DNA of 64,000 nt from the NCBI RefSeq assembly GCF_022788655.1, contig NZ_CP084951.1, forward strand, positions 2,914,001-2,978,000. Reading direction: 5' to 3'. Positions 1 through 64,000 of this stretch are shown here, one piece after another. The position numbers and the translations under genes are program-made. Within the stretch, counting starts at the first letter, position 1. The number at the start of each line of letters is the position of its first letter. This DNA is from Sulfitobacter indolifex. Its GTDB lineage: Bacteria; Pseudomonadota; Alphaproteobacteria; Rhodobacterales; Rhodobacteraceae. Below the pieces are notes generated by a model that saw nothing but the letters and a program-made list of their open reading frames with translations, had not been told where the DNA came from and searched no databases.

Positions 1-92
1 TCAAGCATCTGCGACATCTCGGAAGGGGACGGGCCAATGTGACGCCGGTTGGCGAAATCATAAGGCAAATAGTCGGTGGGCTTAAAGCTCAT
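1..92 (-). CDS. gcvP: Glycine dehydrogenase (P protein), N-terminal fragment, cut by window edge
   Basis: This is the first 30 codons of the PLP-dependent P protein of the glycine cleavage system. P protein decarboxylates glycine and hands the aminomethyl group to lipoyl-GcvH. The visible peptide contains [11 protein letters not shown], matching the family N-terminus (F..RHIGP). It starts at an ATG at 92-90 and is the third gene of the gcvT-gcvH-gcvP set, 112 nt downstream of gcvH. The rest of the roughly 950-residue protein lies outside the window. The call relies on the N-terminal motif plus operon position. Confidence 0.93.
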
Positions 93-204
93 GTCAGGTT
101 CCTCGTCACGGCGCAGCAGCGGCGCCCCCTGTTTGTGGCGCGCCGCCCAAAGCGGGCGACGCAGATGATCAGCATCATGCCGGTCCCCCGGCACGCGCGG
201 CGGT

Positions 205-564
205 TTAGCCGATGAATTTCTGGTAAGCGGCTTCGTCCATGAAGTCGTCCATCTGGCTGGCGTCGGTGAACTTCAGCTTAAAGAACCACGCCTCGCCCTG
301 CGGGTCGTCGTTGACCATGCTGGGATTGTCGGTCAGCGTGCTGTTCACCTCGGTGATTTCTCCGTCGATGGGCGCAAGGATGTCCGACGCCGCCTTGACG
401 GATTCGATCACAACCACTTCGTCATCTTTGCTGACGGTGGTGCCTTCATCGGGCAATTCGACAAAGACCACGTCGCCCAGTTGCTCAGCCGCGTGACTGG
501 TGATGCCCACAACCACTTCGTCACCCTCGACGCGCAGCCATTCATGTTCTTCGGTAAATTTCAT
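205..564 (-). CDS. gcvH: Glycine cleavage system H protein
   Basis: This 119-residue lipoyl carrier protein shuttles the aminomethyl intermediate between the P, T and L proteins. The lipoyl domain is complete: EEHEWL near the N-terminus, and the lipoylation motif ESVKAAS with the acceptor Lys at about residue 57. The length is typical of the family (about 120-130). It lies 21 nt after gcvT and upstream of gcvP, so it should be co-transcribed under the glycine riboswitch. An 85-residue ORF on the opposite strand is a shadow. Confidence 0.98.
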
Positions 565-585
565 CTCAATTATCCCTGTGTAGAT

Positions 586-1719
586 TCAGCGTTTGAAGTT
601 CGCCGCAACGAACGGCATTTTCGTGACAGTCAGTGGCAAGCGCTTGCCGCGTACTTCGCCCCAAAGCGGCGTATCGACCTTCGCATGCTCGGCGGTGACA
701 TAGCCCATGGCAACCGGGCCGCCAACCGTTGGGCCAAAGCCGCCAGAAGTCACGGTGCCGACTTCATTGCCGCCCTCAGCGGCATCAAAGATCGCCACAC
801 CTTCGCGCATCGGCGCACGGCCTTCGGGCAGCAGCCCCACGCGTTTGCGCGGCGCACCATCGGCCAGTTGTTGCAAAATCACCCCGGCACCGGGGAAACC
901 ACCCGCGCGCGCACCATCATTGCGGCGCACCTTCTGGATCGCCCAGTTCAGCGCCGCCTCAACAGGCGTGGTGGTGGTGTCGATGTCATGGCCATACAGA
1001 CAAAGCCCGCCCTCAAGCCGCAGACTGTCGCGCGCGCCAAGGCCGATCGGCTCGACTTCTTCCAGCGCCAGCAACTTGCGCGCCAGCGCTTCGGCGTCGG
1101 CATTTGCGACCGAAATTTCATAGCCGTCTTCGCCAGTATAGCCCGAGCGCGACAGCGTGACGGTGATCCCGTCGATGTCGACATCTTTGGCCACGTCCAT
1201 AAACTTCATATCCGCCACCAAGGGCTGCAACCGCGCCAGTGCGGCTTCGGCCTGCGGCCCTTGCAGTGCCAACAATGCGCGGTCGTCCAGCACCTCGATC
1301 TCACAGGTCTCCGACAGCGCCTCTTTCATCAAGGCAATGTCATCATCCTTACAACCAGCATTCACGACGACAAACAGATGATCGCCCAGATTGGCCAGCA
1401 TCAAATCGTCCAGAATACCGCCGTTGGGATCGGTGAACATCGCATAGCGCTGGCGCATTTCACCCAGACCCAGCACATCAACCGGCACCAGCGTCTCCAT
1501 CGCCAAGGCCGCATCATCATAGCTGCCCGACTTCGCACGCACCACGACCTGCCCCATATGGCTCACATCAAACAACCCAGCGGCGGCGCGGGTGTGCAGG
1601 TGCTCTTTCATCACGCCAAGGGGGTATTGCACGGGCATCGCATAGCCCGCAAAGGGCACCATCTTGGCCCCCAGTTCCACATGCAAATCATGCAATGCCG
1701 TCTGCTTGAGATCGCTCAT
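586..1719 (-). CDS. gcvT: Glycine cleavage system T protein (aminomethyltransferase)
   Basis: This 377-residue tetrahydrofolate-dependent aminomethyltransferase releases ammonia from H-protein-bound aminomethyl lipoate and forms 5,10-methylene-THF. The sequence shows the GcvT fold motifs: H.....A....F.GY.MP at the N-terminus, LFDVSHMGQ, LALQGP, and RSGYTGEDGYEI in the middle, with the usual C-terminal barrel ending in KMPFV. Length fits the family. It is the first gene of the gcv operon, and a tandem glycine riboswitch lies in its 5' leader, ending about 78 nt before the start. The ATG at 1719 is preceded by GGAAAGGCG. Confidence 0.97.
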   Translation of the reverse strand: MSDLKQTALHDLHVELGAKMVPFAGYAMPVQYPLGVMKEHLHTRAAAGLFDVSHMGQVVVRAKSGSYDDAALAMETLVPVDVLGLGEMRQRYAMFTDPNGGILDDLMLANLGDHLFVVVNAGCKDDDIALMKEALSETCEIEVLDDRALLALQGPQAEAALARLQPLVADMKFMDVAKDVDIDGITVTLSRSGYTGEDGYEISVANADAEALARKLLALEEVEPIGLGARDSLRLEGGLCLYGHDIDTTTTPVEAALNWAIQKVRRNDGARAGGFPGAGVILQQLADGAPRKRVGLLPEGRAPMREGVAIFDAAEGGNEVGTVTSGGFGPTVGGPVAMGYVTAEHAKVDTPLWGEVRGKRLPLTVTKMPFVAANFKR

Positions 1720-1796
1720 CCGGTTCGCCTTTCCTGTCGCTTCCGGATGACCTTTTTGACCATGCCGGCACCTCTGCGCAGCGTCTGCCGCGCATG

Positions 1797-1955
1797 ATGC
1801 CCCCTCTGTCCTTCCGCCTGAGATCGTTATCCCTTCGGCGTGCGCATCCGCGCATCTCTCCAGAGTTTTTGGTCACGTCGCGGTCCTGGGGCCTGAGAGT
1901 TTCCGGGGCGGTTGCTCCTTCGGCATCGGTATTAACCGATTCTCCCGTGACGATT
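1797..1955 (-). promoter_or_regulatory. Tandem glycine riboswitch in the gcvT leader
   Basis: Read on the minus strand, two glycine aptamers follow one another. The first runs from GGGAGAATC through GCCGAAGGAGCAA and GGAAACTCTCAGGC to CCAGGACCG. The second begins CTCTGGAGAG, continues through GCCGAAGGGATAACG and ATCTCAGGCGG, and closes with AAGGACAGAGGGGG. These are the conserved blocks of the gcvT-class glycine aptamer. The two aptamers lie directly upstream of gcvT. In known gcv operons such tandem elements turn expression on when glycine is abundant; that mode is inferred here. I could not confirm the expression platform in the remaining 77 nt. Confidence 0.93.
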
Positions 1956-2055
1956 GCGCCTTTCGTATGCTGCGGCATACCTCTGCGTCAAGCATGGTTG
2001 TAGCCGGATACGACACATGTTTTGGTGCGCGCGACAAATACAGGACTCTTCGCGC

Positions 2056-2646
2056 ATGACACCCTATTTTTTCGGCTACGGCAGCCTTGTGAACCGCAAT
2101 ACCCACACCTACCCCGACGCCCGGCCCGCGCGCCTCGACGGCTGGCGGCGCAAATGGGTCCGCGCCGAAGGGCGCGACATCGTATATCTCAGCGTTGTTC
2201 AGGATCAAAGCACCCGCATCGACGGGCTTATCGCCGCCGTGCCGGGCGCGGATTGGGCGGCGCTGGACCGGCGTGAGTATAGCTACGAACGCCATGCGTC
2301 AGGCGGTGCCGTGGTCCATGATATCGTCCCCGCGCCCGACATCGCCCATTACGCGATCCCGCTTGAAATCGCGGTCGACCACGGCGATCACGTGATCCTG
2401 CTCAGCTATCTTGATGTCGTGGTCCAAGGCTTCTTGCGTGAGTTCGGCACCGATGGCGCCGCACGCTTCTTTGACACCACTGAAGGCTGGGACACGCCCA
2501 TTTTGGACGACCGCGCAGCGCCCCTCTATCCGCGCCACCAGACGCTAATGCCTGAAGAAACGGGGGTGGTCGATCACCACATCGACCGCTTGTCGTTACA
2601 GGTGAAATCACGCGACGAAGTCCCCTTCACAAAGAAGAACTTCTAA
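2056..2646 (+). CDS. Gamma-glutamylcyclotransferase-like protein (GGCT/ChaC fold)
   Basis: This 196-residue protein opens with FFGYGSL, the substrate-binding YGSL loop of the gamma-glutamylcyclotransferase superfamily, and has an acidic candidate general base in DRREYSYER. Family members release 5-oxoproline from gamma-glutamyl amines or peptides; the real substrate is unknown. I chose the ATG at 2056 because the YGSL motif must lie near the N-terminus; a longer upstream in-frame extension adds a non-family peptide. It is a single gene divergent from the gcv riboswitch and convergent with gltX. Confidence 0.75.
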   Translation: MTPYFFGYGSLVNRNTHTYPDARPARLDGWRRKWVRAEGRDIVYLSVVQDQSTRIDGLIAAVPGADWAALDRREYSYERHASGGAVVHDIVPAPDIAHYAIPLEIAVDHGDHVILLSYLDVVVQGFLREFGTDGAARFFDTTEGWDTPILDDRAAPLYPRHQTLMPEETGVVDHHIDRLSLQVKSRDEVPFTKKNF

Positions 2647-2654
2647 CCGCTTCA

Positions 2655-2701
2655 TTCATCCTTTTTCAAATACCCGCGGGGGTCCGGGGGCAGCGCCCCC
2701 G
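2655..2701. terminator. Conserved 20-mer plus GC hairpin between convergent genes
   Basis: The sequence TTCATCCTTTTTCAAATACC (2655-2674) is followed by a perfect 7-bp hairpin with a 3-base loop (CGGGGGC at 2685-2691, GCCCCCG at 2695-2701). On the minus strand the hairpin precedes an A/T-rich stretch. The element lies between the 3' ends of the GGCT-like gene and gltX. Eighteen of the 20 bases recur at 41704-41723, also just after a stop codon. I read it as an intrinsic terminator or 3'-end element; the function is inferred. Confidence 0.55.
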
Positions 2702-2718
2702 CCTGCTCTCGGCCCGCC

Positions 2719-4056
2719 TCAGCCGCGTGCTTTGACGGTCTGCAACAGCGGCATAACCTGCGCCATCTCTGGCCCATGCTCTTGCCCCGTCAGCGCCAAA
2801 CGCAAAGGCCGGAACAACCCGCGCCCCTTGCGGCCCGTGGCTTCCTTGACCGCGGCGGTCCAGCTTGACCATGTGCTCTCGTCAAACGGCATGTCAGGCA
2901 GCAGCAGCATGGCCTGAGCTACGAACTCGCGGTCTTCTTCGGCGATGATCGGCTCGGCACCGTCGCGGAACATAACCCACCACGCATCAAGGTCTTTCAG
3001 CGTCGAGATATTTTCTCGCGTGACGGCCCAGAACTGCCCCGCCTGATCTTCAGGCACGCCAATGGCTGTGATGTCGTCCTTCACCGCCTCAAGGGGCAGC
3101 TGCTGCAAATAGCGCCCTGTCAGTGGGAAAAGATCTTGAACGTCAAACTTCGTGGGGGCCGACCCAAAGCGGTTGATGTCAAAGCCGTCGATCAACTGCG
3201 CCATCTCGGTGCGCAGTTCCACCGGATCGGACGACCCCAACCGCGCCATCAGGCTCAAAAGCGCAAAGGGCTGAACCCCCTGCTCTCGCAGATCACGCAG
3301 GGCCAATGTGCCCAAGCGTTTGCTCAGTGCTTCGCCCTGCGGGCCGGTCAACAGCGAGTGATGCGCAAAGGACGGCACAGCGCCGTTGCCCAGCGCCTGC
3401 ATGATCTGGATCTGTGTCGCGGTATTGGTCACATGGTCCGAGCCGCGCACGACATGGGTCACGCCCATGTCAGTGTCGTCGACAACACTCGCCAGCGTAT
3501 ACAAGATTTGCCCATCGCCCCGGATCAACACCGGGTCACTGACCGATGCCGCGTCGATAGAGATGTCGCCCAGAATACCGTCGTCCCATTCGATCCGCTG
3601 CTGATCCAGCTTGAAACGCCAGACACCCTCGCCACGCTCCGCGCGCAAGGCGGCTTTCTCGTCGTCGCTGAGGTTCAGCGCGGCGCGGTCATAGACCGGC
3701 GGCTTGCCCATGTTGAGCTGCTTTTTACGCTTGAGGTCCAGCTCCGTCGGCGTCTCGAACGCTTCATAGAAACGGCCCTTGGCGCGCAGGTCTTCGGCGG
3801 CGGCGTGGTAGCGGTCCAACCGTTCGGACTGGCGTTCAACCCGGTCCCATTCCAAGCCCAACCATTCGAGGTCTTGCTTGATGCCGTCGACATATTCTTC
3901 GCGGCTGCGCTCGGGGTCAGTGTCGTCGATACGCAGAATGAAAGTGCCGCCTGCCTTGCGCGCGATGAGGTAGTTCATCAGCGCGGTGCGCAGGTTGCCC
4001 ACGTGGATATAGCCAGTGGGGGACGGGGCGAAACGGGTGATCGTAGGGTTGGACAT
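2719..4056 (-). CDS. gltX: Glutamyl-tRNA synthetase
   Basis: This 445-residue class I aminoacyl-tRNA synthetase charges tRNA-Glu. The sequence shows TRFAPSPTGYIHVGNLRTAL (HIGH-equivalent HVGN) and a KMSKS-equivalent reading EALSKR, in which the first Lys of the usual KLSKR is Ala. It is shorter than the usual 465-500 residues, as in one of the two GltX paralogues common in alphaproteobacteria. Which paralogue it is, and whether it also charges tRNA-Gln, cannot be told from sequence alone. I start it at 4056, where ATG follows CAGGAGT; a longer reading adds 11 unlikely residues. It lies 66 nt downstream of the MORN gene on the same strand. Confidence 0.95.
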   Translation of the reverse strand: MSNPTITRFAPSPTGYIHVGNLRTALMNYLIARKAGGTFILRIDDTDPERSREEYVDGIKQDLEWLGLEWDRVERQSERLDRYHAAAEDLRAKGRFYEAFETPTELDLKRKKQLNMGKPPVYDRAALNLSDDEKAALRAERGEGVWRFKLDQQRIEWDDGILGDISIDAASVSDPVLIRGDGQILYTLASVVDDTDMGVTHVVRGSDHVTNTATQIQIMQALGNGAVPSFAHHSLLTGPQGEALSKRLGTLALRDLREQGVQPFALLSLMARLGSSDPVELRTEMAQLIDGFDINRFGSAPTKFDVQDLFPLTGRYLQQLPLEAVKDDITAIGVPEDQAGQFWAVTRENISTLKDLDAWWVMFRDGAEPIIAEEDREFVAQAMLLLPDMPFDESTWSSWTAAVKEATGRKGRGLFRPLRLALTGQEHGPEMAQVMPLLQTVKARG

Positions 4057-4122
4057 CTGGCGTACTCCTGTTGCGCGCGGGCTTGCCACAGGGCGCGGGC
4101 GTTGTCCAGTAATGGCGGGGGA

Positions 4123-5721
4123 TCAGCCGCCGTCTGCTGTGGCGCCACTCGGGGCTGGGACAACCTCTGAAGTGTCCTCTTCAACGCTTTGTTCTTCAGG
4201 GCCATCTTCGGCGGCATTCTCTTCTGCGTCATCCGCTGGCGGTGCCTGATCCGCAGGCAGTGCCTCGCCCTCAGGCGCTTCGGTCTCGGCTTCGGCTTGG
4301 GCTTCGGCTTCGGCTTCGGGTGTGGCCGCAGTGGTGCCGTCGTTCAACGCGCCATTCGCCCAATCGCCCGTAGCTTCTTCGCCGCTGGCATAGCGCATCG
4401 TACCGTTGCCCTGACGTTTGCCCGCCTTGAAGGTGCCTTCATAGACATCGCCATTGGCGTAGGTTGCCACGCCTTGCCCCTCAATCTCGCCATCGGTCCA
4501 GTCGCCCTCGTAAACAAAGCCGCTGGCCATGGTGATCTTGCCCTGACCGTGGCGCTGGCCTCCGGCAAATTCGCCTTCGTAAACCGTGCCGTCGGGATAG
4601 GTTGCCTTACCCTGTCCATGACGCTGACCGTCTTGCCAGCCGCCTTCATAGCGGTAGCCATCAGCATAGGTCATCACGCCTTGGCCGTGGTTGCGGGCGT
4701 CCTTGAATTCGCCCTCATAGACGACGCCATTGGTATAGGTGGCGACACCTTCGCCTTCGATTACGCCGGCGACCCACGCGCCCTCATAGGTCGATCCATC
4801 GGGGTAGGTGATCTTGCCCGTGCCGTCAGCCAGATCGCTGCGGAACGTGCCGACATAGACCGACCCATCGGGGTAGGTCACCTGACCTTCGCCCTCGATC
4901 TGTCCCGCGACCCAAGACCCGGTATAGACATAGCCATCGGTGCCGGTGAACGTCCCCTGCCCGTCGCGGCGGTCGTCCTTGAAGTCGCCTTCATAGGTAT
5001 CGCCATTCTCATAGGTGACCTTGCCCTTGCCCTCACGACGGCCCGCCACCAGCGTGCCTTCGTAAACATCGCCATTGGGCTGGGTCAGCGTGCCGGTGCC
5101 GTCGATCTGGCCGTCTTTCCACAGCCCCACATAGACCAACCCATCGGGCATGGTCAGCGTGCCTTGGCCGCTGCGCTTGCCGCCTTGGATCTCGCCCTCA
5201 TAGACCGCGCCATCGGGGTAGGTGATCGTGCCAACGCCCTGTTTGACGCCATCAACCCAGTCGCCTTTGTACTCATAACCGCCGGGGCTTTGCATCACGC
5301 CCTTGCCGTGGTGCTTGGCATTGCGAAACGCGCCCTCATACCGCACGCCATTGGCATAGATCGCGACGCCTTGGCCCATGATCGCGCCGGCTTCCCACTC
5401 ACCCTCATAGGTGCCGCCATCGGCAAAGGTAATCTTGCCCAGACCTTCGGGCTTGCCCTTGGCGAAATTGCCCTCATAGACCGAGCCATTGGGGAAGCGC
5501 GCGACACCCTCGCCCTTGATCTCACCCTCGACCCATTCACCGGAATACTCATAACCATTAGGCAACTTATAGGTGCCGGTGCCATGCTGGAGCCCGCCTT
5601 GAAAGGTGCCCTCATAGATGCCGCCGTCGTCGTATTCCTTGGTCAGCACCTGTCCGTCTTGCGCCGCGAGCGGGGTGGCAAGAAGGGCAATCAGACAGAG
5701 GGGCAGGCTGCGGTGCAACAT
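4123..5721 (-). CDS. Secreted MORN-repeat protein with acidic tail
   Basis: This 532-residue protein has a signal peptide (MLHRSLPLCLIALLATPLAAQ, cut likely after AAQ). About 18 well-formed MORN repeats follow (pattern G.Y.G.W/F..G...G.G, period 23 residues) and one degenerate copy reading EATGDW. The last ~70 residues are acidic and Ala/Pro/Glu-rich (EAEAEAQAEAE and similar). MORN arrays form extended beta meanders that act as scaffolds or bind lipids in eukaryotes; their periplasmic role in bacteria is not established. It is the upstream neighbour of gltX. The opposite strand is open for 538 codons only because of the repeat composition. The function is unknown. Confidence 0.9.
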   Translation of the reverse strand: MLHRSLPLCLIALLATPLAAQDGQVLTKEYDDGGIYEGTFQGGLQHGTGTYKLPNGYEYSGEWVEGEIKGEGVARFPNGSVYEGNFAKGKPEGLGKITFADGGTYEGEWEAGAIMGQGVAIYANGVRYEGAFRNAKHHGKGVMQSPGGYEYKGDWVDGVKQGVGTITYPDGAVYEGEIQGGKRSGQGTLTMPDGLVYVGLWKDGQIDGTGTLTQPNGDVYEGTLVAGRREGKGKVTYENGDTYEGDFKDDRRDGQGTFTGTDGYVYTGSWVAGQIEGEGQVTYPDGSVYVGTFRSDLADGTGKITYPDGSTYEGAWVAGVIEGEGVATYTNGVVYEGEFKDARNHGQGVMTYADGYRYEGGWQDGQRHGQGKATYPDGTVYEGEFAGGQRHGQGKITMASGFVYEGDWTDGEIEGQGVATYANGDVYEGTFKAGKRQGNGTMRYASGEEATGDWANGALNDGTTAATPEAEAEAQAEAETEAPEGEALPADQAPPADDAEENAAEDGPEEQSVEEDTSEVVPAPSGATADGG

Positions 5722-5925
5722 GGGCGGAAATTCCCGATCTCGTTAAGTGTCATTCGGCCTGAGGTTAAGGGCGATAGACAGCAGAGGCAACGTGTTTGCA
5801 GGTAACGCACGCCGGTTTCGGCCGATGCAGCGCAGCGCGGCACTTCGGACCGCAGGCATGTGGGGGTTTCGCTATGGCTTTGATCTGCTACATCGAACAA
5901 ACGCCAGCCAGCCCGGAGCCTAGCC

Positions 5926-7401
5926 ATGTCAGACCGTTTTCGCCTTACCCTCGGGCAGTTGAACCCCACGGTCGGCGATCTGCCCGGCAATGCCGCACAG
6001 GCGCGCAAGGCATGGGAAGCTGGGCGCGACGCCGGGGCGCAGTTGGTCGCCCTACCTGAGATGTTCCTAACCGGTCATAATGCCAAAGCATTGCTGCGAA
6101 AGCCTGCATTCCAACGCGATGTCTTGACCCACCTGGAAGCGCTTGCCGCCCATTGTGCCGATGGCCCGGCGCTGGCGCTCGGTGCGCCATGGGTCGAAGG
6201 CACGCAGGTTTATAACGCCTATCTGGTCCTTATCGGGGGCAAGATCGCCCATCGGGTGCTTCAACACAGCCTTGAACGGGGCTCTGACTTTGATGCTGCC
6301 CCAATCAGCGGCCCCTTTGCGGTCGCGGGGCTGCGCATCGGCGCGCCTATCGGTACCGATGGCTGGACAGGCGATGTGGCCGAAACACAGGCCGAGACCG
6401 GGGCTGAACTTCTGCTCGTGCCCAATGCCGCGCCGCACCAACGAGGGGCGATGGATCGGCGGCTAAACCATATGGTCGCGCGGGTGATTGAGACGGAACT
6501 GCCGCTGATTTACCTCAACATGACCGGTGGGCAGGATGAATTAGTATACGACGGCGGCTCTTTCGCGCTGAACCCCGGAGGCAAGCTGGCGCTGCATCTG
6601 CCTGCCTTCGACGATGCCATCACACATGTGGATTTGGCGCGTGGGGCTGAGGGCTGGCAGATCGTGGCCGGAGACCTCGCGCCCCAACCAGACGCCCTTG
6701 AACGGGACTACCGCGCTTTGGTCGTGGGGCTGCGGGACTATGTGACCAAGATGGGGTTCACTCAGGTGCTTGTCGAACAAGCCGAGGGAAATGATACCGC
6801 GCTGACAGCGGCGCTTGCGCTGGATGCCTTGGGGCCTGAGAATGTCCGCCAGATTGCGCCCCCTGCGAAAGGCACGGCACATTCCGCACTGCGCGACAGT
6901 CTGGCAGAGCTTGGCACAAAGGTGAGTGACGATAGCCTTGCCCCCCATCTGCGCGGCCTGATGCTGCGCGCCTCAGCAGATGCCGCGGGAGAGATGTTGC
7001 TTACTGCGCAGAACAAATCCGCCGCTGCCATTGGGCAGGCGGCGATGCCGGGTGACTTCAATCCCATCAAAGACCTTTATCAGACTGAGGTTGGCGATCT
7101 CTGCCGCTGGCGAAACGATGCCCGCCGGGATTGGATGCTGGGGCCTGTAGATGCGATGCCTGCCCCGTCGCAATATTCTCCAGAAGACAGCGCTCTAGAC
7201 GGCGTCCTGCGTATCCTGCTCAACGAGAATGGCACCGTCGGGGATTGTGTCGCGGCTGGCTATAACCAGCAGTCCGCACGAGAGGCAGCAGAACACATCT
7301 CGATCAGCCAACCTCAAACGCACCGGTCCGCTCCCGGCCCGCAACTGACCGCCATGCGCGCTCCTTACCCCACAGCCGCCCGCTGGCGCGATGCCTCATA
7401 A
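5926..7401 (+). CDS. NAD synthetase (NadE)-like protein with both active sites degenerate
   Basis: This 491-residue open frame aligns by eye along its whole length with glutamine-dependent NAD synthetase (usually ~550 residues): nitrilase-type amidase domain about 1-250, synthetase domain about 258-491. The amidase keeps Glu45 (LPEMFLTG), but the expected Lys is Gln113 (RVLQHSL) and the nucleophile Cys is Gly143 (APIGTDGW instead of PICED.W). In the synthetase domain the ATP PP-loop SGGIDS reads AEGNDT (286-291), and the NKSE and YGD motifs are altered. About 60 residues of the ATP/NaAD-binding part are missing. The frame is uninterrupted, with no frameshift or internal stop. I infer a NadE-derived pseudoenzyme or a decaying paralogue; a functional nadE should exist elsewhere. 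Confidence 0.85.
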   Translation: MSDRFRLTLGQLNPTVGDLPGNAAQARKAWEAGRDAGAQLVALPEMFLTGHNAKALLRKPAFQRDVLTHLEALAAHCADGPALALGAPWVEGTQVYNAYLVLIGGKIAHRVLQHSLERGSDFDAAPISGPFAVAGLRIGAPIGTDGWTGDVAETQAETGAELLLVPNAAPHQRGAMDRRLNHMVARVIETELPLIYLNMTGGQDELVYDGGSFALNPGGKLALHLPAFDDAITHVDLARGAEGWQIVAGDLAPQPDALERDYRALVVGLRDYVTKMGFTQVLVEQAEGNDTALTAALALDALGPENVRQIAPPAKGTAHSALRDSLAELGTKVSDDSLAPHLRGLMLRASADAAGEMLLTAQNKSAAAIGQAAMPGDFNPIKDLYQTEVGDLCRWRNDARRDWMLGPVDAMPAPSQYSPEDSALDGVLRILLNENGTVGDCVAAGYNQQSAREAAEHISISQPQTHRSAPGPQLTAMRAPYPTAARWRDAS

Positions 7402-7632
7402 CTCACAACCCATCACTTGGGTTTCCGACTACTTAAACGGGTAGTACGGGCAAGCGCCACTCCGCCACCTGCAGGCGAAGTGTCGCCTAAACATTTGAAG
7501 TTATGTTAAAAAATCTGCACTCCCCCCGAATAGCATGGAACGAACTCTTCCCTCCACAGTTGTCCAGACACGACCAACAACGGCGCCGGATTTCCCGCAG
7601 GGCACTCCCCGCCGAACAGAAAGGGTTATGAG

Positions 7633-8313
7633 ATGAATATCGTTAAACTTGGAATGGTATCTGCCATCGCTTTGAGTGCTGCTGCACCTGTCTATGCACA
7701 GTCGGCAGAGGCCTATGCCGCAACCGATCTTAACATCCGTTCGGGCCCCGGCCCGCAGTTCGACATTGTGGGTGTCATCCCCGGTGGCGAAGCCGCAATG
7801 GTCGAAGGCTGCCTTGACGGCCAATCTTGGTGCCAGGTAAAATTCGGCGACGCAATGGGCTGGTCCTCCTCTGACTATCTTGCCGTTGGCGTCGAAGAGC
7901 AGGCCGTGGCCTTGGCCACCCGCCCTGCAAGTGTCGAAGTCGGCACCGTGACCTATGAAAACCCCGAAGGCACAGCCGAGAATGAGACTGCAGGCGCGAC
8001 TGCTGGCGCCACACTGGGTGCTCTGACAGCCTATGCGGTTGGCGGCCCGATCGGTGGCATCATTGCCGGTGGCATTATCGGTGGCGCAGCGGGCTCCGCC
8101 GCAGCCGAGCCGGAAGAGAAAACGATCACCTATGTCCGCGAGAACCCAGTTGAAACCGTCTACCTTGACGGCGAAGTTGTTGTCGGCGCAGGTATCCCAA
8201 AGACAGTAACAACATTCGAAGTGCCGGAATCGGACTACCGTTATGTGAACATCAACGGCGCAACTGTGCTGGTCGACAATGAGACAAACTTGATCGTCGA
8301 CGTTGTGCGCTAA
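7633..8313 (+). CDS. Secreted SH3b-domain and DUF1236 protein
   Basis: This 226-residue protein has a signal peptide ending at about residue 22 (AAPVYAQ). A bacterial SH3 domain follows (about 26-86; LNIRSGPGPQFDIVG, GWSSSDYL) with a Cys pair (GCLDGQSWC). A glycine-rich, Gly-zipper-like segment lies at about 115-155 (GGIIAGGIIGGAAG). The C-terminal DUF1236 domain ends VLVDNETNLIVDVVR. SH3b domains often bind cell-wall peptides, so a periplasmic or envelope role is likely. The gene stands alone, with a strong terminator just behind it. Its exact function is unknown. Confidence 0.85.
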   Translation: MNIVKLGMVSAIALSAAAPVYAQSAEAYAATDLNIRSGPGPQFDIVGVIPGGEAAMVEGCLDGQSWCQVKFGDAMGWSSSDYLAVGVEEQAVALATRPASVEVGTVTYENPEGTAENETAGATAGATLGALTAYAVGGPIGGIIAGGIIGGAAGSAAAEPEEKTITYVRENPVETVYLDGEVVVGAGIPKTVTTFEVPESDYRYVNINGATVLVDNETNLIVDVVR

Positions 8314-8334
8314 GCCGCGATAGATTTGATCATG

Positions 8335-8367
8335 AAAGGCCCGGAGAGTGATCTCCGGGCCTTTTCT
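8335..8367 (+). terminator. Rho-independent terminator after the SH3b gene
   Basis: A long perfect stem (AAAGGCCCGGAGA / TCTCCGGGCCTTT) with a 4-base loop is followed by TTTTCTTT, 22 nt after the stop codon. Confidence 0.93.
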
Positions 8368-8416
8368 TTATTCGAAAACTAGGGCTAGCATAGGGCAGTA
8401 ACCGCGCGGAGCCCCC

Positions 8417-8782
8417 ATGATCGCCGTCATCTTCGAAGTCTTCCCCCACCCCGACCGCCGCGAGGAATACCTCGACATCGCAGCCAAAATGCGCCCGCTT
8501 CTGGATGAAATCGACGGCTTCATTTCAGTCGAACGGTTCCAGAGTTTGACCAACCCCGAAAAGCTGCTGTCGCTCTCCTTCTTTCGCGATGAAGAGGCGG
8601 TGCAGAATTGGCGCAAGCTGACCGCGCATCGCGGGGCGCAGGTAGCGGGGCGTGAGGGGATCTTTACCGATTATCACCTGCGCATTGCCCATGTAATCCG
8701 CGACTATGGCATGTTCGACCGCGCCGAGGCTCCGCAGGACAGTCAGGATATCCATCCGCCTCGGCTGGCGACCGAGAGCTGA
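8417..8782 (+). CDS. Antibiotic-biosynthesis-monooxygenase (ABM) domain protein
   Basis: This 121-residue protein is of the small dimeric alpha+beta barrel (ABM) type. The pattern is typical: IAVIFEVFPHPDRREEYLDIA, then DGFISVERF, LLSLSFFRDEEAVQNWR, and AHRGAQVAGREGIFTDY. Relatives include quinol monooxygenases and heme-degrading proteins, but the family is broad and no catalytic residue fixes the substrate. It stands alone and converges with the photolyase gene (6 nt gap). Confidence 0.78.
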   Translation: MIAVIFEVFPHPDRREEYLDIAAKMRPLLDEIDGFISVERFQSLTNPEKLLSLSFFRDEEAVQNWRKLTAHRGAQVAGREGIFTDYHLRIAHVIRDYGMFDRAEAPQDSQDIHPPRLATES

Positions 8783-8788
8783 TCGGGG

Positions 8789-10318
8789 CTAGACCGTCTC
8801 GCCCGCATCTAACCGCTGCAACCAGTTCCCGGCATCGCGCAACACCGCCTCTCGGCGGTCCGCGTCCATCCGGTCCCATGTTGCGTACATGTTCTTCATC
8901 CGCATATTGCCCTGAAACCGCTCGCGGTGCCGATCAAGGAAATGCCAGTAAAGCAGGTTAAACGGGCAGGCCTTCTTCCCCATCTTGGCGCTGACGCTAT
9001 AGCTGCACCCTTTGCAATAATCCGACATGCGGTTGATGTAAGCGCCGGACGAGACATAGGGCTTTGAGGCAATCACCCCGCCATCGGCAAACTGGCTCAT
9101 GCCGACCGTATTGGGCGCTTCGACCCATTCATAGGCATCGGCGTAGACCTCCAAATACCATTCATGCACCTGATGCGGATCGATCCCGGCCAGCAGGGCA
9201 AAATTGCCCGTTACCATCAGCCGCTGGATGTGATGCGCATAGGCGTATTTGCGGGTCTGCCCGATGGCCTGACGTAGGCAATTCATCTGCGTTTCAGCGC
9301 CCCAGTAAAAGGCAGGCAAATCGCGGTCGTGTTGTAGCACGTTGCGCTCAACATACTCTGGCCCCTCAAGGAAATAGATGCCCCGGACGTATTCCCGCCA
9401 GCCGAGGATTTGCCGGATAAACCCTTCGGCGGCGTTGATTGGGACCGCACCTTCCTGCCACGCCTTTTCAGCCGCGCGGCACACCTCCATCGGCCCCAGC
9501 AGTCCGAGGTTAAGATAAGGAGAGATCAGCGCGTGAAAGAGATAGGGCTGATCCTGCATCATCGCGTCTTGGTAATCGCCAAAACGCGGCAGGGCCTGGG
9601 CGATGAAATATGCCAAGACCTGCAAGGCTTCCTCGCGCGTGGTGGCTAGATCGAACGGCTCCAGATCGCCGAAGTTATCGCCGTAGCGCGCGCCTACAAG
9701 GTCCAGCACCGCTTGGGTCTCGGCATCCGGTGCAAAGGTGAGCGGCGCGGGAAACTCTAGCCCCTCTTTAGGCGGTTTGCGGTTGTCATGATCAAAATTC
9801 CACTTACCGCCTGCGGGATCATCGCCCTCCATCAGCAGGCCGGTCTCGCGGCGCATCTCGCGGTAGAAGTATTCCATCCGCAGCGCCTTGCGCCCTTCGG
9901 CCCAATCTTCAAAGCGTTTGCGGCTGGCGATAAAGCGGTCATCCGGTAAAATCTGTGTCGGCGTCGGCGCATGGGTCAGCGTATTGATTAGGCGCCACTC
10001 CCCCGGCTCTGTGACGACCACCTCGCCCGCGCCGGTCTCCTCCGCCCGCCGCAGCAACTCGCCAACGAGTGAGCCGGCGTTCTCAGGGTCATCCAACCGG
10101 GTGTAACGCAGGGTCCAGCCGCCCTCCTCCAACGCACGCGCGAACTTGCGCATGGCCGCAAAGACCAGCGCGCTCTTCTTGGGGTGATGGCGCACATATT
10201 CCGCCTCTTGCGCCACTTCGGCCATGACCACCACATCACGCGCTTTGTCGGCTGCGCGCAGCGACGACAGGTTCAGTGAAAGTTGATCCCCCAAAACCAG
10301 AACCAGCCGGGTCACCAC
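8789..10318 (-). CDS. phrB: FeS-containing bacterial cryptochrome/photolyase (PhrB/CryB type)
   Basis: This 509-residue flavoprotein is probably a (6-4) photolyase or light-sensing cryptochrome. The N-terminal antenna domain begins RLVLVLGDQLS. The C-terminal FAD domain carries RYAYAHHIQRLMVTGNFALL-like helices and EWVEAPNTVGMSQFADGG. Four Cys positions match the [4Fe-4S] ligands of the PhrB/CryB class: one in QMNCLRQA, two in YCKGCSYS and one in KKACPFN. Length matches the class (about 505-515). Repair specificity is known for Agrobacterium PhrB; whether this copy repairs DNA or regulates is open. Its start overlaps the end of the SDR gene by 7 nt, implying co-translation. Confidence 0.93.
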   Translation of the reverse strand: MVTRLVLVLGDQLSLNLSSLRAADKARDVVVMAEVAQEAEYVRHHPKKSALVFAAMRKFARALEEGGWTLRYTRLDDPENAGSLVGELLRRAEETGAGEVVVTEPGEWRLINTLTHAPTPTQILPDDRFIASRKRFEDWAEGRKALRMEYFYREMRRETGLLMEGDDPAGGKWNFDHDNRKPPKEGLEFPAPLTFAPDAETQAVLDLVGARYGDNFGDLEPFDLATTREEALQVLAYFIAQALPRFGDYQDAMMQDQPYLFHALISPYLNLGLLGPMEVCRAAEKAWQEGAVPINAAEGFIRQILGWREYVRGIYFLEGPEYVERNVLQHDRDLPAFYWGAETQMNCLRQAIGQTRKYAYAHHIQRLMVTGNFALLAGIDPHQVHEWYLEVYADAYEWVEAPNTVGMSQFADGGVIASKPYVSSGAYINRMSDYCKGCSYSVSAKMGKKACPFNLLYWHFLDRHRERFQGNMRMKNMYATWDRMDADRREAVLRDAGNWLQRLDAGETV

Positions 10319-10980
10319 GCCACCGCCTTTCCGGCCCAGTCGAAGAACCCGCCGCTATCCGCAGGGGTCAGCCCGTCTATCACATGGAGCAGATTGTCCG
10401 CCGCTTCTGAGGCCGGAACGGCTGGATGGCGGCCAACATATTTCTTGGTAAAGGCGGTTTCCACTGTGCCGGGATGCAGCGCCACGCAGATGCTTTGCAG
10501 ATGGCTGCGCCTAAGCTCAATAGCAGCGGTATGCACAATTTGGTTCACCGCCGCCTTGGCGCTGCGGTAGCTGATCCAGCCGCCCAATCGGTTATCCCCG
10601 ATAGAGCCGACCCGCGCCGACAGCACGGCAAAGACTGCACGCTTGTCGCGCGGCAGGAGCTGCTCTGCGTGGCGCAAGACCAATGCGGGGCCGACAGCGT
10701 TCAGGGCAAACTGGTCCATCATCGCCTTTTGGGTAATCGCTTTGATTGTTTTCTCTGGAGTTGCGCCTTCGATCTCCAAAGCGCCAGTGGCGACAATCAC
10801 CGCATCGAACGGGCTGGTGAACCTCCCCAATCCAGAGCGAACCGAAGCTTCATCCGTCACGTCAAACCCATCAGCCGAGCGCGACAGCGTGGTCACCGCA
10901 TCGCCCCGCGACCGACAGGCCGCCGCCAGCGCCGCACCGATGCCACCACTCGCACCGATGACAAGCACCCGCGCGCTCAT
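10312..10980 (-). CDS. Short-chain dehydrogenase/reductase (SDR)
   Basis: This 222-residue classical SDR has the Rossmann nucleotide-binding loop VIGASGGIGAALA (TGxxxGxG type) at about residues 6-18. The catalytic triad equivalents are Ser in VLSARVGS and Tyr-x-x-x-Lys in YRSAKAA. The substrate cannot be told from sequence. Its stop overlaps the photolyase start by 7 nt, so the two are probably one transcript; this pairing is, as I recall, common in Rhodobacteraceae. A link to FAD or antenna cofactor metabolism is speculation. Confidence 0.88.
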   Translation of the reverse strand: MSARVLVIGASGGIGAALAAACRSRGDAVTTLSRSADGFDVTDEASVRSGLGRFTSPFDAVIVATGALEIEGATPEKTIKAITQKAMMDQFALNAVGPALVLRHAEQLLPRDKRAVFAVLSARVGSIGDNRLGGWISYRSAKAAVNQIVHTAAIELRRSHLQSICVALHPGTVETAFTKKYVGRHPAVPASEAADNLLHVIDGLTPADSGGFFDWAGKAVAW

Positions 10981-11124
10981 CCCTGACCCGCCTGCGTTTT
11001 GTTTTGTGGTTGATGCACTTCCATGACGCCCTCCGCTTCAGAGAAGGTAGGCGGCGCTGACGCAGGGGCAAACAAAACCCGCAACCCCCTTTTCATTTGA
11101 AAACGGGTGCGTATAACTACCCCT

Positions 11125-11211
11125 ATGACACAGGCCGTCCATATCCCGACCCTGCCGCGCCGCTGCGCGGGCCTGCTGCGTGCCAACTTGCTGCTACTAA
11201 TTCGCCTCTGA
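11125..11211 (+). CDS. leuL: Leucine-rich leader peptide of leuA (LeuL-like)
   Basis: This is a 28-codon ORF in the leuA leader with an ATG at 11125 and TGA at 11209-11211. Codons 17-18 are Leu-Leu, and near the end comes a run of four Leu followed by Ile (TTG CTG CTA CTA ATT), then Arg-Leu-stop; 9 of 28 residues are Leu. CTA and TTG are rare in GC-rich genomes, which would sharpen sensitivity to leucyl-tRNA. It lies 72 nt upstream of leuA and overlaps a strong hairpin, the arrangement of an attenuation leader. No ribosome-binding site is obvious. The role is inferred from Leu content and position. Confidence 0.82.
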   Translation: MTQAVHIPTLPRRCAGLLRANLLLLIRL

Positions 11212-11240
11212 GCGTGCCCTTCGGCGCGCCCGCTCAGAGG
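11205..11240 (+). promoter_or_regulatory. Attenuator hairpin overlapping the leader stop codon
   Basis: The arms CCTCTGAGCG (11205-11214) and CGCTCAGAGG (11231-11240) pair perfectly over 10 bp, and the loop can extend the stem (TGCC/GGCG). The left arm contains the leader peptide stop codon, so a ribosome's position decides whether it folds. There is no U-run after it, so it may be an antiterminator or translational element rather than a plain terminator. Confidence 0.65.
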
Positions 11241-11283
11241 GATGTGTCGCGCGCCAAGGATACCAGCAAAGAAAGAACCCAGG

Positions 11284-12852
11284 ATGACCGATATGACGAA
11301 ACAGGACCGTGTGCTGATCTTTGACACAACCTTGCGGGATGGCGAACAATCCCCCGGGGCCACGATGACCCATGCCGAAAAGCTGGAGATCGCGCAACTT
11401 CTCGATGAGATGGGCGTCGACATCATCGAAGCGGGTTTTCCCATCGCTTCGGAAGGCGACTTTAACGCGGTCAGCGAGATTGCCCGACAAAGCCAGAACG
11501 CCGTGATCTGCGGCCTTGCCCGCGCGCAGTTGGGTGACATTGATCGCTGCTGGGAGGCCGTGAAACATGCCCGCCAGCCGCGCATTCACACATTTATCGG
11601 CACCTCGCCCCTGCACCGCGCCATTCCAAACCTGACCCAAGACGAAATGGCCGACCGCATCCACGAAACCGTGACCCACGCGCGCAACCTCTGTGACAAC
11701 GTGCAATGGTCGCCGATGGACGCCACGCGGACGGAACTGGACTACCTCTACCGCGTCGTCGAGATCGCTATCAAGGCCGGGGCCACCACGATCAACATCC
11801 CCGACACCGTGGGCTACACCGCCCCGCGTGAAAGCGCTGATCTGATCACCAAACTGCTCGAAAATGTGCCGGGCGCGGATGAGATCATCTTTGCGACGCA
11901 CTGCCACAACGATCTGGGTATGGCGACTGCCAACAGCCTTGCCGCGGTTGAGGCCGGGGCGCGGCAGGTGGAATGCACCATCAACGGTTTGGGCGAACGC
12001 GCGGGCAACACGGCACTCGAAGAGGTCGTCATGGCGCTGAAGGTGCGCAATGACATCATGCCCTACGAGACACGCATCGACAGCACCAAGATCATGAACA
12101 TCTCGCGCCGGGTCGCCGCCGTTTCGGGCTTCGCAGTTCAGTTCAACAAAGCGATCGTCGGCAAAAACGCCTTCGCGCATGAGAGCGGCATCCACCAAGA
12201 CGGCATGCTCAAGAACGCCGAGACATTTGAGATCATGCGCCCCGAAGATGTGGGTCTGACCGAGACCAATATCGTCATGGGCAAACATTCGGGCCGCGCG
12301 GCGCTGCGGTCCAAGCTCGAAGACCTCGGGTTTGAACTGGGCGACAACCAGCTCAAGGATGTCTTTGTGCGGTTCAAGGAATTGGCCGACCGTAAAAAGG
12401 AAATCTACGAGGACGATCTGATTGCGCTGATGCGCACCGCGACCGATCCCGAAGAAGACCGCATTCGCCTTAAGTCGTTGAAAGTGGTTTGTGGCACCGA
12501 AGGCCCGCAGACTGCTGACATGGTACTTGAAGTGGACGGTGCAGAGCAATCCACCAATCAAACCGGCGATGGCCCCGTTGATGCTGCGTTCAATTGCATC
12601 AAGGCGCTGGTGCTGCATACCGCGCGCTTGCAGTTGTATCAGGTGCATGCCGTGACCGAAGGCACCGACGCGCAGGCGACGGTTTCCGTGCGGATGGAAG
12701 AAGAGGGCCGCATCGTGACCGGCCAATCGGCGGATACTGATACCGTGGTGGCGAGTGTGCGGGCCTATATTCACGCGCTGAACCGTCTTTTAGTGCGGCG
12801 CGAGAAGGGCGGCACGGACAAGCGCGAGATCAACTACAAAGATGTAGGTTGA
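11284..12852 (+). CDS. leuA: 2-isopropylmalate synthase
   Basis: This 522-residue enzyme condenses acetyl-CoA and 2-oxoisovalerate, the first committed step of leucine synthesis. The DRE-TIM barrel motifs are present: [10 protein letters not shown] near the N-terminus, metal ligands in THCHNDLG (His206, His208), GLGERAGN, and [10 protein letters not shown]. The C-terminal half carries the LeuA allosteric domain (leucine feedback). Length matches E. coli LeuA (523). I start it at ATG 11284 after CCCAGG; an in-frame upstream start would run into the leader hairpin. Regulation by attenuation is suggested by the Leu-rich leader. Confidence 0.96.
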
Positions 12853-12856
12853 TTTA

Positions 12857-12887
12857 GAGGGCGGGGGTTAAAACCTCGCCCTTTTTA
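12857..12887 (+). terminator. Rho-independent terminator after leuA
   Basis: A stem AGGGCGGGGGTT / AACCTCGCCCT with a small AA loop and one mismatch is followed by TTTTT, just behind the leuA stop. The following stretch to 13150 holds no gene I can support, only a hairpin at 13008-13037. Confidence 0.88.
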
Positions 12888-13007
12888 CGTGTGCAGTATG
12901 GAAGCAAGGCATCGCCTGTCCGCGGGGTGGCGAACCAAACCTTAGTTTATACCACTTAATTGATCAGCCATGACGCGCCCTCAAAGTGGCATACCCAGCC
13001 TCACTAA

Positions 13008-13037
13008 ATCGCCTCCCCGTCCGGGTGGGCAGGCGAT
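13008..13037. repeat. Intergenic inverted repeat
   Basis: ATCGCCT (13008-13014) and AGGCGAT (13031-13037) flank C- and G-rich inner bases that extend the pairing. It has no U-run and no nearby start codon. It could be part of a small RNA or the 3' region of the VOC gene on the minus strand; nothing further is visible between 12890 and 13150. Confidence 0.35.
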
Positions 13038-13150
13038 GCCCGGCGCCTGCGGCTTGATTCCGGGCTGGGGTGGAAATCGCCACCGGCAGGCCGGCCGACC
13101 GACTGACAACCGCAAATCAAAAACCAGCGCATGCGGACCCAAGCGCACTC

Positions 13151-13732
13151 TCAATACGGGTTCTTCGCCCCGCGATCTTCGCTCAGCGACGCCTGCCCCT
13201 GCTCCATAATCTTCACCACCGCATCCGCCAGATGCTGCCGCTGGATATGATCATCCCCCGCCGCAACGCGCAGCTTATGCGCTTCCAGCATCACCTCGGC
13301 ATGGCTCGATCCGCGCGGCGGGATGAAGGTGTAGCAGGCCAGTTCAATCAACTGCCCCAGCGGATCCTTGAAATAGATCGAATGCATGAAGCCTCGGTCT
13401 TTCACCCCCGAATGCCCGATGCCCCGCGCCTCTAACCGCTCGGGGATTTGGTCAAACATCGCGCGGTCCACCTCGAACGCCAAATGATGCACGCAGCCCG
13501 GATCCATCGGCGTGCGGTTGTGCACCCGCTTGCGGGTCTCATTGGTAAAGATCGTAATCAGCCGCCCGTCGCCGGGATCAAAATAGAGGTGCCCCTCGTC
13601 CGGGTCATCTAAATTTGGCTGATCAAAGATGAAAGGCATCCCCAAGACCCCCTCCCAGAAGTCGATGGAGCTTTGCCGATCTGCCCCGGTGAGGGTGATG
13701 TGATGCACCCCAAGTGTCTGTATCTTTTGCAT
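13151..13732 (-). CDS. VOC (glyoxalase/ring-cleaving dioxygenase) family protein
   Basis: This protein of about 193 residues has the vicinal-oxygen-chelate fold. The metal-ligand pattern includes His in GVHHITLTG, His in CVHHLAFEV and Glu in GQLIELACY; DPGDGRLITIF lies between. A C-terminal helical extension of about 60 residues follows the VOC core. Relatives act on aromatic or glyoxal substrates; this one's substrate is unknown. I start at 13732 (MQKIQTLGVHH), where GAGG sits upstream; a reading seven residues longer is possible. It is divergent from mreB. Confidence 0.8.
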   Translation of the reverse strand: MQKIQTLGVHHITLTGADRQSSIDFWEGVLGMPFIFDQPNLDDPDEGHLYFDPGDGRLITIFTNETRKRVHNRTPMDPGCVHHLAFEVDRAMFDQIPERLEARGIGHSGVKDRGFMHSIYFKDPLGQLIELACYTFIPPRGSSHAEVMLEAHKLRVAAGDDHIQRQHLADAVVKIMEQGQASLSEDRGAKNPY

Positions 13733-13851
13733 GGTATCGCCGACCTCCGCCATAAATATACCGCTCTATGATAGCGCGGCGGCAATATCGCGCCACCTTT
13801 GCGGTCTTGCCCCTTTCGCCCTGCCCCTGTGCGCCCTATAAGAGCCAGTAG

Positions 13852-14958
<1,107 letters not shown>

Positions 14959-15029
14959 CACTGGCAAGTTAGCCAGACCCGGCACGCGGCGACAACGCCC
15001 CGCCTGACCGGGCGGGAGTTTCAGCACAG

Positions 15030-15932
15030 ATGCCCAAGGACCGTTCCAGCTCCAGTGATTTCACCGGCCCTTTGCGCCGGTTGCTGCTGGCTGTGCTGGT
15101 GCTGGCCCTGACCGGGGTCTTCTTGCTGTGGCGCATCGACAGCCCCCGCGTCGAGCGTTTCCGCGCGCAGGTCACCGACCGTTTTGTGCCCAACCTCGAT
15201 TGGGCCATGGCCCCGGTGACCGGCACCATCAACCTGCTGCGCGATTTCCAAAGCTACCAACGCCTCAGCGAACAGAACCGCGAGCTGCGCTCGGAATTGC
15301 GCCAGATGCAGGCGTGGAAAGAAGCGGCCTTGCAGCTAGAGCAGGAGAACGCCCGACTGCTGGACCTCAACAATGTCCGGCTCGATCCGCGCCTCACCTT
15401 CATCACCGGCACGGTGCTGGCCGACAGCGGCTCCCCCTATCGCCAATCGGTGCTCTTGAACGTCGGCGCACGCGATGGGCTGGTCGAAGGCTGGGCGACG
15501 ATGGACGGCATCGGGCTGGTCGGGCGCATTGCAGGTGTGGGCAAGAACACGGCGCGCGTGATCCTGCTGACCGACGCTTCCAGCCGCATTCCGGCAACGA
15601 TCCAGCCCTCGGGCCAACGCGCGATGGTCGCAGGCGACAACAGCGCCGCGCCGCCGCTCGATTTCATCGAAAACCGCGAGTTGGTTCGCCCCGGTGACCG
15701 TGTCATCAGCTCGGGCGATGGCGGGGTTTTCCCGGCAGGCATCCTAATTGGCCAAGTCGCCGCCGATCCGGGTGGGCGCCTTCGGGTACGCTTGGCAGCG
15801 GATTACGAACGGTTGGAGTTCCTCCGCGTGTTGCGCAATCACGGCAACGAAAAGGTACCAGACACCGCGCATGTCATCACCTCAGATGGCCCCTTGGCCG
15901 AACCGGCAGCCCCGGTCGGGATGGACCAATGA
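15030..15932 (+). CDS. mreC: Rod-shape-determining protein MreC
   Basis: This 300-residue bitopic protein has one N-terminal membrane helix (LLLAVLVLALTGVFLLW), a coiled coil (about 75-110; RELRSELRQMQAWKEAALQLEQENARLL) and a periplasmic two-barrel core. The core has DGLVEGWATMDGIGLVGRIAGVG and ...SSRIPATIQPSGQRAM. MreC links MreB to PBP2 and RodA. It follows mreB by 71 nt and overlaps mreD by 4 nt (ATGA), indicating translational coupling. Confidence 0.95.
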   Translation: MPKDRSSSSDFTGPLRRLLLAVLVLALTGVFLLWRIDSPRVERFRAQVTDRFVPNLDWAMAPVTGTINLLRDFQSYQRLSEQNRELRSELRQMQAWKEAALQLEQENARLLDLNNVRLDPRLTFITGTVLADSGSPYRQSVLLNVGARDGLVEGWATMDGIGLVGRIAGVGKNTARVILLTDASSRIPATIQPSGQRAMVAGDNSAAPPLDFIENRELVRPGDRVISSGDGGVFPAGILIGQVAADPGGRLRVRLAADYERLEFLRVLRNHGNEKVPDTAHVITSDGPLAEPAAPVGMDQ

Positions 15933-16468
15933 CCGATCTGTCGCGCAGCCGGTTGTGGGTCATGCGCCTGAGCTTTGTCGCACTGGCGCTGGTGATCCTG
16001 TTCTTTCACCTGTTGCCGCTTGAGACGACCCCGCGCAGCTGGGCAGGCCCCGATCTGCTGCTGGGCTTTGCCTGCGCATGGGGGTTGCGGCGGCCGGAAT
16101 ATGTGCCTGCCATTTTTCTAGCGCTGGTCTTTTTGCTTTCGGACTTGTTGCTGCAACGCCCTCCCGGGCTTTGGGCAGTGCTGGCGCTGCTCGGGGTCGA
16201 GAACCTTAAATCCCGAGGGCGCCATCTGCGCGATGCGAGCTTTGCTGCCGAATGGCTGACCGTGTCCGTGATCCTGACCATGGTGATCTTTGCCAACCGC
16301 ATTCTGCTGAGCTTTGCGCTGGTGCCCACGCCCTCGATGTCTCTGAACCTCACGGAATTGGCACTGACCACGCTCGCTTATCCGCTGATTGTGGCCGTGA
16401 CCCATGGTATCATGGGGGTGCGCAAAACCGCGCCGGGCGATCTGGATGCGCTTGGTAAACGGGTATGA
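15929..16468 (+). CDS. mreD: Rod-shape-determining protein MreD
   Basis: This 179-residue integral membrane protein has about five predicted helices, including LSFVALALVILFFHLLPL and VSVILTMVIFANRILLSFAL. It occupies the conserved MreD position between mreC and mrdA. MreD sequences are poorly conserved, so the name rests mainly on synteny, size and topology. It starts within the mreC stop codon, and mrdA begins 15 nt later. Confidence 0.88.
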   Translation: MTDLSRSRLWVMRLSFVALALVILFFHLLPLETTPRSWAGPDLLLGFACAWGLRRPEYVPAIFLALVFLLSDLLLQRPPGLWAVLALLGVENLKSRGRHLRDASFAAEWLTVSVILTMVIFANRILLSFALVPTPSMSLNLTELALTTLAYPLIVAVTHGIMGVRKTAPGDLDALGKRV

Positions 16469-16483
16469 TCGGGGACCGATAAG

Positions 16484-18433
16484 ATGAGACGTAGCCGCGC
16501 CGACAACGATGCCAACCACATGCGCCTGACCCGCCGTGCCGCCCTTTTGGGCGGGGCGCAACTGCTGTTCATGGGCGGTCTGGCCGCGCGGATGCGCTAT
16601 TTGCAAGTCGATCAAGCCGATCAATTTCGCCTGCTGGCCGAAGAGAACCGGATCAACATCCGGCTGATCCCGCCGTCCCGTGGCGAAATTTTCGACCGCA
16701 ACGGCGTGCAGCTGGCCGACAACGTGCCCTCTTACCGGATCGTCATGGTGCGCGAAGATGCGGGCGACGTCGACGCGGTGATGGAGCGTTTGGCGCAGGT
16801 CATTGAGATTGACGAGGAAACCCGCGCGCGCGCAATGGCCGAGATGGCCCGCTCTGCCCCGTTCTTGCCGGTCACCATCGTCGATGACGTCAGTTGGGAG
16901 GTCGTGAGCAAGGTCAGCGTCAACGCCCCCGCCCTGCCGGGCGTGACACCTGAAGTGGGTCTAACCCGCGTCTACCCGCGCGGCGCAGATTTTGCGCATG
17001 TGGTGGGCCGCGTGGGCCGGGTAAGCCAAGCCGATCTCGATGCGCTGGAAGACCCTGATCAGGTGCTGCGCATTCCCCGTTTCCAAATCGGCAAGATCAA
17101 CGTTGAGGCCCGCGCCGAAAGCCTGCTGCGCGGCTCTGCTGGCACCAAACATGTCGAGGTGAACGCCACCGGTCGGGTGATGCGCGAACTTGAGCGGCGC
17201 GAAGGTCAGGCCGGGGCGGATCTGCAATTGACCGTCGACGCCAATCTGCAACGCTATGTGCAGGCCCGTCTGGGAGACGAAAGCGCCGCCGTGGTCATAA
17301 TTGACTGCGAGAATGGCGATCTGGCCGCATTGGCCTCTTCACCCAGCTATGATCCAAACCTCTTTATCGGGGGCATCTCCTCGGCGGATTATAATCCGCT
17401 GTTGAATTCCAAATACCGACCCTTGGTGAACAAGCCGGTGCAGGGCACCTACCCGCCTGGCTCAACCTTCAAGATGATCGTCGCACTCGCCGCTATCGAA
17501 GAGGGCATCGTCAGCCCCGAAGAGACGGTATATTGCCCCGGCCATCTGGAAGTCGCGGGGCGGCGGTTCCACTGCTGGAAGCGCGCGGGCCACGGATGGG
17601 TTAACCTTCAAGATTCTCTCAAACAATCTTGCGACGTGTATTATTACGACCTCGCCGTAAAGGTGGGGATTGAGAAGATTACCGCCATGTCGAACCGCTT
17701 TGGCCTTGGGATCAAACATGATCTGGCACTGTCTTCGGTTGCGGGCGGGCTCGCCCCGACCAAACAGTGGAAACGCTCGGCCCGAGGTGAGGAATGGGTC
17801 GTGGGCGATACGGTCAACGCCTCTATCGGGCAGGGTTTCACCCTCTCCTCCCCGCTGCAACTGGCCGTGATGAGCGCCCGGATCGCCACTGGGCGCGTGG
17901 TGACGCCACGGTTGATTAAATCCATCGATGGGGTGGAGCAGCCCAGCGGTGCGGGCGAGCCGATGGGCCTGAACGAAAACAACCTGCGCCAGTTGCGCAA
18001 GGCGATGTACGACGTTGTCAACGATCGGCGCGGCACCGGCTATCGCAGCCGCATCATTGACGAGACGATGCGTATGGCCGGCAAGACGGGCACCAGTCAG
18101 GTCCGTAACATCACCGCTGCCGAACGCGCGCGTGGGGTGACCAGCAACGCTGATCTGCCGTGGGAACGGCGCGACCATGCGCTTTTTGTCTGTTTTGCCC
18201 CTTTCGACAAGCCGAAGTACGCGGCCTGCGTATTGGTGGAACACGGCGGAGGCGGCTCGACCGCTGCCGCGCCAATCGCCCGCGATGTGATGTTGCAGGC
18301 GATGGCCGGGGGGGAACCGCCGTTGGAAGCTTACCCCAAGTCTGACCGGGGCCGCATTGCCACCCAACAAGAAGAACTGCGCAATACCGCCCCCGAAACC
18401 GCCGCCAGCGCGGAGGGGGACGATCAGGCATGA
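16484..18433 (+). CDS. mrdA: Penicillin-binding protein 2 (elongasome transpeptidase)
   Basis: This 649-residue class B PBP crosslinks peptidoglycan during cell elongation. An N-terminal signal anchor (ALLGGAQLLFMGGLAARM) is followed by the PBP dimerisation domain (PPSRGEIFDRNGVQLADN). The transpeptidase motifs are SxxK in GSTFK (Ser327, Lys330), SxN region in LKQSCDVYYY, and KTGTS (534-538). It partners RodA, whose gene overlaps its 3' end by 4 nt. Confidence 0.97.
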   Translation: MRRSRADNDANHMRLTRRAALLGGAQLLFMGGLAARMRYLQVDQADQFRLLAEENRINIRLIPPSRGEIFDRNGVQLADNVPSYRIVMVREDAGDVDAVMERLAQVIEIDEETRARAMAEMARSAPFLPVTIVDDVSWEVVSKVSVNAPALPGVTPEVGLTRVYPRGADFAHVVGRVGRVSQADLDALEDPDQVLRIPRFQIGKINVEARAESLLRGSAGTKHVEVNATGRVMRELERREGQAGADLQLTVDANLQRYVQARLGDESAAVVIIDCENGDLAALASSPSYDPNLFIGGISSADYNPLLNSKYRPLVNKPVQGTYPPGSTFKMIVALAAIEEGIVSPEETVYCPGHLEVAGRRFHCWKRAGHGWVNLQDSLKQSCDVYYYDLAVKVGIEKITAMSNRFGLGIKHDLALSSVAGGLAPTKQWKRSARGEEWVVGDTVNASIGQGFTLSSPLQLAVMSARIATGRVVTPRLIKSIDGVEQPSGAGEPMGLNENNLRQLRKAMYDVVNDRRGTGYRSRIIDETMRMAGKTGTSQVRNITAAERARGVTSNADLPWERRDHALFVCFAPFDKPKYAACVLVEHGGGGSTAAAPIARDVMLQAMAGGEPPLEAYPKSDRGRIATQQEELRNTAPETAASAEGDDQA

Positions 18434-19569
18434 GCTATCTCGAACATACGGTCAAATCCGTCCCCACTGGCCTGCGCAAAATACTGTTTATGAACTGGCC
18501 GCTTGCGATCCTGTTGGCCAGTGTCGCGGGCGTTGGTTTTTTGATGCTCTACTCAGTCGCGGGCGGTTCTTTCAACCCTTGGGCCGAGCCGCAGATGAAG
18601 CGGTTTGGCATTGGCATGGCAATCATGTTCACCGTGGCGATGGTGCCGATCTGGCTCTGGCGCAACCTATCGGGCGTGGCCTATGGGGCGACGCTGGTGC
18701 TGTTGGTCGCGGTGGAATTATTCGGGTCGGTCGGCATGGGCGCGCAGCGCTGGATCGACATCGGCTTCATGCGGCTGCAACCGTCGGAGTTGATGAAGAT
18801 CACGCTGGTGGTGTTTCTGGCCGCCTATTACGACTGGCTGCCGGTTAAAAAGGTCTCGCGCCCATTCTGGGTGCTGTTGCCGATCTTGATCATCGTCGTG
18901 CCAACCGCGTTGGTGTTGAAACAGCCCGATCTGGGCACGTCGATCCTGCTGCTTACGGCGGGGGGCGGGCTGATGTTCCTTGCCGGGGTGCATTGGGCCT
19001 ATTTTGCTGCCGTCATCGCCGCTGCCATCGGGCTGGTTACTGCGGTTTTCCAATCGCGCGGCACGCCGTGGCAGTTGCTCAAGGATTACCAGTACCGACG
19101 CATTGATACTTTCCTTGACCCCAGTCAGGATCCCTTGGGCGCAGGCTATCACATCACTCAATCCAAGATCGCGCTCGGCTCGGGGGGATGGTCGGGGCGC
19201 GGTTATATGCAGGGCACGCAGTCGCGGCTGAACTTCTTGCCCGAGAAACACACCGACTTCATCTTTACCACGCTGGCCGAAGAATTCGGCTTTGTTGGCG
19301 GCCTATCGCTCTTGTGCCTTTATGCGCTGATCATCCTGTTCTGTGTGGTGTCGGCGGTGAAGAATAAGGATCGTTTCTCCAGCCTGCTGACTTTGGGTAT
19401 CGCGCTCAACTTCTTTCTCTTTTTCGCTGTGAACATGTCGATGGTCATGGGGCTGGCCCCGGTGGTGGGTGTGCCGCTGCCAATGGTCAGCTACGGTGGC
19501 TCGGCCATGTTGGTGCTGCTTTTGGCCTTCGGCTTTGTTCAATCGGCGCATGTTCATAGACCGAGGTAA
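18430..19569 (+). CDS. rodA: Peptidoglycan glycosyltransferase RodA
   Basis: This 379-residue polytopic SEDS-family protein polymerises lipid II for lateral wall growth with PBP2. It has about ten membrane helices and the signature regions GSVGMGAQRWIDIGFMRLQPSELMKI, KQPDLGTS, the large loop with GSGGWSGRGYMQGTQS and FLPEKHTDFIF, and the closing GVPLPMVSYGGSAM. It overlaps mrdA by 4 nt (ATGA). It is the last of the shape genes; a reductase gene follows 3 nt later and may be co-transcribed. Confidence 0.97.
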   Translation: MSYLEHTVKSVPTGLRKILFMNWPLAILLASVAGVGFLMLYSVAGGSFNPWAEPQMKRFGIGMAIMFTVAMVPIWLWRNLSGVAYGATLVLLVAVELFGSVGMGAQRWIDIGFMRLQPSELMKITLVVFLAAYYDWLPVKKVSRPFWVLLPILIIVVPTALVLKQPDLGTSILLLTAGGGLMFLAGVHWAYFAAVIAAAIGLVTAVFQSRGTPWQLLKDYQYRRIDTFLDPSQDPLGAGYHITQSKIALGSGGWSGRGYMQGTQSRLNFLPEKHTDFIFTTLAEEFGFVGGLSLLCLYALIILFCVVSAVKNKDRFSSLLTLGIALNFFLFFAVNMSMVMGLAPVVGVPLPMVSYGGSAMLVLLLAFGFVQSAHVHRPR

Positions 19570-19572
19570 TTT

Positions 19573-20511
19573 ATGACGATCAATATTCTTTTCGCTGCCA
19601 AAGCCGAACGTTGGACTGGCTATGAAAAGCCGCTGAACAAGGCGCTATCGAAGGCGCTGGCGGGGCGGGAATTCAAACTCGACACAGAGTTTCCACCAGT
19701 AGATGTCGACTACATCGTCTATGCGCCGAACAGCGACCTACAGGATTTCACCCCCTACACCCGCGCCAAAGCGGTGCTAAACCTCTGGGCCGGGGTGGAG
19801 AACATCACCGGCAATGAGACGCTCAAGATCCCCCTGACCCGCATGGTCGATTTCGGCCTGACACATGGCATGGTGGAATGGGTCACGGGCCATGTGCTGC
19901 GCTATCATCTGGGGCTGGATATCGACATCACCCGCCAAGATGCCAAGTGGGAGCCGCGTGATCAACCGCTCGCCCGCGAACGCAGTGTGGCGATCCTTGG
20001 GCTTGGTGCCCTTGGGCAGGCGGTGGCCAAGGCGCTGGTTGGGCTTGGCTTTGACGTCAGCGGCTGGTCGCGAAGCGCAAAGTCAATCGAAGGCGTGCGT
20101 TGCCTGCATGGTGAGGATGGTTTGACCGAGGCACTAAAGGGCGCCGAGATCGCCGTGCTGCTGATGCCCGACACCCCCGCCACCCACGACGTGCTGAACG
20201 CAGAGACACTGGCGCAGATGCCCAAGGGGGCTTTCATCATCAACCCCGGTCGTGGGCCGCTGATTGACGATGACGCCCTGCTTGCAGCGCTTGATAGCGG
20301 CCAGATCGCCCATGCGACGCTTGATGTCTTCCGGGTAGAGCCGCTCCCCGAGGATCACCCCTATTGGGCGCATCCGCATGTTACCGTGACCCCGCATATT
20401 GCCGCCGCGACACGCAATGACACGGCCTCGGAGGTGATTGCCGAGAACATTCGCCGCAGCGAGGCTGATGAGCCTCTGCTGCATGTCGTGGATCGCGACC
20501 GGGGGTACTGA
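19573..20511 (+). CDS. ghrA: Glyoxylate/hydroxypyruvate reductase A-like (D-2-hydroxyacid dehydrogenase)
   Basis: This 312-residue NAD(P)-dependent reductase resembles GhrA. It shows the Rossmann motif LGLGALGQAVAKAL (about 140-153), the Arg-containing INPGRGPLIDDDAL, Glu in FRVEPLPEDHPYW and the catalytic His in VTPHIAAATR. GhrA reduces glyoxylate and hydroxypyruvate; substrate use here is inferred. It begins 3 nt after rodA, so it probably shares the shape operon's transcript without functional need. It converges with the M3 peptidase gene. Confidence 0.87.
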   Translation: MTINILFAAKAERWTGYEKPLNKALSKALAGREFKLDTEFPPVDVDYIVYAPNSDLQDFTPYTRAKAVLNLWAGVENITGNETLKIPLTRMVDFGLTHGMVEWVTGHVLRYHLGLDIDITRQDAKWEPRDQPLARERSVAILGLGALGQAVAKALVGLGFDVSGWSRSAKSIEGVRCLHGEDGLTEALKGAEIAVLLMPDTPATHDVLNAETLAQMPKGAFIINPGRGPLIDDDALLAALDSGQIAHATLDVFRVEPLPEDHPYWAHPHVTVTPHIAAATRNDTASEVIAENIRRSEADEPLLHVVDRDRGY

Positions 20512-20532
20512 CCCCCGGCCCCGGTTTTCGCA

Positions 20533-22545
20533 CTAGGCGGCCAGCCCACGCCCTTTGAGCAGCGCTTCGACCCCCGGCAAACGCCCCCGGAACGCTGTGT
20601 AAAGCTCCGCCGGATCGCGGCTGCCGCCGGTCGAGAGGATGTGGGTTTCCAACGCCTCAGCCCGCTCGGCATCGAAGGCGCCGCCCGCTTCCTCGAAAGC
20701 GGCGAAAGCGTCGGCGTCCATCACCTCAGACCACATGTAGCTGTAGTACGCGCTGGAATAGCCGTCCCCGGCGAAGACATGCGCGAACTGCGGCGTGGCG
20801 TGGCGCATCCGGATCGCCTGAGGCATGCCGATGCTGCTGAGCACCTCAGCCTGTCGCGCCATCGGATCAGCCGGAGCCGCGCCGTCGTGAAACTCCAGAT
20901 CGACCAGCGCCGAGGCGATATATTCCACCGTCTGGAACCCCATGTCGAATGTCGCGGCGGCCAGTACCTTTTCCAACATCTCACGCGGCATCGCCTCGCC
21001 CGTGCGGGCGTGGGTGGCGAATTTCTCCAGCACTTCAGGCTGGTCCAGCCAATGCTCGTAAAGCTGGCTTGGCAGCTCCACGAAGTCGCGCGCGACCGAG
21101 GTACCGCTGACGCTTTCATAGGTCACGTCCGACAACATCTGGTGCAGCGCGTGGCCGAACTCGTGAAACAACGTCCGCGCGTCGTCATAGGACAAAAGCG
21201 CCGGATCGCCTTTGGCGAAGTTGCAGACGTTAATGACCACCGGGGCCTGCGCCTGCGGGAACTTTGCCTGCGCCCGCATCGCCGAGCACCAAGCGCCTGA
21301 GCGTTTCGAGCCGCGCGCGAAATAGTCTCCGATGAAAACCGCCACATGCTTGCCCTCGCGCGTCACCTCCCACGCCCGGCAATCGGGGTGGTAGAGCGGC
21401 ACGTCGAGCGGTGCAAACTCAAGACCGAAGAGCCGGTTGGCGCAGTCGAAGGATGCATCGATCATCCGGTCGAGCTGGAAATAGGGCTTCAGCGCCGCCT
21501 CATCGAGATCATGCTCCGCCGCGCGGCGTTTTTCAGCGTAGTAGCGCCAGTCCCACGGCTTCAGCAGCCCGTTCACACCGTCGTCTTGCATCAGCGCGGT
21601 CAAGACCTGCGCATCGGCGTCTGCCTGCGCCTTGGCGGGTTTCCAGACCGACATCAGCAGATCGCGCACTGCCGCTGGGGTCTTGGCCATTTCCGTTTCC
21701 AGCTTATAGGCCGCGAAGCTGTCATAGCCAAGCAAGGCCGCGCGTTCTTCGCGCAGCGCCAAGGTCTCAGCCGCAATGGCGCGGTTGTCGGTCTCGCCCC
21801 CATTGGCCCCGCGCGCCTCCCATGCGCGAAACGCCTTCTCGCGCAGATCACGCCGGTCAGAGAACTGCAGGAAAGGCACAATCAGCGAGCGCGAAAGCGT
21901 CACCACCGGGCCGTCTGCGCCCTTTTCCGCCCCCGCCGCGCGGGCGGTGTCGATCACAAAGTCCGGCAGGCCGGTGAGGTCGCCCTCCTCCAGCGGCATG
22001 AACCATGCGCGCTCATCGGCCAGCAGGTTCTGGGTGAACTGCGTGCCCAATACCGCAAGTCGTGCCTTAATCTCTTTCATCCGTTTGGCCGCACCGCCTG
22101 CCAGTGCCGCACCGGCGCGGACAAAGCCACGGTGGGACAGCATCAAGACCCGCGCCTGTTCTTCGGTCAGGTCCAGCGCGTCTCGCGCCTCCCAGACCGC
22201 CGCGATCCGCGCGAACAGCGCCTCATTGCCGGAGATTGCAGATTGATGCGCTGCCAGTTCGGGCGAGAAGTCGCGCTGCAAAGCCTCGCGCGCCGGATTG
22301 CTATCGGCCCCTGCGACGGTGAAGAACACACTCAAAACCTTGTCGAGCGCTTGGCCCGAGGCCTCTAGCGCCTCAACCGTATTGGCGAAGGTGGGCGCGT
22401 CGGAGTTGCTGGCAATGGCGTCGATCTCGGCGCGGTGGGCGGCCAGCGCCTCTTGCAGGGCGGGGGCGAAACCGTCGTCGGAAATACGGTCGAAGGGGGC
22501 GATGCCAAAGGGCGTGTCCCACTCGGCGAGCAGCGGATTTGTCAT
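20533..22545 (-). CDS. M3-family oligopeptidase (oligopeptidase A / dipeptidyl carboxypeptidase type)
   Basis: This 670-residue zinc metallopeptidase has the HExxH motif HEFGH at residues 461-465 within LFHEFGHALHQML, and a downstream third-ligand region (ESVSGTSVARDFVELPSQLYEHW). It is likely cytoplasmic (no signal peptide) and degrades short peptides, including cleaved signal peptides. PrlC and Dcp cannot be cleanly separated by eye, so no symbol is given. I start at ATG 22545 preceded by AAAGGAGA; the longer reading adds 17 residues. It is downstream of coaBC-dut-moeB on the same strand, 47 nt after the ThiF-family gene. Confidence 0.93.
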   Translation of the reverse strand: MTNPLLAEWDTPFGIAPFDRISDDGFAPALQEALAAHRAEIDAIASNSDAPTFANTVEALEASGQALDKVLSVFFTVAGADSNPAREALQRDFSPELAAHQSAISGNEALFARIAAVWEARDALDLTEEQARVLMLSHRGFVRAGAALAGGAAKRMKEIKARLAVLGTQFTQNLLADERAWFMPLEEGDLTGLPDFVIDTARAAGAEKGADGPVVTLSRSLIVPFLQFSDRRDLREKAFRAWEARGANGGETDNRAIAAETLALREERAALLGYDSFAAYKLETEMAKTPAAVRDLLMSVWKPAKAQADADAQVLTALMQDDGVNGLLKPWDWRYYAEKRRAAEHDLDEAALKPYFQLDRMIDASFDCANRLFGLEFAPLDVPLYHPDCRAWEVTREGKHVAVFIGDYFARGSKRSGAWCSAMRAQAKFPQAQAPVVINVCNFAKGDPALLSYDDARTLFHEFGHALHQMLSDVTYESVSGTSVARDFVELPSQLYEHWLDQPEVLEKFATHARTGEAMPREMLEKVLAAATFDMGFQTVEYIASALVDLEFHDGAAPADPMARQAEVLSSIGMPQAIRMRHATPQFAHVFAGDGYSSAYYSYMWSEVMDADAFAAFEEAGGAFDAERAEALETHILSTGGSRDPAELYTAFRGRLPGVEALLKGRGLAA

Positions 22546-22592
22546 GAAAGTCTCCTTTGCCCCAAGATGGGGCCCGGCAGGAAGACTTGCAA

Positions 22593-23624
22593 TCACCCGC
22601 CGCAGGTTTCGCAGCCCTCGCGCCGGGTAATCTTGATCTGACGGCTCTCACTATAAAGCCCATCATAGATCATCATCTGACCGCGCAGCACGCTGCCCGC
22701 GCCGGCGATCAACTTGACCGCCTCTAATGCCATCATCGTGCCGATCACGCCCGGCAGCGGACCGATGACACCTGCCTCGGCGCAGGATGGCGCAAGGCCC
22801 GCCGCCGGCGCTTCGGGGAAGATACAGCGATAGCAGGGCGCGCCGCGCGCCGGATCAAAGACGCTAAGCTGTCCTTCCCATTGGCTCAGCGCGCCTGAGA
22901 TCAACGGCACGCCTGCCGCGACACAAGCGGCGTTGACGCGGTAGCGGGTGTCGAAATTGTCAGTGCCGTCGAGGACGAGGTCATATCCGGCCACCAGTTC
23001 GGCGGCGATGTCGTCCGTCAAGCGGCGGTGATAGGGGCGCACGGTGATATGGGGGTTTTGGGCCAGCATCTCGGCCTGAGCCGAGAAGACTTTGGGCGTG
23101 CCGATGGCCGCGTCCTTGTGGATCACCTGCCGTTGCAGGTTGGCGTTTTCCACTTCGTCATCATCGATCACCCCGATGGTGCCAACCCCCGCCGCCGCAA
23201 GATATTGCAGCGCAGGTGCACCAAGTCCGCCCGCACCGACAACCAGCACCTTGGCATTTTTAAGCGCCTTCTGTCCGGCCCCGCCAACTTCGCGCAGCAC
23301 GATGTGGCGGGCGTAGCGGTTGAGTTCACTGTCCGAGAAACTGCCCGATGCCGTGGTCTCGTCGCGGGGCGTGGCCCGCGCGCGCAGGGTTTTCAGCCCC
23401 TGCCGGTAAAGCACGACCAGCACCGTAAAGCCCCCCAGAAGCAACCAAGGGGCAGCGCTACCGCCGGTGGCAAGGCGCAGCGGATGATCTCCCGGAAAGA
23501 CAAGATGCAGCCCCACAAGTGCAAGATACATCACCGCAATCAGCCCCGCCCGCAGCCCGCGCGGCAGACCGAGAAACCCACCGCCGAACCAGAGCGCTGC
23601 AGCAATAATCAAAACCGCCAGCAT
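22593..23624 (-). CDS. moeB: MoeB/ThiF-family E1-like adenylyltransferase with membrane-anchored N-terminus
   Basis: This 343-residue protein has an N-terminal extension of about 90 residues with two to three hydrophobic helices ([52 protein letters not shown]). The extension precedes a complete MoeB/ThiF adenylyltransferase domain with the ATP-binding loop VVGAGGLGAPALQYLAAAGVG, the DGTDNFDTRY stretch, and a Zn site of two CxxC pairs (CYRC, CETC). These enzymes adenylate the C-terminus of MoaD or ThiS. Soluble MoeB is about 250 residues, so the anchor is the odd feature. The name moeB is a best guess. Its start overlaps the dut stop (TGATG). Confidence 0.85.
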   Translation of the reverse strand: MLAVLIIAAALWFGGGFLGLPRGLRAGLIAVMYLALVGLHLVFPGDHPLRLATGGSAAPWLLLGGFTVLVVLYRQGLKTLRARATPRDETTASGSFSDSELNRYARHIVLREVGGAGQKALKNAKVLVVGAGGLGAPALQYLAAAGVGTIGVIDDDEVENANLQRQVIHKDAAIGTPKVFSAQAEMLAQNPHITVRPYHRRLTDDIAAELVAGYDLVLDGTDNFDTRYRVNAACVAAGVPLISGALSQWEGQLSVFDPARGAPCYRCIFPEAPAAGLAPSCAEAGVIGPLPGVIGTMMALEAVKLIAGAGSVLRGQMMIYDGLYSESRQIKITRREGCETCGG

Positions 23625-24076
23625 CAGATCGCCCCCGTAGAGCCAAAACCGCCAGTCCCGCGCGACGTGTCATCAAGGTTACCGACCAGATCAAACCCCG
23701 CCTGTACCACGGGCGCCACGACCATCTGCGCGATGCGCATGCCGTGTTCTACCGTAAACGCCTCTTGCCCCGTATTGCCGAGGATCACCCCCACCACGCC
23801 GCGATAATCGCTGTCGATGGTGCCGGGGCTGTTGATCAGCGTGAGCCCATGTTTCAGCGCTAGCCCAGAGCGGGGGCGAACCTGTACCTCAAACCCATGC
23901 GGGATCGCCATATGCAAGCCGGTGGAGATCAGCGCCCGCGCACCGGGCGCTAGCGTGACCGCGCCCTCGGGTAGATTGGCACGCAGGTCGGCCCCCGCGG
24001 CACCCGCGCTTTCATAGGCGGGCAGCGGCAAGGTTTGGTCTGCGCTCTCGGCCCAGCGGAGTTTGATTGTGGTCAT
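23624..24076 (-). CDS. dut: dUTP diphosphatase
   Basis: This 150-residue trimeric dUTPase hydrolyses dUTP to dUMP, limiting uracil in DNA. All five conserved motifs are visible: [45 protein letters not shown] and the C-terminal [10 protein letters not shown], which closes over the active site. It lies 9 nt behind coaBC, the usual coaBC-dut arrangement, and its stop overlaps the MoeB-like start by one base. Confidence 0.97.
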
Positions 24077-24085
24077 TGTGCCTCC

Positions 24086-25279
24086 TCAGGCCAGCGCGGC
24101 AGCGATGCGGGCCGCAAGCCGGGTGGCCACGGCGTCTTTGCTCATGCGCGGCCAATCTTCGGTGGCGTCTTCGGTGATCAGGGTCACTGCATTCTCGCTG
24201 CCGCCCATGATTCCAGTGGCGGGAGAGACATCATTGGCCACGATCCAGTCGCAGCCCTTGCGCGCGCGTTTGGCGGTAGCATGGGCCAGAACGTCGTTGG
24301 TCTCAGCGGCGAAGCCGACCACAAGTCTGGGACGGCCCTCGCTGCGTTGACTGATGGTTTTGAGGATATCGGGATTTTCAGCGAAGGACAGTGTCGGCAA
24401 TCCGTCCTTGGATTTCTTCAGCTTGCGGTCCCCGGCCCCTTCAACATGCCAATCGGCCACTGCCGCCGCAAAGACACCGGCGTCGGCAGGCAACGCTTGC
24501 CCGACCGCCGCCAGCATTTCCTTGGCGGTCTGGACTGCCACCACTTCGACCCCGTCCGGCGGAGGCACGTCGGCGGGCCCGGTGACAAAGACCACCTCGG
24601 CCCCCATCGCCGCCAGCGCCCGTGCAATTGCTGTGCCCTGCGCGCCGGAAGAGCGGTTGGCGATGTAGCGCACCGGGTCAATCGGTTCATGGGTCGGACC
24701 AGAGGTCACCAGAATGCGTTTGCCCTTAAGCGGCCCATCACCAAGCTGCGCCTCAACGGCGGCGACAATCTCGAGCGGTTCGGCCATGCGCCCCGGTCCG
24801 AATTCACCGCAGGCCATGTCGCCGTCGTTGGGGCCGACCATCACAATGCCGTCGCCGCGCAGCGTGGCGATGTTGCGCTGTGTCGCGGGGTGCTGCCACA
24901 TGCGTACATTCATCGCAGGCGCAAGCAGAACGGGCGTGTCGGTGGCGAGAAGCAGCGTGGAAGCCAGATCATTCGCTGCCCCCTGCGCCATCTTCGCCAT
25001 CAGATCGGCAGTGGCCGGGGCCACGACCAGCAGATCGGCGGCGCGGCTCAGTTGGATATGACCCATCTCAGCTTCATCTCCGAGGTCAAAGAGATCGCGA
25101 AACACCTTCACGCCGGTCAGCGCGGATACGGAAAGCGGGGTCACAAACTCCTCGCCCGCGCGGGTTAGCACCGGGGTCACGCGCGCGCCGCGCTCTCGCA
25201 GGCGGCGGATCAGATCGAGGGATTTATAGGCGGCGATACCGCCCCCGATGATCAGCAGAATATGTTTGCCCGACAGCAT
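24086..25279 (-). CDS. coaBC: Bifunctional phosphopantothenoylcysteine decarboxylase/synthase
   Basis: This 397-residue protein catalyses two steps of coenzyme A synthesis. The N-terminal flavoprotein CoaC domain (about 1-185) begins with GGGIAAYKSLDLIRRL and has LAPAMNVRMW and the Cys-bearing MACGEFGPGRMAEP. The C-terminal CoaB domain (about 186-397) has VTSGPTHEPIDPVRYIANRSSG and KRARKGCDWIVAND. It is the first gene of coaBC-dut-moeB-like-M3 peptidase. The ATG at 25279 is the only family-consistent start. Confidence 0.96.
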   Translation of the reverse strand: MLSGKHILLIIGGGIAAYKSLDLIRRLRERGARVTPVLTRAGEEFVTPLSVSALTGVKVFRDLFDLGDEAEMGHIQLSRAADLLVVAPATADLMAKMAQGAANDLASTLLLATDTPVLLAPAMNVRMWQHPATQRNIATLRGDGIVMVGPNDGDMACGEFGPGRMAEPLEIVAAVEAQLGDGPLKGKRILVTSGPTHEPIDPVRYIANRSSGAQGTAIARALAAMGAEVVFVTGPADVPPPDGVEVVAVQTAKEMLAAVGQALPADAGVFAAAVADWHVEGAGDRKLKKSKDGLPTLSFAENPDILKTISQRSEGRPRLVVGFAAETNDVLAHATAKRARKGCDWIVANDVSPATGIMGGSENAVTLITEDATEDWPRMSKDAVATRLAARIAAALA

Positions 25280-25360
25280 AAAGGCCCCCCGATTGCATTC
25301 GGGAGACCTTAATCCGGGCCGCAGAAATCTGCCAGCCCCAGCGGGTATTGGTGCCGATGG

Positions 25361-26239
25361 TTAGGCCAAGAAAGCAAAGACCTCACGCGATTGCATCTCG
25401 AGCGACTTGCGCATCTTGCCGAAGGCTGCGGCCTCAAGCTGGCGGACCCGCTCTTTGCTGAGGCTCAGCTCATCGCCAAGGCTTTCCAATGTGCGCGACG
25501 GATCACGCAGTTTGCGTTCGCGAACGATGAACTGCTCACGATCCGAAAGCCCCTGCATCGCCGTCAGCAGCCAATTGCGCAGCTGAGCGGTGTCGTGCTG
25601 CTCCTCCACCCGCTCGGCGGCCTGCGCACTTTCATCGGCCAGCGCTTCGATCCACTCACGGCCTTCGTCTTCGGCGGACTGTGTGGCGTTAAGCGAATAA
25701 TCAGAGCCGGAAAGACGGCCCTCCATCATTTCAACATCATGCAGCGGCACACCAATCTCGGTCGAGATCATCTGGCGTAGCTGGTGCTTGTCGAGTGTCT
25801 CACCCACTGCAGAGGCTTCGCGCTCCAGACGGGCCTGCACCCGGCGCATGTTGAAAAACAGAGATTTCTGCGAAGAGGTCGAGCCGGTACGCACCATCGA
25901 CCAGTTGCGCATTACATGGTCCTGAATGCTCGCTTTGATCCACCAAACCGCATAGGTCGAGAACCGTACCCCACGATCCGGGTCAAACTTATCGGCGGCT
26001 TTCATGAGGCCCAGACCGGCCTCTTGGATCAGATCGTTCATCGGTGCGCCGTAGCGCTTGAACTTGCCGGCCATGGAAATCGCCAGACGCATGTAGGCGG
26101 TGATCAAACGGTGCAGCGCTGCCTCGTCTCGCTGATCTCGCCACGCATAGGCCAGTTTCAATTCGGTGTCGGCGTCGAGCAACTCAGCCTTCATAGCGGT
26201 ACGGGTGAGTGAAAATTCGCGTGCGGTCTGCAATGACAT
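25361..26239 (-). CDS. rpoH: RNA polymerase sigma-32 family factor RpoH
   Basis: This 292-residue alternative sigma factor directs heat-shock or stress transcription. Region 2 is complete (DLIQEAGLGLMKAADKFDPDRGVRFSTYAVWWIKASI), the RpoH box reads QKSLFFNMRRVQARL, and region 4.2 reads SLGDELSLSKERVRQLEAAAFGKMR. Rhodobacteraceae usually carry RpoHI (heat) and RpoHII (singlet oxygen); from overall sequence I lean toward RpoHII, but this needs a tree. It is divergent from cobP with 96 nt between. AGGGGG lies upstream of the ATG. Confidence 0.93.
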   Translation of the reverse strand: MSLQTAREFSLTRTAMKAELLDADTELKLAYAWRDQRDEAALHRLITAYMRLAISMAGKFKRYGAPMNDLIQEAGLGLMKAADKFDPDRGVRFSTYAVWWIKASIQDHVMRNWSMVRTGSTSSQKSLFFNMRRVQARLEREASAVGETLDKHQLRQMISTEIGVPLHDVEMMEGRLSGSDYSLNATQSAEDEGREWIEALADESAQAAERVEEQHDTAQLRNWLLTAMQGLSDREQFIVRERKLRDPSRTLESLGDELSLSKERVRQLEAAAFGKMRKSLEMQSREVFAFLA

Positions 26240-26335
26240 ACTGGATATCCCCCTAGGAGCGTGGCTTGGCTTGTTATGCGCCGTTGAGAGAGATACGCAG
26301 AGCTATGCCATTTGGTTCAAATATTTGGTGAGAAG

Positions 26336-26857
26336 ATGTTGCCAAGAAATACCTTTGCCCTAGGCGGGGCGGCCTCAGGCAAGTCGGAATGGGCGGAAAC
26401 ACTCGTAAATTCCACTGGGATGCCAAAGACTTACCTTGCCACCGGGCGGATCTGGGACGATGAAGTTCAAGAACGTGTGAACAAACATCAAGCGAGACGC
26501 GATGCGGGCTGGCGCACCGTCGAATGCCCCCTTGACCTATCCGAGCCTCTGGCAAAATTGCCCGCTGGCGAAATCGTGCTGATCGATTGCGCGACCATGT
26601 GGCTGAGCAATCATTTGATGGAAGGTAGCGATTTAGCCGAGGCGCAGGCGGCGCTTTTGGACGCCCTGCGCGGCTGTGCGGCGCAATGGATTATTGTGTC
26701 AAACGAAGTCGGTCAGGGCATCGTGCCCGACAACGCTATGGCGCGCCAATTCCGCGAGGCGCAGGGACGGCTTAACATCGCTCTGGCCGCCGAGGCGGAA
26801 ACCGTGGTGCAGGTTGTTGTCGGCCTGCCGCAACTGCTGAAAGGCGAAATGCCATGA
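26336..26857 (+). CDS. cobU: Adenosylcobinamide kinase / GTP:adenosylcobinamide-phosphate guanylyltransferase
   Basis: This 173-residue bifunctional enzyme (also called cobP) phosphorylates adenosylcobinamide and then adds GMP in the late cobalamin nucleotide-loop pathway. Visible motifs are the P-loop GGAASGKSEWAE (about 9-20), the histidine region VNKHQARRDAGWRTVECP (GMP-accepting His), and IDCATMWLSN. The start at 26336 follows GGTGAGA; an eight-residue longer reading is unlikely. It overlaps the downstream phosphatase gene by 4 nt. Confidence 0.95.
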   Translation: MLPRNTFALGGAASGKSEWAETLVNSTGMPKTYLATGRIWDDEVQERVNKHQARRDAGWRTVECPLDLSEPLAKLPAGEIVLIDCATMWLSNHLMEGSDLAEAQAALLDALRGCAAQWIIVSNEVGQGIVPDNAMARQFREAQGRLNIALAAEAETVVQVVVGLPQLLKGEMP

Positions 26858-27435
26858 CGACATGGCATTGGGTGCGCCATGGGCCCACACATGAAAAGAA
26901 CTTCGTCGGCTGGCGCGATGTGCCTGCCGACCTCTCCGATGCGCCGCGTTTGGCACGGCTGAACTTACACCTGCCTGATGACGCGCTTCTGATCTCCTCT
27001 GATCTGATCCGCGCGGTGCATACTGCTGATGCTCTGGCCCTGCCAACCCGCCGCCGCCTGCCCCACGATCCTAACTTGCGCGAATTGCACTTCGGCGCAT
27101 GGGACGGGATGCATTTTTCCGACGTTGCCGCCCGCGACCCAGACCTTAGCCGTGCCTATTGGGAAACGCCCGGCGATGTGGTGGCGCCCGGCGGCGAAAG
27201 TTGGAACCAGACCAAAGCGCGGGTCGATAGGGTGGTGGCGCGGATCAACGAAGCGCACCCGCAAGCGCATGTAATCGCCGTGGCGCATTTCGGGGTGATC
27301 CTGACACAAGTCCAACAGGCCCAAGGCAGCGGCCCGTTGGAGGCAATGGCCTATAAGATCGACAATCTATCAGTTACGCATTTGGCGCATGAAAGCGGCA
27401 CTTGGCAGATCAACGAAATTAATCGCACGCCCTAG
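26854..27435 (+). CDS. cobC: Histidine phosphatase, probable alpha-ribazole phosphatase (CobC-like)
   Basis: This 193-residue member of the phosphoglycerate-mutase/histidine phosphatase superfamily has the catalytic RHGPT (HWVRHGPTHEKN) near the N-terminus, LRELHFGAWDG, and a second catalytic His in AVAHFGVI. Alpha-ribazole phosphatase dephosphorylates the lower ligand in cobalamin assembly. The specific name rests on the 4-nt overlap with cobP; the family alone would permit other substrates. Confidence 0.82.
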   Translation: MTTWHWVRHGPTHEKNFVGWRDVPADLSDAPRLARLNLHLPDDALLISSDLIRAVHTADALALPTRRRLPHDPNLRELHFGAWDGMHFSDVAARDPDLSRAYWETPGDVVAPGGESWNQTKARVDRVVARINEAHPQAHVIAVAHFGVILTQVQQAQGSGPLEAMAYKIDNLSVTHLAHESGTWQINEINRTP

Positions 27436-27492
27436 CACCCTCTGCCACATAAAGGGCTTTGCTTGGCTGCCCTCTTCTGCCTAATTTCTCCT

Positions 27493-28176
27493 ATGACATA
27501 TGATCTTTATATCGGCGATCGTACCTTCTCCAGCTGGTCCCTCCGGGGCTGGTTAATGCTAGAGAAATTCGACCTGCCTTACCGTGCGCATCTCGTGGGG
27601 CTCTACAACGGCACCATGGCCGAAGACCTTGCGCATCTCGCCCCGGCGCGGCTGGTACCGGCACTGCGCCTGCCTGATGGTACAGTGGTGGGCGAAAGCC
27701 TCGCCATGGCAGAAACATTGGCCGAACGGCACCCCGAGGTCGGGCTCTGGCCCACCGATCCTGCCGCCCGCGCAACCGCCCGCTGGTTATGCGCCGCGAT
27801 GGCTTCCGGCTTCGGCGCGCTGCGCGGCGCCTGCCCAATGCAGTTGCAGCATATGTGGGACGGGTTCGATCCAGATGCTGAAACCCGAAAAGATTTAGAA
27901 CGCATCGAAGAGCTGTGGCGTCATGCCCGCAGCCAGCCGCGCAGTGCGGGGCCGTGGCTTTTTGGGGCCTATTCCCTCGCCGATGTTTTCTATGCACCGG
28001 TCGCTGCACGAATTGTTGGCTATGACTTGCCTGTTTCAACCGAGGCGCGGGCCTATTGCGAGGCCACCATCAATGATCCGGCCTTCAAGGCATGGCGCGC
28101 CACAGGGCTTGAGACGATCTATGATCCCTTCCCCTATGAGCTGGGCCTGCCCAAGCGCGATTGGCCGGCCAACTAG
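27493..28176 (+). CDS. Glutathione S-transferase family protein
   Basis: This 227-residue protein has a thioredoxin-like N-terminal domain, beginning MTYDLYIGDRTFSSWSLRGWL with a Ser-rich active-site turn (FSSWS), and VPALRLPDGTVVGESLAM for glutathione binding. An all-helical C-terminal domain follows. The substrate is unknown. I start at ATG 27493; the longer frame reads into noncoding sequence. It sits between cobC and comM on the plus strand, with gaps that allow its own promoter. Confidence 0.88.
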   Translation: MTYDLYIGDRTFSSWSLRGWLMLEKFDLPYRAHLVGLYNGTMAEDLAHLAPARLVPALRLPDGTVVGESLAMAETLAERHPEVGLWPTDPAARATARWLCAAMASGFGALRGACPMQLQHMWDGFDPDAETRKDLERIEELWRHARSQPRSAGPWLFGAYSLADVFYAPVAARIVGYDLPVSTEARAYCEATINDPAFKAWRATGLETIYDPFPYELGLPKRDWPAN

Positions 28177-28244
28177 GGCAACGTTAACCATTCCTAAACC
28201 CGCCTTGCCTACCGATTAACCATAGCAAGGTGGGAGAATGGGCA

Positions 28245-29762
28245 ATGATATCGCGGGCCTATACGGTCGCATTTCAGGGGGTCGAGGCGCGTATTGTCGA
28301 GGTGCAATGCGCGGTCACGGCAGGCTTGCCCGGCTTTTCCATCGTCGGACTGGCGGACAAGGCCGTGTCCGAAGCACGCGACCGGGTGCGCACGGCCCTT
28401 AGCGCCATGGCCATTGCGCTGCCGTCGAAACGCATCACCGTAAACCTTTCCCCGGCGGACCTGCCAAAAGAAGGCAGCCATTTCGATCTGCCCATCGCAC
28501 TGGCACTTCTGTCGGCGCTCGACATCCTGCCAGAGGACATCACGCAAAATGTCGTGGCCTTAGGGGAGCTTTCACTCGATGGAACGCTCATGCCGGTGGT
28601 CGGCGCCCTGCCCGCCGCCATGGCCGCCGCCACCCACGACCGCAGCCTTCTTTGCCCCGCGGGCTCGGGGGCAGAGGCCGCTTGGGTCGGCAAAACGCAG
28701 GTCATTGCCGCCGCCACCTTAGGCGATGTGGTGCGCCACTATACAGGCCAAGTACCAATCAATCCGGCAGAGCCGGGCGAGGTGCCACTCAACGCAGCGG
28801 GCCGCGATCTGCGCGAAGTCAAAGGCCAAGAACGCGCCAAACGCGCCTTGGAAATCGCGGCAGCGGGCAGGCATCACCTGATGTTGGTCGGCACGCCCGG
28901 CTCAGGCAAATCCATGCTGGCCGCCCGGCTGCCCGGCATCCTGCCGCCGCTCACCGCGACCGAGGCGCTTGAGACCTCGATGATCCACTCCCTCGCCGGG
29001 CTGCTCGACGAAGGCGGCATTTCCCGCAGCCGCCCCTTTCGCGAGCCGCATCACACGGCTTCCATGGCCGCGATCATCGGCGGCGGACGCCAAGCGCGGC
29101 CCGGAGAAGCATCCCTTGCGCATAATGGCGTGCTTTTCATGGATGAATTTCCTGAGTTCAACCGCACAGTCCTAGAAACCCTGCGCCAGCCGATTGAGAC
29201 CGGCGAGGTGATGATCGCGCGCGCGAATGCCCATGTGAAATACCCCTGCCGCTTTATGCTGGTCGCTGCGGCAAACCCGTGCAAATGCGGCTATTTACCT
29301 GATCCAGCCCGCGCCTGCGCCCGCGTTCCGGCCTGCGGAGAAGACTACATGGGTCGCATCTCCGGCCCGCTGATGGACCGTTTCGATCTGCGCGTTGATG
29401 TGCCTCCGGTCAGCTATACCGATCTCAACCTGCCCCCCAGCAGCGAAGGCTCTGCCGAGGTGGCCGCGAGGGTCGCCGCTGCCCGAACAGTACAGCTGAC
29501 ACGCTATGCAGGGCACGACGGGATGTCGGCCAATGCGGATGCGGCGGGTGAGCTGCTTGAAACTGTCGTCAGCCCGGACGCAGAGGCGCGCGACCTGCTG
29601 CTCCGCGCGGCAGAACGCTTTCGTCTTTCTGCGCGTGGCTATCACCGGGTTATGCGCGTGGCGCGCACCATCGCCGATTTGGACGGCGCAGCCGAAGTGC
29701 GCCGCCCGCATATGGCCGAAGCGATCAGCTTTCGCCTGCCTGACCCGGCGGCAGGGCGTTGA
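28245..29762 (+). CDS. comM: ComM/YifB-family Mg-chelatase-like AAA+ ATPase
   Basis: This protein of about 505 residues has an N-terminal Lon-type (ribosomal S5 fold-like) domain (GLPGFSIVGLADKAVSEARDRVR). The AAA+ module follows with Walker A GTPGSGKS (216-223), Walker B region GVLFMDEFPEF, a Cys cluster (NPCKCGYLPDPARAC) and GPLMDRFDL. In Vibrio, ComM is a hexameric helicase that extends branch migration during natural transformation. I start at ATG 28245, seven bases behind GGTGGGAGA; GTG at 28230 is an alternative. Its last 38 nt overlap the end of the convergent hydrolase gene. Confidence 0.94.
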   Translation: MISRAYTVAFQGVEARIVEVQCAVTAGLPGFSIVGLADKAVSEARDRVRTALSAMAIALPSKRITVNLSPADLPKEGSHFDLPIALALLSALDILPEDITQNVVALGELSLDGTLMPVVGALPAAMAAATHDRSLLCPAGSGAEAAWVGKTQVIAAATLGDVVRHYTGQVPINPAEPGEVPLNAAGRDLREVKGQERAKRALEIAAAGRHHLMLVGTPGSGKSMLAARLPGILPPLTATEALETSMIHSLAGLLDEGGISRSRPFREPHHTASMAAIIGGGRQARPGEASLAHNGVLFMDEFPEFNRTVLETLRQPIETGEVMIARANAHVKYPCRFMLVAAANPCKCGYLPDPARACARVPACGEDYMGRISGPLMDRFDLRVDVPPVSYTDLNLPPSSEGSAEVAARVAAARTVQLTRYAGHDGMSANADAAGELLETVVSPDAEARDLLLRAAERFRLSARGYHRVMRVARTIADLDGAAEVRRPHMAEAISFRLPDPAAGR

Positions 29763-30642
29763 TCCAGTTGGCAAGGGCGCCAAGGGTCGCCCGCGCTTCG
29801 GGCAGGTGGTTCTGGAAAAGCGGCCAAACATGCGGCAGATCATGGGCTTCCTCAAAAGTGACGGCCACGCCCGCATCGCGCAACCGCGCGGCGAAGCGGC
29901 GGCTATCATCACGGAGGATTTCGCTGTCGCTCACAGTAAGCCAGATTGGCGGGGCACCTTCAAAATCAGCGAACATTGGGCTTGCGCGCGGATGTCTCGC
30001 GCTCTGACCTTGAAGATATAGATCCGCCATCTCAGCCGCGCGTGCCGCGGGCAAAAGCACATCGCATTTGGTGTTTTCAACGAAACTGCTACCGGAAAAG
30101 GTCATATCCAACAGCGGCGACAACCCAAACACACCTGCAGGCAATGCCGCCCCTTCACGACATAGCTGCGCCAATAGGTCAAAGACTAAGGCGCCTCCGG
30201 CGCTATCGCCGCCTATCACGATATCCTGTGCTGAGATGCCCATCTGTCGCAGCGCGTCCCAAGCGGCCCGAACGTCTTGCGCCGGTTTAGGGAACGCCGC
30301 CTCCGGCACCCGGTTATAACGCGGCAAAACCGCCCGCGCACCGGTCAATAGGGCCAACCGCGCGACCATAGCGCGGTGGGTCTCAGGACTGCCAAAGACA
30401 AAGCCGCCGCCATGGATGTAAAGAATAACGCGGGCTTTCGAATGGTGCTTGGGCGTAAGCCAAAGCGCAGCCCCCGCCCCTGGCAAATCACACCAATCTG
30501 AGCGCACACCGCGCGGCCCTCTGAAAAAGAGCCGCGCTTGCATCTCCATCGTAGCCCTCAAAAGCTGCGGGTTTCCCCACGCCAAAAGCGGTTTTTCCGT
30601 CAGGCGGAGGCAGCGGTTCAAGAGGTGCTGACGCAGGCTCAC
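29725..30642 (-). CDS. Alpha/beta hydrolase (hormone-sensitive-lipase family esterase)
   Basis: This 305-residue hydrolase has the oxyanion-hole motif [13 protein letters not shown] and nucleophile elbow GGDSAGG, plus catalytic Asp ([10 protein letters not shown]) and His (EAHDLPHVW) near the C-terminus. It is an esterase or lipase of unknown substrate. The start codon is GTG at 30642, which overlaps the gshB stop as GTGA, so translation is probably coupled to gshB. Its 3' end overlaps comM by 38 nt on the opposite strand. Confidence 0.9.
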
Positions 30643-31574
30643 CCGCGACGGGCCTCGATTGCCTCCCAGATTTTGCCAGCGATGTTCACGCCATCAAACC
30701 GTTCCAATTCCTGTATGCCGGTAGGCGAGGTCACGTTGATTTCAGTCAGATAGTCACCGATCACATCAATGCCGACGAAAATCTGACCTTTCTCTTTCAG
30801 CAATGGGCCAATGGCCGCGCAGATTTCAAGATCGCGCTCGGTCAGACCGACCTTTTCGGGCCGCCCACCCACATGCATATTCGACCGTGTTTCACCTTCT
30901 GCCGGAACGCGGTTGATCGCGCCCACGGCTTCACCATCCACAAGGATAACCCTCTTGTCGCCCTTTGACACGGCAGGCAAGAATTTTTGAACGATCAACG
31001 GCTCTCGCGAGAACCCCGTGAACAACTCATGCAGTGAGGTGAGATTGCGGTCATTGGCGTCAAGCCGAAACACACCAGCGCCGCCATTGCCGTAGAGCGG
31101 TTTAAGAATAACATCGCCATGTTTGGCCTTGAACGCCTTGATCGTAGAGAGGTCGCGCGCAATCGTCGTGGGCGGCGTCAAATCTGGAAAATCGAGAACC
31201 ATGAGTTTCTCAGGGTAATTGCGCACCCAAAAGGGATCGTTGACCACCAAGGTGGTTTCTTTCAGCCGGTCCAGCAAATGGGTAGACGTGATGTAATGCA
31301 TGTCGAACGGCGGGTCTTGGCGCAACCACACCACGTCGAAATCTGCCAAATCGACCTCTCGTTCCTCCCCGAATTGGGCGTGATCCCCCTGCACGCGCTT
31401 TACGGTGAAGTCATACCCCCGCGCCGTGATCCGACCCTCTTGGTAAGCTAAGTGGTCGGGCGTGTAGAAAAACAGTTCATGCCCGCGCGCCTGCGCTTCT
31501 TCAGCCAGCCGAAAGCTGCTGTCGGCATTGATATTCACGTCCCCGATCGGGTCCATTTGAAAGGCGATCTTCAT
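30639..31574 (-). CDS. gshB: Glutathione synthetase
   Basis: This 311-residue ATP-grasp enzyme joins gamma-glutamylcysteine to glycine. Family motifs run throughout: [19 protein letters not shown] at the N-terminus, [43 protein letters not shown] and [21 protein letters not shown] near the end. Length matches E. coli GshB (316). It is downstream of rsmI-yraN after a 106-nt gap and is followed by an overlapping esterase gene. Confidence 0.97.
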
Positions 31575-31680
31575 CGGAGTCTCCCTGCTGCTTACCTTGG
31601 TCGTGACCCGACCCAGACCGACGGTGCAGGCTTGAGGGATCGTTTCCTAGATGGCGTAGCAGGGGCCTATGCGCAATGGG

Positions 31681-32082
31681 TCAGCCATGGCCAAAGGCGT
31701 TTTCGATGATTTCCGTCGCGCCCTGCCCGTCGACAAGTGCCACATCAAACCGCACTTCGGTCAGGCTGCCTGCGGGTTCGCCAGCAAGAAATTCTTCGGC
31801 AGAGCGGTAGATACGCTGCATCTGTCGCGATGACAGGCTTTCTGCTGCACGCGCGAAGCTCCGGCTTTGCTTTACTTCGACAAAAATCAGGGCAGCCCCG
31901 TCACGAAGAATGAGATCGATCTCTCCAGCGCGGCCACGCCAGCGGCGGCGCGCGATTGCGAATCCGCGTCTTTCGTAATCTTGCGCGATCCTATTCTCGG
32001 CAGCGATCCCGGCATGGTAAGCCATGCGCCCCCGCTGGCGTTTGGCCGCAGATCGTGCCGTAACTGTATCACCCTGCGCCAT
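31681..32082 (-). CDS. yraN: UPF0102 / YraN family nuclease-like protein
   Basis: This 133-residue protein carries the YraN core GIAAENRIAQDYERRGF, RRRWRGRAGEIDLILRDGAALIFVEVKQS, a PD-(D/E)xK-like fold with Glu-Ile-Asp and Glu-Val-Lys at the presumed metal site. Whether it cuts DNA is not established. It follows rsmI by 21 nt on the same strand, a conserved arrangement near the LpoA-like gene. Confidence 0.93.
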   Translation of the reverse strand: MAQGDTVTARSAAKRQRGRMAYHAGIAAENRIAQDYERRGFAIARRRWRGRAGEIDLILRDGAALIFVEVKQSRSFARAAESLSSRQMQRIYRSAEEFLAGEPAGSLTEVRFDVALVDGQGATEIIENAFGHG

Positions 32083-32103
32083 ATGTACTGCTCCGACAAA
32101 TGC

Positions 32104-32961
32104 CTACTCTTTGCCGAGCGCCAGTGCTGCTTGATAGACCTGTCGCCGGGGCAGACCATGAGCCTGCGCCACCAAATCGACAGCGTCGCGCATCGACAGT
32201 TCCTTTAGCGCCCGTTGCAAATCAGTTTCTAGGTCAACTTGTTTAATAGACTCTGAACGCCCCCGATCAATAAGCACGACCACTTCGCCCTTTGGCGCTT
32301 GCGCCTGATAGACCTCTGCGAGATTTTCGAGCGTATCGCGCTGAACTTCTTCAAACTTCTTGGTCAATTCCCGGCACATTGCCGCCTGTCGCTCTGCGCC
32401 CAGCGCGGTCGCAGCATCCCGCAGCATCGCCCCCAGCCGTTTTGGCGATTCGTAAAATACCAGCGTTCCCGGCACATCGCGCAATTTTTCCAACGCGGCA
32501 ATACGCGCGGATTTGCTATTGGGCAGGAAACCCGCAAAGAAAAATGCGTCTGTGGGCAAACCGCCCAGCGCCAGCGCAGTCAACACGGCGGACGGGCCCG
32601 GAGCGCAGGTCTGCATCACCCCGGCTGCGGCGGCCGCACGGCTCAGTTCAAAACCCGGGTCGGCGATCAGGGGCATCCCCGCCTCAGACGCGTAGGCGAC
32701 CGATTTGCCCTCTCGGATTGCCGCGATAAGCCGCTCTTGCACGGATGTGCCGCTGTGGTCGTGCAAGGCGATCACCTTGCGCCCGGCAAGGGGGACACCA
32801 TGGATCTCCATAAGCCGACGCAGGCTGCGGGTATCTTCTGCCGCGAGCACATCTGCCGCGGCAAGTGTGTCAAGCGCGCGCAGCGTAATATCGCGCGCCG
32901 TGCCGATTGGGACACCCACAAAGTAAAGTCCCGGGGCTAGCTCAGTTTTAAGGAATTTCAA
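32104..32961 (-). CDS. rsmI: 16S rRNA 2'-O-methyltransferase RsmI
   Basis: This 285-residue enzyme methylates the 2'-OH of C1402 of 16S rRNA using SAM. Motifs are LYFVGVPIGTARDITLRALDTL, AAEDTRSLRRLM, the SAM loop YASEAGMPLIADPGFEL, and APGPSAVLTALALGGLPTDAF. It is divergent from the LpoA-like gene (87 nt apart) and first in the rsmI-yraN run. Confidence 0.96.
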   Translation of the reverse strand: MKFLKTELAPGLYFVGVPIGTARDITLRALDTLAAADVLAAEDTRSLRRLMEIHGVPLAGRKVIALHDHSGTSVQERLIAAIREGKSVAYASEAGMPLIADPGFELSRAAAAAGVMQTCAPGPSAVLTALALGGLPTDAFFFAGFLPNSKSARIAALEKLRDVPGTLVFYESPKRLGAMLRDAATALGAERQAAMCRELTKKFEEVQRDTLENLAEVYQAQAPKGEVVVLIDRGRSESIKQVDLETDLQRALKELSMRDAVDLVAQAHGLPRRQVYQAALALGKE

Positions 32962-33048
32962 CGCTGGACCCGCCTTTCGCAGTGACTATGATCGCGGCCA
33001 TGTTCCGGCGACCATCGTCGTCTTGCCACCACCGGGGAGTGAATACAA

Positions 33049-34230
33049 ATGATTGCCTGTTTCCGAGCCTTCCGCAAGAAGATGCAGCTGCTCTTGCTGC
33101 CACTCTTTGCGGTCATTCTGGCGGCGTGTCAGCCCGTTGCCATCGGCGGCGCCAATTCTGGCGGCCCGAGCATTGATCCCTCTGCGCCTGTTCCTGTGGC
33201 GCTTTTGGTGCCGCGTGGCGGCTCTGCCAGTGATGAGTTGCTGGCCAAAAACCTTGAGAATGCAGCGCGTCTTGCCATGCGTGATCTGGGTGGCGTCCAG
33301 ATTGACCTGCGGGTTTATGGCACCGCGGGCAATGCCAGCAAAGCTGCCGCCGTTGCCGCGCAGGCGGTGAATGAAGGGGCCAAGATCATCCTCGGACCGG
33401 TCTACGGTGAGGCGGCCAATGCCGCTGGTGTGGCCGTGGCCTCCTCAGGCGTTAATGTAATTTCTTTCTCGAATAACCCGACCATTGCAGGCGGCAACGT
33501 CTTCGTGCTTGGCCCGACCTTTGCCAACACCGCAAACCGTTTGGTGAGCTTTGCCAAACGCAATGGCAAAGACAAAGTGGTTGTGCTGCATGGCCAAGAC
33601 CTTGCCGGCCAGCTGGGCCGCGATGCGATCGTGCAGGCGATCAGCGCCAATGGCGCGACACTGGCGGGCACCGTCGACTATGCGCTAAGCCAAGAGTCGG
33701 TTGTGGCAGCCGTACCGCGTGTCAAAGCAGCAATTGAAGGCAGCGGTGCGAATGCGCTGTTCCTCACGACCTCTTCGGCCAGTGCCCTGCCGCTTTTTGC
33801 AGAGCTTCTTCCCGAGGCGGGCATTCAGTCTGCAACCACGCAATATCTGGGTCTGACCCGATGGGATATTCCACAACAGACACTGGCCCTTCCCGGCGTG
33901 CAGGGCGGCTGGTTTGCCCTTCCTGATACAACAGCAACCGGCGCGTTCTCCAACCGCTACAAAGCCGCATATGGCAGCGAGCCACATCCGCTGGCTGGAC
34001 TGGCGTTTGACGGGATCGCGGCGATTGGGTCGTTGGTAAAGGGCGGCAAATCCAATGCGCTCACTGGCGCGGCGCTGACCCAAGGGGCAGGTTTCCAAGG
34101 GGCCAGCGGCATCTTCCGCCTGCGCCGCGACGGGACCAATGAACGCGCACTGTCCGTGGCCACCATCCGCAACAGCCGCGTCGTCGTGCTTGACCCTGCG
34201 CCACGTGGTTTTGGCGGGGCTGGTTTCTGA
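33049..34230 (+). CDS. LpoA-like penicillin-binding protein activator lipoprotein
   Basis: This 393-residue lipoprotein has a signal ending LAAC (Cys27 the lipidated residue). It is followed by a periplasmic substrate-binding-like fold (VALLVPRGGSASDELLAKNLENAARLAMRDLGG, ILGPVYGEAANAAGVAVASSG). In gammaproteobacteria LpoA activates PBP1A from the outer membrane; the alphaproteobacterial relatives have this shorter form, and the activation role is inferred. It is divergent from rsmI. Its stop is 1 nt before the likely TTG start of glnD. Confidence 0.85.
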   Translation: MIACFRAFRKKMQLLLLPLFAVILAACQPVAIGGANSGGPSIDPSAPVPVALLVPRGGSASDELLAKNLENAARLAMRDLGGVQIDLRVYGTAGNASKAAAVAAQAVNEGAKIILGPVYGEAANAAGVAVASSGVNVISFSNNPTIAGGNVFVLGPTFANTANRLVSFAKRNGKDKVVVLHGQDLAGQLGRDAIVQAISANGATLAGTVDYALSQESVVAAVPRVKAAIEGSGANALFLTTSSASALPLFAELLPEAGIQSATTQYLGLTRWDIPQQTLALPGVQGGWFALPDTTATGAFSNRYKAAYGSEPHPLAGLAFDGIAAIGSLVKGGKSNALTGAALTQGAGFQGASGIFRLRRDGTNERALSVATIRNSRVVVLDPAPRGFGGAGF

Positions 34231-34231
34231 G

Positions 34232-37012
34232 TTGGACCTAGCGAAACCGACAACAACATCAGGCGCGCGTCGACACCCGCGCCTGATCTGCGCGCCCGAA
34301 CAAATCTTTGACGATGCCGCCATCTGGAAGGCGCTTTCCCAACTCGACAGCACGCTGGAAGGCGCCGCCCTGCGGGCCGAGATCGTGCCCTTGATCCAAG
34401 ACGCGCAGCAGGCCGGTCGCAAGGCCATTGCTGCGGGTTTTGCTGAATCGCCTTTCGACGCCCGGGCGATGACCTCCTCCTATACCTATCTCACTGATCA
34501 ATTGCTGCGCTGCGTATTGCAGATCGCAACGCAAGTGCTGCACCCCAATCCGAACCCGACCGACGGCGAACGGCTCGCGATGATTGGCGTGGGAGGCTAC
34601 GGTCGGGGCGAGATGGCGCCGCATTCGGACGTCGATCTGCTTTTCCTCATTCCCTATAAGGCAACCGCTTGGTCAGAGAGCGTCATTGAATCGATGCTCT
34701 ATATCCTGTGGGACCTGAAGCTGAAGGTGGGCCACGCCACCCGCACGATTGAGGACTGTCTACGCCTTGGGGCCGATGACTATACAATTCAGACCGCGCT
34801 ATTGGAAAACCGTTTTATCGATGGTGACATCGCTCTGGCCCAAGAGCTTTCACAGCGGCTGAAAAGCGATCTCTTCTCCGGGGCGGGAAAAGACTTTATC
34901 GAAGCCAAACTGGAGGAGCGCGACAACCGCCACCTGAAGCAAGGTGAGCGCTATGTGGTCGAGCCGAATGTCAAAGAGGGCAAAGGTGGTCTACGCGATC
35001 TGCAGTCGCTGTTCTGGATTGCCAAGTTCATTCACGATGTCGACCGGGTCGCCGATCTGGTTGATCTGGGCGTTTTCCGTGCCGATGAATATGACACCTT
35101 CCGCGAGGCCGAAGCGTTCCTCTGGTCGGTGCGCGGGCACCTTCACCTGCTCGCCGGTCGCGCGACGGAACAGCTGACCTTTGACATGCAGGTGCAGGTG
35201 GCACAGACGATGGGCTATCAGGACATCGGCGGACGCCGGGGCGTCGAGATCTTCATGCAGGCCTATTTCCGCCATGCCACGGCGGTGGGCGATTTGACCC
35301 GCATCTTCGTCAGCGGTTTGGAAGCCTCACATATGAAGGCCGAACCGCTGCTTGAGCGCATCTTTCGCCGCCGTCCCAAGATGCGCGAAGGGTTTCAGGT
35401 GGTGCACAACCGCATCGCCGTGAAAGACGACCGAGAGTTTCTGCAAGACAAGCTGAACTTGCTGCGCATATTCGAAGAGGCGCTGCGGACCGGCATGTTA
35501 ATCCACCCCGACGCCATGCGGTTAATCAAAGCCAATCTTGCGCTGATTGATGACGACATGCGCCGCACCCCCGAAGCACGGCGCATCTTCCTTGATCTGC
35601 TGCTCAAACACGGCAATCCCGAACGCGCCCTGCGACGGATGAATGAATTGGGCGTCTTGGGCGCCTTCATCCCTGAGTTTGAGCCCATCGTGGCGATGAT
35701 GCAGTTCAACATGTACCACTCCTACACCGTGGACGAACATATCATCCAATGCATTGCCAACCTCGCCCGGATCGAAAAGGGCGAGTTGGAAGAGGAACTG
35801 CCCGTCGCCTCGTCGATCCTGAAACGCGGGGTCAATCGCAAGGTGCTTTACGTCGCACTGCTGCTGCATGACATCGGCAAAGGGCGGCCTGAGGATCACT
35901 CAATCATCGGGGCCAAGCTCGCCCGTCGGATCGGCCCACGGTTAGGGTTGAAACGCGATGAGGTCGATACCGTGGAATGGCTGGTACGCTATCACCTGTT
36001 GATGTCCGATATGGCCCAGAAACGCGACATCGCCGATCCGCGCACGGTGCGCGATTTTGCCAAGGCGGTGCAGACGGTCAAACGGCTCGACTTGCTGTGC
36101 GTGCTGACGGTCTGCGACATCCGCGGCGTTGGGCCAAACACGTGGAACAATTGGAAAGCGGTGCTGATCCGGGCGCTCTATCGCCAGACAGAACGGGCGC
36201 TGGAAACCGGGCTTGAAGACCTCAACCGAGAGAACCGGGGGGCGGAGGCCAAAAAGGCCCTGCGCGCCGCGCTTTGCGACTGGCCGCGCAAGCTTTTGCA
36301 GCAAGAGACAGCCCGCCACTACCCGCCCTATTGGCAGGGCCTGCATGTCACCGCTCATGTCGCCTTTGCGGAACTGCTGCGCGACATCGGCAATGACGAC
36401 ATCCGCATCGATTTGCACCCTGACGAAGATCGCGGCGCCACGCGCGCCAGCTTTGTCATGGCCGATCACCCGGGCATCTTCGCCCGGCTGGCAGGGGCAT
36501 TGGCGCTGGTCGGGGCCAATGTCGTCGACGCGCGCAGCTATACTACCAAAGACGGCTTCGTGACCGATGCTTTCTGGATCCAAGACAGCGAAGGCAACGC
36601 CTATGAAGCCTCGCGCCTGCCCCGCCTGCGTGACACGATCGAAAAGACCCTGCGCGGTGAGATCGTCGCCCGCGATGCGTTGAAATCCCGCGACAAGGTC
36701 AAGAAACGCGAACGTGCGTTCAAGGTGCCGACCCATATCACTTTCGACAATGAAGGCTCGGAGATTTATACGATCATCGAAGTCGATACCCGCGACCGGC
36801 CCGGCCTTCTTTATGACCTGACCCGTACCTTGGCCGCCTCAAACGTCTATATCGCCAATGCGGTGATCGCGACCTTTGGCGAACAGGTGGTCGATACCTT
36901 CTACGTCAAAGACATGTTCGGGCTGAAATATTATACCGAAGCCAAACAGCGGACCTTGGAAAAACGTCTGCGCGAAGCGATTGTCGCGGGGGTACAGCGG
37001 GCCGAGGGTTAG
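34232..37012 (+). CDS. glnD: Bifunctional uridylyltransferase/uridylyl-removing enzyme (PII sensor)
   Basis: This enzyme of about 926 residues adds UMP to PII under nitrogen limitation and removes it in excess. It has four domains. The nucleotidyltransferase carries GVGGYGRGEMAPHSDVDLLF near residues 118-138. The HD domain carries LLHDIGKGRPEDHS around 546. Two ACT domains begin near 745 (DHPGIFARLAGAL) and 851 (DRPGLLYDLTRTL). No ATG fits the N-terminus; I choose TTG at 34232, one base behind the previous stop, giving a length close to the family norm of 900-940. Regulation of nitrogen metabolism through GlnB is expected. Confidence 0.93.
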   Translation: MDLAKPTTTSGARRHPRLICAPEQIFDDAAIWKALSQLDSTLEGAALRAEIVPLIQDAQQAGRKAIAAGFAESPFDARAMTSSYTYLTDQLLRCVLQIATQVLHPNPNPTDGERLAMIGVGGYGRGEMAPHSDVDLLFLIPYKATAWSESVIESMLYILWDLKLKVGHATRTIEDCLRLGADDYTIQTALLENRFIDGDIALAQELSQRLKSDLFSGAGKDFIEAKLEERDNRHLKQGERYVVEPNVKEGKGGLRDLQSLFWIAKFIHDVDRVADLVDLGVFRADEYDTFREAEAFLWSVRGHLHLLAGRATEQLTFDMQVQVAQTMGYQDIGGRRGVEIFMQAYFRHATAVGDLTRIFVSGLEASHMKAEPLLERIFRRRPKMREGFQVVHNRIAVKDDREFLQDKLNLLRIFEEALRTGMLIHPDAMRLIKANLALIDDDMRRTPEARRIFLDLLLKHGNPERALRRMNELGVLGAFIPEFEPIVAMMQFNMYHSYTVDEHIIQCIANLARIEKGELEEELPVASSILKRGVNRKVLYVALLLHDIGKGRPEDHSIIGAKLARRIGPRLGLKRDEVDTVEWLVRYHLLMSDMAQKRDIADPRTVRDFAKAVQTVKRLDLLCVLTVCDIRGVGPNTWNNWKAVLIRALYRQTERALETGLEDLNRENRGAEAKKALRAALCDWPRKLLQQETARHYPPYWQGLHVTAHVAFAELLRDIGNDDIRIDLHPDEDRGATRASFVMADHPGIFARLAGALALVGANVVDARSYTTKDGFVTDAFWIQDSEGNAYEASRLPRLRDTIEKTLRGEIVARDALKSRDKVKKRERAFKVPTHITFDNEGSEIYTIIEVDTRDRPGLLYDLTRTLAASNVYIANAVIATFGEQVVDTFYVKDMFGLKYYTEAKQRTLEKRLREAIVAGVQRAEG

Positions 37013-37139
37013 GTTCCACGCAGCCAGCCTTACCGGCAGATTTTCGCCGCCCGGAATCTCGGCGCTTTGCTTTTCATGTCGGATCCTCAAAATCCCATGC
37101 AACCCGGCACCAGCGCGGGATTTCGTACTTGAGGGACAT

Positions 37140-37691
37140 ATGAGCGTTACACGTGCAGCACTGCCGAACCGGAGCCTTATGGCTCTTTGCGCCACACTTC
37201 TATTGACAGCGGCCTGCGCCAAAGCGCCTGACGTGCCCGAAAGCTTTGATTTTGGCGGCTTGAACCCCCAGCGTCACTTCATGGCCGTGCAAACCGCCAA
37301 GGACATGCGCGCCAAGGGTCAACGCGTTTGGTGCGTGCCCTTTGCCCGCAATGTCAGCGGCATTCAGATTCGCGGCAACGCGGAAACGTGGTGGGACAAG
37401 GCCAAGGGGCTTTATCCGCGCGGTGATGAGCCGGTGGTCGGCGCGGTTATGGCGTTTAGCGGAACTAGCTCTCTGCCCATGGGGCATATCGCCGTCGTAT
37501 CTGATGTCGTCTCGCCGCGCGAAATCAAGGTGGATCACGCCAATTGGAAGCGCAATCAAGTCTCTCTGAAGATGGCCGTCATCGACGTGTCGGACAGCAA
37601 CGACTGGTCCGCGGTCCGGGTCGAAAGCCAGCCCGGCGCCTTTGGCAGCACCTATCCTGTTAACGGCTTTATCTACCCGACCGGCGGATAA
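37140..37691 (+). CDS. CHAP-domain lipoprotein (putative cell-wall hydrolase)
   Basis: This protein of about 183 residues starts at ATG 37140 behind GAGGGA. It has a lipoprotein signal (LCATLLLTAACAKAP, LTAAC lipobox) and a CHAP-type cysteine amidase core. The catalytic Cys lies in RVWCVPFARNVSG, the His in LPMGHIAVVSDV, and an acidic/Asn partner in KVDHANWKR. CHAP enzymes cleave peptidoglycan peptides or related amides. It lies between glnD and murJ. Confidence 0.82.
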   Translation: MSVTRAALPNRSLMALCATLLLTAACAKAPDVPESFDFGGLNPQRHFMAVQTAKDMRAKGQRVWCVPFARNVSGIQIRGNAETWWDKAKGLYPRGDEPVVGAVMAFSGTSSLPMGHIAVVSDVVSPREIKVDHANWKRNQVSLKMAVIDVSDSNDWSAVRVESQPGAFGSTYPVNGFIYPTGG

Positions 37692-37801
37692 GCGTTGTAC
37701 CGCCAAAGCGGGGTAAGCGGCCCATCAAGGCCAATCACCCCGCATTGCACCGGATGAGCCGCCGCGCTAGGGATCACCCAGCGCAACCTAAGGCTCTCCC
37801 A

Positions 37802-39343
37802 ATGAAACCTATTCGTCTTATGTCCGGCTTCTTTACCGTTGGGGTCTGGACCCTGCTGAGCCGCGTGCTTGGCTTCCTGCGCGAGGTGCTGCTGCTGTCG
37901 CTCATCGGCCCCGGCCCGGTGATGGACGCCTTTGTCGCGGCCTTCCGTTTGCCCAATATGTTCCGCCGTTTCTTTGCCGAAGGCGCATTCAACGCGGCTT
38001 TCGTGCCGATGTTCGCGAAAAAGTTAGAGGGCGAGGAAGGGGCCGGGAAATTTGCCCGTGACGCTTTCAACGGGTTGGCACTGGTGGTGCTCGCGCTGAC
38101 AGCCTTGGGCATGATCTTTATGCCCGGTCTGGTCTGGTTGACCGCCGAAGGTTTCGTCGGAGACCCCCGGTTTGACATGACGGTCGCCTTTGGCCGCATC
38201 GCCTTTCCCTATATCCTGTGCATGTCTCTTTCGGCGCTGTTCTCGGGCATACTGAATGCCACCGGGCGCTTTGCCGTGGCCGCGGCTGCGCCGGTGTTGC
38301 TGAACATCTTTGTCATCGCTGCCATGACATTCGCCGCCCTCACAGGGGGCGATGTGGCGCTTTGGCTGATCTGGTCGATCCCACTAGCCGGTGTCGCCCA
38401 ACTGGCGCTAACATGGCGTGCGGCGGCCGAGGCGGGTTATCCGTTGCGGCCCACACGCCCACGCTGGACGCCAGATATGCGGGCGATGATCGTCATCGCC
38501 CTGCCCGCCGCGCTTGCCTCTGGCGTGATGCAGATTAACCTCGTGGTCGGGCAACTGGTCGCCAGTCAATATGACAAAGCCGTCTCATGGCTCTTTGCCG
38601 CAGACCGTCTGTACCAATTGCCCTTGGGCGTTGTGGGCATCGCAGTGGGCATCGTGCTGCTGCCCGACCTGTCGCGTCGTTTGCGCGCCGGGGACAACGA
38701 CGGCGCGCAGACCGCGCTTAGCCGCGCGGCAGAGATTTCGCTCGCGCTGACCATCCCTTCGGCAGTGGCCCTGATGGTCATACCCTTCGCGCTGGTCACT
38801 GTGTTGTTCGAGCGCGGCGCCTCTGGCGTCGATGACACCGCAGCGATTGCAACGGCGGTGATGATTTACGGCCTCGGCCTGCCGTCCTTCGTGCTGCAAA
38901 AGATCCTGCAACCGGTCTATTTCGCGCGCGAAGACACCCGCCGCCCCTTCTACTACGCCGTGGTCGCCATGGTGGTGAATGCAGCCCTCGCCGTTGGTCT
39001 TGCGCCCTTCATCGGCTGGATCGCCCCGGCCGTTGCGACCACGCTGGCAGGCTGGACGATGTTTGCCTGCCTGGCCATCGGTGCGCGCCGATTTGGCGGT
39101 GCGGCCAAGTTCGACGCGCGCTTCCATAAACGCATCTGGCGCATCCTTATCGCCTCTGCGGCGATGGGCGTCGCACTCTGGCTGGGCAACGCGGCACTGC
39201 AACCGATGCTGGGTCTGCCATGGTGGCGTGGGCTGGCGCTGGTGATGCTTCTTGCAATTGCCGCGATCAGCTACTTCGGCATCGGCCAATTGATCGGCGC
39301 CTTCCGCCTGTCCGAGTTCAAAGGCGCAATGCGGCGCGGTTAA
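37802..39343 (+). CDS. murJ: Lipid II flippase MurJ
   Basis: This 513-residue polytopic protein of the MOP superfamily translocates lipid II to the periplasm. It has about 14 membrane helices and characteristic stretches GVWTLLSRVLGFLREVLL, ADRLYQLPLGVVGIAVGIVLLPDLSRRL and VLFERGASGVDDTAAIATAVMIYGLGLPSF. The start at 37802 (MKPIRLMSGFFTVG) fits the family; the in-frame upstream reading does not. It overlaps the convergent rhomboid-like gene by 4 nt. Confidence 0.96.
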   Translation: MKPIRLMSGFFTVGVWTLLSRVLGFLREVLLLSLIGPGPVMDAFVAAFRLPNMFRRFFAEGAFNAAFVPMFAKKLEGEEGAGKFARDAFNGLALVVLALTALGMIFMPGLVWLTAEGFVGDPRFDMTVAFGRIAFPYILCMSLSALFSGILNATGRFAVAAAAPVLLNIFVIAAMTFAALTGGDVALWLIWSIPLAGVAQLALTWRAAAEAGYPLRPTRPRWTPDMRAMIVIALPAALASGVMQINLVVGQLVASQYDKAVSWLFAADRLYQLPLGVVGIAVGIVLLPDLSRRLRAGDNDGAQTALSRAAEISLALTIPSAVALMVIPFALVTVLFERGASGVDDTAAIATAVMIYGLGLPSFVLQKILQPVYFAREDTRRPFYYAVVAMVVNAALAVGLAPFIGWIAPAVATTLAGWTMFACLAIGARRFGGAAKFDARFHKRIWRILIASAAMGVALWLGNAALQPMLGLPWWRGLALVMLLAIAAISYFGIGQLIGAFRLSEFKGAMRRG

Positions 39344-40026
39344 CGCTGCTGCAACCGCGCCCTCAGTCGCGTCCATTCCCCGGGCGCGACTAGAAAGCTG
39401 AGGCCAAAGCCACAAAAGAACCCAGCCAGTTCTGCGACCCACAAAAATCCGGTCTCAAAGAAGATACCCCAAAACAGCTGTAGCCCCATCAGAAGGGCGA
39501 TCAGCGTGAACGCCTGATACTGTGGCCCGCCCGAGCCCAAAAGTCGCCGCCACATTACAAAACTATACCCGCCAATCAGCCCATAGACACTGGGATAAGA
39601 CCCAGCCAGCCAGACCGGGTCGTTCAACAGCGCCCCATAAACCAGCGCGCCGCCAATGCCCGACATCACGAAGATCACCACAAAGGCCAACTGCCCCATC
39701 GCCTCGGCCACCAACTTACCCAAGGCCAAAAGCAGCACCACGGCAAAGATCGCATGGGTAAAGCCCAGATGGATGAACGGATAAGTTACGAAGCGCCAGA
39801 TATGCTCAACCGGGAACTGCCCCGCGCCAATCATCGCGTCAAAGATCAGCCCGGAAAAGCCATAGTCGCGCACCAGCCCTAGCCGCCAGCCCACGGCACC
39901 AGGGCCGCCAACCAGCCCAGCCTCGGCCAGTGACAGCACCACCTCGACCCCGGCGATGGCCAAAAACAGCACAACAACTGCAGGCGGCAGCGGGTTCACG
40001 GGGGGTTGGAAATCAGGGTCTTGCAT
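39340..40026 (-). CDS. Rhomboid-family membrane protein lacking catalytic residues
   Basis: This 228-residue protein of six to seven membrane helices has the rhomboid fold: HLGFTHAIFAVVLLLALGKL (helix with His86 and His91), SGIGGALVYG, and GSYPSVYGLIGGYSF. Compared with E. coli GlpG, the oxyanion-hole Asn is Ala95, the nucleophile Ser of GxSG is Tyr144, and the catalytic His is Glu199 (AELAGFFCG). All three positions are lost, so it is probably an inactive member. I start at 40026 (MQDPDFQPP). It is divergent from trpS and convergent with murJ. Confidence 0.85.
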   Translation of the reverse strand: MQDPDFQPPVNPLPPAVVVLFLAIAGVEVVLSLAEAGLVGGPGAVGWRLGLVRDYGFSGLIFDAMIGAGQFPVEHIWRFVTYPFIHLGFTHAIFAVVLLLALGKLVAEAMGQLAFVVIFVMSGIGGALVYGALLNDPVWLAGSYPSVYGLIGGYSFVMWRRLLGSGGPQYQAFTLIALLMGLQLFWGIFFETGFLWVAELAGFFCGFGLSFLVAPGEWTRLRARLQQR

Positions 40027-40100
40027 GGGCGCTCCTTGACGGGGTTCGCGGCCAGAAGTAAGCCTGCCGCGCAAGACTTTCCAGCCCAGAGGTGCGTCCC

Positions 40101-41117
40101 ATGTCCGAGACCCAATTCACCCCGCGCGTGTTTTCCGGCATTCAGCCCTCGGGTGACCTGCATCTGGGCAACTATCTGGGCGCGCTCAAACGCTTTGCCG
40201 ATGCACAGGAACAGGGCGTTCAGTCGATCTACTGCATGGTCGATCTGCACGCGATCACGGTCCCGCAGAAACCCGAAGACCTCAAGAAAAGCACCCGCGA
40301 ACTTTGCGCTGGCTTCATCGCCTCGGGCATCGACCCCGAGAAATCCATCCTGATCAACCAAAGCCAAGTGCCCGAACATGCGCAGCTCGCATGGGTGTTC
40401 AACTGCGTCGCGCGCATGGGCTGGATGGGCCGTATGACCCAGTGGAAAGACAAGGCCGGCAAAAACGCCGAAGCCGCCTCACTGGGCCTGTTTGCCTATC
40501 CCGCGCTGATGGCCGCCGACATCTTGATCTACCACGCGACCCATGTGCCGGTGGGCGAAGACCAGAAACAGCACCTCGAACTCACCCGCGACATCGCGGC
40601 GAAGTTCAACCACGACTACGGCGTTGATTTCTTCCCCCTGACCGAGCCGGTCATCGAAGGCGCCGCAACCCGCGTTATGTCTCTGCGCGACGGGTCCAAG
40701 AAAATGTCAAAGTCCGACCCCTCTCCCGCCAGCCGCATCAACCTGACCGATGACGCAGACACGATCGCCAAAAAATTCCGCAAGGCGAAAACCGATCCCG
40801 ACGCCCTGCCGTCCGAGGCCGAGGGCCTGAAAGATCGCCCCGAAGCGCGCAACCTCGTCAACATCTACGCCGCCCTCAGCGATCAATCTATCGATCAAGT
40901 CTTGGCCGACGTCGGTGGCCAGCAATTCGGCACCTTCAAACCCGCGCTGGCGGATCTGGCTGTCTCCAAGCTGGGCCCGATCACCGCCGAGATGCAGCGC
41001 CTGATGGCCGATGAGAGCGAGATCGACCGCATCCTCGCCCGCGGGGCCGAGCAAGCGCGTGAGATCACCGCGCCGATCCTCAAACGCACCTATGAGATCA
41101 TCGGCATGGTCGGCTGA
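40101..41117 (+). CDS. trpS: Tryptophanyl-tRNA synthetase
   Basis: This 338-residue class I synthetase charges tRNA-Trp. Motifs are [18 protein letters not shown] (HIGH equivalent HLGN), [21 protein letters not shown] and the KMSKS loop [11 protein letters not shown]. Length is typical (about 335-350). I start at ATG 40101; a three-codon longer reading is possible. A small gap separates it from the divergent rhomboid homologue. Confidence 0.97.
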
Positions 41118-41221
41118 ACGTTTGGGGCTGCGCGCAAACCCGCACAGCCCCCCTGCTTTTCTGCGCAGTTGCCGCTGCCCCTTTTCGCGGCCATTTTGGC
41201 GCAAAGCGAAAGGACAAAGCG

Positions 41222-41692
41222 ATGACCCACCCCACCATCGGCCATGTGCACCTCAAGGTCGCCGACCTTGACCGCGCCATTCACTTCTACAGCGATCTTC
41301 TGGGCTTTGCCGTGACCCAACGCTACGGCGATCAGGCGGCCTTTCTCGGCGCGGGCGGCTATCATCACCACATCGGCCTGAACACCTGGGAAAGCGCGGG
41401 GGCCACACCGCCGCCGCCGGGCCATACCGGGCTCTATCACAGCGCCTTTCTCTACCCCGACCGACAGCAATTGGCGCGCGCCCTGCGCCGAGTACTTGAT
41501 GCAGGCATCAAACTCGATGGCGCCGCCGATCACGGCGTCAGCGAAGCGGTCTACCTGCGTGACCCTGACAGCAATGGGGTCGAACTCTACCGCGACCGGC
41601 CACAAACCGATTGGCCAGTTGATGAACAGGGCGGCTTAAAAATGGTCAACCGCCCGCTCAATGTTGCCGCCCTGCTGGCCGAAGCAAACTAA
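41222..41692 (+). CDS. VOC (glyoxalase/bleomycin resistance) family dioxygenase-like protein
   Basis: This 156-residue protein has the fold-initiating GHVHLKVADLDRAIHFYSDLLGF and later LYHSAFLYPD, DHGVSEAVYLRDPDSNGVELYRDRP. The ligands His (GHVH), His (YHSAF) and Glu (GVELY) match catechol 2,3-dioxygenase-like VOC proteins. The substrate is unknown. It follows trpS by about 100 nt. Confidence 0.85.
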   Translation: MTHPTIGHVHLKVADLDRAIHFYSDLLGFAVTQRYGDQAAFLGAGGYHHHIGLNTWESAGATPPPPGHTGLYHSAFLYPDRQQLARALRRVLDAGIKLDGAADHGVSEAVYLRDPDSNGVELYRDRPQTDWPVDEQGGLKMVNRPLNVAALLAEAN

Positions 41693-41703
41693 CAGCCCAT
41701 CCC

Positions 41704-41723
41704 TTCATCCTTTTAAAAATACC
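41704..41723. repeat. Second copy of a conserved 3'-end 20-mer
   Basis: TTCATCCTTTTAAAAATACC matches the element at 2655-2674 in 18 of 20 bases, and it also lies immediately after a stop codon. There is no strong hairpin beside this copy. The role in transcript ends is inferred. Confidence 0.4.
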
Positions 41724-41822
41724 GAATCCCACCTTCTCATCTTTACGAACCACCCGCGTTCATCCCTGCCGCGATGGACAATTCCCCTTCGCTGCGACAG
41801 GTTCGCTTTAAAAGGGAGAAAC

Positions 41823-42932
41823 ATGATGACGACGGGCTTTTTCTGGGACGAACGCTGCTTCTGGCATGCAGGCGGGAACTACGCTTTCACCATGCCAGTG
41901 GGCGGGCTGGTGCAGCCTTTGGCCGCTGGCGGCCTGCCGGAAAATCCCGAGACCAAGCGCCGGATGAAGAACCTTATGGAGGTGACGGGCCTCTTCGCCG
42001 AACTCGACACCCGCAGCGCTGCCCCGGCCGGCCGTGAAGCGCTGGCACGGGTGCACCCCGAAACCTACCTTGATGAATTCAAACGCCTCTCAGACGCGGG
42101 CGGTGGAGAGATGGGCCATGCGGTCCCCTTTGCCCGTGGCGGCTATGAACTTGCGACGCTGTCGGCCGGGCTGGCCATAGAGGCGGTGGGTGCCGTGGCG
42201 CGCGGCGATCTCGACAATGCCTATGCGCTCAGCCGCCCGCCGGGGCATCACTGCCTGCCTGACCTGCCCAACGGCTTTTGCCTCTTGGCCAATATCGCCA
42301 TCGCCATTGAGGCGGCACGGGCCAAGGGGCTGGCCAAACGTGTCGTCGTGCTGGATTGGGATGTCCACCACGGCAATGGGACAGAGGCGATCTATTACGA
42401 CCGCGACGACGTGCTGACGATCTCTCTGCATCAAGAAGGGAACTACCCGACAGACACCGGCAGCGTCGCAGATCGCGGGCGCGGGGCGGGAGAAGGCTAT
42501 AACATCAACCTGCCGATGCACGCAGGCTCAGGCCATACCGCCTACCTGCACGCGATGGACCGCGTGGTGATCCCCGCGATCGAGGCTTTCGGCCCCGACA
42601 TGATCATCGTTGCCTGCGGCTATGATGCGGCAATCGTCGACCCGCTGGCCCGAATGCAGGCCACCGCCGCCACCTTTGCCGAGATGACCAAGCGCATCCG
42701 CGATACCGCAGATAAGGTCTGCGGTGGCAAACTGGTCCTCGTGCACGAAGGCGGTTATTCCGAAGCCTATGTCCCCTTCTGCGGCCATGCCACGATCGCC
42801 ACTTTGGCGGGCAGCAAGATCGATGCCCCCGATCCAATGGCCCGTGCCCTGCACGCCCGCCAACCCTCGCCCGCCTTTGACGCCTTCCTGCGCCAGTCGA
42901 TTGACGATATGGCGCGGCAACTGGACCTGTAA
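41823..42932 (+). CDS. Class II histone-deacetylase-family amidohydrolase
   Basis: This 369-residue zinc-dependent deacetylase or acetylpolyamine amidohydrolase-type protein has the catalytic His pair in RPPGHHCLPD. The metal Asp-His lies in VVLDWDVHHGNGTEAIYYD, with SLHQEGNYPTDTG and the second Asp in GYDAAIVDPLARM. Acetylpolyamines or other acyl-amines are likely substrates. Two adjacent ATGs exist at 41823 and 41826 behind AAAGGGAG; the first is used. The nitroreductase gene begins 9 nt after its stop. Confidence 0.93.
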   Translation: MMTTGFFWDERCFWHAGGNYAFTMPVGGLVQPLAAGGLPENPETKRRMKNLMEVTGLFAELDTRSAAPAGREALARVHPETYLDEFKRLSDAGGGEMGHAVPFARGGYELATLSAGLAIEAVGAVARGDLDNAYALSRPPGHHCLPDLPNGFCLLANIAIAIEAARAKGLAKRVVVLDWDVHHGNGTEAIYYDRDDVLTISLHQEGNYPTDTGSVADRGRGAGEGYNINLPMHAGSGHTAYLHAMDRVVIPAIEAFGPDMIIVACGYDAAIVDPLARMQATAATFAEMTKRIRDTADKVCGGKLVLVHEGGYSEAYVPFCGHATIATLAGSKIDAPDPMARALHARQPSPAFDAFLRQSIDDMARQLDL

Positions 42933-42941
42933 GAGACCCAA

Positions 42942-43514
42942 ATGCCGACACCTGATCCCACCGCCCTCGCCTTTCTGCAAAACCGCCGCTCGCGCCCTGC
43001 TAAGACTCTCTGCCTGCCGGTCCCGGACGCCGAGGCCCTCCGCCCCCTTCTGACCGCCGCCGCGCGCACGCCGGATCATGGCAAGTTGGAGCCATGGCGC
43101 TTTGTGGTCATCGACCGCACAGCAATGACGCGATTGGCCGAGGTGGCTGAGAAACGCGGCGCGGCCCTTGGCCTCGCGCCAGAGGACATCGCCAAGGGCC
43201 GTGGCCAGTTCGACCAAGGCAACCTTGCCGTCGTGGTGATTGAGGTGCAAAAACCCTCACCCAAAATCCCGCCACTAGAGCAGACCTACTCCGCCGGGGC
43301 CGTGTGCCTTGCGCTGCTCAACGCGGCGCTTGCCGCAGGCTGGGGCGCGAATTGGCTCAGCGGTTGGCCAAGCCACGACCGGGGCTTCATGGAGGAAGGC
43401 TTTGCCCTCGCCCCGCATGAGCGCATCGCGGGTATCATCCACATCGGCACCGAAACCACCGCCCCGCCCGAGCGTCCGCGCCCGAATATCGACGAGATCA
43501 CCACATGGCTGTAA
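42942..43514 (+). CDS. Nitroreductase family protein (YdjA-like)
   Basis: This 190-residue FMN-dependent reductase has RRSRPAKTLCLPVPD at the N-terminus, AARTPDHGKLEPWRFVVID (FMN phosphate binding), and GWGANWLSGWPSHDR with the C-terminal HERIAGIIHIGTE. Its substrate is not predictable. It sits between the HDAC-like gene and the EI24 gene, the latter overlapping by 10 nt. Confidence 0.9.
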   Translation: MPTPDPTALAFLQNRRSRPAKTLCLPVPDAEALRPLLTAAARTPDHGKLEPWRFVVIDRTAMTRLAEVAEKRGAALGLAPEDIAKGRGQFDQGNLAVVVIEVQKPSPKIPPLEQTYSAGAVCLALLNAALAAGWGANWLSGWPSHDRGFMEEGFALAPHERIAGIIHIGTETTAPPERPRPNIDEITTWL

Positions 43515-44239
43515 GCGCAATCCTGCGGTCCTTTAGCCGCGCGCTTAGCCAACTGGGCGATTCGCGCTTTCGCAAGGTGGTTCTACTGGGCGTCGGCCTG
43601 TCGCTGGCGCTGCTGATCGCGGCCACAGCGGGCTTTGCCTATCTGGTGGACTGGGTCACGCCCGACGACGTATGGCTGCCCGTGCTAGGCGAGGTAAACT
43701 GGCTCGACGATCTGCTCAGCTGGAGCGCCCTGATCTTACTGATGGTGCTCTCGGTCTTCCTGATGGTGCCCGTCGCCTCGGCGATTACGTCGATATTTCT
43801 GGATGATGTGGCCGATGCGGTGGAAGAGGTACACTACCCACATCTGCCCCCGGCCCACCGCGTCAGCATGGGCGACGCGTTCCGCGACACGGTTAACTTC
43901 ATGGGCGTGCTGGTGGGGGCAAACCTGTTGGCGCTGGTGCTTTACTTGCTGTTCGCCCCGGCAGCGCTGTTCATCTTTTGGGGGCTGAATGGCTTTTTAC
44001 TGGGGCGCGAATATTTCACCCTCGCCGCGCTGCGCCGGCATGGGCGGGACGAGGCGAAACGCCTGCGCCGCCGCCACGCGGGCACGATCTGGATGGCCGG
44101 GGTCTTGATGGCGGTCCCGCTCTCGGTGCCGCTGCTGAACCTGCTGATCCCGATCCTAGGGGCGGCGACCTTTACCCACCTGTACCATGTGTTGGTGCCG
44201 CATTCGGATGCAGCCAGCCTTCGATATCCGCCACGCTGA
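43505..44239 (+). CDS. EI24/CysZ-like integral membrane protein
   Basis: This 244-residue protein has about four to five hydrophobic helices (VVLLGVGLSLALLIAATAGFAYL, ALILLMVLSVFLMVPVASAI, FMGVLVGANLLALVLYLLF, AALFIFWGLNGFLLGREYF). The FLLGREYF.LAALRRHG segment is typical of the EI24/CysZ family. CysZ imports sulfate in gammaproteobacteria; whether this does is unknown. It starts 10 nt inside the nitroreductase gene. Its 3' end overlaps the convergent DUF1467 gene by 68 nt. Confidence 0.8.
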   Translation: MAVSAILRSFSRALSQLGDSRFRKVVLLGVGLSLALLIAATAGFAYLVDWVTPDDVWLPVLGEVNWLDDLLSWSALILLMVLSVFLMVPVASAITSIFLDDVADAVEEVHYPHLPPAHRVSMGDAFRDTVNFMGVLVGANLLALVLYLLFAPAALFIFWGLNGFLLGREYFTLAALRRHGRDEAKRLRRRHAGTIWMAGVLMAVPLSVPLLNLLIPILGAATFTHLYHVLVPHSDAASLRYPPR

Positions 44240-44465
44240 TCCAGCCCGACAGAATGATCGTGGCGCAGATCGCCCAGATGATTGCAGCGACCAGCGTGGT
44301 CCAAAGCGCCTTGCGCCCTAGGTGATGCTGCGCCGGAGCGCCTGCATGGGTGCCGGGAACAACTTCGCCTGCATCGCCCTGGGTTTGCACCCGGATCGGC
44401 AGGGCAACCATGAAGGTCATCGACCAAATGACCGCAAAGAGCACGAGGCCCGAAACGATGCCCAT
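44172..44465 (-). CDS. DUF1467 family small membrane protein
   Basis: This 97-residue protein has two membrane helices (SGLVLFAVIWSMTFMVALPI and LWTTLVAAIIWAICATIILSG) with the conserved LPI.VQTQG and AP.G stretch between. The pair mce-DUF1467 is conserved in alphaproteobacteria. The role is unknown. It follows mce by 2 nt, and its final 68 nt run antisense to the EI24 gene. Confidence 0.88.
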   Translation of the reverse strand: MGIVSGLVLFAVIWSMTFMVALPIRVQTQGDAGEVVPGTHAGAPAQHHLGRKALWTTLVAAIIWAICATIILSGWISVADIEGWLHPNAAPTHGTGG

Positions 44466-44467
44466 GC

Positions 44468-44872
44468 TCAGACCTCCTCAAGCTCGACGAGCGCGCCGTT
44501 GAAGTCTTTGGGGTGCAGGAACAGCACTGGCTTACCATGCGCGCCGATCTTCGGCTCGCCCGTGCCGAGCACACGCGCGCCGATGGACTTCAAATGGTCG
44601 CGCGCGGCGATAATGTCATCAACCTCATAGCAGATGTGATGGATGCCACCGGCCGGGTTTTTCTCTAAAAAGCCGTTGATCGGGCTGTCGTCGCCCAAGG
44701 GATGCAGCAATTCAATCTTGGTGTTCGGCAGTTCGATGAAGATCACGGTCACGCCGTGGTCTGGTTCGGCCTGCGGTGCGCCGACCTTCGCGCCAAGCGC
44801 ATTGCGGTACTGATCCGCCGCGGCGTCGAGATCCGGCACGGCGATGGCCACATGGTTAAGACGTCCGATCAT
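44468..44872 (-). CDS. mce: Methylmalonyl-CoA epimerase
   Basis: This 134-residue VOC-fold enzyme interconverts (2R)- and (2S)-methylmalonyl-CoA in propionyl-CoA catabolism. It has the family pattern LNHVAIAVPDLDAAADQYRNALGA, IELPNTKIELLHPLG, GGIHHICYEVDDI and LFLHPKDFNGALVELEE, with the metal ligands His, His and Glu. Length matches the family. It is followed by the DUF1467 gene and is divergent from a response regulator gene. Confidence 0.95.
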   Translation of the reverse strand: MIGRLNHVAIAVPDLDAAADQYRNALGAKVGAPQAEPDHGVTVIFIELPNTKIELLHPLGDDSPINGFLEKNPAGGIHHICYEVDDIIAARDHLKSIGARVLGTGEPKIGAHGKPVLFLHPKDFNGALVELEEV

Positions 44873-44998
44873 CCTGAATGCTCCTCGTGTTTCGCCCGCT
44901 TTATGCCCGCCGATCGGATGAACAACAATGCGTCACGTTAACGCGTCGTTAGCCAACGCGGCGTAACCATAGTGCAGGAGATGCTGTTGGAGGCGATC

Positions 44999-45718
44999 AT
45001 GGACGATACCGACCCCTTTGCGAAAACGACCCTTGCACCCACGGCGGAACGACCGCTCTTGGGGCTCACTGTTCTTGTGGTGGAGGATAGCCGCTTTGCC
45101 TGTGAAGCGATGCGCCTGCTCTGCCTGCGTTCCGGTGCGCGGATCAGGCGCGCGGATAGTTTGCGCTCTGCCCGGCGCCATTTGCAGGTCTACCGCCCCT
45201 CCGTGGCACTGGTAGACCTTGGCTTGCCGGACGGCAGCGGGCTGGACCTGATCGCCGAGCTTACCCAAAGCATACCGCGGGTTGAAACGATCATCGCCAT
45301 CTCAGGCGACAGCCATATGGAGCCTGATGCCCGCGCTGCCGGAGTCGATGGATTTATCGCGAAACCGATTACGTCGCTGTCATCCTTTCAGCAGGCCATT
45401 CTCAAGACCCTCCCCGAAGAACGCCGCCCCGTGGGGCTGCGCGTCCTCCCGGATGAGGATGTCACCCCGGACCAAATAGGGTTTCAAGATGACATCGCCC
45501 ATATCGCCGGCGTACTCGGCGGAGAGCCTGATGAACTCACGCTCGATTATGTCGCGCAATTTCTCTGCGGTGTTGCCCGATCAGCGAATGACCTACGGCT
45601 AGAGGAAGCGGCGAGGGCCTTGGCGCATAAACGCGCATTGGGTAAACCGGCGGGTCCAGAGGCCGCAACCATTGCTGGAATGATCCAAATCCGGCTCTCT
45701 GAAAAAATTGCGATTTAA
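44999..45718 (+). CDS. Response regulator receiver-domain protein with unknown C-terminal region
   Basis: This protein of about 239 residues has a complete REC domain at about 22-150: LTVLVVEDSRF, phosphoacceptor Asp73 in ALVDLGLPDGSG, Ser in AISGDSHM and Lys in GFIAKPI. The following ~90 residues are helical (DEVTPDQIGFQDDIAHIAGVLGGEPDELTLDYVAQFLCGVARSAND) and I do not recognise a DNA-binding or enzymatic output domain; it resembles an Hpt-like helical bundle without an obvious His. I start at 44999 behind GGAGG. No partner kinase is adjacent. Confidence 0.8.
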   Translation: MDDTDPFAKTTLAPTAERPLLGLTVLVVEDSRFACEAMRLLCLRSGARIRRADSLRSARRHLQVYRPSVALVDLGLPDGSGLDLIAELTQSIPRVETIIAISGDSHMEPDARAAGVDGFIAKPITSLSSFQQAILKTLPEERRPVGLRVLPDEDVTPDQIGFQDDIAHIAGVLGGEPDELTLDYVAQFLCGVARSANDLRLEEAARALAHKRALGKPAGPEAATIAGMIQIRLSEKIAI

Positions 45719-45739
45719 CAGGGCCAGCAGGCTGGCCAC

Positions 45740-46462
45740 CTAAAGGGTCGGATCGTTTGCCACGCGGACGAGGCGGGTGAGGTCGCCAAGCCGTTCCTTC
45801 TGTTTTCCCTGCCCGTCAAAATTACTGGGCGCCAGCCACGCCTCAAACGCCTCTTTCAACGCAGGCCACTCTGCATCAATCGCGGCGAACCAAGCGGTGT
45901 CGCGGTTGCGCCCCTTTACGATCGTGGCCTGCCGAAAGACGCCCTCATAGCTCAACCCCAACCGCTGCGCCGCGCGACGCGAAGGGTGGTTCAGCGCATC
46001 ACACTTCCATTCAAACCGCCGGTAGCCTACTTCAAAGGCCCATTTCATCATCAGAAATATCGCCTCTGTCGCCGCTGGGGTGCGCTGCAGGGCGGGACTG
46101 AAATTGATATGGCCGACCTCGATACTGCCCGCCTCGGGATTAATCCGCAGGAAGCTTGCGACGCCCACCCATTGATCCTGTGCAAGGTCTTTGACCGCAA
46201 GAAAATAAGGGTCAGCTTTCCCCTCACTGTCACGCACCCAGCGGTGATACTGCGATGCCGACGAGAATGGCCCATAGGGCAAATAATCCCAAACGTGATC
46301 TTCGCCAACATAGGCACGGTAGAGCAATGCTGCGTGGCGCTCTGCTGAGAGCGGCTCCAACATCACATACCGCCCCGCGAAAACCTCACCGTCGGGCCGT
46401 GGGGGCTGCGCCCAATTCTTGATAACGGGCCCGACAGGGCGTTCGGCTAATCTGTTGCTCAT
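45740..46462 (-). CDS. GNAT-family N-acetyltransferase
   Basis: This 240-residue protein has the GNAT core GEVFAGRYVMLEPLSAERHAALLYRA, then SIEVGHINFSPALQRTPAATEAIFLMMKWAFEVGYRRFEWKCDALNHPSRRAAQRLGLSYEGVFRQ. The acceptor may be a ribosomal protein or small amine, as in RimJ relatives. The start is ATG 46462; TTG two codons upstream is possible. It is divergent from the small membrane-protein gene. Confidence 0.88.
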   Translation of the reverse strand: MSNRLAERPVGPVIKNWAQPPRPDGEVFAGRYVMLEPLSAERHAALLYRAYVGEDHVWDYLPYGPFSSASQYHRWVRDSEGKADPYFLAVKDLAQDQWVGVASFLRINPEAGSIEVGHINFSPALQRTPAATEAIFLMMKWAFEVGYRRFEWKCDALNHPSRRAAQRLGLSYEGVFRQATIVKGRNRDTAWFAAIDAEWPALKEAFEAWLAPSNFDGQGKQKERLGDLTRLVRVANDPTL

Positions 46463-46573
46463 AGGCAAAGTTATGCACCGCCCCCCGCGGCCCGCAAGGT
46501 GAATATCCCTGATTTAATCGCCATTGATCCCAGTCTCGGCATTCGAGTTACACATTCATGCCACATTCAACCT

Positions 46574-46588
46574 TCAGCATCATGCTGA
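46574..46588. promoter_or_regulatory. Perfect 15-base palindrome, possible operator
   Basis: TCAGCAT-C-ATGCTGA lies 28 nt upstream of the 57-residue membrane protein gene and between it and the divergent GNAT gene. Its size and symmetry suit a transcription-factor site. The regulator is unknown. Confidence 0.4.
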
Positions 46589-46615
46589 GACCAAACCGTG
46601 CCCCGGGAGGGTGAA

Positions 46616-46789
46616 ATGAGCCAGAACCACGCCAAAGACATCGCAGGGGTTGAAACGCCAATCGATTGGATTGTCGTGGGCGCAAATGTTCTTGGGTTGG
46701 TAATCGTCATTCTTGCGGCATTTAACGCCCAAGCCGGTGGGCTGTTTCAACAAGTCGCCAGCCAATCGGCCATAGGTACAGTCTTTTAA
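46616..46789 (+). CDS. Small single-helix membrane protein
   Basis: This 57-residue protein has an N-terminal soluble segment (MSQNHAKDIAGVETPID) and a single membrane helix (WIVVGANVLGLVIVILAAFNA) and ends QSAIGTVF. It has a good ribosome-binding site (GGGAGGGTGAA) before ATG 46616. It may belong with the hemerythrin gene 58 nt downstream. I do not recognise the family. Confidence 0.6.
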   Translation: MSQNHAKDIAGVETPIDWIVVGANVLGLVIVILAAFNAQAGGLFQQVASQSAIGTVF

Positions 46790-46847
46790 GCCGGGAACCC
46801 GCCCGTCCCTGCGGCGTTACCCACAGGTAACACAAAAGGATTTCCCC

Positions 46848-47324
46848 ATGCCCTCAATTTATGACGCGATCAAAGAAGATCACGATGAACACCGCACGCT
46901 GCTCAACACCATTGCCGATACCGAAGGCGACAGCGCCGAGCGACGGGATGCTTGGGATCGTTTTTATCACGATGTAAAATCTCATGCCGCGGCAGAGGAA
47001 GAGACCTTTTATTCCAAGCTGATGTCGGAAACTTGGGGCCAAGATCACGCGCGCCACTCGGTCCATGAGCACCAGCAACTTGACGACCTGATGGAAGAGT
47101 TGCGCGAGACTGACATGTCATCTTCAGCGTGGCTGACTCGCTTCAAGAAGCTTAAGCATGATTACGAACACCACATGGACGAGGAAGAAGACGAGCTTTT
47201 CACCCGCGCCAAGAAGGTAATCGGCGAGGAACAGAATGATGAATTTGGCGACAAGTTCCTGATGCGGAAGGAAAAGGAAGCCCAGCTCATCGAAGAAAAG
47301 CGCGAAGACAGTCTTGAGGATTGA
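46848..47324 (+). CDS. Hemerythrin HHE domain protein
   Basis: This 158-residue protein with the di-iron/O2-binding hemerythrin fold has HDEHRTLL, HAAAEEETFY, HSVHEHQQLDDL and HDYEHHMDEEEDELF as metal-ligand motifs. It is strongly acidic (EEE, DED stretches), with a charged C-terminal helix. Likely roles are oxygen or NO sensing, iron storage or stress response, but none is shown here. It follows the small membrane protein. Confidence 0.9.
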   Translation: MPSIYDAIKEDHDEHRTLLNTIADTEGDSAERRDAWDRFYHDVKSHAAAEEETFYSKLMSETWGQDHARHSVHEHQQLDDLMEELRETDMSSSAWLTRFKKLKHDYEHHMDEEEDELFTRAKKVIGEEQNDEFGDKFLMRKEKEAQLIEEKREDSLED

Positions 47325-47436
47325 CCCAAGCCGGTCGCGCCTGCTAGATGTGTTCCCTTAACGTTCTTGTGGATATCCAGCCCCTATGGGCAGGTTGCGG
47401 TTGCAAGAAAGCCCGAGGAAACGCAATATATTGGAT

Positions 47437-48069
47437 ATGAGCGATAATCCATCACAAGACCTACGCGACTTTCTGGGCAAAGACCGGTTTGGCTGCGTCA
47501 TGGCGGACCCGCCGTGGCGCTTCACCAATCGCACCGGCAAGGTCGCACCCGAGCACAAGCGCTTGGCCCGTTATCCCACGATGACGGTGGATGACATCTG
47601 CGCCCTGCCCGTGGCCGACCACCTTGAAGACCGCGCGCATTGCTACATGTGGGTGCCAAACGCGCTGCTGCCCGAAGGGTTGCAGGTGCTCAAGGCGTGG
47701 GGATTTGAGTATAAATCCAACATCATCTGGCACAAAATCCGCAAAGATGGCGGCAGTGACGGGCGCGGTGTGGGTTTCTATTTCCGCAACGTGACCGAAA
47801 TTCTGCTTTTTGGCGTGCGCGGCAAGAACGTGCGCACATTGGATGCAGGACGTCGCCAAGTGAATATGATGCAAACCCGCAAACGTGAGCATTCGCGCAA
47901 ACCGGATGAGCAATATGATCTGATCGAAAGCTGCTCCTGGGGCCCCTACCTCGAACTGTTCGGGCGCGGTGTGCGGGACGGTTGGACCGTTTGGGGCAAT
48001 CAGGCCGAGGCGGACTACAAGCCCGATTGGAAGACCTACAGCTACAATTCCAGTGTCGCGGCTGAGTAA
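47437..48069 (+). CDS. MT-A70 family adenine-specific DNA methyltransferase (R-M system)
   Basis: This 210-residue SAM-dependent N6-adenine methyltransferase of the MT-A70 class has the catalytic motif DPPW (residues 24-27 of MADPPWRF). It also has YPTMTVDDICALPV, WKxxNIIWHKIRKDGG-like helices and KPDEQYDLIE, the C-terminal target-binding Ser/Glu region. I start at ATG 47437; the longer frame adds 17 residues. Its last 17 nt overlap the likely GTG start of a BglII/BstYI-type endonuclease, so it should protect the host at that enzyme's sites. Such enzymes are known among type II systems such as MunI. Confidence 0.9.
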   Translation: MSDNPSQDLRDFLGKDRFGCVMADPPWRFTNRTGKVAPEHKRLARYPTMTVDDICALPVADHLEDRAHCYMWVPNALLPEGLQVLKAWGFEYKSNIIWHKIRKDGGSDGRGVGFYFRNVTEILLFGVRGKNVRTLDAGRRQVNMMQTRKREHSRKPDEQYDLIESCSWGPYLELFGRGVRDGWTVWGNQAEADYKPDWKTYSYNSSVAAE

Positions 48070-48784
48070 TCTGGCGCGGCGCATCGACGATGCAGTATTC
48101 GACAGCGAATGGCTCGTCGAAGACCTGCTGCCTGCCGATCTGCGCGACCGCTACTCTGTCACCAGCTACCGCAGCGCCGCTGCCGTATTGCAACAGCGCG
48201 CGCCGGAAGAACTGGCTGCGATCATCCGCGTGCTGCGTCAGTTCACCATCAGCCGCAGCGAAATCCGCGCGCCGGGCGGCAACCGCATGTCAGCGACGAC
48301 CCGTTTTGCGGAGTATGCCGCGGCAGAGAATTTTCACGAAGAGGTGCGGATCAAGGCCGACCTGCTGGTGCAATTGACCGCCGGAAAAGGCGACAGCGCC
48401 CCCGAGGTCGATCGCATCATCCGCGAGGATTTCATTCACAACCACATGGTCGATTTCTGGCGCGCGCGCGTGGCCTTTGACTATGAATGGAACAGCAAAG
48501 ACCAGACCTACGACCGCGACCTCTATGCCTTTCGCAGTTTTTTCGAGGCTGGCGTAATCGACGTAGGCGTGATCGTGACGCGCGAATTGTCGAACGATTT
48601 CTTCAAATCTCTCGGCAATTGCTTGGATAAGTTCGGCAATGAGACCGACAAAACCGTGAGCGCGAAGTTCGGTGCCAGCACCACCGGCACCCATAAGCTC
48701 ATCAGTCGCATAGCTGCCGGTCGCAGTGGCGGTTGCCCGGTTCTGGTGCTGGGCATCCTACCGGGCAATATCACCCCCGACTGA
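48053..48784 (+). CDS. Putative type II restriction endonuclease, BglII/BstYI family
   Basis: This protein of about 243 residues is not similar to housekeeping proteins. Its C-terminal half aligns by eye with BstYI: VDFWRARVAF, DLYAFRSFFEAGVIDVGVIVTREL and RSGGCPVLVLGILPG against BstYI's TDF...RVAIEVQ, IDVGVEI and PLVLIGI. The presumed metal site is Asp134 with Asp143-Tyr-Glu145, where BstYI has Glu-x-Gln, so catalysis is plausible but altered. BstYI and BglII cut GATC-centred sites; the target here is inferred only. The start is GTG 48053, overlapping the methyltransferase by 17 nt, with no clear ribosome-binding site. Its origin is probably horizontal. Confidence 0.7.
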   Translation: MSRLSNLARRIDDAVFDSEWLVEDLLPADLRDRYSVTSYRSAAAVLQQRAPEELAAIIRVLRQFTISRSEIRAPGGNRMSATTRFAEYAAAENFHEEVRIKADLLVQLTAGKGDSAPEVDRIIREDFIHNHMVDFWRARVAFDYEWNSKDQTYDRDLYAFRSFFEAGVIDVGVIVTRELSNDFFKSLGNCLDKFGNETDKTVSAKFGASTTGTHKLISRIAAGRSGGCPVLVLGILPGNITPD

Positions 48785-48795
48785 GGCGGGGGTGA
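48771..48795. terminator. Hairpin at the 3' ends of the endonuclease and aspS
   Basis: TCACCCCCG (48771-48779) pairs with CGGGGGTGA (48787-48795) across a 7-base loop holding the endonuclease stop codon, with a T-rich tail CGTGTTATTT on the plus strand. It could serve as a bidirectional terminator between these convergent genes. Confidence 0.55.
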
Positions 48796-48813
48796 CGTGT
48801 TATTTAGACGGGA

Positions 48814-50589
48814 TCACTCCTGTGGGATAACCCGCAGGCCCAATTCCATCAGCTGATCGCTTGTGGGCTCGCTAGGCGCATTCATCATCAGGTCTTCGGC
48901 GCGCTGGTTCATCGGGAAGAGGATGACCTCGCGGATGTTCGCCTCTTCGGCCAGCAGCATAACGATCCGGTCAATGCCCGCAGCACAACCACCGTGGGGC
49001 GGTGCGCCGTACTGGAAGGCGTTAACCATACCGCCAAAGCGCTTGCGCACCTCATCTTCGCCGTAGCCGGCGATCTCAAACGCTTTGAACATGATCTCAG
49101 GCTTGTGGTTTCGGATAGCACCCGACACCAACTCGTAGCCGTTGCACGCAAGGTCATACTGATACCCGAGCACCTTCAGCGGATCATCCAGCAGCGCGTC
49201 CATCCCGCCTTGCGGCATGGAGAATGGATTGTGCTCAAAGTCGATCTTTCCGGTCTCTTCGTCCTTCTCGTAGATTGGGAAATCGACGATCCACGCAAAG
49301 GCGAAACGGTTTTTGTCGGTGAGGTTAAGCTCTTCGCCAATCACGTTGCGGGCGCGGCCAGCGACAGCCTCAAACGACTTCGGCTTGCCGCCAAGGAAGA
49401 AGGCCGCGTCGCCAACGTTGAGCCCCAATTGCTGACGGATCGCCTCGGTACGCTCGGGGCCGATGTTCTTGGCCAATGGTCCGGCCGCTTCCATCCCATT
49501 GCCCTGATCGCGCCAGAAGATATAGCCCATGCCGGGCAGACCTTCTTTTTGCGCAAAGGCGTTCATGCGGTCACAGAACTTGCGGCTGCCGCCGGTGGGC
49601 GCGGGGATCGCGCGGATTTCGGTGCCGTCCTGCTCCAGCAGTTTGGCAAAAATCGCGAAACCGGAATCGCGGAAATGCTCAGAAACCACCTGCATCTTGA
49701 TCGGGTTGCGCAAGTCAGGCTTATCCGAGCCATACCACAGCGCGGCGTCCTTGTAGGAGATCTGCTCCCAGGTCTCGTCAACTTTCTTTCCGCCGCCGAA
49801 CTCTTCGAAGATGCCAGCGATCACCGGCTGGATCGTGTCGAACACGTCCTGCTGGGTCACAAACGACATCTCCATGTCGAGCTGGTAGAAATCGGTCGGC
49901 GAGCGATCAGCGCGCGGGTCTTCGTCGCGGAAACACGGCGCGATCTGGAAGTATTTGTCAAAGCCCGAGACCATCAGCAGCTGTTTGAACTGCTGCGGCG
50001 CCTGCGGCAGCGCGTAGAACTTGCCCGGATGCAGACGCGACGGCACGAGGAAGTCGCGCGCGCCTTCGGGGGAGGATGCCGTGATGATCGGTGTCTGGAA
50101 CTCGCGGAAGTTCTGATCCCACATACGCTTGCGGATGGATGTCACCACATCAGACCGCAGAGTCATGTTCTTCTGCATCTTCTCGCGGCGCAGGTCGAGG
50201 TAGCGATACCGTAGACGCGTTTCTTCGGGGTATTCTTGATCGCCAAAAACCTGCAGCGGCAGTTCGGCGGCAGAACCCAAAACTTCGATTTCACGCGCGT
50301 AGACTTCGATCGCGCCTGTGGGCAGCTTGGGGTTAACCAAGCTTTCATCCCGCGCCTTTACGGTGCCATCGATACGCACGCACCATTCTGCGCGAACCTT
50401 CTCCATCTCGGCGAAAGCAGGGCTGTCGGGGTCGCAGATCACCTGGGTGATCCCATAGTGGTCGCGCAGGTCGAGAAACAGCACACCGCCGTGATCCCGC
50501 ACCCGGTGTACCCAGCCGGACAGGCGCACATTATCACCCTTGTTCTCAAGGCTCAGATCGGCACAGGTGTGACTACGATAGGCGTGCAT
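48814..50589 (-). CDS. aspS: Aspartyl-tRNA synthetase (predicted non-discriminating)
   Basis: This 591-residue class IIb synthetase has the N-terminal OB anticodon-binding fold ([27 protein letters not shown]). The catalytic domain carries [21 protein letters not shown] and [27 protein letters not shown], the bacterial GAD insertion and [14 protein letters not shown]. The OB domain has His33 in RDHGG, which matches the non-discriminating type (His31 in Pseudomonas AspRS) that charges both tRNA-Asp and tRNA-Asn. It is convergent with the endonuclease gene. Confidence 0.96.
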
Positions 50590-50796
50590 GATGGTCCCTT
50601 CCTAGGGCTAATTCAGGTTTCGCGCAGGTACACCGTTTGACGGTCGGGAAGTCAAGAGTTTGCTTCCAATAAGGTCTAATCAAACGGTAGTTGCCTTGCC
50701 TTCACGGTGGACTGAGCGGCGCATTGAGCGCCAGCGAATCGTAGTAAAGTGAGGCGGCAAGATCCAATTCGAAGCCGCGCAAAGACCGCCTTGGGC

Positions 50797-50844
50797 AAAA
50801 CAAAAAAGCGCCGCAACCCATTCAGGTGCGGCGCTTTTTTGTTT

Positions 50845-50845
<1 letters not shown>
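50797..50845 (-). terminator. Intrinsic terminator downstream of tRNA-fMet
   Basis: An inverted repeat AAAAAAGCGCCGCA / TGCGGCGCTTTTTT (arms 50802-50815 and 50827-50840) has T-runs on both strands. It follows tRNA-fMet (minus) and could also end plus-strand read-through. The 255 nt between it and aspS hold no gene. Confidence 0.9.
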
Positions 50846-50921
<76 letters not shown>

Positions 50922-51062
50922 TCAATGCCCTCCGTTTAACCTTATCGCAGATGGGCTGCAAGGACATTCGTGCAGAAGATTGAGATTTTTCTTGAGATTT
51001 TTCCCGGGGCCTTTAGCTTTCGCATCTCGAAAACTTTGAGATAGGACCACCCCCCCCCAAAC

Positions 51063-51102
51063 GCAAAACCGCCGCTGCGTGTTTTGCAGCGGCGGTTTTA
51101 TA
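51063..51102 (-). terminator. Terminator-like hairpin between 5S rRNA and tRNA-fMet
   Basis: Arms AAAACCGCCGCTGC (51065-51078) and GCAGCGGCGGTTTT (51086-51099) form a perfect 14-bp stem. On the minus strand it is followed by TTTTGCGTTT and then a run of nine G. The plus strand shows this run as nine C at 51050-51058. tRNA-fMet lies beyond it, so read-through or a separate promoter is needed. Confidence 0.85.
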
Positions 51103-51145
51103 TTTGTGTCATCGTTGAGAGATACTGATGTGAGGAACTTATTAG

Positions 51146-51261
51146 GTTTGGCGATGACCTACTCTCCCACGTCTTAAGACGCAGTACCATCGGCGCTACG
51201 GCACTTAACGGCTGGGTTCGGGATGGGACCAGGTGTTTTGCTCGCGCTATGATCACCAAAC
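51146..51261 (-). rRNA. rrf: 5S ribosomal RNA
   Basis: This RNA of about 116 nt reads TTTGGTGATCATAGCGCGAGC at the 5' end and GGTCATCGCCAAACC at the 3' end on the minus strand. It has the ATCGGCGCTACGG and CCATCTCGTCCC-class internal motif (plus strand GGGTTCGGGATGGGACC). The exact ends are approximate by a few bases. Confidence 0.95.
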
Positions 51262-51384
51262 CAAATAAATTCCTCACGCGCTTTGGGCTGATGCGCAAAG
51301 CGTTGTTAATTCCAAGTCGAGTACAACTGATTGTATGTGTATGCTTTTGATTGATAAGTTGAAGTCTTGCTTCTACTGGATCAA

Positions 51385-54215
<2,831 letters not shown>

Positions 54216-54624
54216 TGATCCAGAAAAAGCAAGACTTAGCGTCTCGCGCGAAGATCAGAAGCTGGTAAGAAACTGATCCTCTTATCCTGTATCAAAAGCA
54301 TACTTTTACCCGCCCAGACTAGCGTCTGGACAAATGAGCGATGCAGATAGCGAACCGTCCGTGCAGGAGGCCCGCGTCATCGCTCTGGTTAGTGTACTTG
54401 ACTTGGACAACATATTCGTTTCAGTCGCGATATGCCTGATAGGCCGAGGAAACAGCCATTCAAACACCGGCCCCGAAGGGCAGCAACCGAGATCATCCCC
54501 TAACGCGGGGCGATCAAACATGTTGTTAGTATCTCTCTTTACGATGTCAATTCGTCTGCGAAACAGACGTTCAAACACACTGTATGTGCTTGAAGGTATG
54601 TTCCGTGTGCCATCCGATGGGGGA
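54216..54624 (-). other. Spacer between tRNA-Ile and 23S rRNA, no gene
   Basis: This 409-nt spacer contains small stable hairpins (GTCTG..CAGAC near 54560, CCCCGCG/TTAGGGG near 54495, GCCCTTCGGGGC near 54475) and the outer arm of the 23S processing stem near 54215-54245. I see no coding potential; short ORFs here are chance. Confidence 0.7.
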
Positions 54625-54701
<77 letters not shown>

Positions 54702-54864
54702 GGTGTGCGCCGGAGGCGCGCACGTCGCACAAACAGCATATTGCGAAGCAATGTGCGAGTTGTGCCAGCGTGTGATAGTAAGACCTGGTTTGTGGCTGGC
54801 CTGCCCTTCTCATCGTTGCTGCGCAACGACTGCCAGGGCGACGCCTTTTGCTCTGCAAAAGGCT

Positions 54865-54940
54865 TGGTGGAGCCTAGGAGGATCGAACTCCTGACCTCCT
54901 GAATGCAAATCAGGCGCTCTCCCAGCTGAGCTAAGGCCCC
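54865..54940 (-). tRNA. tRNA-Ala (UGC)
   Basis: This 76-nt cloverleaf reads GGGGCCTTAGCTCAGCTGGG at the 5' end and TAGGCTCCACCA at the 3' end, with anticodon TGC in TTTGCAT. It is the first tRNA after 16S, closer to 16S than tRNA-Ile, which reverses the usual order. Confidence 0.98.
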
Positions 54941-55080
54941 AAACTTTTGAGACCTACGCGTTCAGCGCAGGACCTATTTTCTGAAGAGATATGAGGACGG
55001 CTCGGTTCTAAATATGGCCGGCTTTGTATGCCGACCTGCTAAGTGTTCCATGAGATGAGCAAGCTCATCTGGCTAGGAAC

Positions 55081-56553
<1,473 letters not shown>

Positions 56554-57412
56554 AAAGCTATTGCTAGCTTATCCTTGACGTCGAACCTCTGCACATCGAC
56601 CTGTACCCCTTACTGAAAGATACAAGCCATTCTCTGCTTGTTGTGCTTGAGACTACAAAGTAGTCGAAAGCCGTCCAAACAGTGAAGCTGACACTCTATC
56701 ATCGGCCGAAGCCTAAGAGCGCGATATACAGACGTTGATCCATCGAATGAACCAAACCGCCCACATATCTCTTCAGATATCAAATTTTCAAACAGCGTTG
56801 AGACAAAAGAAACTGAGATGCGCCCTATCTTCTTGGCGCGCCCCGCCTCTAGTACCTCGAATTTTCCCGCCTTACCGAACCAAACTTCCGCGTCTCCGCT
56901 TCCGTCCGCCCCGTCTGGCGCCCCGTTGGTGCATCTCTGCGCCGCCGGTATGGGGGGTTCTAAGGTTAGTGGCCCAGACCCGCAAGCAGAAATTTGAGAA
57001 AAGGCGATATTTCTGGGAACTTATCCGTAACTCACTGTTTATAAAGCGGATTTGAGAATTTCAGAAGCTATCGTTAGCCCCCTGCCCCCGCTACATCGCT
57101 ATAAGAAGGCGCCGAATAAGGGTGAATCAGTGGCGATTCACCAGAACCGAACGAAGATTACGAGTCGCGTTAGAGAGACTCGCCTTAAGCCATCCGCCAA
57201 GCGTTCCGCGGAGACATAAGCGTAGCAGTGCTATCTGCTTTGGCGCGAATCCGATCCGGGCGGCGTGGCTACCAGTGTGTCGGACCGCCCCAAAACATAA
57301 GGAGCCAACCTGGCTCAGACCGTCAAAGCAGCGGCCAGCGGAACTACATCCACAATACAACGAGCGATCCACCTGAGGAGCGCTTGTTCGTTACAATATT
57401 ACTGAGAGAGTG
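56554..57412. other. Non-coding region upstream of the rRNA operon
   Basis: About 860 nt between 16S and tRNA-Trp hold no gene I can support. The proximal part is the 16S leader with the candidate promoter. At 57121-57142 there is an 8-bp inverted repeat, GGTGAATC agtggc GATTCACC. Two overlapping frames of about 80 codons on opposite strands (57122-57376) show no ribosome-binding site and no recognisable domain. They look like decayed or non-coding DNA. Confidence 0.6.
56958..56985 (-). promoter_or_regulatory. Candidate rRNA operon promoter
   Basis: On the minus strand TTGCGG (56985-56980) and TTAGAA (56963-56958) are separated by 16 bases, within the sequence CTGCTTGCGGG..ACCTTAGAACCCC about 400 nt upstream of 16S. 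This is the best sigma-70-like pair I could see upstream of 16S, but the match is weak at -35. Confidence 0.35.
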
Positions 57413-57488
57413 TGGCAGGGGCTGAGGGACTCGAACCCACGACCCTCGGTTTTGGAGACCGATGCTCTACCAACTGAGCTAAACCCCT
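57413..57488 (-). tRNA. tRNA-Trp (CCA)
   Basis: This 76-nt cloverleaf reads AGGGGTTTAGCTCAGTTGG at the 5' end and CAGCCCCTGCCA at the 3' end, with anticodon CCA in CTCCAAA. In alphaproteobacteria this gene normally lies between tuf and secE-nusG; here tuf is nearby but secE is not. Confidence 0.97.
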
Positions 57489-57632
57489 ATGCCGGGGGTT
57501 TGGGTAGTCGCAAAAGGCCGGCGGATCAAGAGCAGATCTGACCTTTCGGGCCGATATTCATAACTGATTGGAACATTGAGCGCCCGGCTCACGTTTTCTC
57601 GTCGAACCCAGCCCGAAATTGGAGGACGACCG

Positions 57633-58130
57633 ATGACGATGAATAGCCTTAAAGATGTCTACACCGACCAACTGCAAGACCTCTACTCTGCCTGCAAGCA
57701 ATCCCTCGAAGCGACCAATGCTCTGGGACGTGCTGCTGAAGACAAAGAGTTGTCGGAAGCGTTAATCGACGGAAGCAACGGAATCGCCAAGGGAATGGAT
57801 GTGTTGAAGTCCATCTGTGCCAAACACGACCTGGACCCAGATGCCGAGCATTGCCACGGCATGGAGGGCCTCGTGAAAGAGGCTCATAAACATGTGCTGG
57901 AAGAAGACTTTGGCGATAGCGATACGCGCGATGCGATGATCATCACTCAGTACCAGCGGATGGTGCATTATGCACTGGCCGGTTACGGCTGCGTTGTGGC
58001 CTTTGCCAACCGTCTTGGCGAGGATGAAGACGGCGCGCAGCTGCAGCAGCAGCTTGATCATACCTACGATGGCGACCGCCGCATGACCGAGATTGCGACA
58101 AAGGGTGGTGTGAACGCAGACGCGGCATAA
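57633..58130 (+). CDS. DUF892 (YciE/YciF) ferritin-like protein
   Basis: This 165-residue helical bundle protein starts at ATG 57633 behind GGAGGACGACC. It contains DVYTDQLQDLYSACKQSLEATN, DPDAEHCHGMEGLVKEAHKHV and DAMIITQYQRMVHYALAGYG, the DUF892 ferritin-like pattern with Glu and His candidates for metal binding. DUF892 proteins are often stress-induced. It is inserted between tuf and tRNA-Trp and read on the opposite strand from both. Confidence 0.88.
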   Translation: MTMNSLKDVYTDQLQDLYSACKQSLEATNALGRAAEDKELSEALIDGSNGIAKGMDVLKSICAKHDLDPDAEHCHGMEGLVKEAHKHVLEEDFGDSDTRDAMIITQYQRMVHYALAGYGCVVAFANRLGEDEDGAQLQQQLDHTYDGDRRMTEIATKGGVNADAA

Positions 58131-58152
58131 GCACGATTGGCAAGAATGAACG

Positions 58153-58187
58153 CAGGCCGGCTCATCGAGAGCCGGCCTTTTGTATTT
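58153..58187 (+). terminator. Terminator after the DUF892 gene
   Basis: A stem AGGCCGGCTC / GAGCCGGCCT with a short loop is followed by TTTGTATTTTT, about 25 nt after the stop. Confidence 0.9.
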
Positions 58188-58219
58188 TTCGGGCTTTGGT
58201 CGGCGGGGGCGCCCACCAC

Positions 58220-58262
58220 AAAACGCAAAAGGCCGCAGCAGATGCTGCGGCCTTTCGAAAGT
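58220..58262 (-). terminator. Terminator after tuf
   Basis: On the minus strand AAAGGCCGCAGCATC pairs with TGCTGCGGCCTTTT (arms at 58255-58241 and 58240-58227) and leads into TTTTGCGTTTTG. It lies 34 nt past the tuf stop. Confidence 0.9.
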
Positions 58263-58295
58263 CTTACAGGTCAGGCCCAAAAGCCCGGCCAATAA

Positions 58296-59471
58296 TCACT
58301 CAGTGATCTTCGACACAACACCAGCGCCAACTGTACGGCCACCTTCGCGGATCGCGAAGCGCAGACCGTTTTCCATGGCGATCGGTGCGATCAGCTCAAC
58401 GCCGAAAGACACGTTGTCGCCGGGCATAACCATCTCGGTGCCTTCTGCCAGCTGAACGGTGCCGGTCACGTCAGTTGTACGGAAGTAGAACTGCGGACGG
58501 TAGTTCGCGAAGAACGGCGTGTGACGGCCACCTTCCTCTTTGGTGAGGATGTAGGCTTCGGCTTCGAACTTGGTGTGCGGGTTCACGGAACCGGGCTTGC
58601 AGAGAACCTGACCGCGCTCAACGCCGTCACGCTCAACGCCACGCAGCAGCGCGCCGATGTTGTCGCCAGCTTCACCACGGTCCAGCAGCTTGCGGAACAT
58701 TTCCACACCTGTACAGGTGGTTTTCTTGGTGTCGCGGATGCCGACGATTTCGATTTCGTCGCCAACGTTGATCACGCCACGCTCAACACGGCCCGTCACA
58801 ACGGTACCACGGCCAGAGATCGAGAACACGTCTTCGACGGGCATCAGGAACGGCTGGTCAACGGCACGCTCAGGTGTCGGGATCCATGTGTCGACGGCTT
58901 CCATCAGCTTGCGGATGGAGTTCTCGCCGATCTCTTCGTCGCGGCCTTCCATGGCTGCCAGAGCGGAGCCGGGCACAACGGGGATGTCGTCGCCGGGGTA
59001 CTCATAGGAAGACAGCAGCTCGCGGATTTCCATCTCAACCAGCTCAAGCAGCTCTTCGTCGTCGACCTGGTCAACTTTGTTCATGTAGACAACCATCGTC
59101 GGGATGCCAACCTGACGGCCGAGCAGGATGTGCTCACGCGTCTGGGGCATTGGGCCGTCGGCGGCGTTCACAACCAAGATCGCGCCGTCCATCTGAGCGG
59201 CACCGGTGATCATGTTTTTCACATAGTCAGCGTGGCCGGGGCAGTCGACGTGTGCGTAGTGACGTGCTTCGGTTTCATACTCAACGTGTGCGGTCGAGAT
59301 GGTGATGCCACGTGCCTTTTCTTCGGGCGCGCCGTCGATCTGGTCATACGCTTGGAAGTCACCGAAGTATTTGGTGATCGCCGCGGTCAGCGTGGTTTTA
59401 CCGTGGTCAACGTGGCCGATTGTGCCGATGTTGACGTGTGGCTTGTTACGTTCAAACTTTGCCTTTGCCAT
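58296..59471 (-). CDS. tuf: Translation elongation factor Tu
   Basis: This 391-residue GTPase delivers aminoacyl-tRNA to the ribosome. The G motifs are [10 protein letters not shown] (about 19-28), the switch region [23 protein letters not shown], and NKVD. Domains 2 and 3 follow with [13 protein letters not shown] and [18 protein letters not shown]. Length is typical. Rhodobacteraceae often carry two tuf copies; only one is in the window. It is separated from tRNA-Trp by the DUF892 gene. Confidence 0.99.
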
Positions 59472-59633
59472 GGTGGCGCCCTTTTATTTGAGGGGCCCCA
59501 ACGGGGACCCGAACCCTATCTGGCGGGCGATGTATTGGGTCTGGGCGGTAAAATCAAGCGGGACTTGCACCTTGGGGTCACTTAAAGCTTGCCCTCCCTG
59601 ATCCCCGAACGATCTCCGACGCCGAGGCTAAGG

Positions 59634-60212
59634 TTATTTGTCCTCTGGCGCAGAGGCCGAAGCCACCGCCACACCGCCGTTGAACCAGCCCTGCTCGCGG
59701 TTTTGCTTCACAAGGTAGTTCTCAATAGACTTGGCCGCATTCTGGCTAAGGTTCTTTAGCTGCTCTTCGGCAGATTTTGTATAGCCGGACCCAACGACGG
59801 GCCCTTGATCGAAGGATTCGAACACGGTGATCTGATGTGGCTCGGAGTTCAGTTTTTTGTTCTTGGCGTCGTCCCAAACGGTCAGATTAAGGATCAGAAT
59901 GGATTTGGGCGCAAAGAACAGCGGGACACCGGGCTGCGCCAAGACATAGCCTTCGACGCTGATGCCAAAGTGATAGAAACGCTCGCCGTCATAGCGGTCA
60001 AACCGCTCGGCGGTTGCGGCCTGAACGGCAGCGGCCAGTTCATCCTTGCTGACCTCACGGCTGAGCGGGCCTTTCTGGGCCTTGGGGGCCACGACAATAT
60101 TGTGGTGCAGGTTAAAATCGCCGAGCGGGGTCGGCGCGTCGCCCAAATCGGATGCGCCATTACAGGCGGCCAGCGTCGCAACAGTCATCAGCACAGCAAG
60201 AACACGGATCAT
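59634..60212 (-). CDS. Uncharacterised lipoprotein
   Basis: This protein of about 192 residues has a lipoprotein signal (MIRVLAVLMTVATLAAC, Cys17) and a periplasmic region with NLHHNIVVAPKAQKGPLSREVSKDEL and FYHFGISVEGYVLAQPGVPLFFAPKSILILNLTVWDD. I do not recognise an enzyme. I start at 60212 so that the lipobox falls near the N-terminus; the longer reading adds 22 residues. It is divergent from the P450 gene. Confidence 0.8.
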   Translation of the reverse strand: MIRVLAVLMTVATLAACNGASDLGDAPTPLGDFNLHHNIVVAPKAQKGPLSREVSKDELAAAVQAATAERFDRYDGERFYHFGISVEGYVLAQPGVPLFFAPKSILILNLTVWDDAKNKKLNSEPHQITVFESFDQGPVVGSGYTKSAEEQLKNLSQNAAKSIENYLVKQNREQGWFNGGVAVASASAPEDK

Positions 60213-60337
60213 CGGCACATCCCTCGGGGCGTTAATATCGGCAAAGGGGTAGCTGATGGCCAAAGGCGGCGCAATCATTTGCCGCAGTTGCGCCCCTGCC
60301 GTCCCGCCCTATCTTGGCTAAGAGTGAGGACATCATC

Positions 60338-61708
60338 ATGGCTCAGCCAACACAACCGCCCCGCCCCCTGCCCGTGCGCGTACCCCTTGTCACCGAACCT
60401 GTCGGTCTGCTTGGTAGCCTTCAAATGGCCCGGCGCAATGTGCTGAGCATTATCCCTAAGATCGCCACAACGCAGCCCATGGTGTCGGGCAAGACCGGCA
60501 AACGCTGGCATATGGTGATGGACCCGGGTGCGATACGGCACGTCTTATTGGATCGGCTAGAGGACTACCCCAAATCAGATGTAACTAAGAACCTGCTGCG
60601 CCCGGCCATTGGCGACTCTCTCTTTATTGCGGAAGGCGCGCACTGGCGCTGGCAACGCCGCGCGGCGGCCCCGGTGTTTTCGCAGCGCAATGTGCGCAAC
60701 CTCGCCCCCGTGATGACAGATGCCGCCGCCCGCGCCGCTGACCGGATTGCCGCCGCAGGGCCGCGCGCGGTCAATATGCTCGACGAGATGGTCACCACCA
60801 CTTTCGACGTGATCGGCGATGTGACCTTTTCCGGCGATGGCACCTTTGACCGCGACAAGGTGCATGGGGCGATTGACGATTATATCGCCGAAGCTGGCAA
60901 GATCAGCCTGTTCGACATTTTGGGCTTTCCCGATTGGCTGCCGCGTCCGGGGCGGATGATGTCGGGCCAAGCGCTGAAGCAGATGAAGGCCATGGCCGAC
61001 AGCGCCATCGAGGCCCGCGTCGCGCGTGGTCACGAGGGCACGCCCGACCTTCTGGATTTGCTCCTCGAAGGCGTCGACCCCAAGACCAAGCGCCAGATGA
61101 ACACCGCTGAGTTGCGCGACAATCTATTAACCTTCATCGTCGCGGGGCATGAGACAACGGCACTGACGCTGGCGTGGTCGATGTATCTGATGGGGTTCGA
61201 TCAAGACATGCAGGCCCGCGCCCGCGCTGAGGTGCAATCGGTTCTCGGCAACCGCCCCTGCACTGGCGAAGACGTGGATGACCTGCCGTTAATCCGAATG
61301 ATCGTCGACGAGGCGCTGAGGCTCTACCCCGCTGCCGGGATCATCTCGCGCACCGCGCAAAAGCACGACACGCTCTGCGACCGCGAAATTCGACCCGGCG
61401 ACACCGTGATGATCCCGATCTACGCGCTTGGCCGTAATGAATTGCTCTGGGACGATCCCGACGCCTTCCGCCCCGAACGTTTTGCAGACCGTAAGGCGAT
61501 TGACCGCTATGCCTATCTGCCCTTTGGCGATGGACCGCGTATTTGCATCGGGGCGAGTTTCGCGCTGCAAGAGGCGGTGATCATCTTGGCCACGCTGCTC
61601 GGGCGGTTCAAGTTCACCCCCGTGCCCGGCAAAGACCCAAAGCCAGTGATGATCCTGACCCTTCGGCCCGAAGGCGGCGTGTGGATGACGGCAGAGCCGC
61701 TGAACTGA
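60338..61708 (+). CDS. Cytochrome P450
   Basis: This 456-residue soluble P450 has the I-helix oxygen-binding motif AGHETTALTL, the K-helix ExxR motif in EALRLYP, and the heme loop FGDGPRICIG with the Cys403 ligand. It lacks an N-terminal membrane anchor. The substrate is unknown; redox partners are not adjacent. I start at ATG 60338 behind GTGAGGA. It is convergent with parC. Confidence 0.94.
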   Translation: MAQPTQPPRPLPVRVPLVTEPVGLLGSLQMARRNVLSIIPKIATTQPMVSGKTGKRWHMVMDPGAIRHVLLDRLEDYPKSDVTKNLLRPAIGDSLFIAEGAHWRWQRRAAAPVFSQRNVRNLAPVMTDAAARAADRIAAAGPRAVNMLDEMVTTTFDVIGDVTFSGDGTFDRDKVHGAIDDYIAEAGKISLFDILGFPDWLPRPGRMMSGQALKQMKAMADSAIEARVARGHEGTPDLLDLLLEGVDPKTKRQMNTAELRDNLLTFIVAGHETTALTLAWSMYLMGFDQDMQARARAEVQSVLGNRPCTGEDVDDLPLIRMIVDEALRLYPAAGIISRTAQKHDTLCDREIRPGDTVMIPIYALGRNELLWDDPDAFRPERFADRKAIDRYAYLPFGDGPRICIGASFALQEAVIILATLLGRFKFTPVPGKDPKPVMILTLRPEGGVWMTAEPLN

Positions 61709-61735
61709 CCCCACTGCAAAGCGGGGCCAACGGGA

Positions 61736-64000
61736 TCAGTTGAATTTATTGTCGCGCGGGAAGCCACGCGGCGCCATGCGACCGGAACTCGCGCGTTTGC
61801 CGGTCCATTCCGCCAGATCGGCCTCGGTGCGCGTGCGCCCTGCGGGGTCTTGCCAGCTTAGGCCCGCGTCGCGCGTAAAGGTGGTGGCATCCGACAGCCC
61901 GCCATCTTTGTATTTCTGCAACCGCACACCCTTGCCGCGCCCCATTTCGGGCAGCTCATCAAGACCAAAGACCAGCACTTTGCGGTTCTCGCCGACGGTC
62001 GCCACACTATCACCCGACACAGGATGACAGACCAACGCCGCGACACCGTCGCCGCGCACGTTCAACACCTGCTTGCCGCTGCGGGTCTGCGCCACGACCT
62101 CATCCTCGGGCACGACGAAACCATCGCCAGCGGAGGACGCCACCAGCAACTTGCGCCCCGGCTGATGAATAAACAGGGACACGATCTGCACCTCATTGGG
62201 CAGATCGACCATCAATCGCAGCGGCTCGCCCATGCCGCGCCCGCCGGGCAGATTGGCGGCGGAAACGGTGTAGAAACGCCCGTTCGAGCCAAAGACCAGC
62301 AAGCGGTCCGTCGTTTCCGCATGGAAGATGAAACGCGGGCCGTCGCCATCCTTGAACTTCAACTCGCGGTTCAGGTCGATATGGCCCGTCATCGCGCGAA
62401 TCCAGCCCATCTGCGAGCAGACCACTGTAATTGGCTCGCGGTCGATCATTGCCTCAATCGGCACGTCCTCAACCTCGCCCGCCGTCTCAAAGGTACTGAG
62501 ACGCTGGCCGCGTTTGATCCCGTCGATGACCCAATCCTTGCCAAACTGCTTTTTCGTCGCGCGCAGTTGGTCGGCGATGGTGGTCCATTGCAGGTCTTCA
62601 TTGTCGAGCAGGTCTTCTAGCCCCGCGCGTTCCGACATCAATGTGTCACGCTCTTTCACCAGCGCATCTTCTTCCAACCGCCGCAAAGACCGCAGACGCA
62701 TGTTGAGAATCGCTTCGGCCTGCACATCCGAAAGACCGTTTTCCCGGCCCGCATAGCTGTGCGGCACGGCGCGGGTGTCACCGCTTTCAGTCAGCACACC
62801 CGTCGCCTGCGCTTCGGCATCGGCGATCACCGCCAGCTTGGACACATCGACACCCGCGAGCGGCGAAATATAGGCGGCTTCATCCATCGCGCGGGCCAGC
62901 GTGTCTTGATGCACCCGGCTCCAGTCCTCATACATCAAGGCGGCTTTGGGGTCGTCATCATAGCGGATGATCTCGATCACGCGGTCGAGGTTCAGGAAGG
63001 CCGTAATCAGGCCCTGCAACACTTCAAGCCGATGGTCGATCTTGTCCATCCGGTGCCGCGAACGGCGCTGAAGCACCTCGCGCCGGTGGTCGAGGAAGGC
63101 GCGCAGCACTTCTTTCAACGAACAAACCTTGGGCGTCTGCCCGTCGATCAACACGTTCATGTTGAGCGAGAAACGGACCTCAAGATCGGAGTTGCGGAAC
63201 AACATCCCCATCAGCACAGCGGGATCGACGTTTTTCGAGCGTGGCTCGATAATCATCCGCACGTCTTCGGCAGATTCGTCGCGCACATCGGCGAGGATCG
63301 GTATCTTCTTGGCTTGAATCAGTTCGGCGATCTTTTCGATCAGCTTGGATTTCTGAACCTGATAGGGGATTTCGGTCACGACAATCTGCCACGCACCGCG
63401 GCCAAGGTCTTCGACCTCCCAACGGCAGCGCAAACGGAACGAGCCGCGACCCGTCCGGTAGGCATTGGCTATATTCTCAGGCGGCTCGACAATCACGCCC
63501 CCGGTGGGGAAGTCAGGGCCGGGCACGTAATTCAGCAGCGTCTCATCACGCGCATCGGGTGTCTTGATCAGGTGAATACAAGCGTCGCACAGTTCGGCAA
63601 TGTTATGCGGCGGGATGTTGGTGGCCATGCCGACAGCAATCCCCGACGAGCCGTTGGCCAGAAGGTTGGGGAACTGCGCGGGCAGCACAACAGGTTCGGT
63701 CAGCGTGCCATCATAATTTTCACGATAATCGACAGCGTTCTCGTTCAGCCCTTCCAACATCGCCTCAGCGACCGCTGTCATCCGCGCTTCGGTATAGCGC
63801 GAGGCAGCGGGATTATCGCCGTCGATATTGCCGAAGTTACCCTGACCGTCGACCAGCGGATAGCGGACGTTAAAGTCCTGCGCCAAACGCGCCATCGCAT
63901 CATAAATCGCGGCATCGCCATGCGGGTGATAGTTCCCCATGACATCGCCCGAAATCTTCGCCGATTTACGAAAGCCACCCGTTGATGACAGCCGCAGCTC
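61736..64000 (-). CDS. parC: DNA topoisomerase IV subunit A (5' part beyond window)
   Basis: This is the C-terminal ~755 residues of a type IIA topoisomerase subunit that decatenates chromosomes. The breakage-reunion domain includes [20 protein letters not shown] and the tyrosine in ASRYTEARM, with [18 protein letters not shown] more like ParC than GyrA. The C-terminal beta-pinwheel follows with weak motif conservation, ending [24 protein letters not shown]. The frame is open to the window edge, so only the N-terminus is missing. It converges with the P450 gene. Confidence 0.92.

Follow-up and report, generated by a model that had tools for sequence, protein, structure and literature searches.

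NadE is a textbook essential enzyme, and the locus described here raises the question of why a bacterium would carry a nadE-like gene in which both catalytic centres are replaced and the reading frame is open. The gene lies in the window, a stretch of 64,000 nucleotides (G000:C1:2914001-2978000) from the 3.27-Mb contig C1 of a Sulfitobacter genome totalling 4.5 Mb, where it begins with ATG and runs through 491 codons without interruption (Table 1). A first-pass annotation had described it as a NadE homologue with the amidase nucleophile Cys exchanged for Gly143, the catalytic Lys for Gln113, the PP-loop rewritten as AEGNDT and about 60 residues missing, and had favoured a selected pseudoenzyme over recent decay. 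The residue changes and the uninterrupted frame are borne out by alignment with 14 Sulfitobacter NadE2 proteins, and the shortfall amounts to 61 residues relative to the 552-aa canonical NadE2.

All 14 canonical proteins carry the glutaminase Glu, Lys and Cys, positions occupied in the window protein by E, Q and G, the retained acidic residue being Glu45. The S-G-G-D-S columns of the PP-loop, likewise present in all 14, read A-E-G-D-T, and the T-G-N-K-S-E columns read A-Q-N-K-S-A (TAQNKSA for TTGNKSE). The main deletions affect the central part of the synthetase domain and the QKDSDSLPDY loop. Pfam recognizes CN_hydrolase at 62 bits and NAD_synthase at 45.1 bits, the latter in two stretches, and the NCBIfam model PRK13981 gives 343.6 bits, where its cut-off is 479 and the canonical protein of G027 reaches 766.7. 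Set against a functional NadE2, the window protein thus lacks an above-cut-off PRK13981 score, the Glu-Lys-Cys triad, SGGxDS and TTGNKSE, while synteny and tree position establish its descent from the nadE2 of the genus.

Table 1. Features of the window gene and its surroundings (positions counted from the first letter of the window).
Feature	Position	Strand	Basis
Degenerate NadE2 (pseudoenzyme), 491 aa	5926..7401	+	ORF, alignment, NCBIfam score
Amidase (nitrilase-fold) half, residues 3-262	5932..6711	+	Pfam; boundary chosen by the authors
Eroded synthetase half, residues 263-491	6712..7398	+	Pfam, omega
Codon 113, catalytic Lys to Gln	6262..6264	+	Alignment
Codon 143 (GGT), nucleophile Cys to Gly	6352..6354	+	Alignment
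Former PP-loop, SGGIDS to AEGNDT, residues 286-291	6781..6798	+	Alignment
Promoter-like element GATCTGCTACATC (extended -10-like)	5882..5894	+	Conservation; putative promoter role
GGAG, likely ribosome-binding site	5915..5918	+	Putative role
MORN-repeat-like protein, left neighbour	4123..5721	-	Named by eye
gltX-like gene, left flank	2719..4089	-	Named by eye
SH3-like protein, right neighbour in several relatives	7633..8313	+	Named by eye

The degenerate gene, or relic, adjoins a gltX-MORN pair; several genomes also have an SH3-like gene next to it (without a match at the loci of G023, G003 and G064), and the canonical nadE of G027 and G035 shares part of this neighbourhood. Because the window gene occupies the canonical nadE place of its relatives, a chance open reading frame is ruled out; an assembly artefact is also ruled out, as the eight relics come from separate genomes and agree with one another. 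One of the relic loci belongs to S. dubius DSM 16472. Upstream of the gene, GATCTGCTACATC, which we take to resemble an extended -10 promoter element, is identical in all eight readable Sulfitobacter relics and at three of the four canonical loci compared, and constitutes the sole match with at most one mismatch within the 64-kb window. No match to it is found upstream in G315, a genome of another genus that also holds a relic, or in the relatives of G315; there, GGTCTGCTATGTGG lies upstream of the relic and is common to G380. As a separate observation, relic dS between G023 and G003 is 0.10 versus 0.37-0.87 at six flanking genes, suggesting recombination at the relic locus between these two genomes.

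A second nadE, the lack of which had been named as a point against the pseudoenzyme reading, is present on the 200.7-kb contig C4: the gene encodes NadE1, scoring 1071.8 bits against the NCBIfam PRK02628 cut-off of 473. A PF02540 search of the genome returns the window ORF, the C4 gene and two short matches of low score (29.7 and 20.5 bits), and NadE1 and NadE2 share about 30% identity over the parts that align. Since C4 holds an intact NadE1 of another class, the window gene represents the displaced original, and NAD in this genome is presumably made by NadE1. The plasmid records nearest to the C4 NadE1 are 12 Sulfitobacter records at 93-95% identity.

Across 62 genomes of the genus, NadE1 is present in nine (G000, G003, G023, G025, G029, G069, G062, G071 and, in broken pieces, G064), and a search with the window protein finds degenerate NadE2 in nine, namely the NadE1 carriers minus G071 plus G068. 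The two-piece match typical of full-length NadE2 occurs in 51 of the 62 genomes (motifs read in 14 of these) and in none of the nine NadE1 carriers, eight of which hold the dead NadE2 and the ninth of which, G071, has no assembled locus. In G071, no NadE2 is found, and the whole 10-kb neighbourhood gives only an 80-base weak match in an assembly that is 88% complete; G071 is therefore rejected as evidence that a relic has been lost, the nadE neighbourhood itself being absent from the assembly. G068, a 99% complete draft, has a degenerate NadE2 with no NadE1 or other NAD synthetase found. It holds about 2 kb of replicon sequence at 80% identity, elsewhere than NadE1; our guess is that its NadE1 lies on a missing assembly stretch, an unusual NAD route being the alternative. 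In G064, phr, NadE1 and the NadE2 relic all carry frame breaks, which suggests assembly errors; with phr and NadE1 broken too, this copy is set aside as evidence of decay. The motif and rate tests leave out G064, G071 and G016, whose NadE2 match is a contig-end fragment.

The RepABC-8 chromids of Sulfitobacter are described as homologous replicons that a common ancestor acquired and that persisted "due to an essential function" (PMC9025767), and the chromids treated in that paper include CP020695, CP085170, CP085146 and CP084954. Section 3.2 of the paper leaves the essential function unnamed and "nad" has no match in its main text; the main text of a 2026 survey of Sulfitobacter plasmids (PMC13386836) likewise has no whole-word "NAD". 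NadE1 is carried by three of the four chromids (CP020695, CP085170 and CP085146), the fourth, CP084954, being absent among the NadE1 matches. We infer that NadE1 is a candidate for the essential function of the RepABC-8 chromid, offering a possible answer to the question left open in section 3.2 of PMC9025767. A CinA-family gene is located directly before NadE1 in Sulfitobacter sp. D7 (L190 8519-11082) and close before it in G315 (L218). CinA stands beside NadE1 in six of nine stretches searched, G064 not being among the nine, and, being missing there in G000, G003 and G023, forms no part of the argument.

Selection on the relics was estimated with a codon model of our own, GY94 type with F3x4, which has no site classes and ignores recombination, although recombination is likely; on eight neutral simulations, this estimator returns omega values of 0.95-1.30. 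The six-relic tree gives an omega of 0.216 with a likelihood-ratio statistic of 402 against omega = 1, a value that each of six overlapping partitions also rejects (P 2e-6 to 2e-89). Among the same six relics, omega is 0.133 for the amidase half (residues 1-262) and 0.299 for the synthetase half. Gly143 is common to all eight aligned relics, and therefore divergence among the relics postdates loss of the nucleophile. The window gene accordingly differs from a pseudogene in its open frame and in an omega that is not near 1, and it shows the marks of a pseudoenzyme: a recognizable family member with its catalytic residues lost and purifying selection after that loss. Canonical NadE2 has an omega of 0.060 (eight sequences); in pairwise estimates, omega ranges over 0.16-0.33 for the relic (six pairs), compared with 0.016-0.126 across seven flanking genes; and a branch model of 22 sequences, run to a 40-iteration limit, assigns 0.055 to canonical branches, 0.22 to the stem and 0.18 to the relics. 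Because relic omega lies above that of canonical NadE2 and of the seven flanking genes, constraint has been relaxed, and selection on the relic is plainly weaker than on the working enzyme.

Frames are open in eight of the nine relics of the genus, the broken one being that of G064. The G062 relic has lost its C-terminal tail and comprises 448 aa, and that of G069 stops about 12 codons early at a TAG (cut there in the motif and tree tests, and read through for the last 12 codons in pairwise omega). In the seven pairs examined, drawn from six relics, every gap has a length divisible by three, and sense-codon position 3 is richest in substitutions in all five pairs counted (87, 74 and 212 for G000-G025). 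Neutral simulation from the window sequence, with substitutions only, produces a mean of 8.6 in-frame stops per copy over 1000 runs; all six frames stay open in none of the 1000, the maximum being one of six copies. A fresh pseudogene is rejected by omega, by the open frames and by this simulation. The first-pass annotation had pointed to frameshifts or a dN/dS near 1 among orthologues as evidence that would count against it; both were looked for, and the eight readable relics are open, with an omega of 0.22 and omega = 1 rejected. Its proposal of a pseudoenzyme under selection is supported by this codon-level evidence together with a separate example from another genus.

The AlphaFold2 model of the window protein reaches a pLDDT of 87.7 and a pTM of 0.87, with 21 of the 29 alignment rows being non-relic NadE2 that may impose the fold, and is weakest at residues 311-340 and in the C-terminal tail. 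A Foldseek search with this model ranks the NadE structures 4f4h and 3n05 at the top. Within the amidase half, strands 4-11, 82-91, 94-103, 136-139, 213-215 and 231-240 and helices 149-157 and 175-190 are conserved in relics at about the canonical level. Other amidase elements (e.g. 162-167 and 200-210) are less conserved, and most synthetase elements much less so, in this comparison of seven relics (G315 included) with eight canonical proteins, sets that are unmatched for divergence. The pattern may be read as an amidase scaffold kept for binding. Additionally, R64, I127, S128, L136, G143, A168, A264, A351, E388 and L392 are fixed in six relics and absent from the eight canonical proteins.

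The second case comes from G315, which combines a NadE1 of 1073 bits with a 512-aa NadE2 relic bearing PLGED for PICED (Cys to Gly), having lost its PP-loop and keeping Glu45. In three other species of the genus, NadE2 is canonical and no NadE1-like sequence is found. The G315 relic groups with the NadE2 of its own genus at a support of 1.000 in both protein and nucleotide trees and sits between matching flanks; passage of one dead allele between Sulfitobacter and G315 is rejected on these two grounds. Omega on the G315 relic branch is 0.17 (likelihood-ratio statistic 52.9), a branch that includes time before the loss; this comparison takes in G381 and leaves out G359. At five of seven sites derived in both relic lineages, the residue is the same (background 0.146, binomial P 0.001). 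Three of the five (168, 264 and 392) show the common state of 11 more distant NadE2 proteins, leaving only C143G and S351A as clean convergent sites, and one of the 11 has C143G as well; we lean only lightly on sequence convergence between the two relic lineages.

In the wider family, represented by 296 evenly drawn genomes at nearly one per genus, above-cut-off NadE2 is present in 281. NadE1 was searched in 18 genomes with weak or split NadE2, plus G068, a search that did not cover 276 of the 296, and is present in eight of the 18. Seven of these eight have a single NadE2-model match each, at E values of 1e-59 to 1e-67, and the C4 NadE1 itself cross-matches the NadE2 model at 7.5e-62. Seven other genera thus appear to have NadE1 without NadE2, a reading in which the match places are not listed and a relic weaker than 1e-40 would escape, and so the relic is apparently not generally needed. 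Two further NadE2 genes were noted in passing: L205 (G289) has intact NadE2 motifs in a frame that ends early after GDMAGGY, and the NadE2 of an Oxalobacter MAG (L107 5001-6551) has Asn at the catalytic Cys position with intact synthetase motifs.

The explanation we favour, at a probability of roughly 0.7, is that the relic is the displaced original nadE2, kept as a folded non-catalytic protein that likely binds through its amidase scaffold. A Sulfitobacter ancestor would have acquired the NadE1-bearing replicon, rendering the chromosomal nadE2 redundant; the glutaminase nucleophile, whose loss is common to all relics seen, would have gone early, followed by the PP-loop and the substrate loops. 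The dead NadE2 would then have been retained, probably still made and selected as a folded protein. Its most likely role would be for the amidase scaffold to bind something that NadE2 already bound, the leading candidates being PII proteins or a ligand, for example NAD or glutamine. In other bacteria, dimeric NadE2 is reported to be bound by PII proteins, which relieve its inhibition by NAD (PMC7196632), and PII is for this reason the leading partner candidate, a tentative choice made by analogy that could easily prove wrong.

Much of the same evidence bears on a slowly decaying pseudogene, a gene only weakly constrained since NadE1 took over, for example against misfolding or stray glutaminase activity, and on its way to being lost. 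Such decay would agree with the relaxed omega, the tail loss in G062, the early stop in G069, the broken copy in G064 and the apparent absence of NadE2 from seven other NadE1-bearing genera, but it is difficult to reconcile with rejection of omega = 1 in every partition, open frames in the eight readable relics, gaps in multiples of three, the conserved upstream element and the large synonymous divergence since the common Cys-to-Gly change (tree dS 1.87 for six relics, and 4.87 for G062 and G068 with three of the six); we consider it unlikely. That the amidase pocket or remnant synthetase domain has gained a new enzymatic activity, one operating without the Cys, is quite improbable: every relic seen has Gly in place of the nucleophile, Lys113 has become Gln in six of the eight aligned, and no obvious new nucleophile appears among the ten relic-fixed residues, even though Glu45 persists in all eight aligned Sulfitobacter relics and in G315 and the amidase half is the more constrained.

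Eight of the nine Sulfitobacter genomes with NadE1 have a relic, as does G315, which could alternatively mark the relic as a direct subunit or regulator of NadE1; the first-pass annotation had likewise suggested a possible regulator or binding partner of true NadE. This is very unlikely, given that the classes are distant and their assemblies differ elsewhere (PMC7196632), that G068 has a relic with no NadE1 found, and that seven genera apparently have NadE1 without a relic; a simple NadE1-relic mixed dimer is less likely because NadE1 belongs to a different class. Finally, antisense ORFs are present in the interval, and the constraint might be ascribed to an overlapping antisense gene, RNA or DNA element with the protein itself irrelevant; substitutions peak at sense-codon position 3 in five of five pairs, as for sense coding, making this scarcely credible.

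Under the favoured explanation of a displaced, non-catalytic binding protein, the sequence comparisons support the view that this marine Sulfitobacter and its close relatives keep a dead NAD synthetase at its original chromosomal place, where it appears to evolve as a useful protein. A doubly dead NadE2 under selection would uncouple catalysis from a role in binding or sensing. More speculatively, a NadE2 displaced by a foreign NadE1 might persist as a sensor of nitrogen or NAD status, for example through PII binding, with catalysis shed; the family would have seen two or more such events, every one with Cys to Gly at the nucleophile, and in Sulfitobacter the takeover would have made the replicon indispensable. 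In the literature searched, with most subscription journals outside its scope, no NAD synthetase pseudoenzyme or nadE pseudogene was found, nor, judged by title, any related paper on NAD synthetase in Sulfitobacter.

Among known systems, the window protein most resembles NadE2 (PRK13981; PDB 4f4h, 5kha) in domain order, modelled fold and ancestral locus, and is 54-57% identical to ten canonical Sulfitobacter NadE2 proteins; it differs in lacking the Cys nucleophile, catalytic Lys, PP-loop and substrate loops and in falling below the curated cut-off. The octameric-class NadE1 (PRK02628; assigned by score, the class being named after PMC7196632) is a separate, distantly related gene on C4. A Comamonadaceae NadE2 (L111 5001-6650) carries the same Lys-to-Gln and Cys-to-Gly changes but keeps SGGIDS and TTGNKSE, and may on this basis make NAD from ammonia, whereas in the window protein both centres are gone. 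Pseudoenzymes combine a dead active site with continued selection on the protein, and it is pseudoenzymes in general that the window protein resembles in its dead site and in the selection acting on it.
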